Source: Aquamicrobium sp. LC103 (GTDB lineage Bacteria; Pseudomonadota; Alphaproteobacteria; Rhizobiales; Rhizobiaceae). Taken from it: a DNA stretch of 64,000 nucleotides. Below, in pieces: positions 1-64,000 of the stretch (within the stretch, counting starts at the first letter, position 1; every line of letters begins with the position of its first letter). The DNA is taken from positions 1-64,000 of the forward strand of contig NZ_LBCQ02000004.1 in assembly GCF_001014615.2 (NCBI RefSeq). Reading direction: 5' to 3'. The position numbers and the translations under genes were made by a program. Below the pieces are notes generated by a model. That model made no database searches. It was not told where the DNA came from and saw nothing but the letters and a program-made list of their open reading frames with translations.

Positions 1-377
1 TCATGAACTGGCATGACCATGAGGAAGCTAACACAGGTGGCGGGGCGCTGAACATCTCTGGCCCCGTTACCCAGAGAGCGAGGCCCGCCAGGGTGTTGAC
101 TAGAGAGGTTTGGTGACGGGCCTCGTGTCGGAACAGGCCAGTACCGACCTGGTCAGCCTGCCAGAAGCTATCAGAAATGTCACCGAGAGAAGAGAGGCCC
201 GCCAGACGTCTCGGGTAAAGGCAGATGACGGGCCTCATGCCGATGCGGCTTGTATCGGCGGTGTGATGATGCGCCTGAACCGCGGCATTGTCACGTTAGC
301 CATAGAAAGAGGCCCGCCGTGGGAAAAAGCGGGGGGCTGGGACGGCGGGCCTCATGCCGGAACAGGCCGGTGCCGGC
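1..377. repeat. Tandem array of double-hairpin units, cut by the left edge
   Basis: Each unit has hairpin A followed within 1-2 bases by hairpin B. Hairpin A has the conserved stem GAGGCCCGCC / G(A,G)CGGGCCTC: arms at 79-89 with 115-125, 194-203 with 227-236, and 309-320 with 342-353. Hairpin B is about 22 nt, at 127-148, 239-259 and 356-377. A fourth hairpin B sits at 1-22, so its hairpin A lies outside the window. The B stems differ but stay paired: TCATG/CATGA, GTCGG/CCGAC, GCCGAT/ATCGGC, GCCGG/CCGGC. Three of the four loops begin AAC. The A loops (21-25 nt) are unrelated to each other. The period is 112-126 bp. No convincing ORF runs through it. This could be a tandem small-RNA family or a hairpin repeat element; the strand is unknown. 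Confidence 0.7.
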
Positions 378-638
378 AAAACGACTATGCTCCTGAATGT
401 CGGGGAAGACCATAGGGACGACCTTCCCCGACTCCCTTGTCGCGAAAGGCCGTATGAGAGCGTTGGAAAGACCCGTCGCGCGATCCGAACTACCGCGCTG
501 GCTGATTGTTCCCGACTATGTTGGCTTCCGCGTTACGTCCACAGATGCTTTGCTTCACGCTTGAGCCGATCGCGGTCGTTGCCAAACTTGATCAGGCGAC
601 GGGCTACATCGAGTGCGATCCCATTCCACAAAGAAATG
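378..638. other. Gene-free stretch between hairpin array and DUF6894 gene
   Basis: Apart from the hairpin at 399-432, nothing clear is visible. A 32-codon reading frame on the minus strand (533-631) has protein-like composition but only a TTG start and no good ribosome binding site. It is not called as a gene. Confidence 0.4.
399..432. terminator. Perfect 10-bp hairpin after the repeat array
   Basis: GTCGGGGAAG at 399-408 pairs with CTTCCCCGAC at 423-432 across a 14-nt loop. It lies 21 bp past the last array unit and differs in sequence from it. No T-run follows, so it is not a classic intrinsic terminator. It may end array transcription from the left or be a separate structure. Confidence 0.35.
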
Positions 639-866
639 CTAGAGCTTTACAAATGCACGAGCGGAAAATCGCATCTGAGCGATTGGCTCGCCCGCCTCGT
701 CGGTGACGTTCATCGTGAGCGTGGAATTTGGGATAAGCTCGCCATCTGCTTCGCTGAGCATGTCGCTGCAGGCCATTACCGCCTGTTCCCAAGCTTTATG
801 CGCATCGGGCAATTCGATGCCAACCTCATCGTCAGCGTCGTGGGTGTGGAAGAAGTACCGCGGCAT
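639..866 (-). CDS. DUF6894 family small protein
   Basis: A 75-residue protein starting MPRYFFHTHD, the hallmark opening of DUF6894 proteins, which are common in Rhizobiales and of unknown function. The start at 866 is chosen because a GGGAG ribosome binding site lies about 10 bases upstream; the longer frame up to 911 has none. It lies just downstream of the histidine kinase on the same strand. A GGAAC-N16-GGTT element (896-920) lies about 30 bp upstream and resembles the alphaproteobacterial EcfG stress promoter. The product is acidic and has no signal peptide or membrane segment. Confidence 0.8.
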   Translation of the reverse strand: MPRYFFHTHDADDEVGIELPDAHKAWEQAVMACSDMLSEADGELIPNSTLTMNVTDEAGEPIAQMRFSARAFVKL

Positions 867-895
867 GTAAACACGCTCCCGGGGGTTTTGGCGAG

Positions 896-920
896 AACCC
901 ATCTGGAGCACGTTGGTTCC
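896..920 (-). promoter_or_regulatory. EcfG-type (general stress) promoter candidate for the DUF6894 gene
   Basis: On the minus strand GGAAC (920-916) is followed after 16 bases by GGTT (899-896). The known EcfG consensus in alphaproteobacteria is GGAAC, 16-17 bases, CGTT, so the -10 part has one mismatch. It lies in the gap after the kinase stop codon. Confidence 0.4.
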
Positions 921-923
921 TCA

Positions 924-2318
924 TCACTCGATCAAGCGGTCTTTGGGTATTCGGATTGTGATCGTCAGCCCCTCGGATGTGAATTCGCGCCTGAACTCAC
1001 CACCCAGAGCACCGGAGATCGCAGCCTTGGTTAGCAGTGTGCCGAAGCCTTCGTTGTCGGGAGTATAATTTGACGGGAAGGCGCCGTCTTCCTTCCAAAT
1101 GATATGTACGTCTTCATCCGCTTGCGCGCAGCTAACAGCCACACAGGCATCCGAATTTGCAAGAGCGCCATACTTGGCTGCATTCGTCGCGAATTCATGC
1201 AGAAGAAGCGCCAAGTGGGTTACTGCAGGGCCTGACACCACGATATCTTCACCCGTTACCACAACACGGGGCAGCGACGCATCGGAGCTTTGGGTATATG
1301 GGCGGGAAATCGCATCGATGAGTGCATGCAAGCTTGTCGCGACGGGCATTCCGCCGCCACTATCTCCAACGACGGGAAGCGTCAGCGAATGCGCTTGGGC
1401 CAATGCCGTGAAGCGCTCGCGCACGGATGTCGCTAGTTGCTCTGCCGAATTTGCCGTTCGAGCGCTTAGCGCCACGAGGCTGCCGGCGAGGGTGAACAGA
1501 TTCTTCACCCGATGATTCATCTCTCTCAGAATAAGGTTCTTCTGATTTTCCGCCCTGCGTCTTTCGGTAACGTCTCGCGCGATCTTCGATGCACCGATGA
1601 CACGTCCGTGTCGGTTGATAATGGGAGAGACAGCCAGCGAGATATCGATGAGCGTACCGTCCTTGCGCCGACGTACGGTCTCGTAATGGTCGACACGTTC
1701 TCCCCGCCGAATTCGCGATAAGATGTCCGGCTCTTCATCTTGCCTGTCCTCGGGGATCAGCATTGTCACCGACTGCCCGACAGCTTCCTCCCTTGTGTAG
1801 CCGAATATCTTCTCGGCGCCGCGGTTCCAATCGGTGATGATGCCATTCAGATCCTTCGCCAGAATGGCATCGTCTGAGGATTCAACAATAGCTGCCAGCC
1901 GGAGAGAGCTGGTCTCGGCGTCCTTGAGTTCACTGAGGTCGACGAGCATGTTGATGGCGCCAGTCAGTTGTCCAGCGCTATCGAAGAGCGGCGTCGGGAA
2001 TGGTAGGAAGGGCACTCTCGTGCCGTCCGGTCGTTCAGCAACCGCCTCTTTTCCGACTATCGGCCGCCGCTCCTTCAGCGCCTGCGCCATTGGACACTGG
2101 TCATGCGGCAGTTCGGTGCCGTCTGGCCAATAGAGTTTCCATGATCCGCAGAACTCGCTTTTGCCAATCTCGGGGTGGACGCCCCACAGCTTTGCTGCAG
2201 CGTTATTGTAAAAGGTGATCCTCCCATGCGCGTCAGTCAGATAGACCGCCGCAGGTATTGATTGCAGCAATTGTTCGGATGTCGGAAGGGCAATCGCAGG
2301 ATAATCGGAAAGGCTCAT
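924..2318 (-). CDS. PAS-PAS HWE-family sensor histidine kinase
   Basis: A soluble 464-residue sensor kinase that should autophosphorylate on histidine and pass phosphate to a response regulator. Two PAS domains lie at about residues 15-130 and 140-260; neither has the LOV cysteine motif. The phosphoacceptor box EMNHRVKN is at about 266-273. The N-box HEFATNAAKYG at about 374 and the later WKE define the HWE class typical of alphaproteobacteria. There is no transmembrane segment and no receiver domain. HWE kinases often feed the PhyR/EcfG stress pathway; no phyR or ecfG gene is in the window, so that link is inference. The start at 2318 is preferred over 2324 because GGAG is then 8 bases upstream. 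Confidence 0.93.
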   Translation of the reverse strand: MSLSDYPAIALPTSEQLLQSIPAAVYLTDAHGRITFYNNAAAKLWGVHPEIGKSEFCGSWKLYWPDGTELPHDQCPMAQALKERRPIVGKEAVAERPDGTRVPFLPFPTPLFDSAGQLTGAINMLVDLSELKDAETSSLRLAAIVESSDDAILAKDLNGIITDWNRGAEKIFGYTREEAVGQSVTMLIPEDRQDEEPDILSRIRRGERVDHYETVRRRKDGTLIDISLAVSPIINRHGRVIGASKIARDVTERRRAENQKNLILREMNHRVKNLFTLAGSLVALSARTANSAEQLATSVRERFTALAQAHSLTLPVVGDSGGGMPVATSLHALIDAISRPYTQSSDASLPRVVVTGEDIVVSGPAVTHLALLLHEFATNAAKYGALANSDACVAVSCAQADEDVHIIWKEDGAFPSNYTPDNEGFGTLLTKAAISGALGGEFRREFTSEGLTITIRIPKDRLIE

Positions 2319-2555
2319 TGGCATTCTCCGGAGTTGATGAATTCCGGTCGCCTAAGCCGAACCGTGCCTGCTTCTACAGACAGCAAAGCCTTTAATTTGT
2401 GGCACGGCATCTCAATTTAAGCAATTGCGGATATTAGGCGAGCCTCCTTGCAGAGGATCCACACGCCTGGAAGATTCCTTTGTCTGCGTACGGCCGGGGG
2501 TCTTTTTGTCGTTTTGAGACATTGACGGTGTGGTGCCAGGTTCTACTTCTTCATC

Positions 2556-2774
2556 ATGCCCTATAGACACGACGCTCTCGACGCCCGCGTGCTTGACCCG
2601 GCTGAAATGATGCTGCTGGAGAGGGTGCTGGATATTACCGCCGAGTATGGCGAGAGCGACCGCGAGCGCGATGTTCGGGCTGCGCGAATTGTTGCCAACT
2701 ACATCATCGGCATCACCGGTGAAAAAGAACTGATAGAGGTCGTCAGTAGGCGAAGGTGGCCCCCGCCTGGATAA
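2556..2774 (+). CDS. Hypothetical small protein
   Basis: A 72-residue reading frame starting MPYRHDALDARVLDP. The middle is a likely amphipathic helix with regular charge spacing, and the C-terminus ends in a basic, proline-rich tail. No family is recognised. No clear ribosome binding site precedes the ATG. It lies between the divergent kinase and another small gene on the same strand. A minus-strand frame across it is longer but has poorer composition. Confidence 0.4.
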   Translation: MPYRHDALDARVLDPAEMMLLERVLDITAEYGESDRERDVRAARIVANYIIGITGEKELIEVVSRRRWPPPG

Positions 2775-2953
2775 GGAGAGTTTAGGCGGACGAGCCTGGT
2801 GCCGATTTAGCATACGGGCGACAGAAACAATTCTCCGGCCTCTCGACTTCGATGTGCTCTCCGCTATCTTCTCCGGTATCGGTAGCCAAAATTCAGGACG
2901 CTTCCGGGGGTGAGCGGTCATCGTGCTTTCGCCCCAAAGGCAAGGAAGCATTC

Positions 2954-3163
2954 ATGCCACTCCGACACCTTCTCCAAGAATACAATATCGATTCGATGGA
3001 CGCCGCAGTTATCGAGGCTCTGTTCAATCAAGGTGCGTTCCCCGGCGAAACGAAGCAAGACCGCTATGACAGGGCGAAGCTGCTCATCGAACTCTTCGCG
3101 TCGGGCGTGCGGGATAAGGATGCGCTGATAGCCGCGCTTACGAGGATCAGAAAGGCAAGCTGA
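2954..3163 (+). CDS. Hypothetical small protein
   Basis: A 69-residue, mostly helical soluble protein (starts MPLRHLLQEYNIDSMD). The start at 2954 has AAGGAAG about 7 bases upstream; a longer frame from 2852 lacks this. The pattern of acidic, leucine-rich helices resembles small rhizobial regulatory or stress proteins, but no named family is recognised. No partner is evident from the neighbours. Confidence 0.6.
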   Translation: MPLRHLLQEYNIDSMDAAVIEALFNQGAFPGETKQDRYDRAKLLIELFASGVRDKDALIAALTRIRKAS

Positions 3164-3186
3164 TTTGGCACGCCAGAATCTCAGCG

Positions 3187-3270
3187 TCAGTCCAGCGCGA
3201 TCGCCACTCCTAGGCAGATCAGAGCGCTGAACACGAGGATCGTCAGAATTGCCTTGCCGCCGCCAGACAT
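3187..3270 (-). CDS. Tiny single-pass membrane peptide
   Basis: A 27-residue frame, MSGGGKAILT then a hydrophobic stretch ending in ALD. It is essentially one transmembrane helix with a short polar N-terminus. GGGAG lies about 8 bases before the ATG, which supports translation. It is convergent with the 2954-3163 gene. No family is recognised; small one-helix proteins of this kind are often missed by gene callers. Confidence 0.4.
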   Translation of the reverse strand: MSGGGKAILTILVFSALICLGVAIALD

Positions 3271-3384
3271 TCCCGTCTCCCAGGACTTACATCTCGCCGG
3301 GAAACTAACACGTGGCGGCTGGCATATGGAAGACAACCCCATGAGTGAGTTCGCCAAAGAAGCGGAGGCCAACTGGCAGGCCTT

Positions 3385-4419
3385 GTGGCGACATCGCCCC
3401 AAATCCACGATCCCTGCAATGAAAGGCACCTGACTGCAGACCCCGGTGAAGATATTCGCGCGCCGAGAGATATGAATATGGCGCAACGAAGCTTACGATG
3501 CCGACATTGCAATCAGCAGGCAATTCGTTGGATGGAACACTTGTTGCTCCCGAACTCCGGGACGGAATTCGGCCTTCGCACACCGCAAGCTTTGGATGAC
3601 AATGAAATCATCGATATTCTGGCCCGCGTGGAGGCGATCGATTCTCCCGGCCTGAGCCTTGCCGACCTGGCGAGCTCAGTGGGTCTGAGCCCGTTCCAGC
3701 TCAACCGTCGGCTAAAACGCGCCGTCGGCGATACGCTGGGAAATTACCAGCGCAGTCTACGTCTGAACCTGGCTGCGGCGCTTCTTGCCCGCAGCGACCA
3801 AAGCATCCTCGATATCGCCTTGCAAACGGGATACGGGAGCCAGGCGGCCTTCAACCACGCTTTCGTCCGGCAGTTCGGCGTGCCGCCCCGCAAGGCAAGG
3901 TTGCTTGCCACGACAAGAACTCCCCACCCCGGTCTCCGCCATCGGGCTTTCGCGGAGGCAACGAAGCCGCACAGGCACCGCGATCTTCCCGTTCTCGCCA
4001 TGAGGTTTCAAGGGGGCTACTCCCATGTCCCGGCCTACTGGCGAACCTTCGCAACGGTCTTGCAACGCGCAGGTCTGGATGTTGCGGACCGGCAGGCAGT
4101 GGGCATTTTCTACGAGGACCCCGGGGTAACGCCCCAGCACCTCATTCGCTATGATTGCTGCATTCTCGATCATGAGAGACGTCTGTCCGGCGTTCCCGGA
4201 CCGTTTCGTGCCGACGTCGTGCGCAGCGGCGAATACGCCAGCCTTGACGTTTCGGGCCTCCATTCCGTCGTGGCTGACGCGGTTTTCGGAATTTGCAGCC
4301 TCTGGATGACGACGCATCGGCGCCGATTGACGGCGTGCCCCGCCTACGAGTTCCATCGTCGTCCGCCCTGGAACGAGGAAGGCGCCATAGACGCCACCAT
4401 CTTTGTCGCCTTCGAGTGA
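3385..4419 (+). CDS. AraC-family regulator with GyrI-like effector domain
   Basis: A transcription factor with an N-terminal AraC-type double helix-turn-helix (about residues 70-165, with the second-helix pattern SILDIALQTGYGSQAAFNHAF) and a C-terminal GyrI-like small-molecule-binding domain (about 190-344). This is the Rob/SbmC arrangement, usually linked to multidrug or small-molecule response. The frame opens at a GTG at 3385 with weak initiation signals; the ATGs at 3472 or 3478 are reasonable alternative starts. It ends about 110 bp before the autotransporter gene on the same strand, and a perfect palindrome lies in that gap, so it may control that gene. Confidence 0.88.
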   Translation: MATSPQIHDPCNERHLTADPGEDIRAPRDMNMAQRSLRCRHCNQQAIRWMEHLLLPNSGTEFGLRTPQALDDNEIIDILARVEAIDSPGLSLADLASSVGLSPFQLNRRLKRAVGDTLGNYQRSLRLNLAAALLARSDQSILDIALQTGYGSQAAFNHAFVRQFGVPPRKARLLATTRTPHPGLRHRAFAEATKPHRHRDLPVLAMRFQGGYSHVPAYWRTFATVLQRAGLDVADRQAVGIFYEDPGVTPQHLIRYDCCILDHERRLSGVPGPFRADVVRSGEYASLDVSGLHSVVADAVFGICSLWMTTHRRRLTACPAYEFHRRPPWNEEGAIDATIFVAFE

Positions 4420-4443
4420 CCTGCCGCAATAGCGATCAAAATC

Positions 4444-4457
4444 GTGTTCCCGAACAC
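4444..4457. promoter_or_regulatory. 14-bp perfect palindrome upstream of the autotransporter
   Basis: GTGTTCCCGAACAC is a perfect inverted repeat 72 bp before the autotransporter start codon and 24 bp after the AraC gene stop. It looks like an operator for a dimeric regulator. It is not the direct-repeat LexA box of alphaproteobacteria. Its binder is unknown. Confidence 0.4.
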
Positions 4458-4529
4458 TGATATGCAATGCCCTCAAACACAGGGCTTGCGCGTTTTTGCT
4501 TAGATGCCCTCGCGAACGCAGGGGCGGAT

Positions 4530-7500
4530 ATGCAGAAAGCTACTCTTTTCAGCGCGAACACAGGTCTCCGCGACCCTATCGATAAAAAACCCCGACCGGG
4601 TTCACAGCAGCGCCTTCGGATTGCACTCCTCACTTCGAGCGCTATCATCGGCGTCGTCAGTCTTTCCAATCCGTCTCCCGCGACCGCGCAGCAAGTCATC
4701 GACGACGGGAATATACATTACGTCCCCCAAGACTATTCCAGCCCATGGGATATCTCCGGCGATCTCATCGTCGGCAATCATCATACGGCATCCCTCATCA
4801 TTCGAGACGGCGGCGATGCCAGTGCCACACGCCTCTACCTTGGCTTTGGTGCCGGTTCGGTCGGATCGGCAGCGCTCGTCGGCTCGGGAACAAGCTGGCG
4901 AAGCGAGGATCTGGTGATCGGGCGGCAGGGAACCGGCCATTTCACCGTGGCGAACGGCGAGGCATCCTCGAATCGAACCTACATAGGCCTCCTCTCAGGC
5001 TCGCAAGGCACGGCGTTCGTGCGCGGCGCGGACGCGGTCTGGGACGCCGGCTTCCTCAATATCGGTGCTGCCGGCGCCGGATTTCTGACGGTCGAGAGCC
5101 AGGCGACTCTCAACAGCAGCAACGCCATCATAGGAACGTCCGAAACCGCGGCCGGAACGGTCTCCGTAACTGGCCCCGGCTCGCTCTGGTCCACTTCCGA
5201 TCTGACGGTCGGGCTTGCGGGCGACGGCACGCTCGCGATCGAGAATGGCGGACGGGTGCTGACCGGCAGCCAGGCGATCGTCGGACAGGCCTACGGCAAG
5301 AACGGCACGGTTAGTGTGACCGGTTCGGGATCGATGTTCGAGAATGCCGATCGCCTTTATATCGGAGCCGGCGGAGGGGGCACGCTCGATATTTCAGCCG
5401 GAGGAGCCGCCAGCGCCCGGTTCGTCGACATCGGGTTTGTCAGTGACGGTTCGGTTCTTGTGACCGGCAGCGGGTCGTCCCTCGAAGCGACTACGGTCAC
5501 CCTTGGCTATAACGGTTCGGGCACGCTCAGGATCGCCGACGAAGGTCAGGTGACGACGGCCAACGGCGTCCTCGGCGGATATGCGAACGGCACCGGTATC
5601 GCGACGGTGACGGGAGCGGGTTCGCACTGGACAACGTCTGGAACGATGAACGTCGGCATGGAGGCAGTCGGTGAACTCAACATAGAGAACGCCGGCCGCG
5701 TCACGTCGGCCCAGGGCATTATAGGCAGTGCCGGGAGGGGTTCCGGTACGGTGAAGGTGACCGGCGGCGGCTCGTCATGGGACATTCTCGACAACGGGAG
5801 TCTGGGAAACCTGCATGTCGGATATGGAGCGAACGGAACCCTGAACATCGCCGCCGCCGGCACCGTCACGTCGACCTATGGGCACATCGGTAATCTGTCC
5901 AGCGGTATAGGCACCGTCAACGTCGGCGGTCCGACCTCCAGTTGGCAAAATGCGCGAACACTTGCCGTTGGCGGAGAGGGGCAAGGCACCCTGACGGTTA
6001 CCGGCGGGGGCATCGTTACGAGCGAGTCTAGCACCATCGGACAATTCATCGGCTCGAATGGTTCAGCCACCGTGACGGGAAGCGGTTCGCGCTGGAGCAA
6101 CAGCAACAATCTCACGATCGGAGGCAATGGCACAGGAGCGCTCGAGATCGCGGATGACGGTCTCGTGGAGAATGCCCGTGCGCATATTGGTTCCGGGGCC
6201 GGCTCAACCGGCTCTGCCGTGCTCTCCGGTGGAGGGACCTGGACAAACACCGGTGAGCTGGTGGTCGGTTTCGGCGGCGAAGGTTCGCTGGACATCGGTG
6301 GCGGTAGCACCGTCAGCGCCACCGAACTTTCGGTCGCCCGAAACGTGGGCTCGACCGGTGCGGTGACTGTTACGGGCGACGGTTCGATTTGGACTACCCA
6401 CGGGGCCCTCAATGTCGGTTTGCGCGGCACCGGTACGCTGGCCATCGAAGATGGCGGCAAGGTCGAGAGCATTTGGAGTTATGTGGGCAACGGGACCGGC
6501 TCGACCGGAACGGTAATGGTTTCAGGCGACGACTCGGTCTGGTCCAACTCCCTCCTGGTGGTCGGCGAGCTTGGCAGCGGCACGATGAACATCGAGGCCG
6601 GAGGGAAAGTCGAGAACATCAACGGCTATGTGGGCTTGTCGTCGGGATCGTCGGGCACGGTGGCCGTTTCGGGCGAAGGCTCGCTCTGGACCAATTCCGG
6701 CATCCTTCAGATCGGCGGTTCCGGTAATGGCGAACTGGCCATCGAGAGTGGTGGCAGGGTCGAGAACAGCTCGAGCTATGTGGGCTTTGCGTCGGGGGTG
6801 TCCGGCACCGTGGCGGTTTCGGGCAGTGGTTCGGTCTGGTCCAACTCCGGCACTGTCTCCGTCGGCGCTGCGGGCATCGGCTCGTTGGGCGTTTCGGATG
6901 GCGGCAGCGTCTCCGTCGCAAACGGCTCGGGTAGCATTGCGCTGGCGCGAGATGGTTTTGGGATCGGGACCATCAATATCGGTGCTGCCTCGGCGGATCC
7001 GGGCGATGCGATCGGGGCGGGAGCACTGCATGCCGGGCGGGTCGAGTTCGGCATAGGTGCCGGTGCGCTGAACTTCAATCATACCGAAAGCGCATACGAT
7101 TTCGAGCCGTCGCTGGCGAGCACGCGTATAGGTCACCATAGCATCAACCAATATGCGGGAATCACGCGCCTCACCGGGGATAGTTCCGCCTTCGCGGGTA
7201 TGACGACTGTTTCCGGAGGCTCTCTGATCGTCGCCGATCGGCTGAACGGGGCGGCATCGGTGACCGGCGGACGGTTTCAGGCCGACGGAATATTTGGTGG
7301 AAACGTCAACGCCACGGGTGAAGGTGCGGTCTCAGGAACGGGCACGATAACCGGCGATGTGCGGCTCACCAATCGCGGCGTCCTTTCGGGCACGCAAGGT
7401 TCGACGCTGACGATCGGCGGCGATCTTGCCCTGGATGCGGGATCGGACGTGAACGTTACCCTCGGCGGCGCGCCCGCAGAGGCGCTGTTCGATGTCGCCG

Positions 7501-10412
7501 GCGATCTGACGCTGGCTGGCTCGTTGAACGTGATCGACCGGGGCGGGCTCGGGATCGGCGTCTATCGCCTTTTCGATTACGCAGGGAGTCTGACCGACAA
7601 GGGCCTCGCCATCGGCTCGACGCCGGCCGGTATCGAACCGGATGCTCTCTTCATACAGACCTCGGCCGCCAATCAGGTCAATCTGGTTTCCAGCGCCGGG
7701 GCAGAGCTCGGCTTCTGGGACGGTGGCGACGCGGCATTGCGGGACAATGACGCCATCGACGGCGGCTCCGGGAGATGGCGGGCAGATGGGCGTAACTGGA
7801 CGACGATCGACGGAGCGCTCAACGGTCCCTACCGGCCAAATCCGACATTCGCCATCTTCCAGGGACGGACGGGAACCGTCACGGTCGATGCCAGCGCCGG
7901 CGCGATCGGCGCGACCGGCATGCAGTTCGTCACCGACGGCTATCGCATCGAAGGCGATTCCATCTCGCTCGAAGGCATGGGCGGCAAAAGCATCATCCGC
8001 GTCGGCGACGGTACGGCTGGAGGCGCTGCCACGACAGCGACCATCGCCTCGTCGCTGACCGGGTCGTCTCGCCTGGTCAAGACCGATCTCGGCACGCTGA
8101 TTCTGGAAAGTGCGAACAGCTACGCCGGCGGTACGGAACTACGCGCCGGTACGCTTTCGGTTTTCTCGGACGCGCATCTCGGCGCGGCCTCGGGCGACCT
8201 GATCTTTTCCGGCGGCATTCTGAACACCTCGGCGAATTTCGACACGGCGCGCGCGGTGACGCTCGATGCGGCGGGGCGCTTCGATGTCGCCGCCGAAACG
8301 ACGCTCGGCCTGACTGGGACCGTCTCGGGTTCGGGCGACCTCGTAAAGACGGGCTCCGGCACGCTGACGCTCTCGGGCGTGAACAGCTATCAGGGCGATG
8401 CGCTGGTGGAAGCAGGCACGCTGGTTGGCAATGCCGCGTCCGTTCGAGGCAGTATCCGCAACGCTTCGACGGTGATCTTCGACCAGGGCGCCGATGCAGC
8501 CTTTGCCGGCGACATTGCCGGCCTCGGCGGCACGGACGGCCAAATGATCAAGCGCGGCGGCGGCGTTCTCGCGCTTGATGGCGCTTCGTCGCTCGACTGG
8601 ACGGTCGAGGCGGGGGGCCTTGTTTCGGCGTCGGAGCGCTTTTCGGGCGATCTGGCGCTCGGGACGGGCGCTTCCTTCGCCTTCGATCAGAACTACGGCG
8701 GCGCCTATGCAGGCGCGATCTCGGGCGCGGGCGATCTCATCTTTACCGGCGGCGGCGCGGTGCAACTGACCGGTGACAGTTCCGGCTTTACCGGGCTGGG
8801 CACGGTCGAGGGGAGTACACTGATCGTCAACGAGGCGTTCGGCGGCAGCCTCGCCGTCCTTGACGGTGGCGTTCTCGGCGGCGCCGGCACCGTGGGCTCC
8901 GGTGCAGGCTCGATGGTGACCATCGCCTCGGGCGGCATTCTGGCGCCGGGCAACTCCATCGGCAGGCTCAAGGTCGATGGCGATCTGCTGATCGAAGACG
9001 GTTCACGTTACGAGGTGGAAGTAGCCCCGGGCGGCAGCGACAGCGACAGCGTCGCTGTGACGGGGACCGCCACGCTCGAAGGCGGGACGGTCGCCCATAT
9101 CGGTGCCACCGGTGAATATGATCTGCGCTCGACCTACACGATCCTGTCGGCGGGAACCCTGGATGGCGAGTTCGGGGAAGTGACCTCGGATTTTGCCTTC
9201 CTGACGCCGGACCTGATCTATGATTATGGCGCGGGCACCGTCGATCTCGAACTGACGCGCAACGATCGTGATTTTGTTTCCGCTGCAGCGACCCGCAACC
9301 AGATCGCCACGGCAAACGGCATCGAGGGCATAGGTTTGAATGCTGGCCATGCCGTCTATGACGCCATCGCCCAGCTTGCTGATGACGACCAACTGATCCG
9401 TGCCAGCTTCGATGCGCTCTCGGGCGAGATCCACGCCTCGGTACAGACCGCATTAGTCGAGGACAGCCGCTTCATCCGCAACGCCGCCAATGACCGCATC
9501 CGCGCGGCGTTTGCGGTAGCGGGTGCCTCCTACGCACCCGTTCTGGCCTATGGCCCTGGCGTGACGCCGATGGCCGTGGGTGCCGATCATGCCGGTCCGG
9601 TCTTCTGGAGCCACGGTTTTGGCTCCTGGGGGTCGACCAACAGCGATAACAACGCCGCATCCCTCGATCGCTCGATCGGCGGTCTGCTGATCGGCGCGGA
9701 TGGTCTTGTCGGCGATTGGCGCGTCGGCCTTCTGGCCGGCTACAGCCGTTCGACCTTCAAGGCCAATGACCGGGTCTCATCCGGCTCAAGCGACAATTAC
9801 CATCTCGGCCTTTATGGCGGCACTCAATGGGGCGATATCGCGTTGCGCACCGGTGCGGCCTACACTTGGCACGACATCGAGACCAATCGCTCGGTCGCCA
9901 TCCCCGGCCTCTCCGACAGCCTGACCGGCAGCTACGGTGTCGGCACGGTGCAGGCCTTCGGCGAGCTGGGCTACGGCATCGATCTGGGCGATACGCGTCT
10001 CGAACCTTTTGTCAATCTTGCTCATGTGCATGTTCATACGAACAGCTTCACCGAGGCCGGCGGCGCAGCCTTGCTGACTGGTAGCGGCAGAAATACCGAT
10101 GTGACGTTCACCACCCTCGGCGTTCGTGGCGAACACGCCGTGACCCTCGGCAAGATGGAGGTCGCGCTCTCTGGCATGGTGGGCTGGCGACACGCCCTTG
10201 GCGACACCACACCAGAAAGCACCCATGCCTTCTCAGCCGGCGACGCCTTCACCATCGATGGCGGGCCGATCGCCAGGAACAGCGCCGTCATTGAGGCCGG
10301 TCTTGATCTCGACCTCACCCCGGACGCTACTTTCGGGCTGTCCTACCAGGGCCAGTTGGCCTCGGGTGCCCACGACCATGGGTTCAGGGCAAATCTGGCG
10401 ATCAGGTTCTAG
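4530..10412 (+). CDS. Giant autotransporter adhesin with 14 T5SS repeats
   Basis: A 1960-residue type Va secreted protein. The start at 4530 follows GGGGCGG by about 4 bases. A long basic N-region and hydrophobic stretch end at ATAQQ (about residue 54), consistent with an extended signal peptide. Residues about 112-805 are 14 tandem repeats of about 49 residues of the type G(T/S)VxVTGxGSxW...L.VG..G.GTL.I..GG.V, matching the T5SS/PEP-CTERM-associated repeat family. Two passenger-associated transport repeats follow at about 1183 and 1270 (starting LVKTDLGTL and LVKTGSGTL). The last ~270 residues form the outer-membrane beta-barrel and end in phenylalanine. Cell-surface adhesion is inferred. 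No protease triad was noted. Confidence 0.95.
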   Translation: MQKATLFSANTGLRDPIDKKPRPGSQQRLRIALLTSSAIIGVVSLSNPSPATAQQVIDDGNIHYVPQDYSSPWDISGDLIVGNHHTASLIIRDGGDASATRLYLGFGAGSVGSAALVGSGTSWRSEDLVIGRQGTGHFTVANGEASSNRTYIGLLSGSQGTAFVRGADAVWDAGFLNIGAAGAGFLTVESQATLNSSNAIIGTSETAAGTVSVTGPGSLWSTSDLTVGLAGDGTLAIENGGRVLTGSQAIVGQAYGKNGTVSVTGSGSMFENADRLYIGAGGGGTLDISAGGAASARFVDIGFVSDGSVLVTGSGSSLEATTVTLGYNGSGTLRIADEGQVTTANGVLGGYANGTGIATVTGAGSHWTTSGTMNVGMEAVGELNIENAGRVTSAQGIIGSAGRGSGTVKVTGGGSSWDILDNGSLGNLHVGYGANGTLNIAAAGTVTSTYGHIGNLSSGIGTVNVGGPTSSWQNARTLAVGGEGQGTLTVTGGGIVTSESSTIGQFIGSNGSATVTGSGSRWSNSNNLTIGGNGTGALEIADDGLVENARAHIGSGAGSTGSAVLSGGGTWTNTGELVVGFGGEGSLDIGGGSTVSATELSVARNVGSTGAVTVTGDGSIWTTHGALNVGLRGTGTLAIEDGGKVESIWSYVGNGTGSTGTVMVSGDDSVWSNSLLVVGELGSGTMNIEAGGKVENINGYVGLSSGSSGTVAVSGEGSLWTNSGILQIGGSGNGELAIESGGRVENSSSYVGFASGVSGTVAVSGSGSVWSNSGTVSVGAAGIGSLGVSDGGSVSVANGSGSIALARDGFGIGTINIGAASADPGDAIGAGALHAGRVEFGIGAGALNFNHTESAYDFEPSLASTRIGHHSINQYAGITRLTGDSSAFAGMTTVSGGSLIVADRLNGAASVTGGRFQADGIFGGNVNATGEGAVSGTGTITGDVRLTNRGVLSGTQGSTLTIGGDLALDAGSDVNVTLGGAPAEALFDVAGDLTLAGSLNVIDRGGLGIGVYRLFDYAGSLTDKGLAIGSTPAGIEPDALFIQTSAANQVNLVSSAGAELGFWDGGDAALRDNDAIDGGSGRWRADGRNWTTIDGALNGPYRPNPTFAIFQGRTGTVTVDASAGAIGATGMQFVTDGYRIEGDSISLEGMGGKSIIRVGDGTAGGAATTATIASSLTGSSRLVKTDLGTLILESANSYAGGTELRAGTLSVFSDAHLGAASGDLIFSGGILNTSANFDTARAVTLDAAGRFDVAAETTLGLTGTVSGSGDLVKTGSGTLTLSGVNSYQGDALVEAGTLVGNAASVRGSIRNASTVIFDQGADAAFAGDIAGLGGTDGQMIKRGGGVLALDGASSLDWTVEAGGLVSASERFSGDLALGTGASFAFDQNYGGAYAGAISGAGDLIFTGGGAVQLTGDSSGFTGLGTVEGSTLIVNEAFGGSLAVLDGGVLGGAGTVGSGAGSMVTIASGGILAPGNSIGRLKVDGDLLIEDGSRYEVEVAPGGSDSDSVAVTGTATLEGGTVAHIGATGEYDLRSTYTILSAGTLDGEFGEVTSDFAFLTPDLIYDYGAGTVDLELTRNDRDFVSAAATRNQIATANGIEGIGLNAGHAVYDAIAQLADDDQLIRASFDALSGEIHASVQTALVEDSRFIRNAANDRIRAAFAVAGASYAPVLAYGPGVTPMAVGADHAGPVFWSHGFGSWGSTNSDNNAASLDRSIGGLLIGADGLVGDWRVGLLAGYSRSTFKANDRVSSGSSDNYHLGLYGGTQWGDIALRTGAAYTWHDIETNRSVAIPGLSDSLTGSYGVGTVQAFGELGYGIDLGDTRLEPFVNLAHVHVHTNSFTEAGGAALLTGSGRNTDVTFTTLGVRGEHAVTLGKMEVALSGMVGWRHALGDTTPESTHAFSAGDAFTIDGGPIARNSAVIEAGLDLDLTPDATFGLSYQGQLASGAHDHGFRANLAIRF
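4864..6945 (+). repeat. 14 tandem ~147-150 bp coding repeats
   Basis: These are the DNA repeats behind the passenger repeats of the autotransporter. Copies 11-14 start at 6357, 6507, 6654 and 6804. Copies 12 and 14 share the identical stretch TCGGTCTGGTCCAACTCC at 6535-6552 and 6832-6849, which suggests recent duplication or exchange at the 3-prime end of the array. Confidence 0.85.
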
Positions 10413-10533
10413 GAGGCAGCCGGGTTGGTCTTTACACGTCCGTGATCACATTTTTATCCCGCCTACGTCCGTCCGGAACCGAATGCACTCCTGAATATTG
10501 TGGGAGCTCAGGGGGCGTAGAAGGAAAGACGAG

Positions 10534-11031
10534 ATGGCCAAAGAAAAGAACCTGGAAGACCTGTTCCACGAAACCCTCAAGGATATTTTCTACGCCGAGA
10601 AGAAAATTCTGAAAGCGCTACCCAAGATGGTGAAGGGCGCGCAATCAGACGATCTCAAGGGCGCATTCGAAAAGCATAGGGACCAAACGGAGGCGCACGT
10701 CGAGCGGTTGGAGAACGTGTTCGAGATGATGGGCAAGAGGGCCAGGGGAAAAACCTGCCCGGCTATCGACGGCATCATCGAGGAAGGCGAGGAAATTATG
10801 GAGGAGTTCAAGGGCACGCCTGCTTTAGATGCCGGGCTGATTTCAGCAGCGCAAGCGGTCGAACACTATGAGATCACGCGCTACGGCACGCTACGGCGCT
10901 GGGCAAAAGAGCTTGGCATGGATGACGCGGCCAAATTGCTCGACCAGACACTTCAGGAAGAATCGCAAACCGACACCGACCTTACCAAGCTGGCGGAAAC
11001 GGCGGCTAATCAGAAGGCGATGGCAGCGTGA
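10534..11031 (+). CDS. Ferritin-like DUF892 (YciE/YciF-type) protein
   Basis: A 165-residue four-helix ferritin-like protein of the DUF892 family, linked to stress and desiccation response in other bacteria. It opens MAKEKNLEDLFHETL, and glutamate/histidine pairs such as YAEKKI, HRDQTEAHVERLE and AVEHYEI could supply di-iron ligands. The start at 10534 has GGAAAG upstream. It stops 7 bases before the next start codon, so the two genes are likely cotranscribed. Confidence 0.92.
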   Translation: MAKEKNLEDLFHETLKDIFYAEKKILKALPKMVKGAQSDDLKGAFEKHRDQTEAHVERLENVFEMMGKRARGKTCPAIDGIIEEGEEIMEEFKGTPALDAGLISAAQAVEHYEITRYGTLRRWAKELGMDDAAKLLDQTLQEESQTDTDLTKLAETAANQKAMAA

Positions 11032-11038
11032 AGCCTGC

Positions 11039-11647
11039 ATGGCCGCAGACGGGTTGATCCAAGGGCCGCTAGGTGCCGAGTGCCTGCATGTGTGCGTCGA
11101 CATGCAGCGCCTGTTTTGGCCTGGCGGCCCTTGGGGTGTGCCGTGGATGGAAAAGGTGTTGCCGGCAATCGAGGAACTTGCAGCCAGCCATCCCAGCCAG
11201 TCACTCTTCACACGGTTCATCCCCGCCGATCGCCCTGGCGACGGGCCAGGCATGTGGGGGCTTTACTATCGTCGCTGGGAGGAAGTGACGCTCTCCAAGG
11301 TCGACAATGGACTGATTGAGCTAATGCCGCAGCTCATGCGCTTTGTCCCCCCGGCACAGCTTCTCGATAAAAGGGTCTATTCGCCTTGGACAGAGGGGAG
11401 GTTGGACGCAATGCTGCGGGGATCGACCATAACCACGCTGGTGATCACCGGAGGCGAGACCGACGTGTGTGTCCTTGCTACCGTGCTCGGCGCCATTGAT
11501 CGTGGTTACAGAGTGGTGCTGGTAACGGATGCGATTTGCAGTTCAGCTGATAACACTCACGATGCGCTAATGGAACTTTATCGCACCCGCTTCAGCCAGC
11601 AGGTTGAACTGGCGTCGATGCGTGAGGTTCTGGAAGGCTGGCGTTAA
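11039..11647 (+). CDS. Isochorismatase-family cysteine hydrolase
   Basis: A 202-residue cytoplasmic hydrolase of the isochorismatase/nicotinamidase superfamily. The catalytic aspartate is in CVDMQRLF near the N-terminus and the nucleophile cysteine is in GGETDVCVLATVLGAIDRGY, the family signature. The substrate cannot be assigned. The ATG is 7 bases after the DUF892 stop, pointing to one operon. Confidence 0.9.
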   Translation: MAADGLIQGPLGAECLHVCVDMQRLFWPGGPWGVPWMEKVLPAIEELAASHPSQSLFTRFIPADRPGDGPGMWGLYYRRWEEVTLSKVDNGLIELMPQLMRFVPPAQLLDKRVYSPWTEGRLDAMLRGSTITTLVITGGETDVCVLATVLGAIDRGYRVVLVTDAICSSADNTHDALMELYRTRFSQQVELASMREVLEGWR

Positions 11648-11674
11648 TTTGGGCGGGCCAATCTTGGTTGGATT

Positions 11675-11887
11675 TTATTTTTCGATGATCTGACCGCGCT
11701 TCAGGTCGAAGACGCCGCTATCCGATTGCTCCGCGAAATCGTCTTGCAACTCCCCCCACGTTCCAAGGTAGCCGCCGCATGTGCTGCAGTGGATCGGAGT
11801 GCCATCCTTAGCGCCCTCCGGGATGTCGAGATAGATCGTCCCGCAGGTCTTGCAATCCAGCTTCTGGTCGAGGCGTTTGTCGCGCAT
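11675..11887 (-). CDS. Small two-CxxC zinc-ribbon protein
   Basis: A 70-residue protein with CKTC (residues 12-15) and CSTC (about 34-37), a typical zinc-ribbon spacing, then an acidic tail ending DLKRGQIIEK. It is probably a zinc-binding protein of unknown role. It is convergent with the isochorismatase-like gene. Confidence 0.7.
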   Translation of the reverse strand: MRDKRLDQKLDCKTCGTIYLDIPEGAKDGTPIHCSTCGGYLGTWGELQDDFAEQSDSGVFDLKRGQIIEK

Positions 11888-11951
11888 GCCGCACTATGCG
11901 CTGAACGGGCGATGTTTGCGAGTCATTGCTATGACCGCGCCGCGAGCCTCT

Positions 11952-12143
11952 TCATTTGCTGCGTATAGCGGCTTCCTTGGCTTCGCTGATGGCCATGTCG
12001 ATCAGGTATTCCAGCATTAGCTCGTCCGCATCAGCAGCAAGCTTTCGCGCCTCCTCGAGGATATCCGCGATGGCTTGGAGATTAGTTCTCCGCCGGTCGA
12101 TGCTCGAAACAGAACCACCGCGGCGCTTCCTTTTCTGCTGCAT
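11952..12143 (-). CDS. Hypothetical small helical protein
   Basis: A 63-residue protein with a very basic start (MQQKRKRRGGS) and an alanine/glutamate-rich helical remainder (IADILEEARKLAADADE). The start at 12143 has GGGGGAG about 10 bases upstream; the longer frame to 12203 does not look better. No family is recognised. Confidence 0.5.
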   Translation of the reverse strand: MQQKRKRRGGSVSSIDRRRTNLQAIADILEEARKLAADADELMLEYLIDMAISEAKEAAIRSK

Positions 12144-12273
12144 ATCCGAAGCTCCCCCACTTCTTGCAGCCGTCATGCTCGCACCAATGTTCGAAGGTGC
12201 CAACAGGTGCGAGCGAAGGACGCATATCCTGTTTTGAAGATTCCTCGCTTATTCGAACAAGGCTGGGCCGGGA

Positions 12274-12645
12274 TTAACCTCGCAGCGAGTCCGGCACCCG
12301 AAGCGGCCCGCTTTCGAGGATCGGTCGCCATTCATCAGTGCGGAACCATGTATCTTTCCTGCCTTTAGCACGATCGGACGGATCGAAGGGTTCTCCGCCG
12401 AAGGCTTTGATGAATTCCTGGGCATGCACTCGCTCCTGGAAGCAATAAATGCGGAAGGTGGCGAGCTTACCATCGGGCCAGATTGCGATGACTGAGCGCG
12501 CCCGCGGTGATGCAGAACGTGCCCTGCAGAAGGCGTCGAGGATCCAATAGTTCTCGCGACAGCAAAGGTCGTCGAGGATAGCTACCTGATGCGGCCATTC
12601 ACGATCGATTCGCGCCGTCGAAAGCTCACCCTTGCGTTTCGACAT
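12274..12645 (-). CDS. Hypothetical protein
   Basis: A 123-residue soluble protein starting MSKRKGELSTARIDREWPHQV. It contains two adjacent cysteines (DDLCCREN) and a C-terminal half with conserved-looking aromatic and charged residues (FIKAFGGEPFDPSDR). No family is assigned. The start overlaps the end of the upstream gene by 20 bases, which suggests coupled translation. Confidence 0.6.
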   Translation of the reverse strand: MSKRKGELSTARIDREWPHQVAILDDLCCRENYWILDAFCRARSASPRARSVIAIWPDGKLATFRIYCFQERVHAQEFIKAFGGEPFDPSDRAKGRKDTWFRTDEWRPILESGPLRVPDSLRG

Positions 12646-12853
12646 CGTTTGCCTGTCGCAGGTGCCATCCTCGGGAAAAGCCGTGCGAGACAGCAGCGAG
12701 CGCCATCGCGAGTTCATAATTGAGCTCATGCTGTCGAGAGATCAAAGCGTCGATCGCGGAGCGGAGATCGCCGTCGAAATTTCTAATCAGGGCTTCCGCT
12801 TCGGACAAAGCTTCGCCGTCGGGAGCCGGGGAGGGCGCCGATGCCATGGTCAT
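12626..12853 (-). CDS. Hypothetical small protein, coupled to the next gene
   Basis: About 75 residues, starting MTMASAPSPAPDGE, then a helix-rich region (EAEALIRNFDGDLRSAIDAL). Two ATGs two codons apart (12853, 12847) are both possible starts, and the ribosome binding site is weak. The stop lies inside the start of the downstream gene (12274-12645). Confidence 0.5.
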   Translation of the reverse strand: MTMASAPSPAPDGEALSEAEALIRNFDGDLRSAIDALISRQHELNYELAMALAAVSHGFSRGWHLRQANDVETQG

Positions 12854-12934
12854 CACCGTTTTTCGTGTGTCTGTGCATATTAGCATGCCATCACCTAATT
12901 GACGGCGCAAGGCATTTGTTCCTATTTCGTTCAC

Positions 12935-13186
12935 ATGCCAGAAACCTACCGACCGCCGAGATTTGCGCTCTATAAGTTGATCAGTGAGAATGCCGATCAG
13001 GGGCATCTGGTCCAGGTTCAGTGCTGTGGTGTGCGCTACTACCTACCGGCCTATCTCATGCGCCTCTTTGGCGACTTTCCGTCAGCATGGATTCCCGCCC
13101 TCCTCGACACGCGGCACCACGATTTCCACAGCGGACGATTTCAGTGGAGAAAGTCAGGGTTCGGCCGTGGGACACCGGCTTCGTAA
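12935..13186 (+). CDS. Hypothetical protein, possibly a damaged remnant
   Basis: An 83-residue frame. The first ~55 residues (MPETYRPPRFALYKL, then QVQCCGVRYYLPAYLMRLFGD) resemble rhizobial small proteins with a C-x-x-x-RYY..DL motif. The remainder (after about 13080) looks out of frame, being rich in serine, arginine and histidine. The gene may be truncated by a frameshift. Confidence 0.35.
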   Translation: MPETYRPPRFALYKLISENADQGHLVQVQCCGVRYYLPAYLMRLFGDFPSAWIPALLDTRHHDFHSGRFQWRKSGFGRGTPAS

Positions 13187-13401
13187 CATATTGATCTTTA
13201 ATGCTCGGCTGATTGACGCCGTGGGACACAAAAGTCGCGGAAATGCGCCTGTTGCGGCTGATTGCCGAGTCTTCTCGACCGCACCATTCTCCTCTGAGAG
13301 CTGTTGCTTTTCAATGCTTTGCCGGCATTTTTACCCGCACCGGTTCATGGGCGGGGCATGTCTTTCTCTTCGACCTGCCTTGTCGCTCGTATGTGTGCTC
13401 G

Positions 13402-13569
13402 TCACGGCTTCACGATCCCCTTATGAACGGCAACCATTGCCACGCCTACCCAGAAGCAAGCCGTGAGCATACTTCCCCAGTCAGCCTGGGAGCCGTTGAG
13501 AAGCTTGGTTGCCTGATGGATAGAGGACCCGATCACGAAGAGAATCCAGAACCACAGGGGCTTCAGCAT
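13402..13569 (-). CDS. Small two-helix membrane protein
   Basis: A 55-residue protein: MLKPLWFWILFVIGSSI forms one hydrophobic helix and TACFWVGVAMVAVH a second, with a short polar loop between them. AAGGAG lies about 8 bases before the ATG. The predicted location is the inner membrane; function is unknown. Confidence 0.6.
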   Translation of the reverse strand: MLKPLWFWILFVIGSSIHQATKLLNGSQADWGSMLTACFWVGVAMVAVHKGIVKP

Positions 13570-13718
13570 GAAACGGGCTCCTTCATGACACCCTCGCTCC
13601 GCGGGATTCGAGTCTCGGGCCGGCGTCGCCGGTGACCAGGTGAAGATCATCCGCCAAGAGGAGGGGGACGCTTGGTTCCGCATTCATCGTCGCTGACGTT
13701 GCCGATCCCGATGCAACG

Positions 13719-13946
13719 CTAGCGAGCGCGTTTCCTGACGAAGCCAATAGCCATCAACATGGCGCCGATGGCGAAGGTTGGAACGAAGAACCGCAGCGCT
13801 TCCCAATCGTCCCAACGGAGTTCGACCTCTCCGCATCCCGTCGGGTTCATGCCGCATGCGAAGGCGTTCAGCCACCACCACGCTGCAAAGGTCGCTCCGA
13901 AAATCACGGCGCCGAGAATGATGAAAGCGACTGGCGACATCAACAT
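13719..13946 (-). CDS. Small two-helix membrane protein
   Basis: A 75-residue protein with a hydrophobic N-terminal helix (SPVAFIILGAVIFGATFAAW), a central loop with two cysteines (CGMNPTGCGEVEL), a second helix (FFVPTFAIGAMLMAIGF) and a basic tail RKRAR. It starts at 13946 or 13940; neither has a strong ribosome binding site. Function is unknown. Confidence 0.55.
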   Translation of the reverse strand: MLMSPVAFIILGAVIFGATFAAWWWLNAFACGMNPTGCGEVELRWDDWEALRFFVPTFAIGAMLMAIGFVRKRAR

Positions 13947-13998
13947 ACGGTAGCGGGGGCAAAATTGCCTGGCAACCGGCCGCGTTTGGCGCGGACAC

Positions 13999-14454
13999 TC
14001 ACCCGCCATTCAGGCATTCGCGAATGCGATCCGCAGTGGTCGCGAACTCGTCGTTCGTCGGACGAGGCGGAATGCGGTAGGTGACCGTCTCCTCGGCGAT
14101 ATAGCGCCTGGAAGTCAGATCGTCGCTGGCCACCATCGGCACCACATGCGCATGCACGTGAGGAACGTCGGTTCCGGTGAACGCGAACCCGACGCGCTCG
14201 ACGCCGTAGATTCGCTTGTGCGCCCGAGCGATCTTCTGGCCGACGACAGCTATTTCCGAGAGAAGGTCGCCTGGCAGTTCGTCAAAACAGGTATGGTGCT
14301 CTCTCGGGACGATCTGGGTGTGCCCCGGCCGGATCGGATTGATATCGAGAAACGCGACTATGCTGGCGGTCTCGAAAACCATGTTCGAGGATACCTCGCC
14401 AGAGGCGATCTTGCAGAAGATGCAATGTCCGTTCGCGGATTTCATGTGCAACAC
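13999..14454 (-). CDS. HIT-family nucleotide hydrolase/transferase
   Basis: A 151-residue histidine-triad protein. CIFCKIASGE near the N-terminus carries the usual CxxC zinc pair, and HVHAHVVP near residue 100 is the catalytic triad. HIT proteins hydrolyse or transfer nucleoside monophosphates from dinucleoside polyphosphates or nucleotide conjugates; the exact substrate is not predictable. It stands alone on this strand. Confidence 0.93.
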   Translation of the reverse strand: MLHMKSANGHCIFCKIASGEVSSNMVFETASIVAFLDINPIRPGHTQIVPREHHTCFDELPGDLLSEIAVVGQKIARAHKRIYGVERVGFAFTGTDVPHVHAHVVPMVASDDLTSRRYIAEETVTYRIPPRPTNDEFATTADRIRECLNGG

Positions 14455-14716
14455 CTAAACATCTGGGATGGGCGGAGGCCGCCGAACTCAAACGGCGGGG
14501 AGGACGGGTGAGGCCGCCTGCATGGTGGCTTTCCGGCAGAATCGAGCAGCGCGACCCGTTCAAACCGGCCAACCGCCCTGCCTGGAGGCGGGCGAGGCGC
14601 CCACGGCTGCGATGACCGGCGGCATGGGACATCTCCTGGCTAGGTGCAGAAAAAGATCAAAGCACACCGTTTGATCGGCCGCAACCAGGTGGCCACAGGA
14701 GGGAGGTGGCTTTGCG

Positions 14717-15349
14717 TTACAGACCTTTGGTCGTGACGAGAAGTTCTGCGTCATTGGAAAATGAATAGATGCTTCGATCTAACTGAGGGCTCCTACCCTT
14801 TCGGCCTGGCTGGATATCAAAGGATATCCCTGCTTTGTTCAACACATCGCGAATATATTTCTCTCGATCGTCCAAATTGCCAGCATCTACGACTTTCAAA
14901 GCGATACCTGATGGCGGTGGATTGCCGATGCCCATTACAGAGGGCATTTTAACCTGCCAACCGGCTCTCCCGAAAGCTGCGGCGAAGCCAGCGGCCAACG
15001 TGCGAGCATCGGCTGCTGCCATGTCCTGAGCGATATGAACCTCACCAGGGTAAACAGAGACAGCCCGTGCAATGGCGTCGATTTGTTCCGTGGTTAGACG
15101 CCGAGGGGATAGCTCCCTCACTTGTGTTTCTAATACATAGAGGCGTCGGCGCGCTTCATCTGGCGAGGCGCCATCGAGTTTTTCTCTATAGGCGTCCACC
15201 CGCTCCTTGAGTGTTTGAACACGTTCACTGAACATGAAGCGACCTGATGCCCACCCGATCGCCAGAAGGGCAACACCGATTGCAGTAAACGACCATGGGG
15301 CTAGTTCGATTAACGGCCATACCTTCTGCAGGTCATCGATAATTTCCAC
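14717..15349 (-). CDS. Hypothetical membrane-anchored coiled-coil protein
   Basis: A 210-residue protein with one hydrophobic helix near residues 17-35 (APWSFTAIGVALLAIGWA), a charged region likely to form a coiled coil (about 40-80), and a compact C-terminal domain (about 95-210). The GTG start at 15349 is chosen for the GGTGGGGG ribosome-binding sequence just upstream; the longer frame to 15769 looks like an unrelated fusion. No named family is recognised. Topology suggests a cytoplasmic or periplasmic domain tethered to the inner membrane. Confidence 0.6.
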   Translation of the reverse strand: MEIIDDLQKVWPLIELAPWSFTAIGVALLAIGWASGRFMFSERVQTLKERVDAYREKLDGASPDEARRRLYVLETQVRELSPRRLTTEQIDAIARAVSVYPGEVHIAQDMAAADARTLAAGFAAAFGRAGWQVKMPSVMGIGNPPPSGIALKVVDAGNLDDREKYIRDVLNKAGISFDIQPGRKGRSPQLDRSIYSFSNDAELLVTTKGL

Positions 15350-15584
15350 GCCCCCACCTTTAGGAAAATAATCTAAAATCCATATCAGGAAACCAAAGAT
15401 GGCGCGTGGCGGCAATAGAACAGGTGGCGAGCGTAAACCGCATATCCCCAATAAAGCATGATCGAGTTGTAGACAGATCGTGAGGCAACGGCAGATCTGC
15501 TTTGCAGGATCCAGTTTTGCGCGATCTCGATACCGATCCTCATCCGCCCGCTGACACACTGCCAAATGCACGGGGCGCCACTGC

Positions 15585-15769
15585 TCAGTCGGTCCACCTC
15601 GCCTTCTTGCCCGTCTTCGAACGGGGCGTTTTCTCAAGCGACTTCCTGGCTTGTTTGATGACCTCGACGGGTCGCGAGCTATCGTCGGGAGGCCTTCGTC
15701 TGCTTGAACGATCGTCTCGTCCAGCGGGCGGTCGTTGGTCCCGGTGGTTATCTTTGCTTTGGCTGCCAT
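15585..15769 (-). pseudogene. Possible frameshifted small basic protein gene
   Basis: An ATG at 15769 with AGGAAGA upstream opens a frame reading MAAKAKITTGTNDRP, then a plausible acidic stretch through IARDPSR. From that point a neighbouring frame continues with PVEVIKQARKSLEKTP and a lysine-rich end, stopping at 15585, while the original frame turns into arginine-rich low-quality sequence. A single frameshift near 15665 would give a coherent protein of about 64 residues. This could also be chance. Confidence 0.3.
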
Positions 15770-16082
15770 CTTTCGATCTTCCTGCCGAAGAAGCGCGAGA
15801 CCTTGAAAGTTTTACCCCACCGCCCTGAACCGCGACATTAGGGCGAGCCGGTCTGCGACTTCGTCCCCGTGGCTCAGCCCTTGGCCGAGCCGGCATAGGC
15901 GGCGAACCTCGTCGGCCCCTGTTCCGCCGAATGTCGCCGCCGCCGCTTGCCGCCGTCCTGGAGGCCGATCGCGACGGCTCCACCTTCATCCAGATGACAA
16001 TCTTGTGCGGCATTGGCTTTCTTGGCCGTGTCGGCGGCGGTTCGGCTTTGTGTTTGCGGTCGCACCGCGTTACAGGGGTAGC

Positions 16083-16098
16083 AATCTCCTGAGATTGT
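16083..16098. promoter_or_regulatory. Inverted repeat just before mgtE
   Basis: CAATCTC (16083-16089) and GAGATTG (16092-16098) form a perfect 7+2+7 palindrome 18 bp before the TTG start. It could be an operator or an RNA hairpin close to the AGGAGG ribosome binding site. Confidence 0.4.
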
Positions 16099-16116
16099 CG
16101 TTGGTAGGAGGCGCCG

Positions 16117-17535
16117 TTGGAAAACATGAACGAAACCGCTCCAGGCGCCGGCACCGCGGACGGCGCGCGCGCCGACATCTATGACGAGGACGGCGTCATC
16201 CGCCATTCCTTCCTCGACCACGTCAACGCGGCGATCGCGGACGGCGACACCGGCACCCTCAGGGAAGACGTAGGCTCGCTGCACCAGTCGGAAGTGGGCG
16301 ACCTGCTCGAGGCGCTGATGCCGGAGCAGCGGCGCGAGCTCGTGCGGCTGATGGGCACGGATTTCGACTTCACCGCGCTCACCGAGGTCGACGAGGCGAT
16401 TCGCCTCGACATCGTCGAGAACCTGCCCAACGAGCAGATCGCCCAGGCCGTCCAGGAGCTCGATTCCGACGACGCGGTCTACATCCTCGAGGACCTCGAC
16501 CAGGAGGACCAGGACGAGATCCTGGCGCAGCTTCCGTTCACGGAGCGCATCCGTCTGCGCCGTTCGCTGGACTATCCGGAAGAGACCGCCGGCCGGCGCA
16601 TGCAGACCGAATTCGTCGCCGTGCCGCCGTTCTGGACCGTCGGTCAGACGATCGACTACATGCGCGAGGACAACAATCTTCCCGACAGCTTCAGCCAGAT
16701 ATTCGTCATCGACCCGACCTTCCGCCTCGTCGGCGCGGTCGACCTCGACCGCATCCTGCGCACGCAGCGCTCGGTGCGCATCGAGGACGTCATGCACGAG
16801 ACGCGCCACGCGATTCCGGCGACGATGGACCAGGAAGAGGCCGCGCAGGTCTTCGAGCAGTACGATCTGCTCTCCGCCGCCGTCGTCGACGAGAACGACC
16901 GGCTCGTCGGCGTGCTGACCATCGACGACGTGGTCGACGTGATCCAGGAGGAGGCGGAGGAGGATCTCCTGCGCCTCGGCGGCGTCGGCGACGAGGAGCT
17001 TTCCGACAGCGTGCTCGCCGCCTCGCGCTCGCGCGTGCCGTGGCTGATGGTGAACCTGGTGATGGCCTTCCTCGCCGCGTCCGTCATCAGCCTGTTCGAC
17101 GCCACCATCCAGCAGATCGTGGCGCTTGCGATCCTCATGCCGATCGTTGCGGGCATGGGCGGAAATGCGGGCTCGCAGACCATGACCGTCACGGTGCGCG
17201 CGCTCGCCACGAAGGATCTCGACATCTACAATGCCGGCCGCATCATCCGCCGCGAGATCGGCGTCGGCTTTCTCAATGGAATCATTTTCGCGACGCTCAT
17301 CGGCATCGTCGCCGGTTTCTGGTTCCAGGATGCCGACCTCGGCGTCATCATCGCCACAGCGATGGTGATCAACATGTTCGTCGCCGCCTTCGCGGGCATC
17401 ATGATCCCGCTGCTGCTCGACCGGTTCGGCGCCGACCCGGCGGTGGCGTCGGCCGTTTTCGTGACGACGACCACGGACGTGGTCGGCTTCTTCGCCTTCC
17501 TCGGTCTCGCAACATGGTGGTTCGGCCTGTTGTGA
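16117..17535 (+). CDS. mgtE: Magnesium transporter MgtE
   Basis: A 472-residue Mg2+ channel/transporter of the inner membrane. Order: acidic MgtE N-domain (about 15-150, with DAVYILEDLDQEDQDEIL), paired CBS domains (about 155-280), then five transmembrane helices from about 305. The conserved pore segment reads MPIVAGMGGNAGSQT. Cytosolic Mg2+ binding to the N and CBS domains closes the pore in characterised homologues. A TTG start at 16117 is preferred since AGGAGG lies 5 bases upstream; an ATG three codons later would be 14 bases away. No recognisable Mg2+ riboswitch was found upstream. Confidence 0.95.
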   Translation: MENMNETAPGAGTADGARADIYDEDGVIRHSFLDHVNAAIADGDTGTLREDVGSLHQSEVGDLLEALMPEQRRELVRLMGTDFDFTALTEVDEAIRLDIVENLPNEQIAQAVQELDSDDAVYILEDLDQEDQDEILAQLPFTERIRLRRSLDYPEETAGRRMQTEFVAVPPFWTVGQTIDYMREDNNLPDSFSQIFVIDPTFRLVGAVDLDRILRTQRSVRIEDVMHETRHAIPATMDQEEAAQVFEQYDLLSAAVVDENDRLVGVLTIDDVVDVIQEEAEEDLLRLGGVGDEELSDSVLAASRSRVPWLMVNLVMAFLAASVISLFDATIQQIVALAILMPIVAGMGGNAGSQTMTVTVRALATKDLDIYNAGRIIRREIGVGFLNGIIFATLIGIVAGFWFQDADLGVIIATAMVINMFVAAFAGIMIPLLLDRFGADPAVASAVFVTTTTDVVGFFAFLGLATWWFGLL

Positions 17536-17577
17536 TCGACGCCGGAGAAGCTGGTCTTTTCCCTCCGGAATTGACTT

Positions 17578-17585
17578 TTACGTAA
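17578..17585. promoter_or_regulatory. TTACGTAA core, possible LiuR-type operator
   Basis: TTGACTTTTACGTAAGTG (17571-17588) contains the 8-bp palindrome TTACGTAA. LiuR-class MerR regulators in proteobacteria are reported to bind TTTACGT-containing palindromes, so this could be an autoregulatory site 143 bp before the MerR gene. The extended symmetry is poor. Confidence 0.35.
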
Positions 17586-17727
17586 GTGCCATGCGAAATT
17601 CGCCGACTGAGCATCGGTCCCGAGGTGACAGGTTCGCCTCCGGGTCGCCCGGTGCTCCAACAAGGATCGCCTTTGCGCATCGATTGTGGCACCTGGCGGT
17701 CCCGCCAACGGCAGGATTGGATCGGCG

Positions 17728-18114
17728 ATGCGGGAATTTTATTCGATTACCGAACTGACCCGCGAATTCGGCATCTCGACGCGGACGATCCGGTTCTACG
17801 AGGACGAAGGCCTCGTCCAGCCGGTGCGCCGCGGGAGGACCCGGCTCTTCCGTCCGTCCGACCGCCATCTCATCCGTCAGGTCATCCGCGGGCGCCGGCT
17901 CGGCTTCTCGATCAACGAGATCCGCGAGATCATCCAGATCTACAAGGAGCCGCCGGGCGAGGTCGGGCAGCTCAAGCTGATGATCAAGCGCATCGAGGAA
18001 AAGCGCGAGGAACTGCGCCAGAAGCGGCGCGACCTCGAAGAGACGCTTTCCGAGCTCGACCACGCGGAGGAATCCTGCGTCGAGCGGCTGGTCGAGCTCG
18101 GCGTCAGCACCTGA
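17728..18114 (+). CDS. MerR-family regulator, LiuR-like
   Basis: A 128-residue DNA-binding dimer. The MerR helix-turn-helix reads YSITELTREFGISTRTIRFY at residues 4-23, followed by the winged part with RLFRPSDRHL and a long C-terminal dimerisation coiled coil (about 75-118). It lacks the cysteine cluster of metal-sensing MerR proteins apart from one C-terminal Cys. It resembles LiuR, which controls leucine/isovalerate catabolism in proteobacteria, but no such genes are in this window. It follows mgtE by 192 bp. Confidence 0.88.
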   Translation: MREFYSITELTREFGISTRTIRFYEDEGLVQPVRRGRTRLFRPSDRHLIRQVIRGRRLGFSINEIREIIQIYKEPPGEVGQLKLMIKRIEEKREELRQKRRDLEETLSELDHAEESCVERLVELGVST

Positions 18115-18117
18115 TCG

Positions 18118-18507
18118 TCAGTCCGCAACGCGCGGCTGGCTGGCTCCGACCGCGTGATCGACGACGGAACGCCACGAGCCGTCCGGTTGGCGTCTGGCGA
18201 TCTCCGCCGAGCTTCCCTCGGCGATCGGCCTGCCTTGGGTATCGCTGATCGACCAGTCGGCGCGCAGCAGCGCCAGATCGCCCGAGACGATGCAGAAATT
18301 GTTTCGCGAGATCATCCTTCCGGAAAGATCCAGCAAGGCGCGCAGCGAGGCTTCGATGGCCGGCAGGCCGACATCCGTCGCCTGTGTCTGGGCGTTCTGG
18401 TGTGCTGCCCCGCTCTCGTAGAGCGAGAGCATGCCTTCGAGGTCTCGCGCGTTGTACAAGCTCGCAAATGTTGCATTGAGCTCGCGCGGATGCATGACTT
18501 TGACCAT
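18118..18507 (-). CDS. SnoaL/DUF4440-like NTF2-fold protein
   Basis: A 129-residue cone-shaped NTF2-fold protein (FASLYNARDLEGMLSLYESG near the start, then WRSVVDHAVG at the end). Members include ketosteroid isomerase-like enzymes and binding proteins; the catalytic role is not predictable. AAGGA lies about 9 bases before the ATG. It is divergent from the HxlR regulator with a 77-bp shared intergenic region and is a likely target of it. Confidence 0.82.
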   Translation of the reverse strand: MVKVMHPRELNATFASLYNARDLEGMLSLYESGAAHQNAQTQATDVGLPAIEASLRALLDLSGRMISRNNFCIVSGDLALLRADWSISDTQGRPIAEGSSAEIARRQPDGSWRSVVDHAVGASQPRVAD

Positions 18508-18584
18508 GGGCTTGTCCTTTCGATTCACCGGAATCGGGTTCAAGCACGCCGCCACGGAACTATCCAAACGGGAAGGAATGGCCA

Positions 18585-18965
18585 ATGCACGCCGAAACGA
18601 AGCTGCCGGGCCTCGCCGAAGAGCCGTCCGCGAGACGACCGGATGAGTGCGTGGTCGAGTTCTGGCTCGCCCTTCTCGGACATCGCTGGAACGCGCTCGT
18701 CCTCTGGCATCTGAAAGCCGGAGCGAAGCGCAATGGCGAGCTGATGAAGGCGCTGCCGGGCATTTCGCCGAAAGTGCTGACGGAGCGGCTCGACGCGCTT
18801 TGCGAAACGGACCTGGTGACGCGGATCTCGGAAGCCACGTTTCCGCGCGGCGTCACCTATCTGCTGACCCCGAAGGGGCGACGGCTCGTCGCGATCCTCG
18901 ATCAGCTCGACATCTGGGCGCGGACCGGCCGCGGCGGGAGCGACGACCCTGCGTTAACGACCTAG
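18585..18965 (+). CDS. HxlR-family transcriptional regulator
   Basis: A 126-residue winged helix-turn-helix protein. It has the HxlR pattern LLGHRWNALVLWHL, NGELMKALPGISPKVLTERL and a wing GVTYLLTPKGRRL. The conserved N-terminal cysteine (DECVVEF) could sense electrophiles, as in YodB/HypR relatives. It is divergent from the SnoaL-like gene and is likely its regulator. It overlaps the converging methyltransferase gene by 4 bases. Confidence 0.92.
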   Translation: MHAETKLPGLAEEPSARRPDECVVEFWLALLGHRWNALVLWHLKAGAKRNGELMKALPGISPKVLTERLDALCETDLVTRISEATFPRGVTYLLTPKGRRLVAILDQLDIWARTGRGGSDDPALTT

Positions 18966-19438
18966 ATCCACCGCCTGACGCGTTTGGCGTAGTCGCGGTA
19001 CTTCTTGCCGAAACGGGCCTCGAGATGCTTCTCCTCGCGCTCGATCGCGAGCTTCTGGGTGACGAACGCTGCGACCAGTCCGAATACCAGGAACCAGGCG
19101 ATGCCGGAGATCAGTCCGATCCCGAACATGATCATGGTGTTGCCGAGATAGATCGGGTTGCGGGTGAAGGAGAAGGCGCCGCTCGTCACCAGATGCTCCG
19201 AGGCGCGATGGGGCAGGACGGTCGTTTTGGCGCGACGCATCGTCTGCATGGCGGAGACGTCGATCGCTATCGCGCCGAGCACGACCAGCAGGCCGACGGC
19301 GAACAGGAACTCCGACAGCGGCGAACCGAACCAGGGGAGGGGAACGAGCCAGCCGGCGATGACGCTGACCGCGATCGCCGCCAGATAGATCAATGGCGGC
19401 CAGGGTAGCGTGTTGGGTCTTTCCTGGAATTCGGCCAT
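18962..19438 (-). CDS. Isoprenylcysteine carboxylmethyltransferase-family membrane protein
   Basis: A 158-residue integral membrane protein of the ICMT/PEMT superfamily, with about four helices and the C-terminal SAM-binding signature GAFSFTRNPIYLGN...EREEKHLEARFGKKYRDY. Bacterial members methylate unknown small molecules or lipids. The start codon shares TGATG with the stop of the upstream DUF1624 gene, so the two are translationally coupled. The end overlaps the HxlR gene stop. Confidence 0.88.
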   Translation of the reverse strand: MAEFQERPNTLPWPPLIYLAAIAVSVIAGWLVPLPWFGSPLSEFLFAVGLLVVLGAIAIDVSAMQTMRRAKTTVLPHRASEHLVTSGAFSFTRNPIYLGNTMIMFGIGLISGIAWFLVFGLVAAFVTQKLAIEREEKHLEARFGKKYRDYAKRVRRWI

Positions 19439-20412
19439 CACTGCTCCTCCTCGACCGACACCTCGCTGTCGAATGTGCACGCGCTCACGATTTCCTGCAA
19501 CCGGGAGGCGGTTTCCGCGCTCGGGCGGCCTTCATAGACCTCGGCGAAACGGCCTTCCGATTCGAGCCGGTCGAGCACGCAGACGCAGTAGAGCGAGCAG
19601 AACTCGGCCGATTCGGTCGCTTCGCACTGCGCCCGGCAGGCGCCGGTGAAGCGCGCCTCGCGGCTTGCCTCGCTCGGCGGCACGATCTGCGAGAACAGCC
19701 AGATGCAGGCGATGAGGATCGGCTGATGGGCGAGGTAGAAGGCGAGGCTGTGGCGGCCCGCGAGCTGCACCGGCTCGCTCCAGCGCCCGAGCGACCAGGA
19801 GCGCATCCGTTCGAAGAGGCCCGCACCGTCGGCCAGCTTCGCCGCCGCGATGCCGAGAAGCACGGCGCCGAACCATGGGAAGAGCGGCACATAGTCGTTG
19901 GAGCGCGGATGGGCGGAGGAGAGCCCCACCCACCAGAGCGTGGGGTGGTCGAATGCGGACGAGCGGAAATATTGCGGCAGCGCGATGACGGCAATCGCGG
20001 CAAGCACGACGACGACGGCCGGCAGGCGCAGGAAGGCGAGGCCCAGCAGGCTCGCCAGCGCGATCTGGTGCAGGATGCCGAAGAAGATGAAGCCGCCCGG
20101 CACCGCGACATAGGTGACGATCGAGATCGCCAGGGCGGCGCCGGCCACCATCGCGAGCCGCTTGAGGAAGGGTCGCCAGCGGATGGAATTCGCATGCGCA
20201 AGGAACAGGCTGACGCCGACGAGGAACAGGAAGGACGAGGCGATGGCGCGCGCGAAAAGCTTCCAGCCGCCCTGGGTCGTCAGGCCCGGATCGGCATATC
20301 CGAAGAATTCCAGGTCCCAGGTGAAGTGGTAGATCGCCATCGCGACGAGCGCGGCGCCGCGGCCAAAATCGATGGCCGTGATGCGGCGTTTGTGGTTTAT
20401 CGTGTGCTGCAC
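19438..20412 (-). CDS. DUF1624 (HGSNAT-like) membrane acyltransferase-type protein
   Basis: About 324 residues with several transmembrane helices. The N-terminus RRITAIDFGRGAALVAMAIYHFTWDL is the DUF1624/heparan-glucosaminide acetyltransferase-like opening (ID..RG...M...H), shortened here. LAGRHSLAFYLAHQPIL near residue 240 is the usual C-terminal helix signature. An odd soluble tail of about 75 residues follows, with four cysteines (CRAQC..., CSLYCVC). The GTG start at 20412 is tentative. It is in an operon with the methyltransferase. Confidence 0.82.
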   Translation of the reverse strand: MQHTINHKRRITAIDFGRGAALVAMAIYHFTWDLEFFGYADPGLTTQGGWKLFARAIASSFLFLVGVSLFLAHANSIRWRPFLKRLAMVAGAALAISIVTYVAVPGGFIFFGILHQIALASLLGLAFLRLPAVVVVLAAIAVIALPQYFRSSAFDHPTLWWVGLSSAHPRSNDYVPLFPWFGAVLLGIAAAKLADGAGLFERMRSWSLGRWSEPVQLAGRHSLAFYLAHQPILIACIWLFSQIVPPSEASREARFTGACRAQCEATESAEFCSLYCVCVLDRLESEGRFAEVYEGRPSAETASRLQEIVSACTFDSEVSVEEEQ

Positions 20413-20503
20413 TAAGTCTACCTGCGGGCCCGTGTTGGTCTGCGCTCCCCGCGCAATCGATAGCACGGAACATCGCGATCCTGCCAAGCCGAAAGGAATT
20501 CCA

Positions 20504-21334
20504 ATGCACGTAGTCGAAGCAAATGGCGCCCGCATCCCGGCTCTCGGTCTAGGCACCTGGACGCTGAAGGGCGATGATTGCTCCGAGCTCGTCCGCCATG
20601 CGATTTCGGTCGGCTACCGCCATGTCGATACGGCCGCCGGCTACGGCAACGAGGAAGCCGTGGGCGAGGGCATCCGCGCCTCGGGCCTCGACCGTGACGA
20701 TATCTTCATCACCACCAAGGTGTGGTGGACGGATCTCGCCGCCGCCGACTTCCGCAGCTCCGCCGAAGAGAGCCTCGCCAGGCTCAAGCTCGACCAGGTC
20801 GATCTGCTGCTCATCCACTGGCCGAACCCGAAGGTGCCGCTGCGCGAGACCGTCGAGGCGCTCAACAAGGCCAGGGCCGACGGGCTGACGCGGCATATCG
20901 GCGTGTCGAATTTCCCGACCGCGCTTCTCGCCGAGGCGATTTCGCTTTCCGAGGCGCCGCTGGTCGTCAACCAGGTCGAGCATCACCCCTATCTCGACCA
21001 GGGCAAGGTTTACGCGGCCTGCCGTGCCGCCGGCATGGCGATGGTCTCCTATTGCCCGCTTTCGCGCGGTGGCGACCTGTTCGCGGAACCGGCCGTGCAG
21101 GCGGCGGCGAAGGCGCATGACAAGACGCCGGGGCAGGTCGTGCTGCGCTGGCACGTGCAGCAGGAAGGCGTCGTCGCCATCCCGCGCACCACGCGCAAGG
21201 AACGTCTCGTCGAGAACGCGTCGATCTTCGATTTCGCCCTGACGGCGCAGGAAATGGCCGCGATCTCGGCACTCGCCCGCCCCGGCGGCCGCATCTGCGA
21301 CTTCGACTTCTCGCCGGTCTGGGACGCGGCCTGA
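20504..21334 (+). CDS. Aldo/keto reductase (2,5-diketo-D-gluconate reductase-like)
   Basis: A 276-residue NADPH-dependent (beta/alpha)8-barrel reductase. The catalytic tetrad is visible: Asp in YRHVDTAAGYGNE, Tyr in the same motif, Lys in ITTKVWW, His in LLLIHWPN. The C-terminal cofactor segment IPRTTRKERLVENASIFDF is typical. AAGGA lies 6 bases before the ATG at 20504; a longer frame to 20372 is not supported. The substrate is unknown. It is divergent from the DUF1624 gene. Confidence 0.93.
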   Translation: MHVVEANGARIPALGLGTWTLKGDDCSELVRHAISVGYRHVDTAAGYGNEEAVGEGIRASGLDRDDIFITTKVWWTDLAAADFRSSAEESLARLKLDQVDLLLIHWPNPKVPLRETVEALNKARADGLTRHIGVSNFPTALLAEAISLSEAPLVVNQVEHHPYLDQGKVYAACRAAGMAMVSYCPLSRGGDLFAEPAVQAAAKAHDKTPGQVVLRWHVQQEGVVAIPRTTRKERLVENASIFDFALTAQEMAAISALARPGGRICDFDFSPVWDAA

Positions 21335-21362
21335 GCCCGGGCGCCTGCGGGGCGGTGCCGGT

Positions 21363-22295
21363 TTATCGCCCCCTTATGCGCGGGTCGAGCGCGTCGCGCA
21401 GCCCGTCGCCCATATAGTTGATGCTGAGCACGGTCAGCGAGATCGCCAGCCCCGGCCAGATCACCCGCGACGGGTTGATGGTGAGGAAGTTGACGCCGTC
21501 ATAGAGGAGCCGTCCCCAGGTCGGGAAATCCGACGGGAAGCCGAGCCCGAGGAAGCTCAGCGCCGATTCGGTGATGATCGCGGTGGCGATGCCCAGCGTC
21601 GCCGACACCATGATCGGCGACAGCACGTTGGGCAGTATGTGTCGCAGGATGATCCGTCGCCCCGGCGTGCCGATGCTCTTGGCGGCCAGCACGAATTCCT
21701 GCTCCTTCACCGAAAGCACCGCGCCTCGCACGATGCGGGCGGTCTGCATCCAGCTTGTGATGCCGATCACGAAGACGATGAGGAAGAATATGCCGGTCTC
21801 CGGCCCGAACGCCTTCCTCAGCGTGTCGCGGAAAAGCATGATGATGACGAGCAGCAGCGGCAGCAGCGGCAGAGCCAGGAAAAGGTCGGTCAGCCGCATC
21901 AGCCAGCCGTCCAGCTTCCTCACGTAGCCGGCGATCACCCCGACCGTCGTGCCGAGGCACAGCGACAGTATCATCGCGGTCACGCCGACGGAAAGCGAGG
22001 TGCGTCCGCCCGCGAGCACCTGCGCGAACATGTCCCGCCCGAGATTGTCGGTGCCCATCGGATGCGCGAAGGACGGCCCCTGGTTCTTGGCGCGCACGTC
22101 GAGCGCCTTGGGATCGATGTCGTGCAGGTAGGGGCCGAAGATCACCATAAGCACGATGGCGATGAAGATGCAGGCGCCGATCACGCCGCCGCGATGCTGG
22201 CGGAACTGCCGCCAGACATCCGAAGCGAGCGTCCGCTGCCTGGTCTGCAGCGGCGCGGCGGAACCTTCGCGCGGTTTCAACACGGTGTCAGTCAT
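21363..22295 (-). CDS. Peptide-type ABC transporter permease (OppC/DppC-like)
   Basis: A 310-residue inner-membrane permease, with an N-terminal OppC segment (about 25-75) and a binding-protein-dependent permease domain (about 105-300) carrying the EAA-type loop (KSIGTPGRRIILRHILPNV). It ends the transport operon. Its start overlaps the end of the OppB-like gene by 8 bases. Confidence 0.94.
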   Translation of the reverse strand: MTDTVLKPREGSAAPLQTRQRTLASDVWRQFRQHRGGVIGACIFIAIVLMVIFGPYLHDIDPKALDVRAKNQGPSFAHPMGTDNLGRDMFAQVLAGGRTSLSVGVTAMILSLCLGTTVGVIAGYVRKLDGWLMRLTDLFLALPLLPLLLVIIMLFRDTLRKAFGPETGIFFLIVFVIGITSWMQTARIVRGAVLSVKEQEFVLAAKSIGTPGRRIILRHILPNVLSPIMVSATLGIATAIITESALSFLGLGFPSDFPTWGRLLYDGVNFLTINPSRVIWPGLAISLTVLSINYMGDGLRDALDPRIRGR

Positions 22296-23307
22296 AGCGT
22301 ATCCTCGGGTCGAGGATGCCGTAGAGAATGTCGGCGATCAGGTTGAAGGTGACGATGAGCACGGCGAAGATGAAGGTCAGCGTCTGGACCAGCGGTATGT
22401 CGGCGCCCTGGATCGCGGTGATCAGCAATTGCCCGAGCCCGTTCACGCGGAAGATCTGCTCGGTGATGATTGCGCCGGAAAAGATGGTCGGCACGCCGAG
22501 CGCGATGACGGTGACGACCGGTATGAGGCTGTTGCGCAGCACGTGGACCAGCAGCACCACGCGCTCGCGCATGCCCTTGGCGCGGGCGGTGCGCACATAG
22601 TCCTGGTTGAGATTGTCGAGCATCGAGGCGCGCACGAAGCGACTGAGCTGGGCTGCGTTGTAGAGTGCGAGCACGGTGACGGGCAGCACCATCTGGCGCA
22701 CCTGCGCCCAGAAGCTCGACCAGTCGGTGACCCGCAGCGTCGTGTCGTAGATCGAGGGGAACCAGCCGAGGTTGGCGCTGAAGATGACGATCAGAACCAC
22801 GCCGGTGAAGAAGGTGGGCACCGAAAAGCCGACCATGGAGACGAAGGTGCCGATCTGGTCGAACAGCGAATATTGCCTGTAGGCGGAAATCACGCCGATC
22901 GGCACGGCGATCAGCACGCCCACCAGATAGGACATGCCCACCACCAGCAGGGTCTGCGGCATGCGCTCGACGATCAGGTCGACGACCGGGCTGCGTGTCG
23001 CCCAGGAGCGGATGCGCAGGCGCTCGGCGGAATTGCCGATCTCGATTCCGGTCATCTTTTCAAGCACGTTCAGCGGTTCGTTGACGAAGAACTGCTCGAG
23101 CCATTTGAGATAGCGGATGTGAAAAGGCTGCCCGAGTCCGAGCGATTCGCGGATTTGCGCGCGCACCTCCGGCGGAATCGTCAGCGGCAAGTTGCCGGTG
23201 GGATCGTTCGGCGCGAGGTCGAGCAGCGCGAAGATGATGAAGCTGATGATCAGCAGCGTCGGGACGGCGAACATCAGTCGTCGAAGCGTGTAGTTCAGCA
23301 TGGACAA
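22288..23307 (-). CDS. Peptide-type ABC transporter permease (OppB/DppB-like)
   Basis: A 339-residue inner-membrane permease. It opens with the OppB signature LRRLMFAVPTLLIISFIIF and has a periplasmic loop, then the permease domain with an EAA loop (AKGMRERVVLLVHVLRNSLI). It forms a heterodimer with the OppC-like protein. About 100 bp separate it from the substrate-binding gene, and a strong hairpin lies in that gap. Confidence 0.94.
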   Translation of the reverse strand: MSMLNYTLRRLMFAVPTLLIISFIIFALLDLAPNDPTGNLPLTIPPEVRAQIRESLGLGQPFHIRYLKWLEQFFVNEPLNVLEKMTGIEIGNSAERLRIRSWATRSPVVDLIVERMPQTLLVVGMSYLVGVLIAVPIGVISAYRQYSLFDQIGTFVSMVGFSVPTFFTGVVLIVIFSANLGWFPSIYDTTLRVTDWSSFWAQVRQMVLPVTVLALYNAAQLSRFVRASMLDNLNQDYVRTARAKGMRERVVLLVHVLRNSLIPVVTVIALGVPTIFSGAIITEQIFRVNGLGQLLITAIQGADIPLVQTLTFIFAVLIVTFNLIADILYGILDPRIRYD

Positions 23308-23373
23308 GGCCTCGGGCGTGATCCGGCCATGGCGTCTGCGCCCTCACTCGATCACGGAATTTCGATTGGACGA

Positions 23374-23394
23374 CCCGCGCGCGTGGCGCGCGGG
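23374..23394 (-). promoter_or_regulatory. Intercistronic hairpin between binding-protein and permease genes
   Basis: CCCGCGCGC (23374-23382), a 3-base loop, and GCGCGCGGG (23386-23394) form a perfect 9-bp stem just after the binding-protein stop. Such hairpins commonly protect the upstream transcript and lower permease expression. No T-run follows on the minus strand. Confidence 0.6.
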
Positions 23395-23409
23395 CCGGTT
23401 GCCTCGCCG

Positions 23410-25116
23410 CTATTTCTTGCGGGTCCAGTCGGCGATGTTCCAGACCTGCGAATCCCAGGAATTCATCCGCATGCCCTCGACGGTCACCGAATGCGCCGCC
23501 ACCTCGCCGCGGTGAATGAGCGGGATGAGCGCGCCCTCGTTGGAGAGGATGTCGTTCATCTTCTTCGCCAGTTCGCCGCGCTCGGCGAGATCGGCCGTCT
23601 TCGCCATTTCGTGGACGAGGGCGTCATACTCCTCGTTGCAGAAGCGCGGCTGATTGGTCCCCAGCCAGTTGTTGTCCGGGTTGGGGATGTTGCTGCAGAG
23701 CCAGCCGGCCATGTAGCCCTCCGGATCGGTGCCGGGGAAGTTGTTGGTGTACATCTCCAGGTCGGCATAGAATTTCTGCAGCGTGTCCGGGCTCGAGGGG
23801 TCGGCGCCGAAGAACACGGCGGCGTCGATGTTGCGCAGCTCGGTCTCGACCCCAATTTGGGCCCACATGTCCTTGACCAGCGCCTGCGTTGCCTGGCGCA
23901 CCGAATTGGTCGATGTCTGGTAGAGCACCGAAAGGCGAACCCCGTCCTTGGCGCGAATTCCGTCCGCGCCGGGCACCCAGCCGGCATCGTCGAGCAGCTT
24001 GTTGGCCGCCTCGACGTCCTGCTTGAGGCACCAGTCCACGCCGGTCGAGGCATAGTTCTCGGGCGCAGGCAGGATGTTGCATGTGGGCTTGCCGGCCGCG
24101 CCGTATCCCGCCTCGACCAGCAGTTCGCGGTCGATGGCGAGCGAGAGCGCCTTTCTCACCGCCGGGTCCTTCAGGAAGGGATGCTCGCCGCCCGCGCGGG
24201 TGGAGCGGTCGGCGCCCTTGTCCGGCGACGGATCGGTCAGGTTCACCTCGATGCGTTCCACCGACGTGCCGAAGGAGGTCACGATCACGCCCTTGCCGAC
24301 CGCTTCCATCTGCGCGAGGATTTCCGGCTCCACCTGCAGGTTCCAGGCGTAGTCGAATTCGCCGGTCTCGAGCACCGCGCGCGCCGCCGATGTCGGGTCG
24401 CCGCCGCCCTTGATCATCACCGTCGCGAAGGCCGGCTTGGCCGGATCGCGGTAGTTCGGGTTGGCTTCGAAGGTGACGACGTCGTTGGCCTTGAAATCGA
24501 CCACGCGGAACGGTCCGGTCCCGATCGGCCCGAAATTCTGCGCGGTGCATTCGGGCGCCTTCGGGCCGACGCAGTTCTCGAACTGCGCCTTCTGGATGAT
24601 CGGCGATTCCTTGCCGACGAACGGGCCGTAGGGGAAGGGCTTGGCCACGGAGAACGTGACCTTCACCGTCTGGTCGTCGACCGCTTCCACCTTCTCGACA
24701 TCGGTGAATTTCGCGAGTTGCTGGCAGCCGCCGTCGGGCGCCATGCAATATTGCGCCGTGAAAGCGACGTCATGCGCGGTCAAGGGTGTGCCGTCCGACC
24801 AGACCACCCCCTCCTTGATCTTCCAGGTGATCGACTTGAGATCCTCCGAAATGCCGCCATTCGCCAGGGTCGGGATTTCGTCCACCAGCGCCGGCACCAT
24901 CTGGCCGGTTTCGTCGTATTTCGCCAGCGGCTCGATGACGATCGAGGAGGCCTCGACGTCCTTGATGCCGCCCGAAAGGAACGGATTGAGGATCGAGACA
25001 GCCTGCCAGTAGAGAATGTTGAGGTTTCCGTCGCTGCCGCGCTCGGCTTTCGCCGCGCCCGCGCCGAGCGACAGGGCGGCCACGCCCGCCGCCAACGCCA
25101 TTGCCATTTTCTTCAT
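23410..25116 (-). CDS. ABC transporter substrate-binding protein, family 5
   Basis: A 568-residue periplasmic solute receptor of the DppA/OppA type. The signal peptide MKKMAMALAAGVAALSLGAG ends at AKA; there is no lipobox. The SBP_bac_5 body includes WKIKEGVVWSDGTPLTAHDV. The start at 25116 is favoured over 25122 because GGGGA is then at a normal distance. The family also binds nickel, opines, sugars and other solutes, so the ligand is open. Its permeases are downstream and its ATPases upstream on the same strand. Confidence 0.94.
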   Translation of the reverse strand: MKKMAMALAAGVAALSLGAGAAKAERGSDGNLNILYWQAVSILNPFLSGGIKDVEASSIVIEPLAKYDETGQMVPALVDEIPTLANGGISEDLKSITWKIKEGVVWSDGTPLTAHDVAFTAQYCMAPDGGCQQLAKFTDVEKVEAVDDQTVKVTFSVAKPFPYGPFVGKESPIIQKAQFENCVGPKAPECTAQNFGPIGTGPFRVVDFKANDVVTFEANPNYRDPAKPAFATVMIKGGGDPTSAARAVLETGEFDYAWNLQVEPEILAQMEAVGKGVIVTSFGTSVERIEVNLTDPSPDKGADRSTRAGGEHPFLKDPAVRKALSLAIDRELLVEAGYGAAGKPTCNILPAPENYASTGVDWCLKQDVEAANKLLDDAGWVPGADGIRAKDGVRLSVLYQTSTNSVRQATQALVKDMWAQIGVETELRNIDAAVFFGADPSSPDTLQKFYADLEMYTNNFPGTDPEGYMAGWLCSNIPNPDNNWLGTNQPRFCNEEYDALVHEMAKTADLAERGELAKKMNDILSNEGALIPLIHRGEVAAHSVTVEGMRMNSWDSQVWNIADWTRKK

Positions 25117-25253
25117 GATCATTTCCCCAGGTTTCGTTGCTCTTCGGCTTCCGCTGCCGCCGTCCGCCGTTCCCAGGGCAAGGCGGGGCAGGGATTTTTC
25201 TCAACTCATGCAGGAATGCCGCGTCGCCGCGGCGGCTTCAGCAACCTCCTTCG

Positions 25254-26267
25254 CTATGCTCTGTGGCAAGCCACCTTGTGGCCGGTGTCGAGTTCCCGCC
25301 AGGCGGGCTCCTCTGTAAAGCAGCGTTCGATCGCCTCCGGACAGCGCGTGCAGAAGCGGCAGCCCGCCGGCGGGTTGGCCGGATCGGGGATGTCACCCTT
25401 GAGGATGATGCGCCGGCGTTCGGCCTCTATCGCGGGGTCGGGTACCGGCACCGCCGAAAGCAGGGCACGGGTGTAGGGATGCTTCGGCGCGGAAAACAGC
25501 GTCGCCACATCGGCCAGCTCCACCATCTTGCCGAGATACATCACCGCCACGCGGTCGGCGATGTGGCGGATCATCGACAGGTCGTGGCTGATGAAGAGGT
25601 AGGTCAGGCCGAGCTTCCTCTGCAGGTCTTCGAGGAGATTGACGACCTGCGCCTGGATCGAGACGTCGAGCGCGGCGATCGGCTCGTCGCAGACGATGAA
25701 GTCGGGATCGAGCGCCAGCGCCCGCGCGATCCCGATGCGCTGCCTCTGGCCGCCGGAGAATTCGTGCGGGTAGCGGTTTATGTAGTCGGGGTTGAGCCCG
25801 ACCGCGTCGAGCAGCTCGCGCACCCGCCGCTTGCGGGCCTCGCCCTTGTAGAGGCTGTGCTCGACGAGCGGTTCGGCAATAATCGCGCCGATCGTCATGC
25901 GCGGATTGAGCGAGGCCTGCGGGTCCTGGAAGATCATCTGCATGCGCGGCCGCATGCGGCGCAGCGCCTCGCCCTCGAGCGAGGCGATGTCGGAGCCGTC
26001 GAACACGATGCGTCCGCCGGTGGCCTTGTAGAGCCTGAGAAGGGCGCGGCCGGTCGTCGATTTCCCGCAGCCGCTTTCGCCGACCAACCCGAGCGTCTCG
26101 CCCTTGCGGATCTCGAAAGTCAGCCCGTCGACGGCTCTCACCGCGCCGGTCCGCCGCCTGAGTATCCCCTTGTAGACGGGAAAGTGCATCTGGAGATTTT
26201 CCACCCTCAGGAGGGGTGGGGTGCCGGCGGCCGGTTTTGCCGGAACTTCCGCGGCCTCAAGCGACAT
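25254..26267 (-). CDS. ABC transporter ATPase (OppF/DppF-like)
   Basis: A 337-residue nucleotide-binding subunit. Walker [10 protein letters not shown], signature [15 protein letters not shown] and Walker [13 protein letters not shown] are intact. The C-terminal oligopeptide-transporter extension has the cysteine cluster [14 protein letters not shown], which in related ATPases can hold an iron-sulfur cluster. It overlaps the OppD-like gene end by 11 bases. About 137 bp separate it from the binding-protein gene, enough for a second promoter. Confidence 0.94.
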
Positions 26268-27315
26268 TCCGCGCCCCTTCCGTCAGAGGGTTCCACCAGC
26301 AGGCGACGTAATGCTCGTCCTCCGCCTCGATCAGGCGCGGGTTTTTCTGAAGGCAGCGGTCGAAGGCGTGGGAACACCGCGGCGCAAACGGGCAGGAGGA
26401 AGGTTCCCGCAGGAGCAGTGGCGGCTGGCCGGCGATCGAACGCAGCCTTTCGCCCGCCTCGTGACGACCGGGCAGGGAGTCGAGAAGCGCGCGGGTATAG
26501 GGATGCTGCGGATTGTCGAAGAGGTCGCGCACATTCGCCCGCTCGACCACCTGTCCGCCATACATCACGATCACCCGGTCGGCGATGCCGGCGGCGACGC
26601 CGAGATCGTGCGTGATCCAGATGATCGCCATGCCGAGCTTCTGGCGCAGGTCGCGGACGAGCTCCAGTATCTGCGCCTGCACCGTCACGTCGAGCGCCGT
26701 GGTCGGCTCGTCGGCGATCAGCACCTTCGGGTCGCAGGCAAGCGCGATCGCGATCACCACGCGCTGACGCATGCCGCCGGAAAACTGGTGCGGATAGTCG
26801 TCGAGGCGCTTTTCCGGGGCCGGGATGCCGACGAGCTCGAGCAGCTCGGCGGCGCGCCTGCGGGCCTGCTTCCTGTTCAGGCCCATATGCTCGCGCAGGG
26901 GCTCCATGATCTGGTAACCGACCGTGAAGACCGGGTTGAGCGAGGTCATCGGGTCTTGGAAGACGAAGCCGATGCGCGCGCCGCGCACCTGCCGGATCTG
27001 CGAAGCCGAGAGCTTCACCAGATCGCGGTCCTGGAACAGCACCCGGCCGCTGGCGATCTCGGCCGGCGGGCTCGGCAGCAATTGCATCAGCGACATCATC
27101 GCCACGCTCTTGCCGGAGCCGCTTTCGCCGACGACGGCGAGCAATTCGCCTTCGGCGAGATTGAAGCTTATGCCGTTGACCGCGTGAATGACGCCGTCAT
27201 GGGTGTGGAAGACAGTCTTGAGGTCCTGGACTTCGAGTATCTGGGTTATCGGCCCACCCCTACCATTCCCGAAGCGACGACACTGCCGGCGCGACCATCG
27301 TTGCGCCGATGCCAC
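26257..27315 (-). CDS. ABC transporter ATPase (OppD/DppD-like)
   Basis: A 352-residue nucleotide-binding subunit and first gene of the transport operon. Walker A GESGSGKS, signature [15 protein letters not shown], Walker [11 protein letters not shown] and the C-terminal [14 protein letters not shown] motif are present. The start is uncertain: a GTG at 27315 with AAGGGG 8 bases upstream is preferred over the far ATG at 27456, whose extra residues look unrelated. ATPase genes before the binding protein is the reverse of the common dppABCDF order. Confidence 0.9.
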
Positions 27316-27510
27316 GGCGCGTCCCCTTACTTCTTTTGGGTGTATCTGATCATCAGGATTTCGAGTTTTCAACCCGCAATTTGCACAAGCAATCGGCGCG
27401 ATCGGGGATTGTCCAAAAAGCCCGCAATTTTGCCTGTGGGCAAACGCAACGATCACGCGCCGCCTTACGTGGCGCGCCGCAGGTGGCGGAGCCGTTCGAA
27501 ACCCGCCGGT

Positions 27511-27816
27511 TCAGAGCTTGACGAGCCGGAACGAATTGTCGCGTCGCCCGGGCTCGTCCCGGTTCACCACCAGGGCCAATCCGTGGGCGTCGAACAGCTT
27601 GAACCATTCGTCCCATTCGACCAGTTCGAAGCCGCCGGCATTTTCCGGCCGCTCGGCTGTGTCCTGATCCTCGTAGGAAGCCTGGTCGAAGACTATGTTC
27701 AGCATCGGCTGCGTGCCGCCCTCGGGGGAGGTGTCGATGACGACCGGAGAGCCGGCGCGGGCGGCCGCCCAGTCGCGGACCTCGTCATGATCGGTAAGGG
27801 TGACCGTCTCGGCCAT
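27511..27816 (-). CDS. Hypothetical protein (rhizobial type)
   Basis: A 101-residue acidic protein starting MAETVTLTDHDEVRDWAAAR, with a C-terminal part that is rich in tryptophan and aspartate (FELVEWDEWFKLFDAHGLAL). AAAGGAGG lies about 7 bases before the ATG, a strong ribosome binding site. No named domain is recognised. It follows pncB on the same strand by 72 bp and could be cotranscribed with it. Confidence 0.75.
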   Translation of the reverse strand: MAETVTLTDHDEVRDWAAARAGSPVVIDTSPEGGTQPMLNIVFDQASYEDQDTAERPENAGGFELVEWDEWFKLFDAHGLALVVNRDEPGRRDNSFRLVKL

Positions 27817-27888
27817 CGCTATGCCTCCTTTGCTCGAAACGCGGGCTTACAGAAGCGAGAACGCGGCCGACCGGGCTGGCGTTCCCGG

Positions 27889-29193
27889 TCAGACGTTGAC
27901 CGGCTGCCGCACGCGCGCTTCCTCTCCGAACACCTTCAGATAGCGCGCGATCTCCTTCGGATCGCCGGTGGCCTTCTCCGGATTGTCGGAGAGCTTCACC
28001 GCCGGCCGGCCGTTCGCCATGGTGACCTTGCAGACGAGCGAGATGGCGCGAAGCGCATCGTTGTGGGCGGGCGCGCAGCCCTCGAAATCGTTGGTCAGGT
28101 TGGTGCCCCAGCCGAAGGACATGCGGACCTTGCCGTTGAAGTGACGGAACGTCTTTTCGATCGTCTCGACGTCGAGGCCGTCGGAAAAGATGAGCAGCTT
28201 CTCCTTCGGATCGCGGCCATGGTCCCGCCACCAATCCATGATGCGCTCGCCGCCCTCGATAGGGGGGGCGCTGTCGGGGCGGAAGCCGGTCCAGTCGGCG
28301 ACCCAGTCCGGCGCGTCGCGCAGGAAGGAGGCGGTGCCGAACGCGTCCGGCAGCACGATCAAGAGATTGCCGCCGTAATAGCGCTGCCAGTCCTGAAGCA
28401 CGCGATAGGGCGAAGCGCGCAGCTCCGCGTCGCTCTGGCTCAATGCGGCCAGCACCATCGGCAATTCGTGCGCGTTGGTGCCGAGCGCTTCGAGATCGGT
28501 ATCCATGGCGAGCAGGACGTTCGAGGTGCCGGTGAAGGAGGCGCCGATGCCTTCCTTCAGCGCCTCCACGCACCAGCGCTGCCACAGGAAGGAATGGCGC
28601 CGCCTGGTGCCGAAGTCCGAGATGCGGATGTCGGGGATCTTGCGCAGCCGCTCGACCTTTTCCCAGACCTTGGCCTTGGCGCGGGCATAGGTGACGTCGA
28701 GCGCGAAGGGGCCCATGGATTTCAGCGCCGCGCGCGAGCGCAGCTCGTTGATGATGGCGAGGGCAGGGATCTCCCACATCGTCGTGTCGTGCCAGCGACC
28801 GTGGAAATGCAGCTCGTACTGACCGTCGCGCTTGGAAAGCTCGTATTCGGGCAGGCGGAAATGCGTCAGCCAGTTGAGGAAGTCCGGCTCGAAGATCTGC
28901 TTGCGTCCGTAGAATGTGTTGCCGGCCAGCCAGATCATCTCCTTCTTGGTGAAGCGCAGCGTGCGCGCATGGTCGAGCTGGGCGCGCAGCTCCCCCTCGT
29001 CGATCTCCTCGGCGATCTTCACGCTCTTGGTGCGGTTGATCAGCGAAAAGGTCGCGTCGACAGTGGGATAGACGCCCCAGATCATCTGCAGCATCAGCAA
29101 TTTGTAGAAGTCGGTGTCGAGGAGGCTGCGGATGATCGGGTCGAGCTTCCAGGTGTGGTTGTAGACCCGGCGGGCGATGTCTGTCTTGGGCAT
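27889..29193 (-). CDS. pncB: Nicotinate phosphoribosyltransferase
   Basis: A 434-residue cytoplasmic enzyme of NAD salvage that joins nicotinate and PRPP to give nicotinate mononucleotide with ATP hydrolysis. It opens [19 protein letters not shown]. Family motifs include [17 protein letters not shown], the active-site region [15 protein letters not shown] (the histidine after RRR is the autophosphorylated site in homologues) and [11 protein letters not shown]. Length matches the type I family. The very long frame continuing upstream of this ATG is antisense to other genes. Confidence 0.96.
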
Positions 29194-29526
29194 GGCGTAT
29201 GTCTTTGCTGCTAGCGGACTGCAGGGCGATGCCGAATTCCTGCCCCGGCCTGGTTCGCTGCGGTCTCGCTGCCGGGCAGGCCGGCACAAGGCGCAAGGGA
29301 AGTCGAGCGTGCGTTCATTTCGGGCTCCGCAATGGCGGTGAGCGGAACCGATAGCGGCCGCATTGTCAATCCGATCGCATGGAAGTTCGTCAAGATTTCC
29401 TTTGCCCATGTGAATGAAGACTTTGCGCCGCGCCGCGGAGCAAGGTTGTTGGTGCGCCGGGAAATATTGTCTATGCTGCGGGGCAGGACGCATTCGCGCC
29501 GCATCATCCCGCTCGGAGAAACATTC
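29194..29526. other. 333-bp divergent intergenic region, pncB / aldo-keto reductase
   Basis: This should contain promoters for both genes. A GGAAC at 29343 is not followed by an EcfG -10. A possible -35 (TTGTTG near 29446) with a loose -10 (TATGCT) precedes the plus-strand gene. No clear NrtR or NiaR-type operator was recognised. Confidence 0.4.
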
Positions 29527-30579
29527 ATGGAAAAACGACGGCTCGGCCGCACCGACCTCCTCGTCTCGAAAATCTGCCTGGGCACGATGACCTTCGGCGA
29601 GCAGAACACGGAGGCGGAAGGCCATGCGCAGCTCGACATGGCGGCGGAGCGGGGCGTCAATTTCTTCGACATGGCCGAGCTCTATCCGATCCCGCCGAAA
29701 GCCGAGACGCAAGGGCGCACGGAAGCGATCATCGGGAGCTGGCTGAAGGCGCGCCGCAACCGCGACCGGGCGATCATCGCCTCGAAGGTGGTCGGCCGTA
29801 CGGCCAATGAATGGTTCCGGGGAGGCCGGCCGTCCAAGCTGGTGCGGGCGGACATTCTCGATGCCATCGACAAGTCGCTCGCCAAGCTCGGCATCGACCA
29901 TCTCGACCTCTACCAGATCCATTTCCCGGACCGGCTGGTGCCCTGGGGCTCCAACCCCACCCGCATCGGCAAATGGCCGGCCGAACGCGTCGCCGACGAA
30001 ACCCCGATCGCCGAGACGCTGGCCGTCTTCGACGAGTTGGTGAAGGCCGGCAAAATCCGCCATCTCGGGCTTTCGAACGAGAGCTCGTGGGGCGTTATGA
30101 AGTTCATCCACGAGGCCGACAAGGGCGTCGGGCCGCGCGTCGTCTCGCTGCAGAACGCCTACAACCTCGTCAACCGGACCTTCGAGGTCAATCTCGCCGA
30201 GGTGTGCGACCGCGAGGATGTGAGCCTGCTTGCCTATTCTCCGCTGGCGCAGGGCTATCTCACCGGCAAATATGACGACGGCGCGCTGCCGGCGGGGTCG
30301 CGCAAGCAGCTTTTCGACCGCCTCCAGCGCTACGAGACGCCGGGCGCGGCCGAGGCGCACAAGGCCTACAACGATCTCGCCCGCGAATACGGCATGGAGC
30401 CGGCGCTGTTCGCCAATGCCTTCGTGACCCACCGGCCCTTCGTCACGTCCAACATCATCGGCGCGACCTCCACCGCGCAGCTCGAGACCGCGCTCGCTTC
30501 GGCGGACGTGAAATGGACGGCCGAGATGCAGGAGGCGGTGGACGCGCTGCACCAGAAGCTCGGCAATCCCTGTCCGTAG
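29527..30579 (+). CDS. Aldo/keto reductase, Tas-like
   Basis: A 350-residue NADP(H)-dependent reductase of the Tas/YajO branch. It opens [21 protein letters not shown]. The catalytic Asp and Tyr sit in [11 protein letters not shown], Lys in [10 protein letters not shown] and His in [10 protein letters not shown] long insertion ([20 protein letters not shown]) is characteristic of Tas. GGAGAAA lies 7 bases before the ATG. It converges with the topoisomerase gene. Confidence 0.93.
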
Positions 30580-30593
30580 GGGCAGGGGCCGTT

Positions 30594-31661
30594 TCAGGCC
30601 TGCCCCAGCCAGCGCAGCACCAGCATCTCCTCCTCGTCGAGCCCGTCCGGCACCTTGCGGAAGGAGCGACGCGCCGCCAGCATCTCCCCGGCGAGCGCGG
30701 CGTTTTCCCAGCTTTCCACGACGCGCGGGTGGATGTAGCAGTCGCGGCAGACGGCGCGGGTGTTTCCGAGCCGGTGGGCGACGGTGTCGATCATCTCGTT
30801 CAATTGCCGCTTGCGGCCGGTCTTCGTCCCGGCCGGCGGCGTGGTGGCGAGCAGGATCGCGGCGTGCACCGTTCCGCCCCAGGTGCGGAAATGCTTCGAC
30901 GAGAAATCGTCGCCCATCGTCTCGCGGATATAGTCGTTGACGTCGTCCGAGCGCACCGCATGGCGGGTGTCCTCCTCGTCCAGATACTGGAAGAGGTGCT
31001 GGCCCGGCAGTTCCTGCGCGCTGCGCACGATGCGGGCGATGCGGCGATCGACCAGCTTGAGCTTCCATTCCTTGCCGGATTTGCCCTGAAAGGCGAAGCG
31101 CAGGCTGGCGCCCGCGATCTCGACATGGCGGCTCTTGAGCGTGGTCAGGCCGAAGCTCTTGTTTTCCCTGGCATAGGCCGGATTGCCGACGCGGATCATC
31201 GTGTTGTCGAGCAGCCAGACGACGGACGCGATCACCCGCTCGCGCGGCAGCCCGTGGCGGCGCAGATCCGCATCGATTTGCGCACGCAGCATCGGCAACC
31301 TCTCCGCGAAGGCCGCCAGGCTCGAATATTTCACGTCGTCGCGGCAGGCGGCCCAGCGCTCGTGATAGCGGTATTGCTTCCTGCCCCTGGCATCGCGACC
31401 GGTGGCCTGGATGTGGCCGTCTGGATCGGGAGAAATCCAGACGTCCGTCCATGCCGGCGGTATGGCGAGCGAGCGGATACGGTCCAGCGTCTCGCCTTCG
31501 CCCAGCTTGTTCCCGCGAGGGCCGAGATAGAGGAAGCCGCGCCCCGCGCGCCTGCGGCGGATGCCGGGCTTCTCGTCGTTGACATAGGTGAGCGAGGCGT
31601 GTCTCGCGGCGAGCTTCGGGTCGAGCAGCGCTTCCGGTTTCGGCTTGCGATGGTCGAGCAC
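30594..31661 (-). CDS. DNA topoisomerase IB (poxvirus-like)
   Basis: A 355-residue enzyme that relaxes supercoils through a 3-prime phosphotyrosine intermediate. Core signatures are [28 protein letters not shown], the catalytic segment [12 protein letters not shown], and the nucleophile tyrosine in [10 protein letters not shown]. The GTG start at 31661 has GGAG 6 bases upstream. Bacterial TopIB is found with DNA-repair and stress genes in Rhizobiales; a weak EcfG-like element faces it. Confidence 0.95.
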
Positions 31662-31696
31662 CGTGAGCTCCGGGCGGGTTGACGACGAGGTATAAG

Positions 31697-31747
31697 CGCG
31701 CGCCGCAGCATATTGTTCCGCCGGAACAACATGGCACTGTTAACGTT
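31697..31747. promoter_or_regulatory. Divergent EcfG-type promoter pair around GTTCCgccGGAAC
   Basis: On the plus strand GGAAC (31723-31727), a 16-base spacer and CGTT (31744-31747) match the alphaproteobacterial EcfG promoter exactly, 61 bp before the secreted-protein ATG. On the minus strand a second GGAAC (31719-31715) is followed after 16 bases by CGCTT, a looser match aimed at topoisomerase IB. The two -35 elements form the palindrome GTTCCgccGGAAC. Confidence 0.6.
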
Positions 31748-31808
31748 TGGTTAACCATGGAAGCGCAGCATTTTTCGGCGGGGGAGGACAACCCAAAGGG
31801 AACAGGCC

Positions 31809-32147
31809 ATGTTCGCTTCAGGACTTCCACGGACGCTCGGCAAAGCCGGCATGTCAACCTTTGCCTCCATCCTCGCACTAGGACTCCTTCCCGCCGCCGC
31901 GCACGACGCGCCCTCCGGCTGGAGCTATCCCGTGTCCTGCTGCTCCGGTTATGATTGCCGGGAGGTGTCCGAGACCGACATCATCGAAGGTCCGGAGGGC
32001 TACGTCATCAGGGTAACGGGCGAGGTGATCCCGATGACGTCGCGCAAGGTGCGCCCGTCGCCTGACGGCGTCTTCCACTGGTGCTCGGTCGCCGGCAAGA
32101 ACGACGGCAAGACGATCTGCCTCTTCGTGCCGCCTCGTGGCTACTGA
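31809..32147 (+). CDS. Small secreted cysteine-containing protein
   Basis: A 112-residue exported protein. A hydrophobic stretch ([20 protein letters not shown]) within the first 35 residues is a likely signal peptide, with cleavage near AAAHD. The mature part has five cysteines ([21 protein letters not shown]), suggesting periplasmic disulfides or metal binding. AAAGGGAA precedes the ATG. The family is common in rhizobia as a conserved hypothetical; function is unknown. A consensus EcfG promoter upstream suggests general-stress control. Confidence 0.75.
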
Positions 32148-32240
32148 ATCCGGACGCGGACTTTCAAATACAGGCTTTCGCCGATCCCGGACTCGGGTAG
32201 AGTCGCAAGCCGGAAGACGTGAGCGAAAGGCGGTTGCGGC

Positions 32241-32597
32241 GTGAAAGCCGAAGTGAACGATCATGGCGCGGCGCTGGACCGTGCCGAAATTGGCGCACGC
32301 GCGCCGGGCTTCCTGGCGGCGCGATGGCGCGGCGAGGTGCCGCTCGCCACGCTTTTCTGGCGCGACATGATCCTCTTCGCCACGCTGTTCAACCTTGCCA
32401 TGATGACGGCGTCGCTGGTGCTCCTGGAGCTCGGTTATCCGCTCTGGCTGGTCATCGCCGTCTTTGCCGCGCCGCTGCCGCTGAACGTCTTCCTGGTCGC
32501 CTGCGTCTGGCGCACGGCCGACCGTTCCGCGAGCCGGTACGGCCATGCTGCAAAGCTTTCCGCGCTGGTCTGGCTGGTGGTCGCGACGGTGCTGTGA
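32241..32597 (+). CDS. Hypothetical membrane protein
   Basis: A 118-residue protein with a GTG start. A polar N-terminus of about 40 residues is followed by three hydrophobic helices (MILFATLFNLAMMTASLVLL, YPLWLVIAVFAAPLPLNVFL, LSALVWLVVATVL). It is probably an inner-membrane protein of unknown role. It is followed after 138 bp by the alpha/beta hydrolase gene on the same strand. Confidence 0.65.
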   Translation: MKAEVNDHGAALDRAEIGARAPGFLAARWRGEVPLATLFWRDMILFATLFNLAMMTASLVLLELGYPLWLVIAVFAAPLPLNVFLVACVWRTADRSASRYGHAAKLSALVWLVVATVL

Positions 32598-32735
32598 ACG
32601 GCGGTGCCCGCCGGCGATCTTCCTCACCCGAAATTTTTTCGCGCGGCCTGTCGAAATCACCTCCGGCCATTCGTCTTCCATGCATCGAAACAGCCGGACG
32701 ACGGTTTCAGTCGCCGGGGACCATGGGAGACTGAA

Positions 32736-33653
32736 ATGCTGAAAGCCACTCTGCTGACGATGCTTGCCGCCGCCGCCTTCTTCGCCGCGCCGTCGATCCT
32801 TCGCGCCGAGGAGAAAACCGGACCGAGGAGCGGTCACGTCGAGGTCGACGGCGTCAATTACTACTACGAGATCCACGGCGAGGGCGAGCCGCTGCTGCTG
32901 CTGCATGGCGGGCTCGGCTCCACCGACATGTTCAGGCCGATCCTGCCGGCGCTGACCGAGGGCCGGCAGGTGATCGGCGTCGACCTGCACGGTCACGGCC
33001 GCACGGAGCTGGGCGATCGCCCGATCAGCCTGGAAGCGATGGGCGACGATCTCGCCGCGATCCTCGACGAGCTCGGCTACGATCAGGTCGACGTGCTCGG
33101 CTATTCGATGGGCGGCGGCGCCGGCTTCCGGCTCGCCGTGCAGCATCCCGACAGGGTGCGCCGGCTGGCGCTGGTCTCCACCGGCTTCGCGCGGGACGGC
33201 TTCTATCCCGAGATGCTGCCGATGCAGGCGCAGGTGGGCGCCGGCATGGCCGAGATGATGAAGGACACGCCGATGTACAAGTCCTATGCGGAGGTCGCGC
33301 CGAAGCCGGAGGATTTTCCGCGCCTGCTCGATGCGATGGGCGCGCTGATGCGCGAGCCCTACGACTGGGCGGGCGACGTCAAGAAGCTCGCCATGCCGGT
33401 GATGCTCGTCTATGGCGACAGCGACATGTACCGGCCCGAGCACGTCGTCGAGTTCTACCAGCTTCTCGGCGGCGGTCTGAAGGACGCCGGCTGGATGCGC
33501 GAGAACATGTCGAGGAACCGCCTCGCGATCCTGCCGGGGGCGACGCATTACGACATATTCCTCGCGCCGGAGCTGACCCGGACGGTGCTGCCCTTCCTCG
33601 GCGGCGAAACCGCCACGAAGGACTGGGCCGACACGGTCGAGGCGGCCGAATAG
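32736..33653 (+). CDS. Exported alpha/beta hydrolase
   Basis: A 305-residue hydrolase with an N-terminal signal peptide (MLKATLLTMLAAAAFFAAPS, cleavage near LRAEE). The nucleophile serine is in the elbow LGYSMGG; the oxyanion region is LLLLHGGLGS; the catalytic Asp is likely in VYGDSDMY and the His in PGATHYD. The substrate is unknown. GGGAGA lies 5 bases before the ATG. An intrinsic terminator follows. Confidence 0.93.
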   Translation: MLKATLLTMLAAAAFFAAPSILRAEEKTGPRSGHVEVDGVNYYYEIHGEGEPLLLLHGGLGSTDMFRPILPALTEGRQVIGVDLHGHGRTELGDRPISLEAMGDDLAAILDELGYDQVDVLGYSMGGGAGFRLAVQHPDRVRRLALVSTGFARDGFYPEMLPMQAQVGAGMAEMMKDTPMYKSYAEVAPKPEDFPRLLDAMGALMREPYDWAGDVKKLAMPVMLVYGDSDMYRPEHVVEFYQLLGGGLKDAGWMRENMSRNRLAILPGATHYDIFLAPELTRTVLPFLGGETATKDWADTVEAAE

Positions 33654-33956
33654 CCGCGAAACCGCGACGATCGACGCAGCCCGCGCGCCGGCCGCGCGGG
33701 CTTTTTCGTGCCGCGGCGAAACCGGCGCGCGCCGTTCATGCGGCGCGGCCGATGGGCGGATTCGTTGCCGTCGTCCCGCAGCGGGTGTATCCTGCCGCAT
33801 ATCCGCGCCGGCTTTCGAGCGCGGCGCGGCGGCCAGCCGGTAGAGGTGCCGGCCAGCGCGCGGCGACGTCCGTTTCGCGCGGTTCAGGCGCCCCTTCGCC
33901 CGCTTCACCGGAAGGCTGGCCCCTTCGAGGCTGACTGACGGCGAAAGGATCCGGCC
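33654..33956. other. 303-bp intergenic region after the hydrolase
   Basis: It holds the terminator at 33679-33706. The remaining 250 bp before the YbaK-like gene contains no convincing ORF and no recognised promoter motif. Confidence 0.5.
33679..33706 (+). terminator. Intrinsic terminator after the alpha/beta hydrolase
   Basis: GCCCGCGCG (33679-33687), a 5-base loop, CGCGCGGGC (33693-33701), then TTTTT. This is a complete rho-independent terminator 26 bp after the stop codon. Confidence 0.88.
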
Positions 33957-34421
33957 ATGGGTATCGCGCTGACGATGCAGGAATATCTCGAGGACAACCG
34001 CATCCCCTACGAGGCGAGCAAGCACGCCAGAACCGGCTGCTCGATGATGACGGCGAAGGCCAGCCACGTTCCGGGCGGCGCGCTCGCCAAGGGCGTGGTG
34101 CTGAAATGGGACGACGGCTACCTCCTGGCCGTGGTGCCGGCGTCGCGCCATGTCGATCTCGGCAAGATCGAAAACATCATCGGCGAGCGGGTGGAACTCG
34201 CCTCCGAGGAGGAGGCGAGCGCGCTGTTTCCCGATTGCGACGAGGGCGCCGTGCCGGTGTTCGGCGTGCCTTACCGCATCGCCTGCGTGGTGGACGAAGG
34301 GCTGGAGATGCATGACGACGTCTGGTTCGAGGGCGGCGATCATCGCACGCTGGTCCACGTTCCGGGCGACGGGTTCGCGCGGCTGATGTACGGCGTGCCG
34401 CACGGTCGCATCAGCACGTAG
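33957..34421 (+). CDS. YbaK/ProX-type aminoacyl-tRNA deacylase domain protein
   Basis: A 154-residue single-domain protein of the YbaK/aminoacyl-tRNA editing superfamily, which hydrolyses misacylated tRNA. Helpful motifs are IPYEASKHARTGC near the start, the catalytic-type lysine in GALAKGVVLKWDDGYLLAVV, and VFGVPYRIACVVDEGLEMHDDVW. Which tRNA is edited cannot be told. AAAGGA lies upstream of the ATG. Confidence 0.88.
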   Translation: MGIALTMQEYLEDNRIPYEASKHARTGCSMMTAKASHVPGGALAKGVVLKWDDGYLLAVVPASRHVDLGKIENIIGERVELASEEEASALFPDCDEGAVPVFGVPYRIACVVDEGLEMHDDVWFEGGDHRTLVHVPGDGFARLMYGVPHGRIST

Positions 34422-34656
34422 CGGGCAGGGCGGGTGTGGCCGGAATTCATTTTCAGCTCATCCGCCGGTCAGGTCCGTCCCGATCCGTCGTTTTACCCCC
34501 ACCCCTGACCCATCCCCACAAGGGCGGGCTATCGCATATGGGTGCGATACACGGCCCTGACCGGCCGGATGAAGGCCGCGCTCAACATGCGATGGCGGTT
34601 CGGCAAGGTCCGCGCCCCGTCCTCGCCACGCCCCGTTTCCGGTCTGGCCATTGATC

Positions 34657-34709
34657 CTTCGACCCTTCGACCCTTCGACAAGCTCAGGGCTCAGGGCTCA
34701 GGGCTCTGG
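34657..34709. repeat. Short tandem repeats, CCCTTCGA and GGGCTCA
   Basis: Three copies of (C)CCTTCGA at 34657-34680 are followed directly by about three copies of GCTCAGG at 34684-34706. The CCCTTCG units can pair with CGAAGGG near 34717, making a compound hairpin. This resembles repeat clusters seen between genes in many high-GC proteobacteria. Confidence 0.6.
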
Positions 34710-34728
34710 ATGAGCCGAAGGGGCGGGA

Positions 34729-34790
34729 GACGGGCGGCCGCGGGGTCGCGCATCTTGAGTGAAGTGACTGCGACCTCGCGGCCGCCCGTC
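34729..34790. repeat. 21-bp near-perfect inverted repeat
   Basis: The arm at 34729-34749 (starts GACGGGCGGCCGCG) and the arm at 34770-34790 (ends CGCGGCCGCCCGTC) are reverse complements with one mismatch, around a 20-base spacer. Either transcription direction gives a very stable hairpin. No flanking T-run or transposase is seen. A dispersed palindromic element or the remains of a miniature transposable element is possible. Confidence 0.75.
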
Positions 34791-35253
34791 CGGCGTCCTA
34801 CCGGGCTTGCCGGCTGCTGCCTGGTCCGCGCCTTTCCGCCTTTCGGCGAAGAGGAGCGGACATGGGACCGACCGTGCCGTCTCCGGCCGCTTTTGCCGGA
34901 ATGCCGCGTTACCGAGCATCCCAGCGCCAGGCGCTGAGGCTATCGATCCCCTTCGCAAGGGCTCCCGGTCGGCCTCCCGCCTCCACGTTCGAGGCGGGCC
35001 GCCGCGCCGTCCCATTCCCGCCTGGCGCCGTCGCGACCACGCGTCCCGAGGGGAAAGGGCGGGGAAAGTGTAGGCCGGTCGCGCGGGGCGTGGATGAAAA
35101 AGCGGACGGCGGGAGGCGAATGCGAGCGAAAAGAAGGGGTTGGGCGGGACGGATGCGCGGATTTGTGCACGGGGGCGGCTCACTCCGATCAGGCCTTGGC
35201 CTTGCCCGCCAAAAGGCCTATCGGTTGGAGGAGGGGACGCGCCGGGAGAATTC

Positions 35254-35502
35254 ATGCTGAGAACCCAGACGATCGCGATCGACGACATCTACGTTCCGGC
35301 GGCGCGGCGAAAGACGCTGCACCCGGAGACGGCACGGCTTCTCGCCGAGGACATCCTCGAGAACGGGCTAAAGACGCCGATCCAGGTGCGCTTCGACGGC
35401 AAGCGCTACGTGCTGGTCGAGGGGCTGCACCGGCTCGAAGCGGTCAAATGGCTGGGCGAAACGACCATCGACGCGTATCTGGTGCAGGCGCGGAAGCACT
35501 GA
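35254..35502 (+). CDS. Solo ParB/sulfiredoxin-fold domain protein
   Basis: An 82-residue protein consisting only of a ParB-N-like domain: an ID.I.VP...RK opening, then LAEDILENGLKTPIQVR and the GxHRLEA-type motif VLVEGLHRLEAVKWLG. It lacks the helix-turn-helix and dimerisation parts of chromosomal ParB, so it is not a partition protein on its own. GGGAGAA lies 4 bases before the ATG. CTPase or nuclease activity is possible for the fold; function is unknown. Confidence 0.8.
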   Translation: MLRTQTIAIDDIYVPAARRKTLHPETARLLAEDILENGLKTPIQVRFDGKRYVLVEGLHRLEAVKWLGETTIDAYLVQARKH

Positions 35503-35673
35503 AGGGGCGGCGGCTGCCCGCTTCGTCATCCTGCTTGCGGCGCCGGAGGCGGCGGGCGGCTGTCCGCTTCGGCGGCGGAATGCCTGCCGTGGCCAGACAG
35601 GGCGGCGGCCTTTCCGTTTCGCCATCCTCGGCCTCGACCCGAGGAGCCATGCCGGAACGGCGGGCGGGGCGGC

Positions 35674-36273
35674 TCATTTCTTCCGTTGCGGGTAGATCGT
35701 TTCGCCGCGCTTCAGCATGCCGACGAATTGCGCGATCTTCCTCGAGCGGCCGGCGTCGGTCCTCATGTTGTGCACGCGGAAGGCGAGCGCGAAGCGGTTC
35801 TGCGAGGTGAGCGTCGCAAGCATGGCTTTCGCACGGGGCTCGGCCTCGATCGCGGCGAGGAGGTCGGCCGGCAGTTCCATGTCCTTGACGCCCGCATAGG
35901 CGCGGTCCCAGCGCCCGTCGGCCTTCGCCGCATCGACCTGGGCGAGACCATGCATGGTCATGCGGCCCTCGGCGATCAGGCGCGCGACGTTGTCGACATT
36001 GATGCGGCTCCAGGTGCTCCTTCGTCCGCGCGGCGTGTAGCGCTGGAGAAAGCTCCTTTCGTCGAGGCTCTTGCGGATGCCGTCGATCCAGCCCCAGCAA
36101 AGGCAGACGTCGATCGCCTCCCTGGGCGTGATCGACGGCAGGCCGGACGAAACCTTGTGGATCCTGATCCACAGCTCGTCGGCACGGTCGTGATTGTCGC
36201 CGAGCCAGCGATAGAAGCCGTCGGCGTCGGGGAATTCACGGACCTTGGCGGGATCGACATGGACGGGCGGCAT
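35674..36273 (-). CDS. YdeI/OmpD-associated family protein
   Basis: A 199-residue protein of the YdeI family (DUF1801/OmdA-type). Motifs are WLGDNHDRADELWIRIHKVS near the start, EAIDVCLCWGWIDGIRKSLD, and FLQRYTPRGRRSTWSRIN. In E. coli YdeI affects resistance to polymyxin and bacteriocins, but the biochemical role is unknown. A TTG at 36288 is an alternative start. It ends with a basic QRKK tail. Confidence 0.88.
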   Translation of the reverse strand: MPPVHVDPAKVREFPDADGFYRWLGDNHDRADELWIRIHKVSSGLPSITPREAIDVCLCWGWIDGIRKSLDERSFLQRYTPRGRRSTWSRINVDNVARLIAEGRMTMHGLAQVDAAKADGRWDRAYAGVKDMELPADLLAAIEAEPRAKAMLATLTSQNRFALAFRVHNMRTDAGRSRKIAQFVGMLKRGETIYPQRKK

Positions 36274-36398
36274 GGGGCGAGCTTGCAATGTGGACGGCGA
36301 TCTTCGCGTATCTTATTCTTCGAGGATGAAGATGAAAGCATTACTCCTTCGAAAGATGCGCGTGCGCCGTGGGGGCGTACCGGACTTCGGAGGTTACG

Positions 36399-36563
36399 AT
36401 GCATTTCAGGAGAAGACGCGCCAAGAGCGCCCGTGCGGGTTGTCTTTTGTGCAAGCCCCACAAGGCCAACGGCAATTGCCCGCGGCACCGAAACATGCGC
36501 TTCGGTGATTTCAAGCGACACTGCGGGGTGCCGATCAGCTTCGGTGCGAAGGCCTTTCGGTGA
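36399..36563 (+). CDS. Small basic CLLCKPHK-motif protein
   Basis: A 54-residue, strongly basic protein starting MHFRRRRAKSARAGCLLCKP, followed by HKANGN. The CxxC next to a KPHKxNG motif is shared by small proteins in several proteobacteria, recalled from general knowledge without a search. GGAGGT lies 6 bases before the ATG. The charge suggests nucleic-acid or ribosome association; the CxxC may bind metal. It is isolated between two convergent or divergent genes. Confidence 0.55.
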   Translation: MHFRRRRAKSARAGCLLCKPHKANGNCPRHRNMRFGDFKRHCGVPISFGAKAFR

Positions 36564-36687
36564 AGGGCAGGTGGCGCAGGATCGGTGGTTGGTAGGAATA
36601 CCGTGATCGCTCGCGGCTCGCGCAGCTAGTTCCCTTGCCGGGGGAGAGTGGTTTTCGCCCGCTTCCACATTGCTGCTTTTACAATTT

Positions 36688-36711
36688 CGGCCCGGTCGCA
36701 AGACCGGGCCG
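36688..36711. terminator. Strong hairpin downstream of nrdJ
   Basis: CGGCCCGGTC (36688-36697), loop GCAA, GACCGGGCCG (36702-36711). This perfect 10-bp stem lies 31 bp after the nrdJ stop on the minus strand. No T-run follows in that direction, so termination or transcript protection is likely but not certain. Confidence 0.6.
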
Positions 36712-36741
36712 AAAACTTAGTCCCGTAATTTCAATTAGCGA

Positions 36742-39700
36742 TCACGAGCACCCGCTCGTCGCGCCGCAGGTGTCGCACTTCTCGCAGGTGCCGTTGCGCA
36801 CCATGGTGAAGTTCTGGCATTCCGAGCAGGAATTGCCGGTGTAGCCCTGCATCATCGACTTCATGCGCCGGTCGGCGGCGAGCGCCTTGGCGTCGGAAGC
36901 CTCCCGGGCGGCGGCGTCGGAGAACATCGCCGAAGCCGACGAGGTCTCGGCGGCGTCTTCCTCGGCGCTTTCCTCGGTGAACTCGCGGGCACGCTCCTCA
37001 TAGTCGCGCTTGAAGGCGGTGGCCTCCTCGCGCAGCTCGGAGACCGTCGGCTTGAGCGCCGTCACCGTCGCGGCCGTCGAGATCGCGCGGACATTGGAGC
37101 CGGCGAACGCGGTCGGCGCCGCCTTGGCGGGCGTCGCGGTGGCGTTGGTGCCGCCGCCGCTGAAACCCTTCGGCTCCGAACCGCCGAGGCCCGGACCGGC
37201 GACGACCTTGAGCGGCGCGCCGCGGGTCAGGCCCTTGGAGACCGCCTGCGCCTTGCCTTCCGAGATGCCCTTGCCGAGCGAGGTGTTGGAGAAGTCCGAC
37301 GTGTCGACATGGGCGAGGTCGTGGCGGCCGAGATAGGAGATCGCCAGTTCGCGGAAGACGTAGTCGAGGATCGACGTCGCGTTCTTGATCGCGTCGTTGC
37401 CCTGGACCATGCCGGCCGGCTCGAACTTGGTGAAGGTGAAGGCCTCGACATATTCGTCGAGCGGCACGCCATATTGCAGGCCGAGCGAGATCGCGATGGC
37501 GAAATTGTTCATCATGGCGCGGAAGGCGGCGCCTTCCTTGTGCATGTCGATGAAGATCTCGCCGAGGCGTCCGTCGTCGAACTCGCCGGTGCGGAGATAC
37601 ACCTTGTGCCCGCCGACGACCGCCTTCTGGGTGTAGCCCTTGCGGCGGTTCGGCAGCTTCTCGCGGTCGCGCACGACCTTTTCCACGATGCGCTCGACGA
37701 TCTTCTCGGTGACGATCGCCGCTTTCTGCGCGGTGGGGGCGGCGACGAGTTCCTCGATGAGGTCCTCGGTCTCCTCCTCATCGTCGGACAGAAGCGAGGC
37801 GTTGAGCGGCTGCGAGAGCTTCGAGCCGTCGCGGTAGAGCGCGTTGGCCTTCAGCGCCAGCTTCCAGGACAGCATGTACGCTTCCTTGCAGTCCTCGACG
37901 GTCGCCTCGTTGGGCATGTTGATCGTCTTGGAGATGGCGCCCGAGATGAAGGGCTGGGCGGCCGCCATCATGCGGATGTGGCTTTCGACCGACAGGAAGC
38001 GCTTGCCGATCTTGCCGCACGGATTGGCGCAGTCGAAGACGGGCAGGTGCTTGTCCTGCAGGAAGGGCGCGCCCTCGAGCGTCATCGCGCCGCAGACATG
38101 GATGTTGGCGGCCTCGATGTCCTTCCTGGAGAAGCCGAGCGCGGGCAGCATCTCGAAGGAGAAGTCGTTCAGCTGCTCGTCGGTGAAGCCGAGCGCGTCG
38201 CGGCAGAAATCCTCGCCGAGCGTCCATTTGTTGAAGACGAACTTGATGTCGAAGGCCTGGCCGAGCGCGGCGTTGAGGGCGGCGATCTTCTCGTCGGTGA
38301 AGCCCTTGGCCTTGAGCGAGCCCGGATTGACGCCCGGCGCCTGGTTCAGATTGCCGTGGCCGACGGCATAGGCCTCGATCTCGGCGATCTGCGCCTCGGA
38401 ATAGCCGAGCGTGCGCAGCGCCTCCGGCACGGCGCGGTTGATGATCTTGAAATAGCCGCCGCCGGCGAGCTTCTTGAACTTCACCAGCGCGAAGTCGGGC
38501 TCGATGCCGGTGGTGTCGCAGTCCATGACGAGGCCGATCGTGCCGGTCGGCGCGATGACGGTCGCCTGGGCGTTGCGGTAGCCGTGCTCCTCGCCGAGCT
38601 CGATGGCGCGGTCCCAGGCGGCGCGGGCGTGGTCGACGAGCTCCTTCTGCCAGACATGGTCGGCGTTGAGCGGCACCGGGTTGACGGCGAGCTTCTCGTA
38701 GCCGTCCTTGTCGCCATAGGCGGCGCGGCGGTGGTTGCGCATGACGCGCAGCATGTTCTCCGCGTTGCGGTCGTAGTCGGCGAAGGCGCCGAGCTCGCCG
38801 GCCATCTCGGCGGAGGTGGCGTAGGCGATGCCGGTCATGATCGCCGTCAGGGCGCCGCCGAGCGCGCGGCCCTCATCCGAATCGTAGGGGATGCCGGAGG
38901 TCATCAGGAGACCGCCGATATTGGCGTAGCCGAGGCCGAGCGTGCGGTATTCGTAGGAGAGGCGGGCGATCTCCTTCGACGGGAACTGCGCCATCATCAC
39001 CGAGATTTCGAGGACGACGGTCCACAGCCGCACCGTATGCTCGTAGGCGGCGATGTCGATCGTGCCGTCCTGATTGCGGTAGGGCAGGAGGTTGATCGAG
39101 GCGAGGTTGCAGGCCGTGTCGTCGAGGAACATGTATTCCGAGCACGGGTTCGAGGCGCGGATGGCGCCGGCCGAGGCACAGGTGTGCCAGTCGTTCATCG
39201 TGGTGTTGAAGTGCAGGCCCGGATCGGCGGAGGCCCAGGCGGCGTAGCCGATCTTCTCCCACAGGTCGCGCGCCTTCAGCGTCTTCATCACCCTGCCGTC
39301 CTTGCGGGCGGTGAGGTTCCAGTCGCCGTCGGCCTCGACGGCGCGCAGGAAGTTATCCTTGAGCGAGACCGAATTGTTGGAGTTCTGGCCGGAGACGGTG
39401 AGGTAGGCCTCCGAATCCCAGTCGGTGTCGTAGGTCTTGAACTCGAGCGAGGTGTAGCCCTGCTGCGCGAACTGGATGACGCGCTTGATGTAGTTCTCCG
39501 GAACCGCGTTCTTCTTGGCGGCGCGGATCTCGCGCTTCAGCGCCGGATTCTTGGCCGGGTCGAAGCAGTCGCCATTGTCGGCCTCGCAGTTTACGCAGGC
39601 CTTCATGATCGCCGTCATGTGCTGCCTGACGATCTTGGAGCCGGTGACGAGCGACGCGACCTTCTGCTCCTCCTTCACCTTCCAGTCGATATATTCCTCG

Positions 39701-40569
39701 ATGTCGGGATGGTCGATGTCGACCACGACCATCTTGGCGGCGCGGCGCGTCGTGCCGCCCGACTTGATGGCGCCGGCGGCGCGGTCGCCGATCTTCAGGA
39801 AGCTCATCAGGCCCGACGACTTGCCGCCGCCCGAGAGCTTCTCGCCCTCGCCGCGCAGGAAGGAGAAGTTGGAGCCGGTGCCGGAGCCGTATTTGAAGAG
39901 GCGCGCCTCGCGCACCCACAGATCCATGATGCCGCCCTCGTTGACGAGGTCGTCCTGCACGGACTGGATGAAGCAGGCATGCGGCTGGGGATGCTCGTAG
40001 GCCGACTTGGACCTGGTCAGCTTGCCGGTGAAGGGATCGACGTAGAAATGGCCCTGGCCCGGGCCGTCGATGCCGTAGGCCCAGTGCAGGCCGGTGTTGA
40101 ACCATTGCGGCGAGTTGGGCGCGACGCGCTGCGTGGCGAGCATGTAGGAAAGCTCGTCCTTGAACGCGCGGGCGTCATCCTCGCTGGCGAAATACCTGCC
40201 CTTCCAGCCCCAGTAGGTCCAGGTGCCGGCGAGCCGGTCGAAGACCTGGCGGGCGTCGGTCTCGGAGGTGTAGCGCTCATCTTCGGGCAGCTTGGCGAGC
40301 TCGGCCTCGTCGGCGACGGAGCGCCACAGGAAGGAGGGGACGTCGTTCTCCTCGATCTTCTTGAGGCGCGCCGGCACGCCGGCCTTGCGGAAATATTTCT
40401 GGGCCAGGATGTCGGCCGCGACCTGGCTGAACTGCGCCGGCACGTCGATGTCGGCAAGCCGGAAGACGATCGAGCCGTCCGGATTCTTGATCTCGCTGGT
40501 GGCCTTGCGGAACTCGATCTCCGCATAGGCTGACTGACCTTCCTTCGTGAAACGCCGCTCGATCCGCAT
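36742..40569 (-). CDS. nrdJ: Adenosylcobalamin-dependent class II ribonucleotide reductase
   Basis: A 1275-residue enzyme that makes deoxynucleotides with or without oxygen, using B12 as radical source. Expected segments are present: [12 protein letters not shown], the glycine-rich [12 protein letters not shown]-type loop ([12 protein letters not shown]), the active-site [20 protein letters not shown], and the finger [20 protein letters not shown] long C-terminal tail ends in a six-cysteine zinc/redox module (CSECQNF...[13 protein letters not shown]). Length fits the large NrdJ of Rhizobiales. NrdR-box-like sites lie upstream. CbiB and CobC in the same window serve cofactor synthesis. Confidence 0.97.
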
Positions 40570-40584
40570 CTTCTTCGTCCCTTT

Positions 40585-40600
40585 AGTCTATATATAGTGT
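40585..40600 (-). promoter_or_regulatory. NrdR box, proximal to nrdJ
   Basis: On the minus strand the site reads ACACTATATATAGACT, close to the NrdR consensus acaCwAtATaTwGtgt. It ends only 15 bp before the nrdJ ATG, so it probably overlaps the core promoter or the leader. Confidence 0.8.
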
Positions 40601-40835
40601 CTTTCGGCGGGAAGCACGCGTGTTCCCGAAAGCCTACTGACACCTGTCCGCCATCTCCGCGACCGAACGGCCGCAGCCATCTCTCTCGACCGAAGCCGAA
40701 AGCTTGCCCGAAAACCGCCGCGAAGGGCGGAAATCCGGGCTGCGATCGGCCTTGGCAGGTCCGCTTGATTGCCTCGTTGTGAGTTTTTCTCCATCGGAGA
40801 ATTCCCACATTATCTTGCGTTCAGGATGCGCGCAA

Positions 40836-40851
40836 ACACTAAATATAGTGT
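40836..40851. promoter_or_regulatory. NrdR box, distal to nrdJ
   Basis: ACACTAAATATAGTGT matches the NrdR consensus with symmetrical ACACTA/TAGTGT ends. It lies 251 bp from the proximal box, much further than the usual tandem spacing of about three helical turns. There is no second nrd gene nearby. Confidence 0.75.
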
Positions 40852-41229
40852 TAACAACTGATTTACGCCACCCTATCGACCCCGTACTTCGTCTAAAAAA
40901 CGCACGAGAAACCTCCATGCCGCCCGCCATGGATGTCGGGCAGCCCCATTTCGCAATCGCACGCTAAATCTGGAAAAAAGGACCGTGTACGAAACTCGCC
41001 GGTCACGCCCGCAACGGAAGCGCGTCACCCATAAAAGTCGACTCGCATGCCGCCGTCAAGAGTTCGTTTTCGGAAGTTTTGTGACCCCAACATCTTGTGC
41101 GTCGAAAATGTGGATAGTGGGGAGAAGCGCAAATAATTTCCACGCCTTGGGCGTGCGCCGGGCACCGTCGAATCCATCCTCGCGCAACGGTCCGTCATGG
41201 GCCTGTCACGAAAAGGTGGCGGCTTGCGC

Positions 41230-41248
41230 GGCCCCGCGAGGCGCGGGG
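41230..41248 (-). terminator. Hairpin after the pit gene
   Basis: GCCCCGCG (41230-41237), a 3-base loop and CGCGGGGC (41241-41248) lie 8 bp past the stop codon of the phosphate transporter on the minus strand. A short TTTT occurs some 20 bases further on, so it is a weak intrinsic terminator. Confidence 0.5.
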
Positions 41249-41255
41249 CGGCCTC

Positions 41256-42824
41256 TCAGGCAAGCGCGTTGAGGACCAGGAAGACGAGGCCGGAAAGGAT
41301 CGCCGAGGCGGGAACCGTGGTCACCCAGGCGGCGACGATCGTCGTCACGTGGGCGCGGCGCACGAGGCGGCGGCGATTGATCTCCTCGCGGGAGATCGGC
41401 GGCGCGTCGGCGCCGTCGGATTCGTCCTCCGTTTCCGCCGCGATTTCGGCCGGCTCAATGCCGTTCGCGCTGCGTTCGACGCGCAGGCGCTCCATCTTGC
41501 GTTCCAGATAGCGGCGGCGGCGAGGGGACTTCGCCGTGTACCATTCGCGGAAGAAGCCGACGCCGAAGACCGCGCCGACGGCGATGTGCGTCGAGCTGAC
41601 GGGAAGGCCGAACCAGGAGGCGACGATGACGGTGATCGCCGCCGACAGCGCGACACAGAAGGCGCGCATCGGATTGAGCTTGGTGATCTGCTCGCCGACC
41701 ATGCGGATGAGCTTGGGCCCGAAGAGGATGAGGCCGATCGAGATGCCGGCGGCGCCGATCAGCATGACCCAGAGCGGAATCTGGACGGAGGAGGCGACGT
41801 CGCTGTCGCTGGCGGTGTGGACGATCGCGGCGAGCGGGCCGACGGCGTTGGCGACGTCGTTGGCGCCATGGGCGAAGGAGAGCAGGGCGGCGGAGAAGAT
41901 CAGCGGAATGTTGAAGAGCTTGCGCAGCGACTGGTTGCGGTTCTCCATGCCTTCTGACTGGCGGCGCACGCCGAAATGCGCGAGCACCCAGACGATCACA
42001 AAGCTTGCCAACCCGAAAAGGGCGATGTGGAAGCCGGAGAGGTCGACGAGGTTCTTGAGGCCCTTGGTGGCGAGATAGGCGGCGAACGATCCGGCCATGA
42101 TGGCGATCAGGAGCGGCACCCAGCGGCGCGCGGCGGTGATCTTGTCGTCCTGATAGATGATCGCGGACTTGACGAAGGCGAGGAACGCGGCGGCGACGAT
42201 GCCGCCGAGGACCGGCGAGATCACCCAGCTCGCGGCGATGCCGCCCATCACGTGCCAATCGACGGCCGCAAAGCCCGCGGCGGCCACGCCCGAGCCGACG
42301 ACGCCGCCGACGACCGCATGGGTGGTGGAAACCGGCGCGCCGATCCAGGTGGCGAGGTTGACCCAGAGCGCGGAGGAGATGAGGGCGGCCATCATCAGCC
42401 GGATGAAGACGTTGGGGTCGGCGATCGTCGCCGGATCGACGATGCCGCTCGAAATCGTGGAGACGACGTCGTCGCCGGCGATCAGCGCGCCAGCGGTCTC
42501 GAATATGGCGGCGATGGCGAGCGCGCCGCCCATGGTGAGCGCCTTGGCGCCGACGGCCGGGCCGACATTGTTGGCGACGTCGTTGGCGCCGATGTTGAGG
42601 GCCATGTAGGCGCCGATCGCGGCGGCGGCGATGATGATGACGGCGCGCGGCTCGCCGAAGACGAAGAGGGATGCGGCGACGGCGGAAAGCGCGAGAAACA
42701 GGAGCCCCAGACCGGGCGCGACGAGCCCGCGCGCCACGAAGCTCGTCGCTTCCTCGACATAGACGATCTTGTCGAGATCCTTGTCGAGGGTGTCCTTCCG
42801 CGCTTCAGCGGCAGTGTCGGCCAT
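41256..42824 (-). CDS. pit: PiT-family inorganic phosphate transporter
   Basis: A 522-residue inner-membrane proton/phosphate symporter. The duplicated PiT signature appears as NIGANDVANNVGPAVGAK near residue 77 and AHGANDVANAVGPL near 321. WIGAPVSTTHAVVGG and WFGLPVSSTHIAVGA are the second paired motifs. The hydrophilic insert before the C-terminal helix (about 435-495) is charged and arginine-rich. Length matches rhizobial Pit proteins. No pap/orfA-type partner gene (DUF47) is adjacent. Confidence 0.95.
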   Translation of the reverse strand: MADTAAEARKDTLDKDLDKIVYVEEATSFVARGLVAPGLGLLFLALSAVAASLFVFGEPRAVIIIAAAAIGAYMALNIGANDVANNVGPAVGAKALTMGGALAIAAIFETAGALIAGDDVVSTISSGIVDPATIADPNVFIRLMMAALISSALWVNLATWIGAPVSTTHAVVGGVVGSGVAAAGFAAVDWHVMGGIAASWVISPVLGGIVAAAFLAFVKSAIIYQDDKITAARRWVPLLIAIMAGSFAAYLATKGLKNLVDLSGFHIALFGLASFVIVWVLAHFGVRRQSEGMENRNQSLRKLFNIPLIFSAALLSFAHGANDVANAVGPLAAIVHTASDSDVASSVQIPLWVMLIGAAGISIGLILFGPKLIRMVGEQITKLNPMRAFCVALSAAITVIVASWFGLPVSSTHIAVGAVFGVGFFREWYTAKSPRRRRYLERKMERLRVERSANGIEPAEIAAETEDESDGADAPPISREEINRRRLVRRAHVTTIVAAWVTTVPASAILSGLVFLVLNALA

Positions 42825-42938
42825 CGGCTTTCCTGTAACAGTCGGATGTCGGTCGCCGCGCGGATCACACCCGGCTATCGCTCATCCGCTTAGGCAAGAT
42901 GGCCGCATATCTCAAGGCTTGAGAGGTTCGGGCCAGGC

Positions 42939-43430
42939 TCAGGCGGCGAATTTCCGTGGATTAACGCCGAATTCGGCGATGAGTTCGCTCAAATCCTTTT
43001 CGTCCACCAGCCTAGCGGCGTCCCTGGGCGCGAACCAGCGGCGGCGGCGCTTCTTGCGCTCCGGCCATTTGTCGGCGATGTGGTCGACCTCCATCGGGAA
43101 GACCATGACCTCGCAACGCCATTCCATCCCTGACGGCAGCATCTTCCCGTAGAAGAAGCGGCCGATCTCCTGATGCGAGATGGCGCCGTCGACGCCGGCC
43201 TCCTCGAGTGCCTCGCGCGCGGCGGCCTCGTGCGGCAGCTCGTCGTTCTCCGGCCAGCCCTTGGGCAGCACCCAGCGGCCGGTTCCCCGGCTCGTGACCA
43301 GCAACACCTCGACGCCGTCCTTGGCCCTGCGCCAGGGCAATGCCGCGACCTGCACACGGCACGGCATGCCGCCGAACAGGCGGCGGATGCGATCCGTGAG
43401 ATGGTTGCGGGTACCGTGGCTCATGAACAT
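42939..43430 (-). CDS. NUDIX hydrolase (DIPP-like)
   Basis: A 163-residue enzyme. The Nudix box (Gx5Ex7REUxEExGU) begins at GWPENDE and continues as AAREALEEAGV. The preceding VTSRGTGRWVLPKG resembles diphosphoinositol/dinucleoside polyphosphate hydrolases of alphaproteobacteria. The C-terminus has a basic WPERKKRRRRW patch. The start is 43430 or 43424; the longer frame to 44009 is antisense-like and is not used. Confidence 0.92.
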   Translation of the reverse strand: MFMSHGTRNHLTDRIRRLFGGMPCRVQVAALPWRRAKDGVEVLLVTSRGTGRWVLPKGWPENDELPHEAAAREALEEAGVDGAISHQEIGRFFYGKMLPSGMEWRCEVMVFPMEVDHIADKWPERKKRRRRWFAPRDAARLVDEKDLSELIAEFGVNPRKFAA

Positions 43431-43606
43431 GGGTGGACGATTGCCTTTCAGACGATTCGTTTGCCGTCTCACAATTATCAGGGTTAATTCTGTGTTACGA
43501 AAGCAAAAAATACGTAAACACCCTACCCATTTCGGGTCGGTGGCGGCATTTTTCAAGTGCGGAAGGCCCCGCGCAAGCTTCGCTGCGGGAACCAGTCGGC
43601 GCGGGA

Positions 43607-44104
43607 TCAGTCGATACGGTTGTCGGCGATCGGCTTCTGATAGGTGAAGCCCATGTCCCAGGGGAAGTAGATCCAGGTGTCCTGGGAGACTTCCGTGACG
43701 AAGGTATCGACGAGGGGGCGGCCCTTCGGCTTGGCATAGACCGTGGCGAAATGCGCCTTCGGCATCATGGCGCGGACGATGGCCGCGGTCTTGCCGGTGT
43801 CGGTGAGGTCGTCGACGATCAGCACGCCTTCGCCGTCGTTTTCGAGCAAAGCAGGGTTGATCTCCTTGAGGACCTTGAGCTCGCCCTGCTCGGTGTAGTC
43901 GTGATAGGAGGCGACGCAGACCGTCTCGATGAGCCTGATCTCCAACTCGCGCGAGATGACCGCGGCCGGCACCAGCCCGCCGCGCGTGATGCAGACGATC
44001 GCCTTCCATTTGCCGTTCACGCCGGCCAGCCGCCAGGCGAGCGCGCGGGCGTCACGGTGGAATTGATCCCAGGAAACGGGGAAAGCTTTTTCAGGTAGCG
44101 ACAT
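43607..44104 (-). CDS. gpt: Xanthine phosphoribosyltransferase
   Basis: A 165-residue purine-salvage enzyme that converts xanthine (and guanine) with PRPP to the nucleotide. The PRPP-binding loop [13 protein letters not shown] is intact, and [20 protein letters not shown] is the second conserved segment. The C-terminal base-recognition part [10 protein letters not shown] fits bacterial Gpt. It is a single gene, separated from the NUDIX gene by 176 bp that are AT-rich. Confidence 0.95.
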
Positions 44105-44203
44105 GAGGGCACTCCGGTGCGCGCGGCCAGATGGAATGCGCGCGGAATTAACCGGAAAGCGGGCCGTCTGGCAAGTGCGGTCGCAGGCCCGTACGGTCCA
44201 GGG

Positions 44204-44617
44204 TCAGCCCTTGCCGGAATTATCCAAGATCCCCGTCATGGATCGGGCGGGGCCTGTTAGAGCCTGTTCCACCAGATCGCGAAGGTTCTCATTCTCTTCC
44301 CAATCATGCGGAATTTCGATCACGCTTCGCCTCGCGAAGCTTATGGTTTCCCCGTTCTCGACACGGAACGTCTCAATTCCATCAGGCATTTCAGATCTAT
44401 GTATGTCCTGAACGATGCCGTGAAGAATATCCTGCTCATCTACCTCAGTGATATCGACGTAAACAGCTTCGACATAATCGTTGGCTTCGTCTTGGACCTG
44501 AATCCTGACGCAATTTCCGGCCCGGATATGCCTTCGTATTTCCGGTAAGATCTGCCGACCGCTCCAGTCATAGACATCCTCTTCCTCCGGAGAAAACACG
44601 ACGATACCTTCCTTCAT
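44204..44617 (-). CDS. Hypothetical acidic protein, lower GC
   Basis: A 137-residue acidic protein starting MKEGIVVFSPEEEDVYDW. The fold looks alpha/beta (RIQVQDEANDYVEAVYVDIT, then FRVENGETISFARRSVIEIP). No family is recognised. The GC and codon choices (many ATT, GAA, TCA-type codons) are lower than those of flanking gpt and usp genes, suggesting recent acquisition. No partner is evident. Confidence 0.65.
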   Translation of the reverse strand: MKEGIVVFSPEEEDVYDWSGRQILPEIRRHIRAGNCVRIQVQDEANDYVEAVYVDITEVDEQDILHGIVQDIHRSEMPDGIETFRVENGETISFARRSVIEIPHDWEENENLRDLVEQALTGPARSMTGILDNSGKG

Positions 44618-44684
44618 CCCCGCTTCCTCTCATGCCTAGCGAGCGCCCCGAGGCGGAACGAGGGACAACCGAACATCGGCGTGC

Positions 44685-45524
44685 TCAGCGCGACATCAGC
44701 GTGGCCGTCGGCATGGAGCGCAGCAGCGTGCGCGTCGCGCCGCCGAAGAAGAACTCCTTCAGCCAGGACTGGCTGTAGGCGCCCATCACGAGCAGGTCGG
44801 CGCCGGTCTCGGCGATCTGGTTCTCGATCGCCTCGCCGGCGGAAAGGCCCGCGGTGACCTCGCTGGAAAAGGTGATCTTCGCGCCGTGGCGCGCGAGGGC
44901 GGACGAGATGTCGGCGCCGGCGACGGCGCTGTCCTGGTTGGCGGTGTCGGAGGCGTCCAGGCTGAGGATCTCCACCTCCCTGGCGGCGACGATGAAGGGG
45001 AGGGCGTCGAAGGTCGCGCGGGCCGCCTCATGGGTGCCGTTCCAGGCGACGAGCACCTTCTTGAAGGGAATGTTGACGGGGGCGGCGTAAGGCACGAACA
45101 GCACCGGCCGACCGCTCTCGAACAGAAGTGCCTCGACATTGGCGATCGAGGCGGAGCTCTGCTCGGGATCGGATTGCTGGACGACCACGAGGTCGCAGGA
45201 GCGCGCGACGCCGACCGCGCTCAGGGCGCTGTCGCCGGAGAAGCTTTCCATCGCCTGCCATTCGGACGACAGGCCCTCGCGCGAGACGCGCGACTGGAAG
45301 AGGGCCTTGATCTCGTCGCTGCGCTGCTGGTTGAGCTCGGTGCCGGCGGCGATGAAATCGGTGTCGGGAAAGCCCATCGGCGTCGCATAGGGAATTGGCA
45401 TCGGCTCGGCATGGATGCCGATGAGATGCGCCGACAGATGGCTGGCGAGCGGCACGGCGCAGTCGAGCACGCGCGTCGCGTCTTCCTTGCTCTGAAGCAC
45501 GGCAAGTAGGGTCTTGTAGCTCAT
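44685..45524 (-). CDS. Universal stress protein (tandem UspA domains)
   Basis: A 279-residue protein with two Usp folds: a degenerate first half (about 1-145) and a second half (about 155-279) starting KKVLVAWNGTHEAARATFDA. It ends with the ATP-loop-like GADLLVMGAYSQSWLKEFFFGGATRTLL segment. The second half has the G-x2-G-x9-G(S/T)-type nucleotide motif in modified form. GGAGG lies 6 bases before the ATG at 45524. A palindrome lies 48 bp upstream. Confidence 0.93.
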   Translation of the reverse strand: MSYKTLLAVLQSKEDATRVLDCAVPLASHLSAHLIGIHAEPMPIPYATPMGFPDTDFIAAGTELNQQRSDEIKALFQSRVSREGLSSEWQAMESFSGDSALSAVGVARSCDLVVVQQSDPEQSSASIANVEALLFESGRPVLFVPYAAPVNIPFKKVLVAWNGTHEAARATFDALPFIVAAREVEILSLDASDTANQDSAVAGADISSALARHGAKITFSSEVTAGLSAGEAIENQIAETGADLLVMGAYSQSWLKEFFFGGATRTLLRSMPTATLMSR

Positions 45525-45572
45525 AACGGCCTCCATGATTTCCCAACGCCACAACGGGGCGGAAGCGGATTG

Positions 45573-45587
45573 GTTTCCCTAGGAAAC
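45573..45587. promoter_or_regulatory. GTTTCC-N3-GGAAAC palindrome upstream of usp
   Basis: GTTTCCctaGGAAAC is a perfect 6+3+6 inverted repeat, 48 bp upstream of the universal stress gene start. A further GGAAAC occurs at about 45603. It does not match FNR/FixK boxes. Its binder is unknown. Confidence 0.4.
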
Positions 45588-45698
45588 GCACCGGGAGTTG
45601 CAGGAAACCGTTCTTTCACCCCTGCGCCTTGCCGATCATATGCCGATTGACGCCGCCCCGAAAGAGAGAGTTGAGGCCGGAAAATAAAACGAATCCTT

Positions 45699-46439
45699 TC
45701 AGCTCCTTGGGCCGAGACCATCGACCATCGCCTGAACCGCGGCGGTCGCCGCGGCGAGCGATTCGGGCGATCGCGAGCGCACCACGAGCTCGGTCCAGAA
45801 GGTGCCGTCCTGATATTTCGGATAGGAGCCGATGATGGTGTCGGGGAAAGCCTTCTGGATATCGGCCAGCGGCCCGCCGATAACGCCCTCGCCGAAAGGG
45901 CAGTGCACGGTCCGCGACAGGAGCTTCACGCCGGTGCGTAAGGTCGGGACGACATTGTCGAGCATCGCCTGGAAGATCGCCGGTACGCCGGCCATGACAT
46001 GGACGTTGCCGATGCGGAAGCCGGGCGCCAGCGAGACCGGATTGTCGATGTGCTCGGCGCCGACCGGCATGCGCGCCATGCGCTTGCGCGCCTCTGTGAA
46101 CTCCATGTCGCGCGCCGCGTAATGCGCCTCCATCATCGCATAGGCGCGCGCGTCGTACTCGCAGGGCACGCCGAAGGCCTTGGCCACCGAATCGGCGGTG
46201 ATGTCATCATGGGTGGGGCCGATGCCGCCGGTGGTGAAGACGTAGGCATGGCGGGCACGCAGCGCGTTCACCGCGGCGACGATCTCGTCCTCCTCGTCGG
46301 GCACGATCCTGACTTCCTTCAGGTCGATGCCGATCGCGGTCATGACGTCGGCGAGGTGGCCGATGTTCCTGTCCTTGGTGCGTCCGGAGAGAATTTCGTC
46401 GCCGATGACGATCATCGCGGCGGTAATGATATCGGTCAT
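45699..46439 (-). CDS. MoCF/CinA-type molybdopterin-binding domain protein
   Basis: A 246-residue protein with the molybdenum-cofactor-binding (MogA/MoeA/CinA-N) fold: AAMIVIGDEILSGRTKDRN at the N-terminus and FTTGGIGPTHDDITADSVA around residue 70. It has the extra COG1058-type C-terminal segment but lacks the CinA deamidase domain. Related proteins act as ADP-ribose pyrophosphatases; the role here is unproven. The start at 46439 replaces a longer frame. Confidence 0.9.
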   Translation of the reverse strand: MTDIITAAMIVIGDEILSGRTKDRNIGHLADVMTAIGIDLKEVRIVPDEEDEIVAAVNALRARHAYVFTTGGIGPTHDDITADSVAKAFGVPCEYDARAYAMMEAHYAARDMEFTEARKRMARMPVGAEHIDNPVSLAPGFRIGNVHVMAGVPAIFQAMLDNVVPTLRTGVKLLSRTVHCPFGEGVIGGPLADIQKAFPDTIIGSYPKYQDGTFWTELVVRSRSPESLAAATAAVQAMVDGLGPRS

Positions 46440-46626
46440 GGTCAGAGTCCGGTTGCTGCGGCTTACTGCACATAACGCCGCGTTCGGCAACCGGCAATGG
46501 GTGCCGTTCGGTGAACGATCTGTCGGCAATCAGCACGGTTGCGATGAACGGCCAGCACGCTAGCTTTCACCGGACGCGGCTTTTCGGCCGCGCCATCGCG
46601 GAACGGAAAGCCAGAAGGAGACGAGA

Positions 46627-47226
46627 ATGGCCAAGGTGCTGGTGCTGTACTATTCGAGCTGGGGTCACATGGAGGCCATGGCGAAATCGGCGGCCGAAGG
46701 CGCGCGCGACGCCGGCGCCGACGTGACGATCAAGCGCGTGCCGGAACTGGTGCCGCTCGAGGTCGCCAAGGCGGCACATTACAAGCTCGACCAGGAGGCG
46801 CCGATCGCCGAGCCGCTGGAACTGGAGAATTACGACGCGATCATCCTGGGCATCTCCACGCGCTACGGCGCGATGGCGGCGCAGATGAAGAATTTCCTCG
46901 ACCAGACCGGGCCGCTCTGGGCCAAGGGCGCGCTGGTCAACAAGATCGCCTCGGTCATCTCGTCCACCGCCACGCAGCATGGCGGCGCGGAATTCTCGAT
47001 CATCAGCGCGCAGGTTTCCCTGCAGCATCACGGCATGATCATCGTGCCGCTCTCCTACGCCTATCAGGGCCAGTCCGGCAACGATACGGTGCGCGGCGGC
47101 TCGCCCTACGGCATGACGACCACCTCGGACAGCGACGGTTCGCGCCAGCCTTCCGAGCAGGAGCTGGAAGGCGCCAGGTTCCAGGGCAAGCGCGTCGCCG
47201 AGATCGCGAACAAGCTGCACGGCTGA
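46627..47226 (+). CDS. wrbA: NAD(P)H:quinone oxidoreductase, WrbA type
   Basis: A 199-residue flavodoxin-like FMN enzyme that reduces quinones by two electrons and limits oxidative stress. FMN-binding segments [40 protein letters not shown] and [11 protein letters not shown] are all present. AAGGAGA lies 6 bases before the ATG. A clear intrinsic terminator follows the stop. Confidence 0.97.
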
Positions 47227-47247
47227 GGCAAGGGCCCGCGGGCAGCG

Positions 47248-47281
47248 GGGCGGGCGACCGGGGGGCCGCCCGCCCTTTTTC
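47248..47281 (+). terminator. Intrinsic terminator after wrbA
   Basis: GGGCGGGCG (47248-47256) pairs with CGCCCGCCC (47267-47275), and five T residues follow. It lies 22 bp after the wrbA stop. Confidence 0.88.
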
Positions 47282-47361
47282 GTCGCGGCAGGCTTCCGGG
47301 GCAGCCCGCCCTCGTGATAACGACGCGCGCGAGAAACGAGCGACGCGAAACGAGGTCGGGC

Positions 47362-48402
<1,041 letters not shown>

Positions 48403-48460
48403 GGCGCTTGCCCGTAAGCCGATCTCGGCTAAGCTGAGGCTTTACGAGGCGGGGCAGGCA

Positions 48461-49438
48461 ATGACGGCGTTATCCGCAGTTTTCAGCGTGCTTTCGGCGG
48501 CCGCCGTGCTGGTCCTGCTGGTCGGGGGCTATTTCGCCCATGTCACGCGACGGATCGCGCGCGAGGCCGAGCGGCAGGTGCCCGCGCTCGGCAAGTTCAT
48601 CACCATCGACGGCCGCGAGGTGCATTATGTCGAGCGCGGCGAGGGGCCGCCGATCCTGCTGATCCACGGGCTCGGCGGCACGCTCCACCATCTGCGCCGT
48701 CCGCTGATGGAGGAATTCGGCGACGGCTACCGGCTGATCGCGATGGACAGGCCGGGCTCCGGCTATTCGACGCGCGGCGCCGGCTGGGAGGGCCGGCTGT
48801 CCGAGCAGGCGCATTTCGTCCACCGCTTCATCGAGGAACTCGGCCTGGAAAGACCGCTGCTCGTCGGCCATTCGCTGGGCGGCGCGGTGGCATTGGCGGC
48901 GGCGCTCGACCGTCCCGGCGCGGTGTCGGGGCTGGCGCTGATCTCGCCGCTGACGCATTTCGAGGAGGAGGTGAAGCCCGAATTCGAGGCGCTCGCGATC
49001 CGCTCGCCGTTGAGGCGGCGACTGATCGCGCACACGCTTGCGGTGCCGATGTCGGTCAAGAATTCGCGGAAGACGATCGATTTCGTGTTCGGCCCGCAGC
49101 AGCCGCCGGCGGACTACGCGGTGGAGGGCGGTGCGCTCGCCGGCCTCAGGCCCGGCCATTTCTACGCCACCTCGACCGACCTCGTCGCGCTGGAGCACGA
49201 GCTTCCGCGCCTGGAAAAACGCTATGGCGAGCTGAAGGTCCCGGTCGGCATTCTCTTCGGCGACAGCGACCGCGTGCTCGACCATCGCCGGCACGGGCTC
49301 GCGATGAAGGGCAAGGTCGCCGACCTCGATCTCGAGATCGTCGAGGGCGTCGGCCACATGCCCCAATATGCGGTGACGGCGAAGGTGGTCACCTTCATCC
49401 GCCGTATGGCGGAGAAGGCTTTCGCGGGACGACAATAG
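48461..49438 (+). CDS. Membrane-anchored alpha/beta hydrolase
   Basis: A 325-residue hydrolase with one N-terminal transmembrane helix (VFSVLSAAAVLVLLVGGYFA). The alpha/beta core has the oxyanion loop LIHGLGGT, the nucleophile elbow VGHSLGG, a likely acid in FGDSDRV and the catalytic His in GVGHMPQ. Function is unknown. It lies 58 bp after the alcohol dehydrogenase on the same strand and could be cotranscribed. Confidence 0.92.
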   Translation: MTALSAVFSVLSAAAVLVLLVGGYFAHVTRRIAREAERQVPALGKFITIDGREVHYVERGEGPPILLIHGLGGTLHHLRRPLMEEFGDGYRLIAMDRPGSGYSTRGAGWEGRLSEQAHFVHRFIEELGLERPLLVGHSLGGAVALAAALDRPGAVSGLALISPLTHFEEEVKPEFEALAIRSPLRRRLIAHTLAVPMSVKNSRKTIDFVFGPQQPPADYAVEGGALAGLRPGHFYATSTDLVALEHELPRLEKRYGELKVPVGILFGDSDRVLDHRRHGLAMKGKVADLDLEIVEGVGHMPQYAVTAKVVTFIRRMAEKAFAGRQ

Positions 49439-49485
49439 TTCAACTTGCGCCGACTCTCTTTAAATGAAAAAGTTCCCTCACGTGG

Positions 49486-49510
49486 GGAACTACCGATCAC
49501 GCCGTGCGTT
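49486..49510 (+). promoter_or_regulatory. EcfG-type (general stress) promoter for the DUF982 genes
   Basis: GGAAC (49486-49490), a 16-base spacer and CGTT (49507-49510) match the alphaproteobacterial EcfG consensus exactly, 28 bp before the first DUF982 ATG. A mirror GTTCCC occurs at 49472, giving a short inverted repeat around the -35. Confidence 0.6.
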
Positions 49511-49538
49511 GAGCGGTAAGATTTCGCGAGGAAGGGTC

Positions 49539-49778
49539 ATGAGCAACAATACCGACTTTCACGAGCCGGTCCGTTTGCGGGCGGAGTTCGGGGTGACCGA
49601 AGTTCGCAGCGCAGTCGAAGCCAGCGCCGCCCTGCGCGGTGCCTGGCCGGAAACACGGGGAAAATGGTACTACGCCGCAAGCCGCGCCTGTTCGGCGGCG
49701 ATGGAAGGCCGCGCGCCGGCGCATGCGGCGCGGCACACCTTCATCCGCGCGGCACAGGAATCGCGCCTGTTCCCCTGA
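49539..49778 (+). CDS. DUF982 domain protein
   Basis: A 79-residue protein of the DUF982 family, abundant and multi-copy in Rhizobiales and of unknown function. The signature region is VRSAVEASAALRGAWPETRG followed by A.RAC..A..G. AGGAAGG lies 3 bases before the ATG. The EcfG-like promoter suggests induction by general stress. A second DUF982 gene follows 58 bp later. Confidence 0.85.
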   Translation: MSNNTDFHEPVRLRAEFGVTEVRSAVEASAALRGAWPETRGKWYYAASRACSAAMEGRAPAHAARHTFIRAAQESRLFP

Positions 49779-49836
49779 GCCCAGTTTTCTGAGCCATGAC
49801 AAACGCATATCCGCAACAGCAAGAGGGCGAGCAATC

Positions 49837-50073
49837 ATGAGCGCGCGCTCATTTCATCCCGTCGTGATCTTCGTCGAGGGCCGCGAGCGTGTCGTGGCGG
49901 ACGCGTTCGAGGCGATGGAGTGCCTGACCGGCGCGTGGCCGGTGAAATCGTGCCCGTCGGCACGCAAGGCGATCCGCGCCTGCCAGGACGCGCTCGACGG
50001 CATCAAATCGGCCGCGATGGCACGCGCCGCCTTCATCGCCGCCGCGCGCGACGCCGGCGTGGCCGTGATCTGA
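49837..50073 (+). CDS. DUF982 domain protein, second copy
   Basis: A 78-residue paralogue of the previous gene: ADAFEAMECLTGAWPVKSCP, then AIRACQDALDGIKSAAMAR matches the DUF982 pattern. It is about as divergent from its neighbour as typical paralogues, so the duplication is old. It probably shares the upstream promoter. Function is unknown. Confidence 0.85.
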   Translation: MSARSFHPVVIFVEGRERVVADAFEAMECLTGAWPVKSCPSARKAIRACQDALDGIKSAAMARAAFIAAARDAGVAVI

Positions 50074-50167
50074 CCGGGCCTGCGCGGCGTCCTCGCGGGA
50101 TGGCGCGGCTGCCTGCAAAAAGTCTCAATCCCGCCCGAGGCTCGACGCCTCACGTCAGGTGACCATC

Positions 50168-50425
50168 ATGCGAAAAGCATCCTTGTTTGCGATCGGCCTC
50201 GCGGCGCTGCTGGCCGGCTGCACCACGATCACGCCGGAGGAGCAGCGCGCCCGCGACGAGGCGGAATGCCGCTCCTACGGCTTCACCCGCAAGAACGACG
50301 CTTTCGCCGAATGCCTGCAGCGGCTGGATCTCGACCGGCGCGCCGCCCGCCGCTACCGGGCGAGCATGGACCCCTGGGCATATGAGCCGATGGTCGTCTA
50401 CCGGCCGGTCTTCGTTCGACGCTGA
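50168..50425 (+). CDS. Small lipoprotein
   Basis: An 85-residue protein with a lipoprotein signal: MRKASLFAIGLAALLAGC, where LAGC is the lipobox. The mature part is short and hydrophilic, with two cysteines (ECRSYGF, ECLQRL) and an arginine-rich segment. Such proteins are common in Rhizobiales. The ATG at 50168 is preferred to the GTG at 50159. It ends 54 bp before the tRNA gene. Confidence 0.8.
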   Translation: MRKASLFAIGLAALLAGCTTITPEEQRARDEAECRSYGFTRKNDAFAECLQRLDLDRRAARRYRASMDPWAYEPMVVYRPVFVRR

Positions 50426-50479
50426 CAAGGCTTCAGGGCAGTTGACGTTCCGCGCGAAACCCCTGAAAAGGGAGCCCGC

Positions 50480-50565
50480 GCGGACGTGGCGGAACTGGTA
50501 GACGCAAGGGACTTAAAATCCCTCGGTCCTCGACCGTACGGGTTCGATTCCCGTCGTCCGCACCA
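50480..50565 (+). tRNA. tRNA-Leu (anticodon UAA)
   Basis: The acceptor arms GCGGACG and CGTCCGC pair over 7 bp. The anticodon loop CTTAAAA, flanked by AGGGA/TCCCT, gives UAA. A long variable arm of class II type is present, and the T-loop reads GGTTCGATTCC. CCA is encoded at 50563-50565. No duplicated 3-prime end that would mark an integrated element was found within the window. Confidence 0.95.
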
Positions 50566-50574
50566 TCTCGCCTG

Positions 50575-52080
50575 TCAATCCTCCTCGACGAACACCTCCT
50601 CGCGCTTCCTGCGGATCGACGGCAGGAAGACGATGACGAGCACCACGGCGGCGAGCGCGAGCAGCGTCGCGCTGATCGGGCGCGTGAGGAAGACCGAGGG
50701 GTCGCCGCGCGAGATGATCATGGCGCGGCGCAGATGCTCCTCGAGCAGCGGGCCGAGCACGAAGCCAAGAAGCAGCGGCGCCGGCTCGCAGCGCAGCTTG
50801 GTCAGCACGTAGCCGAGGAAGCCGAAGAAGGCGACGGAATAGAGGTCGAAGGCGTTGGAGGCGACGCTGTAGACGCCGATCGAGCAGAACGCCATGATGA
50901 TCGGGAAGAGCACGTAGTAGGGGATCGTCAGAAGCTTCACCCACAGCCCGATGAGCGGCAAATTGAGGATGACGAGCATCAGATTGCCGATCCACATCGA
51001 GGCGATGATGCCCCAGAACAGCGCCGGCTGCTCGGCGGCCACGTTGGGGCCGGGGACGATGCCCTGGATGATCATCGCGCCGATCATCAGCGCCATCACC
51101 GGATTGGCGGGGATGCCGAGGGTGAGAAGCGGGATGAAGGAGGTCTGCGCGCCGGCATTGTTGGCCGATTCGGGGCCGGCGACGCCCTCGATCGCGCCGT
51201 GGCCGAATTCCTCGGGCGTCTTGGAAACGCGCTTTTCGACCGTGTAGGAGGCAAAGGCAGCGAGGATGGCGCCGCCGCCCGGCAGGATGCCGAGCGCCGA
51301 GCCGAGCGCCGTGCCGCGCAGGATGGGCGCGGCCATGCGGCGGAAATCCTCGCGGGTGGGGATCAGCCCTGTGACCCTGCTCATCAGGGCGGAGCGGGTG
51401 TTTTCATTCTCCAGATTGCGCAGGATCTCCGCGATGCCGAACATGCCGACCGCGACCGCGACGAAGTTCAAGCCGTCGGCATATTCGCGGATGCCGAGGG
51501 TGAAACGGGCCGTGCCGGAATAGATGTCCTGGCCGACGAGGCCGAGGAGCAGACCGAGCACCACCATGGCGAGCGCCTTGACGACCGAGCCGTGGGCGAG
51601 CGCGATGGAGGAGATGAGGCCGACCACCATCAGCGAGAAATATTCCGCCGAGCCGAATTTCAGCGCGATCACGGTGAGCGGCGGGGCAAAGAGCGCGACG
51701 AGCAGGGTGGAGACCGTGCCGGCGAAGAAGGAGCCGAGCGCGGCGACGGCGAGCGCGACGCCGGCGCGACCCTTGCGCGCCATCTGGTAGCCGTCGATCG
51801 CGGTGACGGCGGAGGAGGATTCGCCGGGCATGTTGATGAGGATGGCCGTGGTGGAGCCGCCATATTGGGCGCCGTAGTAGATGCCGGCGAGCATGATCAG
51901 CGCCGAGACCGGCTCGAGCTGGAAGGTGATCGGCAGGAGCATGGCGATGGTGGCGGTCGCGCCGATGCCGGGCAGCACGCCGATCAGCGTGCCGAGCAGC
52001 ACGCCGACCAGGCAGAAGACGAGGTTCCACGGCGACATGGCCGTGGCGAAGCCGAGGGCGAGGTGGTCGATGAGTTCCAT
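50575..52080 (-). CDS. tctA: Tripartite tricarboxylate transporter large permease TctA
   Basis: A 501-residue inner-membrane protein of the TctA family, with about 11-12 helices. It is last of the tctCBA operon. The conserved segments GVLPGIGATATIAMLLPITF, YYGAQYGGSTTAILINMPGE and GPESANNAGAQTSFIPLLTLGIPAN are clear. The solute is a carboxylic acid of unknown identity. Its stop lies 9 bp from the tRNA gene on the other strand. Confidence 0.95.
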   Translation of the reverse strand: MELIDHLALGFATAMSPWNLVFCLVGVLLGTLIGVLPGIGATATIAMLLPITFQLEPVSALIMLAGIYYGAQYGGSTTAILINMPGESSSAVTAIDGYQMARKGRAGVALAVAALGSFFAGTVSTLLVALFAPPLTVIALKFGSAEYFSLMVVGLISSIALAHGSVVKALAMVVLGLLLGLVGQDIYSGTARFTLGIREYADGLNFVAVAVGMFGIAEILRNLENENTRSALMSRVTGLIPTREDFRRMAAPILRGTALGSALGILPGGGAILAAFASYTVEKRVSKTPEEFGHGAIEGVAGPESANNAGAQTSFIPLLTLGIPANPVMALMIGAMIIQGIVPGPNVAAEQPALFWGIIASMWIGNLMLVILNLPLIGLWVKLLTIPYYVLFPIIMAFCSIGVYSVASNAFDLYSVAFFGFLGYVLTKLRCEPAPLLLGFVLGPLLEEHLRRAMIISRGDPSVFLTRPISATLLALAAVVLVIVFLPSIRRKREEVFVEED

Positions 52081-52090
52081 CAGCGGCGCC

Positions 52091-52552
52091 TCACCAGCGG
52101 GTCCAGGGGCCGAAGCGCTGGAACGGCAGGCCGAGCCCGTAGGAGAAGACGGCGACCGAGAAGGCCGTGAGCAGGGCCGACAGCACCAGCGCCTTCGCCA
52201 GCGACATGCGCCGCGACGCGAAGGAGGCGATCAGCGCCGTGCAGAACAGCGCCGGCACGAAGCCGAGGCCGCGCACGGTCAATCCGAAGAAGACCGGCGC
52301 GGGCAGGATGAGGAGCATGCCGCGCCAGGCGATCGGCCCGAGCGGCTCGCCCTCGGCGGTCGCGGAGCCGACCACGATGACCGCGCCGAGAATGACGAGG
52401 ATGCAGGCCAGCACCAGCGGGAAATAGCCCGGCCCCATGCGGAAGGCGGTGCCGATCTGCATGCCGAGCGACTGGATGGCGAAGAACAGGCCGAAGCCGA
52501 TGAAGATGAGACCGCACGCCAGGTTCGTGCGGTCGAAGCTTAGCGATTTCAT
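52091..52552 (-). CDS. tctB: Tripartite tricarboxylate transporter small permease TctB
   Basis: A 153-residue inner-membrane protein with four hydrophobic segments and the usual TctB signature FRMGPGYFPLVLACILVILG. The start at 52552 (MKSLSFDRTN) replaces a longer unsupported frame. Its end lies 10 bp before tctA. Its partner TctA is just downstream and the binding protein is upstream. Confidence 0.92.
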   Translation of the reverse strand: MKSLSFDRTNLACGLIFIGFGLFFAIQSLGMQIGTAFRMGPGYFPLVLACILVILGAVIVVGSATAEGEPLGPIAWRGMLLILPAPVFFGLTVRGLGFVPALFCTALIASFASRRMSLAKALVLSALLTAFSVAVFSYGLGLPFQRFGPWTRW

Positions 52553-52666
52553 GCTTTTCCTGCCTCGCGTGGCGGTTTGCAGCGGGATCCGCGTCGCAGC
52601 GCGCGGAATTTCCCGGACATTGCGGGGCACGCCGTCATGTTTCCGCGCGCCCCGCGATCGCCGACA

Positions 52667-53644
52667 TCAGTCCGCGTACTGCCCCGCGGCGTCGATGACC
52701 GGCTTCCAGCGGGCGATCTCGCCCTCGAGTTTCGCCTTCAGGGCGGCCGGCGTCGCGTCCTCCTTGGGCGAGGGCGTGGTGCCGAGTTCGGCGAAACGGG
52801 CGGCGACGTTCTCGTTGGCGAGCGCGACCTGCAGCGACTGCGAAAGACGCTCGACGATCTCGGCCGGCGTGCCCTTGGGCGCGTAGAGGCCGTGCCAGAT
52901 GCCGACCTGGAAGTCGGCGAGCCCGCCCTCGATCGCGGTCGGAATGTCGGGCAGCACGTCGAGGCGCTCGGCCGAGGTCACCGCATAGGCCTTGATGGTC
53001 CCGCCCTGGATCTGCTTGGTGGTGTTGGTGGTCTGGTCGCACATGATGTCGACCTGGCCGCCGAGCAGGTCCTGCATGGCCGGCCCGGTGCCCTGATAGG
53101 GAACGGTGACCAGCGGCGTCTCGATCGCGCTCATGAACAGCATGCCGCACAGATGCGAGGCAGCGCCGATGCCGGCATTGGCGACGGTGACGGTGTCGGC
53201 GTTCGCCTTGGCGTATTCGATGAGGCCGGCGAGGTCGGCGGGCTCGAGGTCCTTGCGCGCGACGATCGTCATCGGCACCTCGGTGACGAGGCCGACATAT
53301 TCGAAGGCGTCGAGCGTGTCGTAGGGCAGCGAGCGGTAGAGCGTGGCGCTGGTGGCCATGCCGATATGGTGGAGAAGCAGCGTGTAGCCGTCGGGCTCGG
53401 CATCCGCGACGCGGCCCGCGCCCAGCGTGCCGCCGGCGCCGCCGACATTCTCGACGATGATCTGCCTGCCGAGATCCTTCGACATCGCCTCGGCGACGAG
53501 TCGCGTCACCGTGTCGGTGGGCCCGCCGGCGGAGAAGGGAACCACGATGGTGATGTCCCGCTCCGGATAGGATTGCGCCCCGGCAAGTCCCGGCGCGACC
53601 AACATCGCCGCGGCTGCCGCGAGCGAGGCCAAAAGTGAACGCAT
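52667..53644 (-). CDS. tctC: Tripartite tricarboxylate transporter substrate-binding protein (Bug/TctC)
   Basis: A 325-residue periplasmic receptor. The signal peptide MRSLLASLAAAAAMLVAPGL is cleaved near AGAQS. Bug-family segments VVPFSAGGPTDTVTRLVAE, ENVGGAGGTLG and VPYQGTGPAMQDLLGGQVD are present. GGGAGGA lies 6 bases before the ATG. It is first in the operon and divergent from the adenine-deaminase-like gene across 233 bp. Confidence 0.95.
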   Translation of the reverse strand: MRSLLASLAAAAAMLVAPGLAGAQSYPERDITIVVPFSAGGPTDTVTRLVAEAMSKDLGRQIIVENVGGAGGTLGAGRVADAEPDGYTLLLHHIGMATSATLYRSLPYDTLDAFEYVGLVTEVPMTIVARKDLEPADLAGLIEYAKANADTVTVANAGIGAASHLCGMLFMSAIETPLVTVPYQGTGPAMQDLLGGQVDIMCDQTTNTTKQIQGGTIKAYAVTSAERLDVLPDIPTAIEGGLADFQVGIWHGLYAPKGTPAEIVERLSQSLQVALANENVAARFAELGTTPSPKEDATPAALKAKLEGEIARWKPVIDAAGQYAD

Positions 53645-53877
53645 GTCGATCCTCCCGATCGTTGTTCTTGATGACGCGGCCCGGCGGGCAGCCCCCTGCT
53701 GCGGAATTGCCGGCGCGACGTTTCGACGCAACGCATGTGACGGCAAGGGGAACGGCGGTGTCAAGCCTTCTTTGGTCGTGGTCCAAAGGCGATGCGGCAG
53801 GTGCGGAACCGGGTCGACGCGGCACTGGCAAATTCAGGGAAGGCTTGGCAAACTCGGGAAAACGGAGAAACCCCTTC

Positions 53878-55695
53878 ATGCCCGCAAAGTCGAAGAATGC
53901 CTTTCAGCGGCCGAAATCCTGGACGGACGCGGCGCCCCAGCTCGTCGACGTGGCGACCGGGCGGGCGGCGGCCGATCTCGTCATCCGCAACGGAAGATGG
54001 GTGAACGTGCATTCGGGCGAGGTGATCGCGGCGACCGACATCGCGATCGTCGCCGGGCGCTTCGCCTATTGCGGGCCGAATGCCGGCCATGCCATCGGCA
54101 AGGGCACCAAGGTGGTGGACGCGGGCGGGCGCTATCTCGTGCCGGGACTCTGCGACGCGCACATGCATGTCGAGAGCGGCATGGTCACGGTCACCGAATT
54201 CTGCCGCGCCGTGATCCCGCACGGCACCACCTCGATGTTCATCGATCCGCACGAGATCGCCAACGTGCTCGGCCTCGACGGCGTGCGGCTGATGCATGAC
54301 GAGGCGCTGGCCATGCCGATCAACGTGCATGTGCAGATGCCGTCCTGCGTGCCTTCGGCGCCGGGGCTCGAGAATGCCGGCGCGCAGCTGACGGCGGCGG
54401 ACGTCGCCGAGGCGATGAAATGGCCCAACATCATCGGGCTCGGCGAGGTGATGAATTTTCCCGGCGTGGCCGCGAACGACGAGACGATGGTGGCGGAGAT
54501 CGCCGCGACCGTGAAGGCCGGCAAGACGGTCGGCGGGCACTATGCCTCGCGCGACCTGGGGCTCGCCTTCCACGGCTATGTCGCCGGCGGACCGGAGGAC
54601 GACCATGAGGGGACCTGCGTGGAGGACGCGGTCGCGCGCGTGCGCCAGGGCATGAAGGCGATGCTGCGGCTGGGCTCGGCCTGGTACGACGTTGCCTCGC
54701 AGATCAAGGCGGTGACCGAGCAGGGTCTCGATCCGCGCAGCTTCATCCTGTGCACCGACGACAGCCATTCGGGAACGCTGGTCGATGACGGCCATATGGA
54801 CCGCGTGGTGCGCCACGCGATCGCGCAAGGGCTGGCGCCGGTGACCGCGATCCAGATGGCGACGATCAACACCGCGCAGCATTTCCGGCTGGAGCGCGAG
54901 ATCGGCTCGATCGCGCCGGGGAGACTGGCCGATTTCCTGATCGTCTCGGATCTGGCGGAATTGAAGATCGACGAGGTTTATGCGCGCGGCGTGAGGCTCG
55001 CCAAGGGCGGCAGGCTCGAGGCCGACATTCCCCCCTACGACTATCTGGCGAGCGCCAAGAAGACGGTGAAGCTCGGCCGCAAGCTGAAGGCGGCCGATTT
55101 CGACGTCGAGGCCCCGGAAGGGGCCAACGAGGTGCGGGCGCGGGTGATCGGCGTGATCGAGAACCAGGCGCCGACGCGGGCGCTGGAGGCCGATCTGCCG
55201 GTCGAGCAGGGCATCGTGCGGATGGACCGGCGCAACGACGTCTGCCAGATCGCACTGGTGGAGCGGCACCGCGGGACGGGCGGCGTCACCAACGGCTTCG
55301 TCTCCGGCTTCGGCTACATGGCCGATTGCGCGCTGGCCTCGACGGTGGCGCATGATTCGCACCACATGATCGTCGTGGGCACCAGCAAGCAGGACATGGC
55401 GAAGGCGGCGAACCGGCTCGGCGAGGTCGGCGGCGGGGTGGTGCTCTATTCGCAGGGCAAGGAGATCGCGCTGGTGGAGATGCCGATCGCCGGGCTGATG
55501 TCGGACGAGCGCGCCGAGGTGGTGGCGGCGAAGGCGGCGAAGCTGACGGAAGCGATGCGGGCCGCCGGCTGCACGCTCAACAACGCCTATATGCAGCACT
55601 CGCTGCTGGCGCTCGTGGTGATTCCGGAGCTGAGGATCTCGGACGTCGGCATCATCGACGTGACGAAGTTCGAGAAGGTCGATCTTTTCGTCTGA
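53878..55695 (+). CDS. Adenine deaminase-like amidohydrolase
   Basis: A 605-residue metal-dependent amidohydrolase, with the opening segment RYLVPGLCDAHMHVESGMVT typical of adenine deaminase, then GTTSMFIDPHEIANVLG and an Ade-type C-terminal domain (HDSHHMIVVGTS...MRAAGCTLNNAY...ALVVIPELRISDVG). The usual GHAPGL motif is absent; GGHYASRDLGLAFHGYVAGG stands in its place, so the substrate may differ. GGAGAAA precedes the ATG. It is divergent from tctCBA, so a link between uptake and hydrolysis of a common compound is possible. Confidence 0.85.
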   Translation: MPAKSKNAFQRPKSWTDAAPQLVDVATGRAAADLVIRNGRWVNVHSGEVIAATDIAIVAGRFAYCGPNAGHAIGKGTKVVDAGGRYLVPGLCDAHMHVESGMVTVTEFCRAVIPHGTTSMFIDPHEIANVLGLDGVRLMHDEALAMPINVHVQMPSCVPSAPGLENAGAQLTAADVAEAMKWPNIIGLGEVMNFPGVAANDETMVAEIAATVKAGKTVGGHYASRDLGLAFHGYVAGGPEDDHEGTCVEDAVARVRQGMKAMLRLGSAWYDVASQIKAVTEQGLDPRSFILCTDDSHSGTLVDDGHMDRVVRHAIAQGLAPVTAIQMATINTAQHFRLEREIGSIAPGRLADFLIVSDLAELKIDEVYARGVRLAKGGRLEADIPPYDYLASAKKTVKLGRKLKAADFDVEAPEGANEVRARVIGVIENQAPTRALEADLPVEQGIVRMDRRNDVCQIALVERHRGTGGVTNGFVSGFGYMADCALASTVAHDSHHMIVVGTSKQDMAKAANRLGEVGGGVVLYSQGKEIALVEMPIAGLMSDERAEVVAAKAAKLTEAMRAAGCTLNNAYMQHSLLALVVIPELRISDVGIIDVTKFEKVDLFV

Positions 55696-55727
55696 ACGGG
55701 GCCGGTTGCAATTTCCTCCTCATCCGT

Positions 55728-55767
55728 CGCGGGCTTTGCCCGCGCCAGTCTCTCCCCGTGGGGAGAG
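55728..55767. terminator. Two hairpins between convergent genes
   Basis: CGCGGGC-TTT-GCCCGCG (55728-55744) and CTCTCCCC-GT-GGGGAGAG (55750-55767) are perfect inverted repeats in the gap between the converging amidohydrolase and DUF900 genes. Neither has a T-run. They may terminate both transcripts or be dispersed repeat elements. Confidence 0.5.
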
Positions 55768-55792
55768 GAAGATGCGGCGGCGAGGGGCTGGC

Positions 55793-56971
55793 TCACCCTC
55801 CCGCGCCGCCGACGGCGACGTTGATGACCTCGAGCGGCGTGGTGATGACGATCTCGGCCGCCGTGCCGATGGTCTGGCCGAGGCCTTGCGCCAGCCTGCC
55901 GATGCGCGAGCTGATCTCCTGGCGGTCGCCGGTGCCCAACTGGCTGTCGGCCTGCAGATGCTCGCCCAAGAGCCGCACGAGCAGCGGATTGTCGGCGAAT
56001 TTCGCATGGTTCAGCCTGTCTCCAGCCTGCAGGTTCGAGACGTTGACGACGACGACGCCGAGGCTGGCAAGGTCCTCCGCCTTGGCATAGTCGCCGACGC
56101 GCGGCCGGTTGCCGGCGAGAAGCGAGGAAAGCTGCAGGGCGCGGTCGTCGTCCGACAGCATGACCGCGATCGGCCTGTCGAGCTTGCCGATGCGCTTCAA
56201 CTGGCTCTTGAAGACGTCGACGTCGATGTCGGGCGAAGCGAGCATGATGTCGCCCAGCCGGCGGGTGACCTCCCGGTCGTCGGAGATGGCGATCTGGCGC
56301 AGCGCCTCCATCGTGGCCCAGTTGCCCATGGAATGGGCGACGATGTCGATGCGGGTCGCGCCGTTGGCGGCGAGCAGGCGCAGCGTCTCCTCCAGCCCGT
56401 CGCGGCCGATGGTGGCGGAATTGTTGTCGTAGATATAGTCGACGGTGCGCCCCGCCGACGCCCAGGAGAAGAGCACGGGCACGCCGGTATAGCCTGAATC
56501 GTGGACGATCTGCGCCATGCGGTAGACCGCGCCGTCGAAGAGCGTGCGGTAGCCGTGGATGAAGACGAGCGCGCGTCCGTTGCGTGCCGCGATCTCGCCG
56601 CGGAGCTTTTGCGCGAAATCGGCTTCGGAGCGCATGATCGCCACTTCGGAGGCGAAGAAATGCTTGGCCGGGTCGCGCGGTCCGCGGCGGGGGGACTCGA
56701 TGCGGCCGGTCTGGTGGTCGCGCGGAATGGTGATGTCGACGCGGGCGAAGCTGAGGTTCTCGGCGCGCCTGCCGTCGAAGACCTGCCGCGGATCCTCGGC
56801 GCGCTCGCGGGTCGTCACCGCGAAGATGCTGTGCTTTCCGGCAATGGTGCCGGGCTCGACCACGCCCGGCGAGATCAGGTCATGCGCCTGGTTGCCCCCG
56901 CAGCCGGCGAGCACGACGACCAGCGTCAGCGCGCGAAACCTCCACAACAGCCATGCAACCGCCTCAATCAC
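55793..56971 (-). CDS. DUF900 alpha/beta-hydrolase lipoprotein
   Basis: A 392-residue protein beginning with a GTG and a lipoprotein signal (LTLVVVLAGCGG; lipobox LAGC). The DUF900 alpha/beta hydrolase body has GRALVFIHGYRTLFDGAVYR as the oxyanion region, the nucleophile in VAHSMGNWAT, and aspartate in LASPDIDVDVF. GGAGCGG lies about 6 bases before the GTG. The substrate is unknown. Its start lies 78 bp past the end of trkH on the same strand. Confidence 0.9.
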   Translation of the reverse strand: MIEAVAWLLWRFRALTLVVVLAGCGGNQAHDLISPGVVEPGTIAGKHSIFAVTTRERAEDPRQVFDGRRAENLSFARVDITIPRDHQTGRIESPRRGPRDPAKHFFASEVAIMRSEADFAQKLRGEIAARNGRALVFIHGYRTLFDGAVYRMAQIVHDSGYTGVPVLFSWASAGRTVDYIYDNNSATIGRDGLEETLRLLAANGATRIDIVAHSMGNWATMEALRQIAISDDREVTRRLGDIMLASPDIDVDVFKSQLKRIGKLDRPIAVMLSDDDRALQLSSLLAGNRPRVGDYAKAEDLASLGVVVVNVSNLQAGDRLNHAKFADNPLLVRLLGEHLQADSQLGTGDRQEISSRIGRLAQGLGQTIGTAAEIVITTPLEVINVAVGGAGG

Positions 56972-57048
56972 GCACCGCTCCAAACTCGCCGCAAGATAGT
57001 GCCATTCCGCAATACTGTCTGAAACGCGCGCGGTCCATAGCTTCCTTA

Positions 57049-58506
57049 CTATCGGTTCCAGAAGACCGGGCTGAAGACGACGAGGACGGCGAGGATTTCG
57101 AGACGCCCGAGCAGCATGGCGAGCGAGAGCACCCATTTCGCGGTGTCGGGAAGCGACGAGAAATTGCCGACGGGTCCGATCGTCTCGCCGAGGCCGGGGC
57201 CGACATTGGTGAGCGCGGTGAGCGAGCCGCTCATGGCGCTGACGAAGTCGACGCCGGTGGCCGCGAGCAGGATCGTGGCGATCAGCCAGATGACGAGGAA
57301 GGACGAGATGAAGAGCACCACGGCCCGCTGCATGCTCTCGTCGACGATGCGGTCGCCATAGCGCACGGTCAGGACGGTGTTGGGATAGACCAGGCGCTTC
57401 AGGCCGTTCGCCATCAGCTCGAACAGGATGAGGAAGCGGTAGGCCTTGATGCCGCCGCTGGTGGAGCCCGAGCAGCCGCCGAGGAAGGTCGCGACGAATA
57501 TGCAGGCGACCGCGAAGGGCCCCCACAGCGTGTAGTCGTCGCTGGCGAAACCGGTCGTGGTGATGATCGAGACGAAGTTGAACACCGAATGGGTGAGCGC
57601 GTCGAGGAAGGGCATGTCCTGGCTGGCGCGCAGATAGATCGCGACCGCGAGCGAGAAGACGAGCGTGTAGCCCGCGAAGACGCGGATCTGCGGATCGCGC
57701 AGCGCGTCGAGCCGGCCGCGCACGGCGAACAGCATGACGATGGAGAAGGGCAGCGCGCCGATGAACATGAAGACGGAGCCTATCCAGAGGATGGCGGGCC
57801 GGTCCGAATACTCCGCGTATGACGCGTCATGCGTGGAGAAGCCGCCGGTGGCGATCGTCGACATGGCGTGGTTGATCGCGTTGAAGCCGGTCATGCCGGC
57901 CATCGCGTAGCAGATCGCGCACAGCGCGACGAAGGCCGTGTAGATGGCGACGAGGCTGATCGTGAAGGTGGCGAAGCGCTCGAAGGGGCGGTCCTCGATG
58001 TCGGAGGATTCGATCTTGAAATAGCTGAAGCCGCCGATGTTGAGCAGCGGCAGCAGGAACAGGCCGAAGGCGATGACGCCGAGCCCGCCCATATAGTTGA
58101 GCAGCGAGCGCCACAAGAGCAGGCCGGGCGGCGCCTCGTCGAGGCCGGAGATGACGGTGGAGCCGGTGGTGGTGATGCCGGAGACGGATTCGAAGAAGGC
58201 GTCGGTGAAGCTCAGCTCCAGCGACGAGGCCATGAAGGGCACGGCGCCGGCGAGCGCCGTGGTCAGCCACAGCAGGTTGACGAGCAGGAAGCCGAAGCGC
58301 GTGTTGGGCGGCGCCGGCCTGCCGTGCGTAGCCATGGCGACCGCGAGCGCCAGGCCGCCGGTGAACAGGCCGGAGAAGGCGAAGACGGTCCAGTCCTCAT
58401 GGCCGTAATAGAGGTCGACCAGGGCCGGCAGCAGCATGGCCGCCGACAGATAGATGGCGAAAACCGCGGCGACGTGGATGGCGGCCCTGATGGCGAGAGA
58501 CTGCAA
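57049..58506 (-). CDS. trkH: Trk potassium uptake channel subunit TrkH
   Basis: A 485-residue inner-membrane K+ channel-like protein with four repeated M1-P-M2 units. Selectivity-filter segments include GITTTGSTVISGLDE, STIATGGFSTHD, IITTTGFASDDY and TNVGPGLGETIGPVGN. The TTG start at 58506 gives the usual TrkH length of about 483; the ATG at 58593 adds an unrelated leader. The NAD-binding partner TrkA is not in the window. Confidence 0.93.
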   Translation of the reverse strand: MQSLAIRAAIHVAAVFAIYLSAAMLLPALVDLYYGHEDWTVFAFSGLFTGGLALAVAMATHGRPAPPNTRFGFLLVNLLWLTTALAGAVPFMASSLELSFTDAFFESVSGITTTGSTVISGLDEAPPGLLLWRSLLNYMGGLGVIAFGLFLLPLLNIGGFSYFKIESSDIEDRPFERFATFTISLVAIYTAFVALCAICYAMAGMTGFNAINHAMSTIATGGFSTHDASYAEYSDRPAILWIGSVFMFIGALPFSIVMLFAVRGRLDALRDPQIRVFAGYTLVFSLAVAIYLRASQDMPFLDALTHSVFNFVSIITTTGFASDDYTLWGPFAVACIFVATFLGGCSGSTSGGIKAYRFLILFELMANGLKRLVYPNTVLTVRYGDRIVDESMQRAVVLFISSFLVIWLIATILLAATGVDFVSAMSGSLTALTNVGPGLGETIGPVGNFSSLPDTAKWVLSLAMLLGRLEILAVLVVFSPVFWNR

Positions 58507-58655
58507 GGAAACCTGACCCCGATTTTCGACCGGCGGACGGGGGTGGTGCCGTACGCCGGGCCGGAGAGTGGCTTCCGCGACCCGAATATGCAATAGGGCC
58601 GAAATGCGGCCAACAGAAATCGCGGGCCGCCGCGCAGTGAATACGGAGCAAGATA

Positions 58656-59909
58656 ATGAGCGGCTTTCCCGAAGGCGTGGTCAGGGCGGCGGAAGCCATG
58701 CGCGGCCTGTTTCCGGAAACGCCGCTGCAGAGGAACGATTATCTCTCGGCCAAGACCGGCGCGCGGATTTTCCTGAAGCGCGAGGACCTTACGCCCGTCC
58801 GCTCCTACAAGATACGGGGCGCCTTCAACTTCTTCCGCAAGGCGCTGGCGGCGGATGCGGGACTGGAGACCTTCGTCTGCGCCTCGGCCGGCAACCACGC
58901 CCAGGGCTTCGCCTTCGTGTGCCGGCATTTCGGCAAGAAGGGCGTGGTCTTCATGCCGGTGACGACGCCGCAGCAGAAGATCGACAAGACGCGCATGTTC
59001 GGCGCCAGCCATGTCGAGATCAGGCTCGTCGGCGACTTCTTCGACGACTGCTATGCGGCCGCGCTCGCCTTCGCCGAGGAGAGCGGCGGGCTGATGGTGC
59101 CGCCTTTCGACCATCGGGACATCATCGAGGGCCAGGCGACCGTCGCGCATGAGATTTCAGCGCAGCTCGCGGGCGAGGATGCCGATATCGTGGTGCTGCC
59201 GGTCGGCGGCGGCGGGCTCGCGGCCGGTGTGACGCGCTATCTGGGCGAGCAGGGCGAGGCGCCGCGCTTCGTCTTCGCCGAGCCGGCCGGGGCGCCAAGC
59301 CTGAAGCAGAGCCTGGCGCAGGGCAAGCGCGTGCGGCTCGCCAGCCTCGACAATTTCGTCGACGGCGCGGCGGTCGGCGAGATCGGCCGCGAGAATTTCC
59401 GGCTGCTGAAGGAGTTCGGCGAGGACAGCGTCCGGCTGGTGCCGGAAAACCGGCTGTGCGCGACGATGGTCGAAATGCTCAACGTGGAAGGGGTGGTGCT
59501 GGAGCCGGCCGGCGCGCTGGCGATCGACGCGCTCAAGGATTTTCCGCGCAAGGAGCTGAAGGGAAAGACGGTGGTGCTCGTCGTCTCGGGCGGCAATTTC
59601 GACTTCGAGCGGCTGCCGGACGTGAAGGAGAGGGCGCTGCGCTTCGAGGGGCTGAAGAAGTATTTCGTCTTCCGTTTTCCGCAGCGGCCGGGCGCGCTGC
59701 GCGATTTCCTGACGCTGCTCGGCCCCGATGACGACATCGTGCGCTTCGAGTATCTGAAGAAGTCGGCGCGCAATTTCGGCTCGGTGCTGATCGGCATCGA
59801 GACGAAGGATGCGCGGAATTTCGAGACCCTGCGCAAGCGCTTCGCCGAAGGCGGCTGGGCGCATCAGGACATAACCGAGAACGAGACGCTGGCGGGGCTG
59901 ATCATATGA
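58656..59909 (+). CDS. ilvA: Threonine ammonia-lyase
   Basis: A 417-residue PLP enzyme that deaminates threonine to 2-oxobutanoate, the first step of isoleucine synthesis. PLP lysine is in PVRSYKIRGAFNFFRKAL, the phosphate loop is VLPVGGGGLAAGV, and SAGNHAQGFAFVC is conserved. After about residue 325 there is an ACT-like regulatory part (YFVFRFPQRPGALRDFL), giving one ACT-like domain. GGAG lies 8 bases before the ATG. It is divergent from trkH. Confidence 0.95.
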   Translation: MSGFPEGVVRAAEAMRGLFPETPLQRNDYLSAKTGARIFLKREDLTPVRSYKIRGAFNFFRKALAADAGLETFVCASAGNHAQGFAFVCRHFGKKGVVFMPVTTPQQKIDKTRMFGASHVEIRLVGDFFDDCYAAALAFAEESGGLMVPPFDHRDIIEGQATVAHEISAQLAGEDADIVVLPVGGGGLAAGVTRYLGEQGEAPRFVFAEPAGAPSLKQSLAQGKRVRLASLDNFVDGAAVGEIGRENFRLLKEFGEDSVRLVPENRLCATMVEMLNVEGVVLEPAGALAIDALKDFPRKELKGKTVVLVVSGGNFDFERLPDVKERALRFEGLKKYFVFRFPQRPGALRDFLTLLGPDDDIVRFEYLKKSARNFGSVLIGIETKDARNFETLRKRFAEGGWAHQDITENETLAGLII

Positions 59910-59955
59910 GCGGCGCGAGGCAGCCGTGAGACCCGGTCGGCGGGCAGCGGACCGG

Positions 59956-60924
59956 CTAGAGCGCCATGACGAGCGACGCAACGAGACCGGCGAGCGCGAT
60001 CAGCAGATTGTCGGCCATGTAAAAGAGGCGCAGCGCGCGGCGAATGTCGCTCGCACCCGCTTCGCGCCTGCCGCCTTCGCCCATCGTCGCGTCGTCGACC
60101 AGTTCGCCGCCGTAGTGACGCGGGCCGGCAAGGGCGAGACCGAGCGCGCCGGCCATCGCCGCCTCCGGCCAGCCGGCGTTCGGCGAGCGGTGCTTTCCGG
60201 CATCGTGGCGAACCGCGCGCCAGGCGTTTTGCGGCGAGGCGCCGCGGACGAAGAAGGCTGCGGCCACCAGAAGCAGTGCGGTGAGCCGCGAGGCGGGCAG
60301 GTTTATGATGTCGTCGAAGCGCGCGGCGGCGCGGCCGAAGGCCTCGTGGCGCGGCGTGCGGTGACCGATCATGCTGTCGGCGGTGTTCGCCGCCTTGTAG
60401 ACGGCGATGCCGGGCAGCCCGCCGACCGCCAGCCAGAACGCCGGAGCGACGACGCCATCGGAAAAGTTTTCCGCCAGGCTCTCGATCGCCGCGCGCGAGA
60501 CGCCGGCCTCGTCGAGCCTGTCGGGGTCGCGGCCGACGATCATCGAGACGGCGCTGCGGCCGGCGGGCAGGCCGCCCGCGTCGAGCGCGTCGGCAACCGC
60601 GCGGACGTGCGAGGCGAGGCTTCTCTGCGCGATCAGGCTGCTGGCGAGGAGGGCGACGAGGACGAGGCCGATCGCGCTCGCGCCCAGCGCCAACTGGAGG
60701 ACGAGGCCGGCGATGCCCGAAACGGCGAGGAGGACGACGAGCGCGCGAATGCCGGCCTGTCTTCTCGCTTCGGGCTCGGCGTCGTCGCGGTTCCAGCGCG
60801 TGTCGAGCGCGGAGACGAGCCTGCCGATCCAGACCACCGGATGGCCGATGGCGCGAAAGACGACGTCGGGATAGCCGACGGCTCTTTCGATCAGCAGCGA
60901 CAGGAAGGCGAGAAGAACTGACAT
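59956..60924 (-). CDS. cbiB: Adenosylcobinamide-phosphate synthase CbiB/CobD
   Basis: A 322-residue integral membrane enzyme that joins aminopropanol phosphate to adenosylcobyric acid. The signature RAIGHPVVWIGRLVSALD is near the N-terminus, and SIVGRDPDRLDEAGVSRAAIESLAENFSDG-type sequence (written here as two motifs, GRDPDRLDE and ESLAENFSDGVVAP) is highly conserved. Rhizobial literature names this enzyme CobD. The start codon overlaps that of cobC on the other strand. Confidence 0.96.
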   Translation of the reverse strand: MSVLLAFLSLLIERAVGYPDVVFRAIGHPVVWIGRLVSALDTRWNRDDAEPEARRQAGIRALVVLLAVSGIAGLVLQLALGASAIGLVLVALLASSLIAQRSLASHVRAVADALDAGGLPAGRSAVSMIVGRDPDRLDEAGVSRAAIESLAENFSDGVVAPAFWLAVGGLPGIAVYKAANTADSMIGHRTPRHEAFGRAAARFDDIINLPASRLTALLLVAAAFFVRGASPQNAWRAVRHDAGKHRSPNAGWPEAAMAGALGLALAGPRHYGGELVDDATMGEGGRREAGASDIRRALRLFYMADNLLIALAGLVASLVMAL

Positions 60925-61954
60925 GGCGCAAGCAGTAAACGGAATCGAGGAGGTGACGGATCATGGCGGGAATTTGGGCGCCGCTTTGACGCTCTTTCCC
61001 GATGCCCCGAAGCCCTGGGTCGATCTCTCCACCGGCATCAATCCGCACTCCTATCCGGTTTCAGACATGCCCGCCAGCGTCTTTGCGCGGTTGCCGGAGC
61101 CGTCACGGGCGTTGGAGTTGCAGGCGGCGGCCGCCGCCGCCTATGGCGCGCCGTCGGGAAGACACGTCGTCGCCGCGCCCGGAACGCAGATATTGATGCC
61201 GCTGGTCGCGCGGCTCGTGGCACCGGGCAGGGCGCGCGTGCTGGCGCCGACCTATGCCGAGCACGCGCGCTGCGCGGCGCTTGCCGGCCACGCGGTCGAG
61301 GAGGCGGCAAGCCTCGGCGACCTCGAAGGCGCCGATCTCGCGATCCTCGTCAATCCGAACAATCCGGACGGCCGCGTGGCGCGCCGAAAGGACCTGCTCG
61401 AACTGGCGGGCACGATGCGCCGCAGGGGCGGGATCCTGGTGGTCGACGAGGCGTTCATGGATGTCGGCCCGGCGGACGACAGTCTCGCCGGACATGTCGG
61501 GGAGGGCGGCCTGGTCGTGCTGCGTTCGTTCGGAAAGTTCTTCGGCCTTGCCGGAGTGCGTCTCGGCTTCGCGCTCGCCAACGAAGTCGTCGTGCGGCGG
61601 TTGCGCGCCGAACTCGGTCCCTGGGTGGTGTCCGGTCCGGCATTGGAGATCGGGCTTGGCGCGCTCGCCGATCCGGCGTGGCAGGCGGATATGAGGGAAA
61701 GGCTCGCGCGCGAAGCGTCGGCGCTCGACGTGCTTCTGTCCGCCCATGGGCTGGAGATCGCCGGCGGCACGAGCCTTTTCCGGCTGGCGCGGAGCGCCGA
61801 TGCACAAAGCCTGTTTGAGCGGCTGGGAAGGCGGGGCATATTGGTGCGCCGCTTCGCGAATCTCGCCGACCGGCTGAGATTCGGCCTGCCCGCCGGCGAA
61901 GCGGAGCGGGCCCGGCTCGAGGATGCGCTGACGCAATGGCGCGAAAAAGAATGA
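60923..61954 (+). CDS. cobC: L-threonine-O-3-phosphate decarboxylase CobC
   Basis: A 343-residue class I/II aminotransferase-fold PLP enzyme that supplies (R)-1-aminopropan-2-ol phosphate to CbiB. It has WVDLSTGINPHSYP near the N-terminus, LVNPNNPDGRVARR, VVDEAFMDVGP, and the PLP lysine in LRSFGKFFGLAGVRLGF. It functions with the divergent cbiB gene, whose start codon it overlaps by two bases (CATG). The ATG has GGAAGGCGAGAAG about 8 bases upstream, inside cbiB. Confidence 0.96.
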   Translation: MAQAVNGIEEVTDHGGNLGAALTLFPDAPKPWVDLSTGINPHSYPVSDMPASVFARLPEPSRALELQAAAAAAYGAPSGRHVVAAPGTQILMPLVARLVAPGRARVLAPTYAEHARCAALAGHAVEEAASLGDLEGADLAILVNPNNPDGRVARRKDLLELAGTMRRRGGILVVDEAFMDVGPADDSLAGHVGEGGLVVLRSFGKFFGLAGVRLGFALANEVVVRRLRAELGPWVVSGPALEIGLGALADPAWQADMRERLAREASALDVLLSAHGLEIAGGTSLFRLARSADAQSLFERLGRRGILVRRFANLADRLRFGLPAGEAERARLEDALTQWREKE

Positions 61955-61976
61955 CCGGAACGGAGATGTGCGTGCG

Positions 61977-62495
61977 ATGATCCATGTGTGTCCACTCTCA
62001 CAGGTGGCGGCGACGGTCGAATCGACCAATGCCGGCCATCTCGTCACGCTCCTGACCGAGGGCACGCCGTTCGAGCGGCCGGCCGCGATCGAGGCCGGGA
62101 ATCACCTGAGCCTTGCCATGCACGATATCGTGAACGAGCAGCCGGAGATGGTCACGCCGTCGCTTGCCCATGTCGAGGCGCTGGTCGATTTCGCGCGGGC
62201 CTGGGATCGCCGCCGTCCCCTTATCATCCATTGCTTCGCGGGCATCAGCCGGTCGACGGCCGCGGCGCTGATCGTCGCCGCCGCGCTGGAGCCGGAGCGG
62301 GACGAGGCGGAGCTTGCGCGCGAACTGCGCCGGCTTTCGCCGTCGGCGACGCCGAACAGCCTGCTGGTCCGACTCGCCGACGGGCATCTGCGGCGCGAGG
62401 GGCGCATGATTTCAGCCGTCGAGGCGATCGGCCGGGGGGCGGACGCGTTCGAGGGCACGCCGTTCCGGCTCATGTTGGGCCAGTATCGAAGTTGA
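61977..62495 (+). CDS. Small tyrosine phosphatase-family protein
   Basis: A 172-residue protein with the phosphatase signature HCFAGISRSTAAALI (HCx5RS) near residue 87. The general acid is likely an Asp in MHDIVNEQPE. Length and layout fit the dual-specificity or PTP-like family found in Rhizobiales near cobalamin genes. CGGAG lies 11 bases before the ATG. It starts 22 bp after cobC, so cotranscription is probable; a role in B12 metabolism is inference. Confidence 0.85.
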   Translation: MIHVCPLSQVAATVESTNAGHLVTLLTEGTPFERPAAIEAGNHLSLAMHDIVNEQPEMVTPSLAHVEALVDFARAWDRRRPLIIHCFAGISRSTAAALIVAAALEPERDEAELARELRRLSPSATPNSLLVRLADGHLRREGRMISAVEAIGRGADAFEGTPFRLMLGQYRS

Positions 62496-62724
62496 ATTTC
62501 GTTAGCCTTCTTCGGTGAAAGCGGTGCGCTTGCCGGGAATGCGGTAGCAAACGGGTTGGACCAGCCAAGGTTTGACTTGCGTCTGCGGATTGCCTGCGCT
62601 AACCCTCGCCGCGTTGCAACATGACCTTTGGCGCACGGCGCCTCCGCCGGATAAACTGTCGCGGTTTCTCTTCACGGTTCGGTGCTATAACCAGGGTTGA
62701 GCGGCAGCCAACGGAAAGTGGAAC

Positions 62725-63090
62725 ATGAGCGAACTTCTCAGCTCCTATTTGCCTATCGTAATCTTCATCGGCGTCGCGCTGGTGGTCGGACTGGCCTTGC
62801 TGGTCGCCCCGTTCCTGGTGGCCTACCGCAACCCCGACCCCGAGAAGCTTTCAGCCTATGAGTGCGGCTTCAACGCGTTCGACGATGCTCGAATGAAGTT
62901 CGACATCCGCTTCTACCTGGTCTCCATCCTCTTCATCATCTTCGACCTCGAGGTGGCCTTCCTGTTCCCGTGGGCGGTGTCCTTCGGCGATATCGGCTGG
63001 TTCGGCTTCTGGTCGATGATGATCTTCCTCGGCGTGCTGACCATCGGTTTCATCTATGAATGGAAGAAGGGAGCGCTGGAATGGGATTGA
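62725..63090 (+). CDS. nuoA: NADH-quinone oxidoreductase subunit A
   Basis: A 121-residue complex I membrane subunit with three helices. The conserved [20 protein letters not shown] loop links helices 1 and 2, and [20 protein letters not shown] is the second helix. It is the first gene of the nuo operon, and its end overlaps nuoB by 10 bases. The 229-bp gap before it should hold the operon promoter; no motif was recognised. Confidence 0.97.
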
Positions 63091-63662
63091 ACGACGGCTC
63101 CTCCACCCTTATCGCTCCGAAGCCGAAGGGGATCATCGATCCGAACACGGGCAAACCCGTGGGCGCCAACGATCCCTTCTTCAGCGATATCAACAGCGAG
63201 CTTTCCGACAAGGGCTTTCTCGTCACCTCGTCGGAGGCGCTGATCACCTGGGCGCGCACCGGCTCGCTCATGTACATGACCTTCGGCCTCGCCTGCTGCG
63301 CGGTCGAGATGATCCACTCGGCCATGCCGCGCTACGACAGCGAGCGCTTCGGCATCGCGCCGCGCGCCTCTCCGCGCCAGTCGGACGTGATGATCGTCGC
63401 GGGCACGCTCACCAACAAGATGGCGCCGGCGCTGCGCAAGGTCTACGACCAGATGCCGGAGCCGCGCTACGTGATCTCGATGGGCTCGTGCGCCAATGGC
63501 GGCGGCTACTACCACTATTCCTATTCGGTGGTGCGCGGCTGCGACCGCATCGTGCCGGTCGACATCTACGTGCCGGGCTGTCCGCCCTCGGCCGAAGCGC
63601 TGCTCTACGGAATTCTTCTGCTGCAGAAGAAGATCCGCCGGACAGGCACCATCGAGCGCTAG
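63081..63662 (+). CDS. nuoB: NADH-quinone oxidoreductase subunit B
   Basis: A 193-residue complex I subunit carrying cluster N2. The cluster ligands are visible as the CC pair in [10 protein letters not shown], one Cys in [10 protein letters not shown] and one in [11 protein letters not shown]. The start at 63081 follows GGGAG and overlaps the end of nuoA. Confidence 0.97.
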
Positions 63663-63677
63663 GGCAGGGGAACCATA

Positions 63678-64000
63678 ATGAGCGAAGCCCTCAGGGATCT
63701 TTCGAGCTACGTCAGGGAACGGCTCGGAGCGAAGGTGCAGGACGCGGCGATCGCGTTCGGCGAGCTGACGCTCCAGGTCGAGCCCGGCGACATCGTCGAC
63801 GTGCTCACCTTCCTGAAGAACGACGTGCAGTGTCAGTTCGTCTCGATCATCGACATCTGCGGCGCCGACTATCCGATGCGAGAGAAGCGCTTCGACGTGG
63901 TCTACCACCTTCTGTCGCCGCGCCAGAACCTGCGCATCCGGATCAAGGTCCAGGCCGACGAGGAGACGCTGATACCGTCCGCGACGCCGGTCTATCCTGG
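63678..64000 (+). CDS. nuoC: NADH-quinone oxidoreductase subunit C, cut by window end
   Basis: The first 107 residues of the 30-kDa peripheral subunit, opening [17 protein letters not shown] and including [20 protein letters not shown] and [17 protein letters not shown]. It starts 15 bp after nuoB. The rest lies outside the window. Confidence 0.95.

Follow-up and report, generated by a model that had tools for sequence, protein, structure and literature searches.

Elements of the RIME type are about 108 bp long and carry two palindromes. Under their full name, Rhizobium-specific intergenic mosaic elements, they are listed in PMC2573895 as intergenic repeats of rhizobia, and PMC3733652 mentions REP and BIME palindromes, sometimes in clusters. 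For phages, PMC3029335 refers both to morons with a flanking promoter and terminator and to short conserved boundary sequences between phage modules. The locus described here lies at the start of the window, by which we mean the whole stretch of 64,000 nucleotides from Aquamicrobium sp. LC103 that was analysed. It is a tandem array of units, each formed by a hairpin A, a gap of two bases and a hairpin B. Our best explanation, to which we give about even chances, takes this A+B unit for a composite boundary hairpin, terminator-like and derived from phages of the Rhizobium/Agrobacterium group, that has been repeated in tandem. A viral remnant that ends transcription is more likely than a new small-RNA family. 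The features of the array and its surroundings are the following:

1-16, plus strand: possible fourth B hairpin, stem TCATG/CATGA of 5 bp, loop starting with AAC; weak
about 36-71, plus strand: additional long G+C-rich hairpin between this B (B0) and the A of unit 1, from the predicted fold
80-124, plus strand: A hairpin of unit 1, minus-strand tail GCTCTCTG
127-148, plus strand: B hairpin of unit 1, stem GTCGG/CCGAC
194-236, plus strand: A hairpin of unit 2, minus-strand tail TCTTCTCT
239-259, plus strand: B hairpin of unit 2, stem GCCGAT/ATCGGC
309-353, plus strand: A hairpin of unit 3, minus-strand tail TTTCTATG
356-377, plus strand: B hairpin of unit 3, stem GCCGG/CCGGC
639-911, minus strand: DUF6894 gene, whose transcript would head leftward into the array
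924-2324, minus strand: PAS/HWE histidine kinase gene, in the same direction as the DUF6894 gene

The three units span 80-148, 194-259 and 309-377, start 114 and 115 nt apart and share one orientation, as do the two units found on contig C18. Their A stem of 8-10 bp (GAGGCCCGCC / GRCGGGCCTC) encloses a loop of 23-25 nt, and their B stem has 5-6 bp. An earlier, sequence-only reading had counted four B and three A hairpins in positions 1-377. Three of each were confirmed; the fourth B, with only 5 bp, is plausible but weak. Judged from its sequence it is in register with copies 1 and 3 (GAACTGGC versus GAACAGGC, 7 of 8 bases), and its loop is 6 nt shorter than theirs. The same reading had called the A stem nearly constant; its sequence is near-invariant, and pair 9 is a C-A mismatch in copies 1 and 2. 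It was right that the left copy is cut: base 1 of the window is the first base of contig C29 in a draft assembly of 34 contigs, so that the cut was made by the assembly. A duplicated assembly error would not yield the array, since the window units differ among themselves. The predicted fold of positions 1-380 had a z of −4.48, and none of 100 dinucleotide shuffles was equally stable. The DUF6894 and HWE-kinase genes are directed leftward, and the array lies about 260 nt past their 3' end. No phage gene was recognised among the three ORFs tested to its right, namely these two and one without a family. Further along the window, an ORF of 1981 aa (4467-10412, plus strand) showed, by eye, numerous glycine-rich repeats and a C-terminal end resembling that of an autotransporter.

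Compensating changes maintain the B stem. Between window copies a C-G pair became T-A at pair 2 and a G-C pair became A-T at pair 5, in agreement with the compensated B stems proposed from the letters alone. In the six units of the own genome, 32 of 36 B-stem cells were paired versus 26.8 after re-dealing the 3' arms, a pairing matched by 123 of 20,000 shuffles. For 12 units of our own choosing the count was 61 of 72 versus 51.0, with 0 of 20,000 shuffles as good; in these counts the 3' arms were placed by hand with pairing in view, which favours pairing. In an alignment of 12 units the covariation score was 0.123 versus 0.074 when shuffled (0 of 500 as high), and 4 of 15 pairs had changed on both sides versus 1.5 (13 of 500 as many), all of these shuffles leaving the relatedness among units in place. 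Alignment A6 covers units other than those of the second type and the first units of RR1-A and L075. A 19-unit stem count predates the discovery of L140-L142, and the C9 row contains one hand-typed gap. The A stem is near-invariant in sequence and therefore shows little covariation. In second-type phage units, however, the inner A stem carried paired changes, CGCCAC/GTGGCG versus CGTCGC/GCGACG.

Other copies were present in the same genome of 6.04 Mb. A covariance model, R1, was built from six own-genome units (three from the window, two from C18, one from C9), and among the 150 of 4615 candidates that were scored it gave at least 7 matches at E <=0.001 and at least 13 at E <=1. Besides the three window units, the seven at E <=0.001 comprised the tandem pair on C18, a single copy on C9 and a weak match at the C15 end; the six strong ones, at 58-76 bits, are the very units from which R1 was built. 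A BLAST search with window positions 1-420 recovered the C15, C9 and C18 sites independently of R1. Positions 31-123, which include the long hairpin, recur at the C15 end with 94% identity, 190-303 have a relative in C9 (83%), and 332-377, part of loop 3, have one in C18 (83%). Within the array the A loops are indeed unrelated between copies, as had been described, but on C15, C9 or C18 there is for each of them a relative, if in part only a partial one. The start of C9 also holds an apparent B fragment, and the loci on C29, C9 and C15 touch a contig end or fall within about 330 nt of one. Two paralogous small proteins, MPLRHLLQEYN... and MPLKCLLQEYN..., are encoded at about 2954-3163 of the window and about 436-643 of C9, both on the plus strand and on the same side of the A+B units at the two loci; the window protein had no Pfam or PHROG match.

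Contig C18 links the units to phages. It carries a DUF1515 gene (phrog_5211), a DUF1236 gene, a dCTPase defence-type gene and a further gene that matches an Rz-like spanin (phrog_1026, E 5e-5) and whose best match is of unknown function. Going by the DUF1515 (phrog_5211) and spanin-like genes, C18 is a phage piece. Its anti-phage gene, a dCTPase of the deoxycytidylate-deaminase type (L111, 2641-4308, plus strand; PADLOC E 8.5e-165), has the phage DUF1515 gene on one side and the two tandem units on the other. These units follow a duplicated phage gene end, an additional, incomplete 3' part of DUF1515 whose alignment scored 78 versus 29 for the best of 500 shuffles. On the ORF lists of C9 and C15 no phage gene was recognised by eye. 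Another partial DUF1515 3' end is present on C32 (9139-9219; L115, about 1500-1585), just after a sequence that is tRNA-like by eye, which suggests an old phage insertion scar; the 600 nt read past this 3' end contained no A+B unit.

Related A+B units were found in 11 phages or viral contigs: L073, L075, L090, L091, L099, L139 (cut at its end), L140, L141, L142, RR1-A and Rivra. Pattern scans and DNA similarity were used, and every relative came from a search that required DNA similarity or one of two features of the unit, its A stem or its B sequence. One viral pattern scan gave 4 stretches, with L073 and L075 kept and L074 and L076 dropped on scores; another gave 25, with L073, L090, L091 and L099 kept and 21 dropped on reading; three further scans gave 8 (none kept), 7 (kept) and 4 (previously known). 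The only named hosts are Rhizobium, for phage RR1-A, and Agrobacterium, for phage Rivra. Two units with starts about 290 nt apart occurred in each of RR1-A, L075 and L099. Whole-record searches in 10 of the 11 phages (all but L139) matched 9 at E <=0.1, and all matches above 20 bits were confined to the one border site. A search of the whole Rivra record with model R2 at E <=0.1 missed the unit known to be there, so misses are to be expected.

The right neighbour of the unit was an endolysin-type (lysis) gene in all seven phages that could be judged, the right-side sequence of L073, L139 and L140 being too short for a call. At least five kinds were represented: phrog_7 with Phage_lysozyme in L075, L091 and Rivra, Amidase_2 in L141, phrog_90 in L142, a chitinase/endolysin in L099 and a peptidoglycan-binding protein in RR1-A. 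L090 deviates from this pattern, its unit sitting downstream of the lysis genes. To the left, L075 has a tail-fibre gene and one for tail-fibre assembly, L099 has a tail-fibre gene, and L140 has, behind a tail gene, a long ORF with a lipase domain; L091 carries an acyltransferase gene there, L141 and L142 a glycosyltransferase gene, and Rivra methyltransferase and glycosyltransferase genes. The left accessory genes of L142 head towards the unit, those of L091, L141, Rivra and C18 away from it. The phage relatives thus sit between exchangeable modules, the unit staying in place while both neighbours differ. In L073, 37 nt past the unit match the end of the L075 tail-fibre-assembly ORF with 92% identity; duplicated gene ends such as this one and that on C18 would be the expected trace of cassette insertion at the border. 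L099, L141 and L142 (and L140) share a leader, CACAATCAGGAG, after the second-type unit and just 5' of the start codon, with one base differing in L142. The endolysins that follow it in L099, L141 and L142 belong to different families, which places an exchange point near the start codon.

The apparent kinship between the window array and these phages rests on L090. With its edge, the unit C18a was identical to that of L090 in 66 of 80 aligned columns (9 mismatches, 5 gaps), and a DUF1515 (phrog_5211-type) gene end lies upstream of the unit in both; in L090 the gene is intact and the unit follows about 90 nt on. C18a matched window unit 3 with 83% identity over 46 nt and, in a comparison with 16 short sequences, an Agrobacterium-type unit (78% over 50 nt, E 1e-5). 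R1 scores for phage and plasmid units, where these were found, were 16-36 bits and overlap those of 41 chance-like stretches (18-39 bits) from a pattern scan of genome contigs, 30 of them from Actinobacteria by title.

Array DNA matched 4 of 394 family-wide genomes, the credible ones being the own genome and G370, of another genus of the family, with a B-plus-tail copy (82% over 50 nt); the other two matches were coding DNA by eye. Model R2, with 13 candidates scored per genome, matched 9 of 394, the credible ones being the own genome and one unit in G372. This unit (C21:40047-40121; L120), again in another genus of the family, is a probable single A+B unit. Searches without a positive control found the Agrobacterium block in 0 of 394 family genomes and the second-type B pattern in 0 of 365 genomes. 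Model R1 matched 5 of 61 genomes (the own and 60 relatives) at E <=0.01, and the four non-own matches are read as chance. In L070 (Bosea sp. OK403), the one locus read among the 41 genome-contig stretches, two short-loop A-type hairpins (700-770 and 1250-1310) are 88% alike over 50 nt and similar in stem and tail sequence. The array itself had no match at E 1e-5 in the plasmid collection. For the phage block, matches to part or most of it came from seven plasmid records of Agrobacterium or Rhizobium. Four of these were opened; within 3.5 kb their incomplete gene tables showed no annotated phage gene, and transposases lay near the match in three of the four. The five pAtCG920 sister plasmids share DNA on one side of the unit only and so offer no clean empty site.

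As to termination, at least 4 T in 8 nt followed A on the minus strand in 19 of 22 units with ends set by hand, versus 8.8% of random windows from the same loci, and in 4 of 6 own-genome units. A score weighted for T near the stem exceeded the 95th percentile of the background in 15 of 22 units, in the own genome for 2 of 6, which are window units 2 and 3. Window unit 1 has 3 T in these 8 nt, C18a and L090 have 1. On the plus strand after B, T-runs occurred in 8 of 22 units by count and in 2 of 22 by weighted score, none from the own genome; the second-type units of L099, L140 and L142 have one. These counts leave aside both units of L080 and the near-copy of its first unit in L081, the second unit of L078, the copy on C15, the partial one in L139, the fragment on C9 and the possible B at 1-16. 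A terminator scan of window positions 1-1000, which permits loops of 3-8 nt, found 0 versus 0.7 expected from shuffles, and the window A loops of 23-25 nt are long for a terminator. In the same stretch a promoter scan found two 9-of-12 matches versus 0.3 expected. One of them lies inside the array (minus strand, 266-294), and transcription from within the array is possible. By eye, L090, L091 and Rivra have ordinary terminator-like stems with T-runs close to the unit.

These observations have to be weighed against other readings. One is a host repeat, small, dispersed and intergenic (RIME-, REP- or MITE-like), that would spread by itself with phages as mere carriers; it is possible but on balance unlikely, although it is the strongest competitor. 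The homology of C9 to window copy 2 is of unit size (115 columns, 83%) and runs from the A-rich edge to just short of the next unit, the pAtCG920 unit has no annotated phage gene within 3.5 kb, the B-plus-tail copy of G370 lies in a different genus, and RIMEs are known in rhizobia, as cited above. A repeat that spreads by itself fits poorly with a low copy number (at least 7 matches at E <=0.001 in 6.04 Mb among the candidates scored), with a plasmid collection free of array matches and with strong matches in phage records confined to one site. Nor did the genome contain a Y1 transposase of the REP-associated type, which 5 of 14 control genomes did; few copies and the absent transposase rule out a REP/RAYT system. 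Integron attC sites and CRISPR were considered by their layout only (best CRISPR-DR match E 1.2), and a protein-coding repeat only by the ORFs listed for the array (2-238 minus, 110-415 plus). Much less probable than a host repeat is a series of related small RNAs in tandem, in which every loop would be a targeting part of its own. The sequence-only reading had proposed this, or a family of processing substrates, and a stable fold, compensated stems, loops that differ within the array and the promoter-like match inside it all accord with small RNAs. The proposal is not supported: the loops are common to paralogous loci, and the phage relatives are intergenic hairpins beside lysis genes. Rfam gave no covariance-model match to the array, which rules out its families and agrees with the earlier view that no named family has this layout; nor was the A+B unit found described in the literature searched.

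The units could also form a recombination platform at which phages gain or lose accessory cassettes, the array counting past exchanges. The duplicated gene 3' ends beside units on C18 and L073 would fit, as would a unit that stays constant while both neighbours differ. No recombinase gene, however, was tied to the unit, and homologous recombination at any conserved border would look identical. We consider such a platform improbable. The same low rank goes to its more specific form, a dedicated lysis-side platform of Rhizobium/Agrobacterium-group phages where surface-modifying and anti-phage cassettes are swapped and of which the bacterial arrays would be exchange scars.

We return to the terminator-like phage boundary as the best explanation. 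In the simplest functional reading, the two hairpins would form a terminator-like pair where modules meet, A being directed leftward. Read on the minus strand, A would act as an intrinsic terminator, in a few phages B may terminate on the plus strand, and the unit would thereby insulate phage modules; repeated exchange at the lysis-gene border may have left the tandem copies. In the window the array would stop the leftward transcripts of the DUF6894 and HWE-kinase genes. Several observations temper this reading. A leftward terminator would not end the accessory genes of L091, L141, Rivra and C18, since they run away from the unit, and these outward-pointing genes together with the low weighted T-run scores lower our confidence. 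The lack of phage genes seen beside the window array, or by eye on C9 and C15, and units on plasmids outside an annotated phage context also count against a phage border. If right, the reading would provide a searchable DNA mark for an accessory-gene hot spot in a group of rhizobial and agrobacterial phages, which holds acyl- and glycosyltransferase genes and, in the Aquamicrobium sp. LC103 genome, a dCTPase anti-phage gene. It would also explain compensated hairpin repeats liable to be mistaken for small RNAs.

How does the A+B unit then compare with known systems? It is low in copy number and positioned in phages, which sets it apart from RIME, compared here by description only, and makes it a misfit for a widespread host repeat. 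Like REP and BIME, the array is a cluster of palindromes; unlike REP/BIME with RAYT, it has few copies and no Y1 transposase, and its units are unidirectional in the window and on C18. With intrinsic bidirectional terminators it shares G+C-rich stems, a preceding A-run and, in the second-type units of L099, L140 and L142, a T-run that follows; it differs in having two separate hairpins instead of one shared stem, and T-runs that are weak or absent in several own-genome copies. With morons and boundary sequences it has in common accessory genes at a fixed border with stem-loops and conserved DNA between exchanged modules. Unlike in morons, the accessory genes point away from the A+B unit in four cases, and the border is a two-hairpin unit, of which one bacterial genome carries tandem copies at two loci. 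Morons and conserved module borders are known ideas; the tandem repetition of border hairpins would be the variation here.
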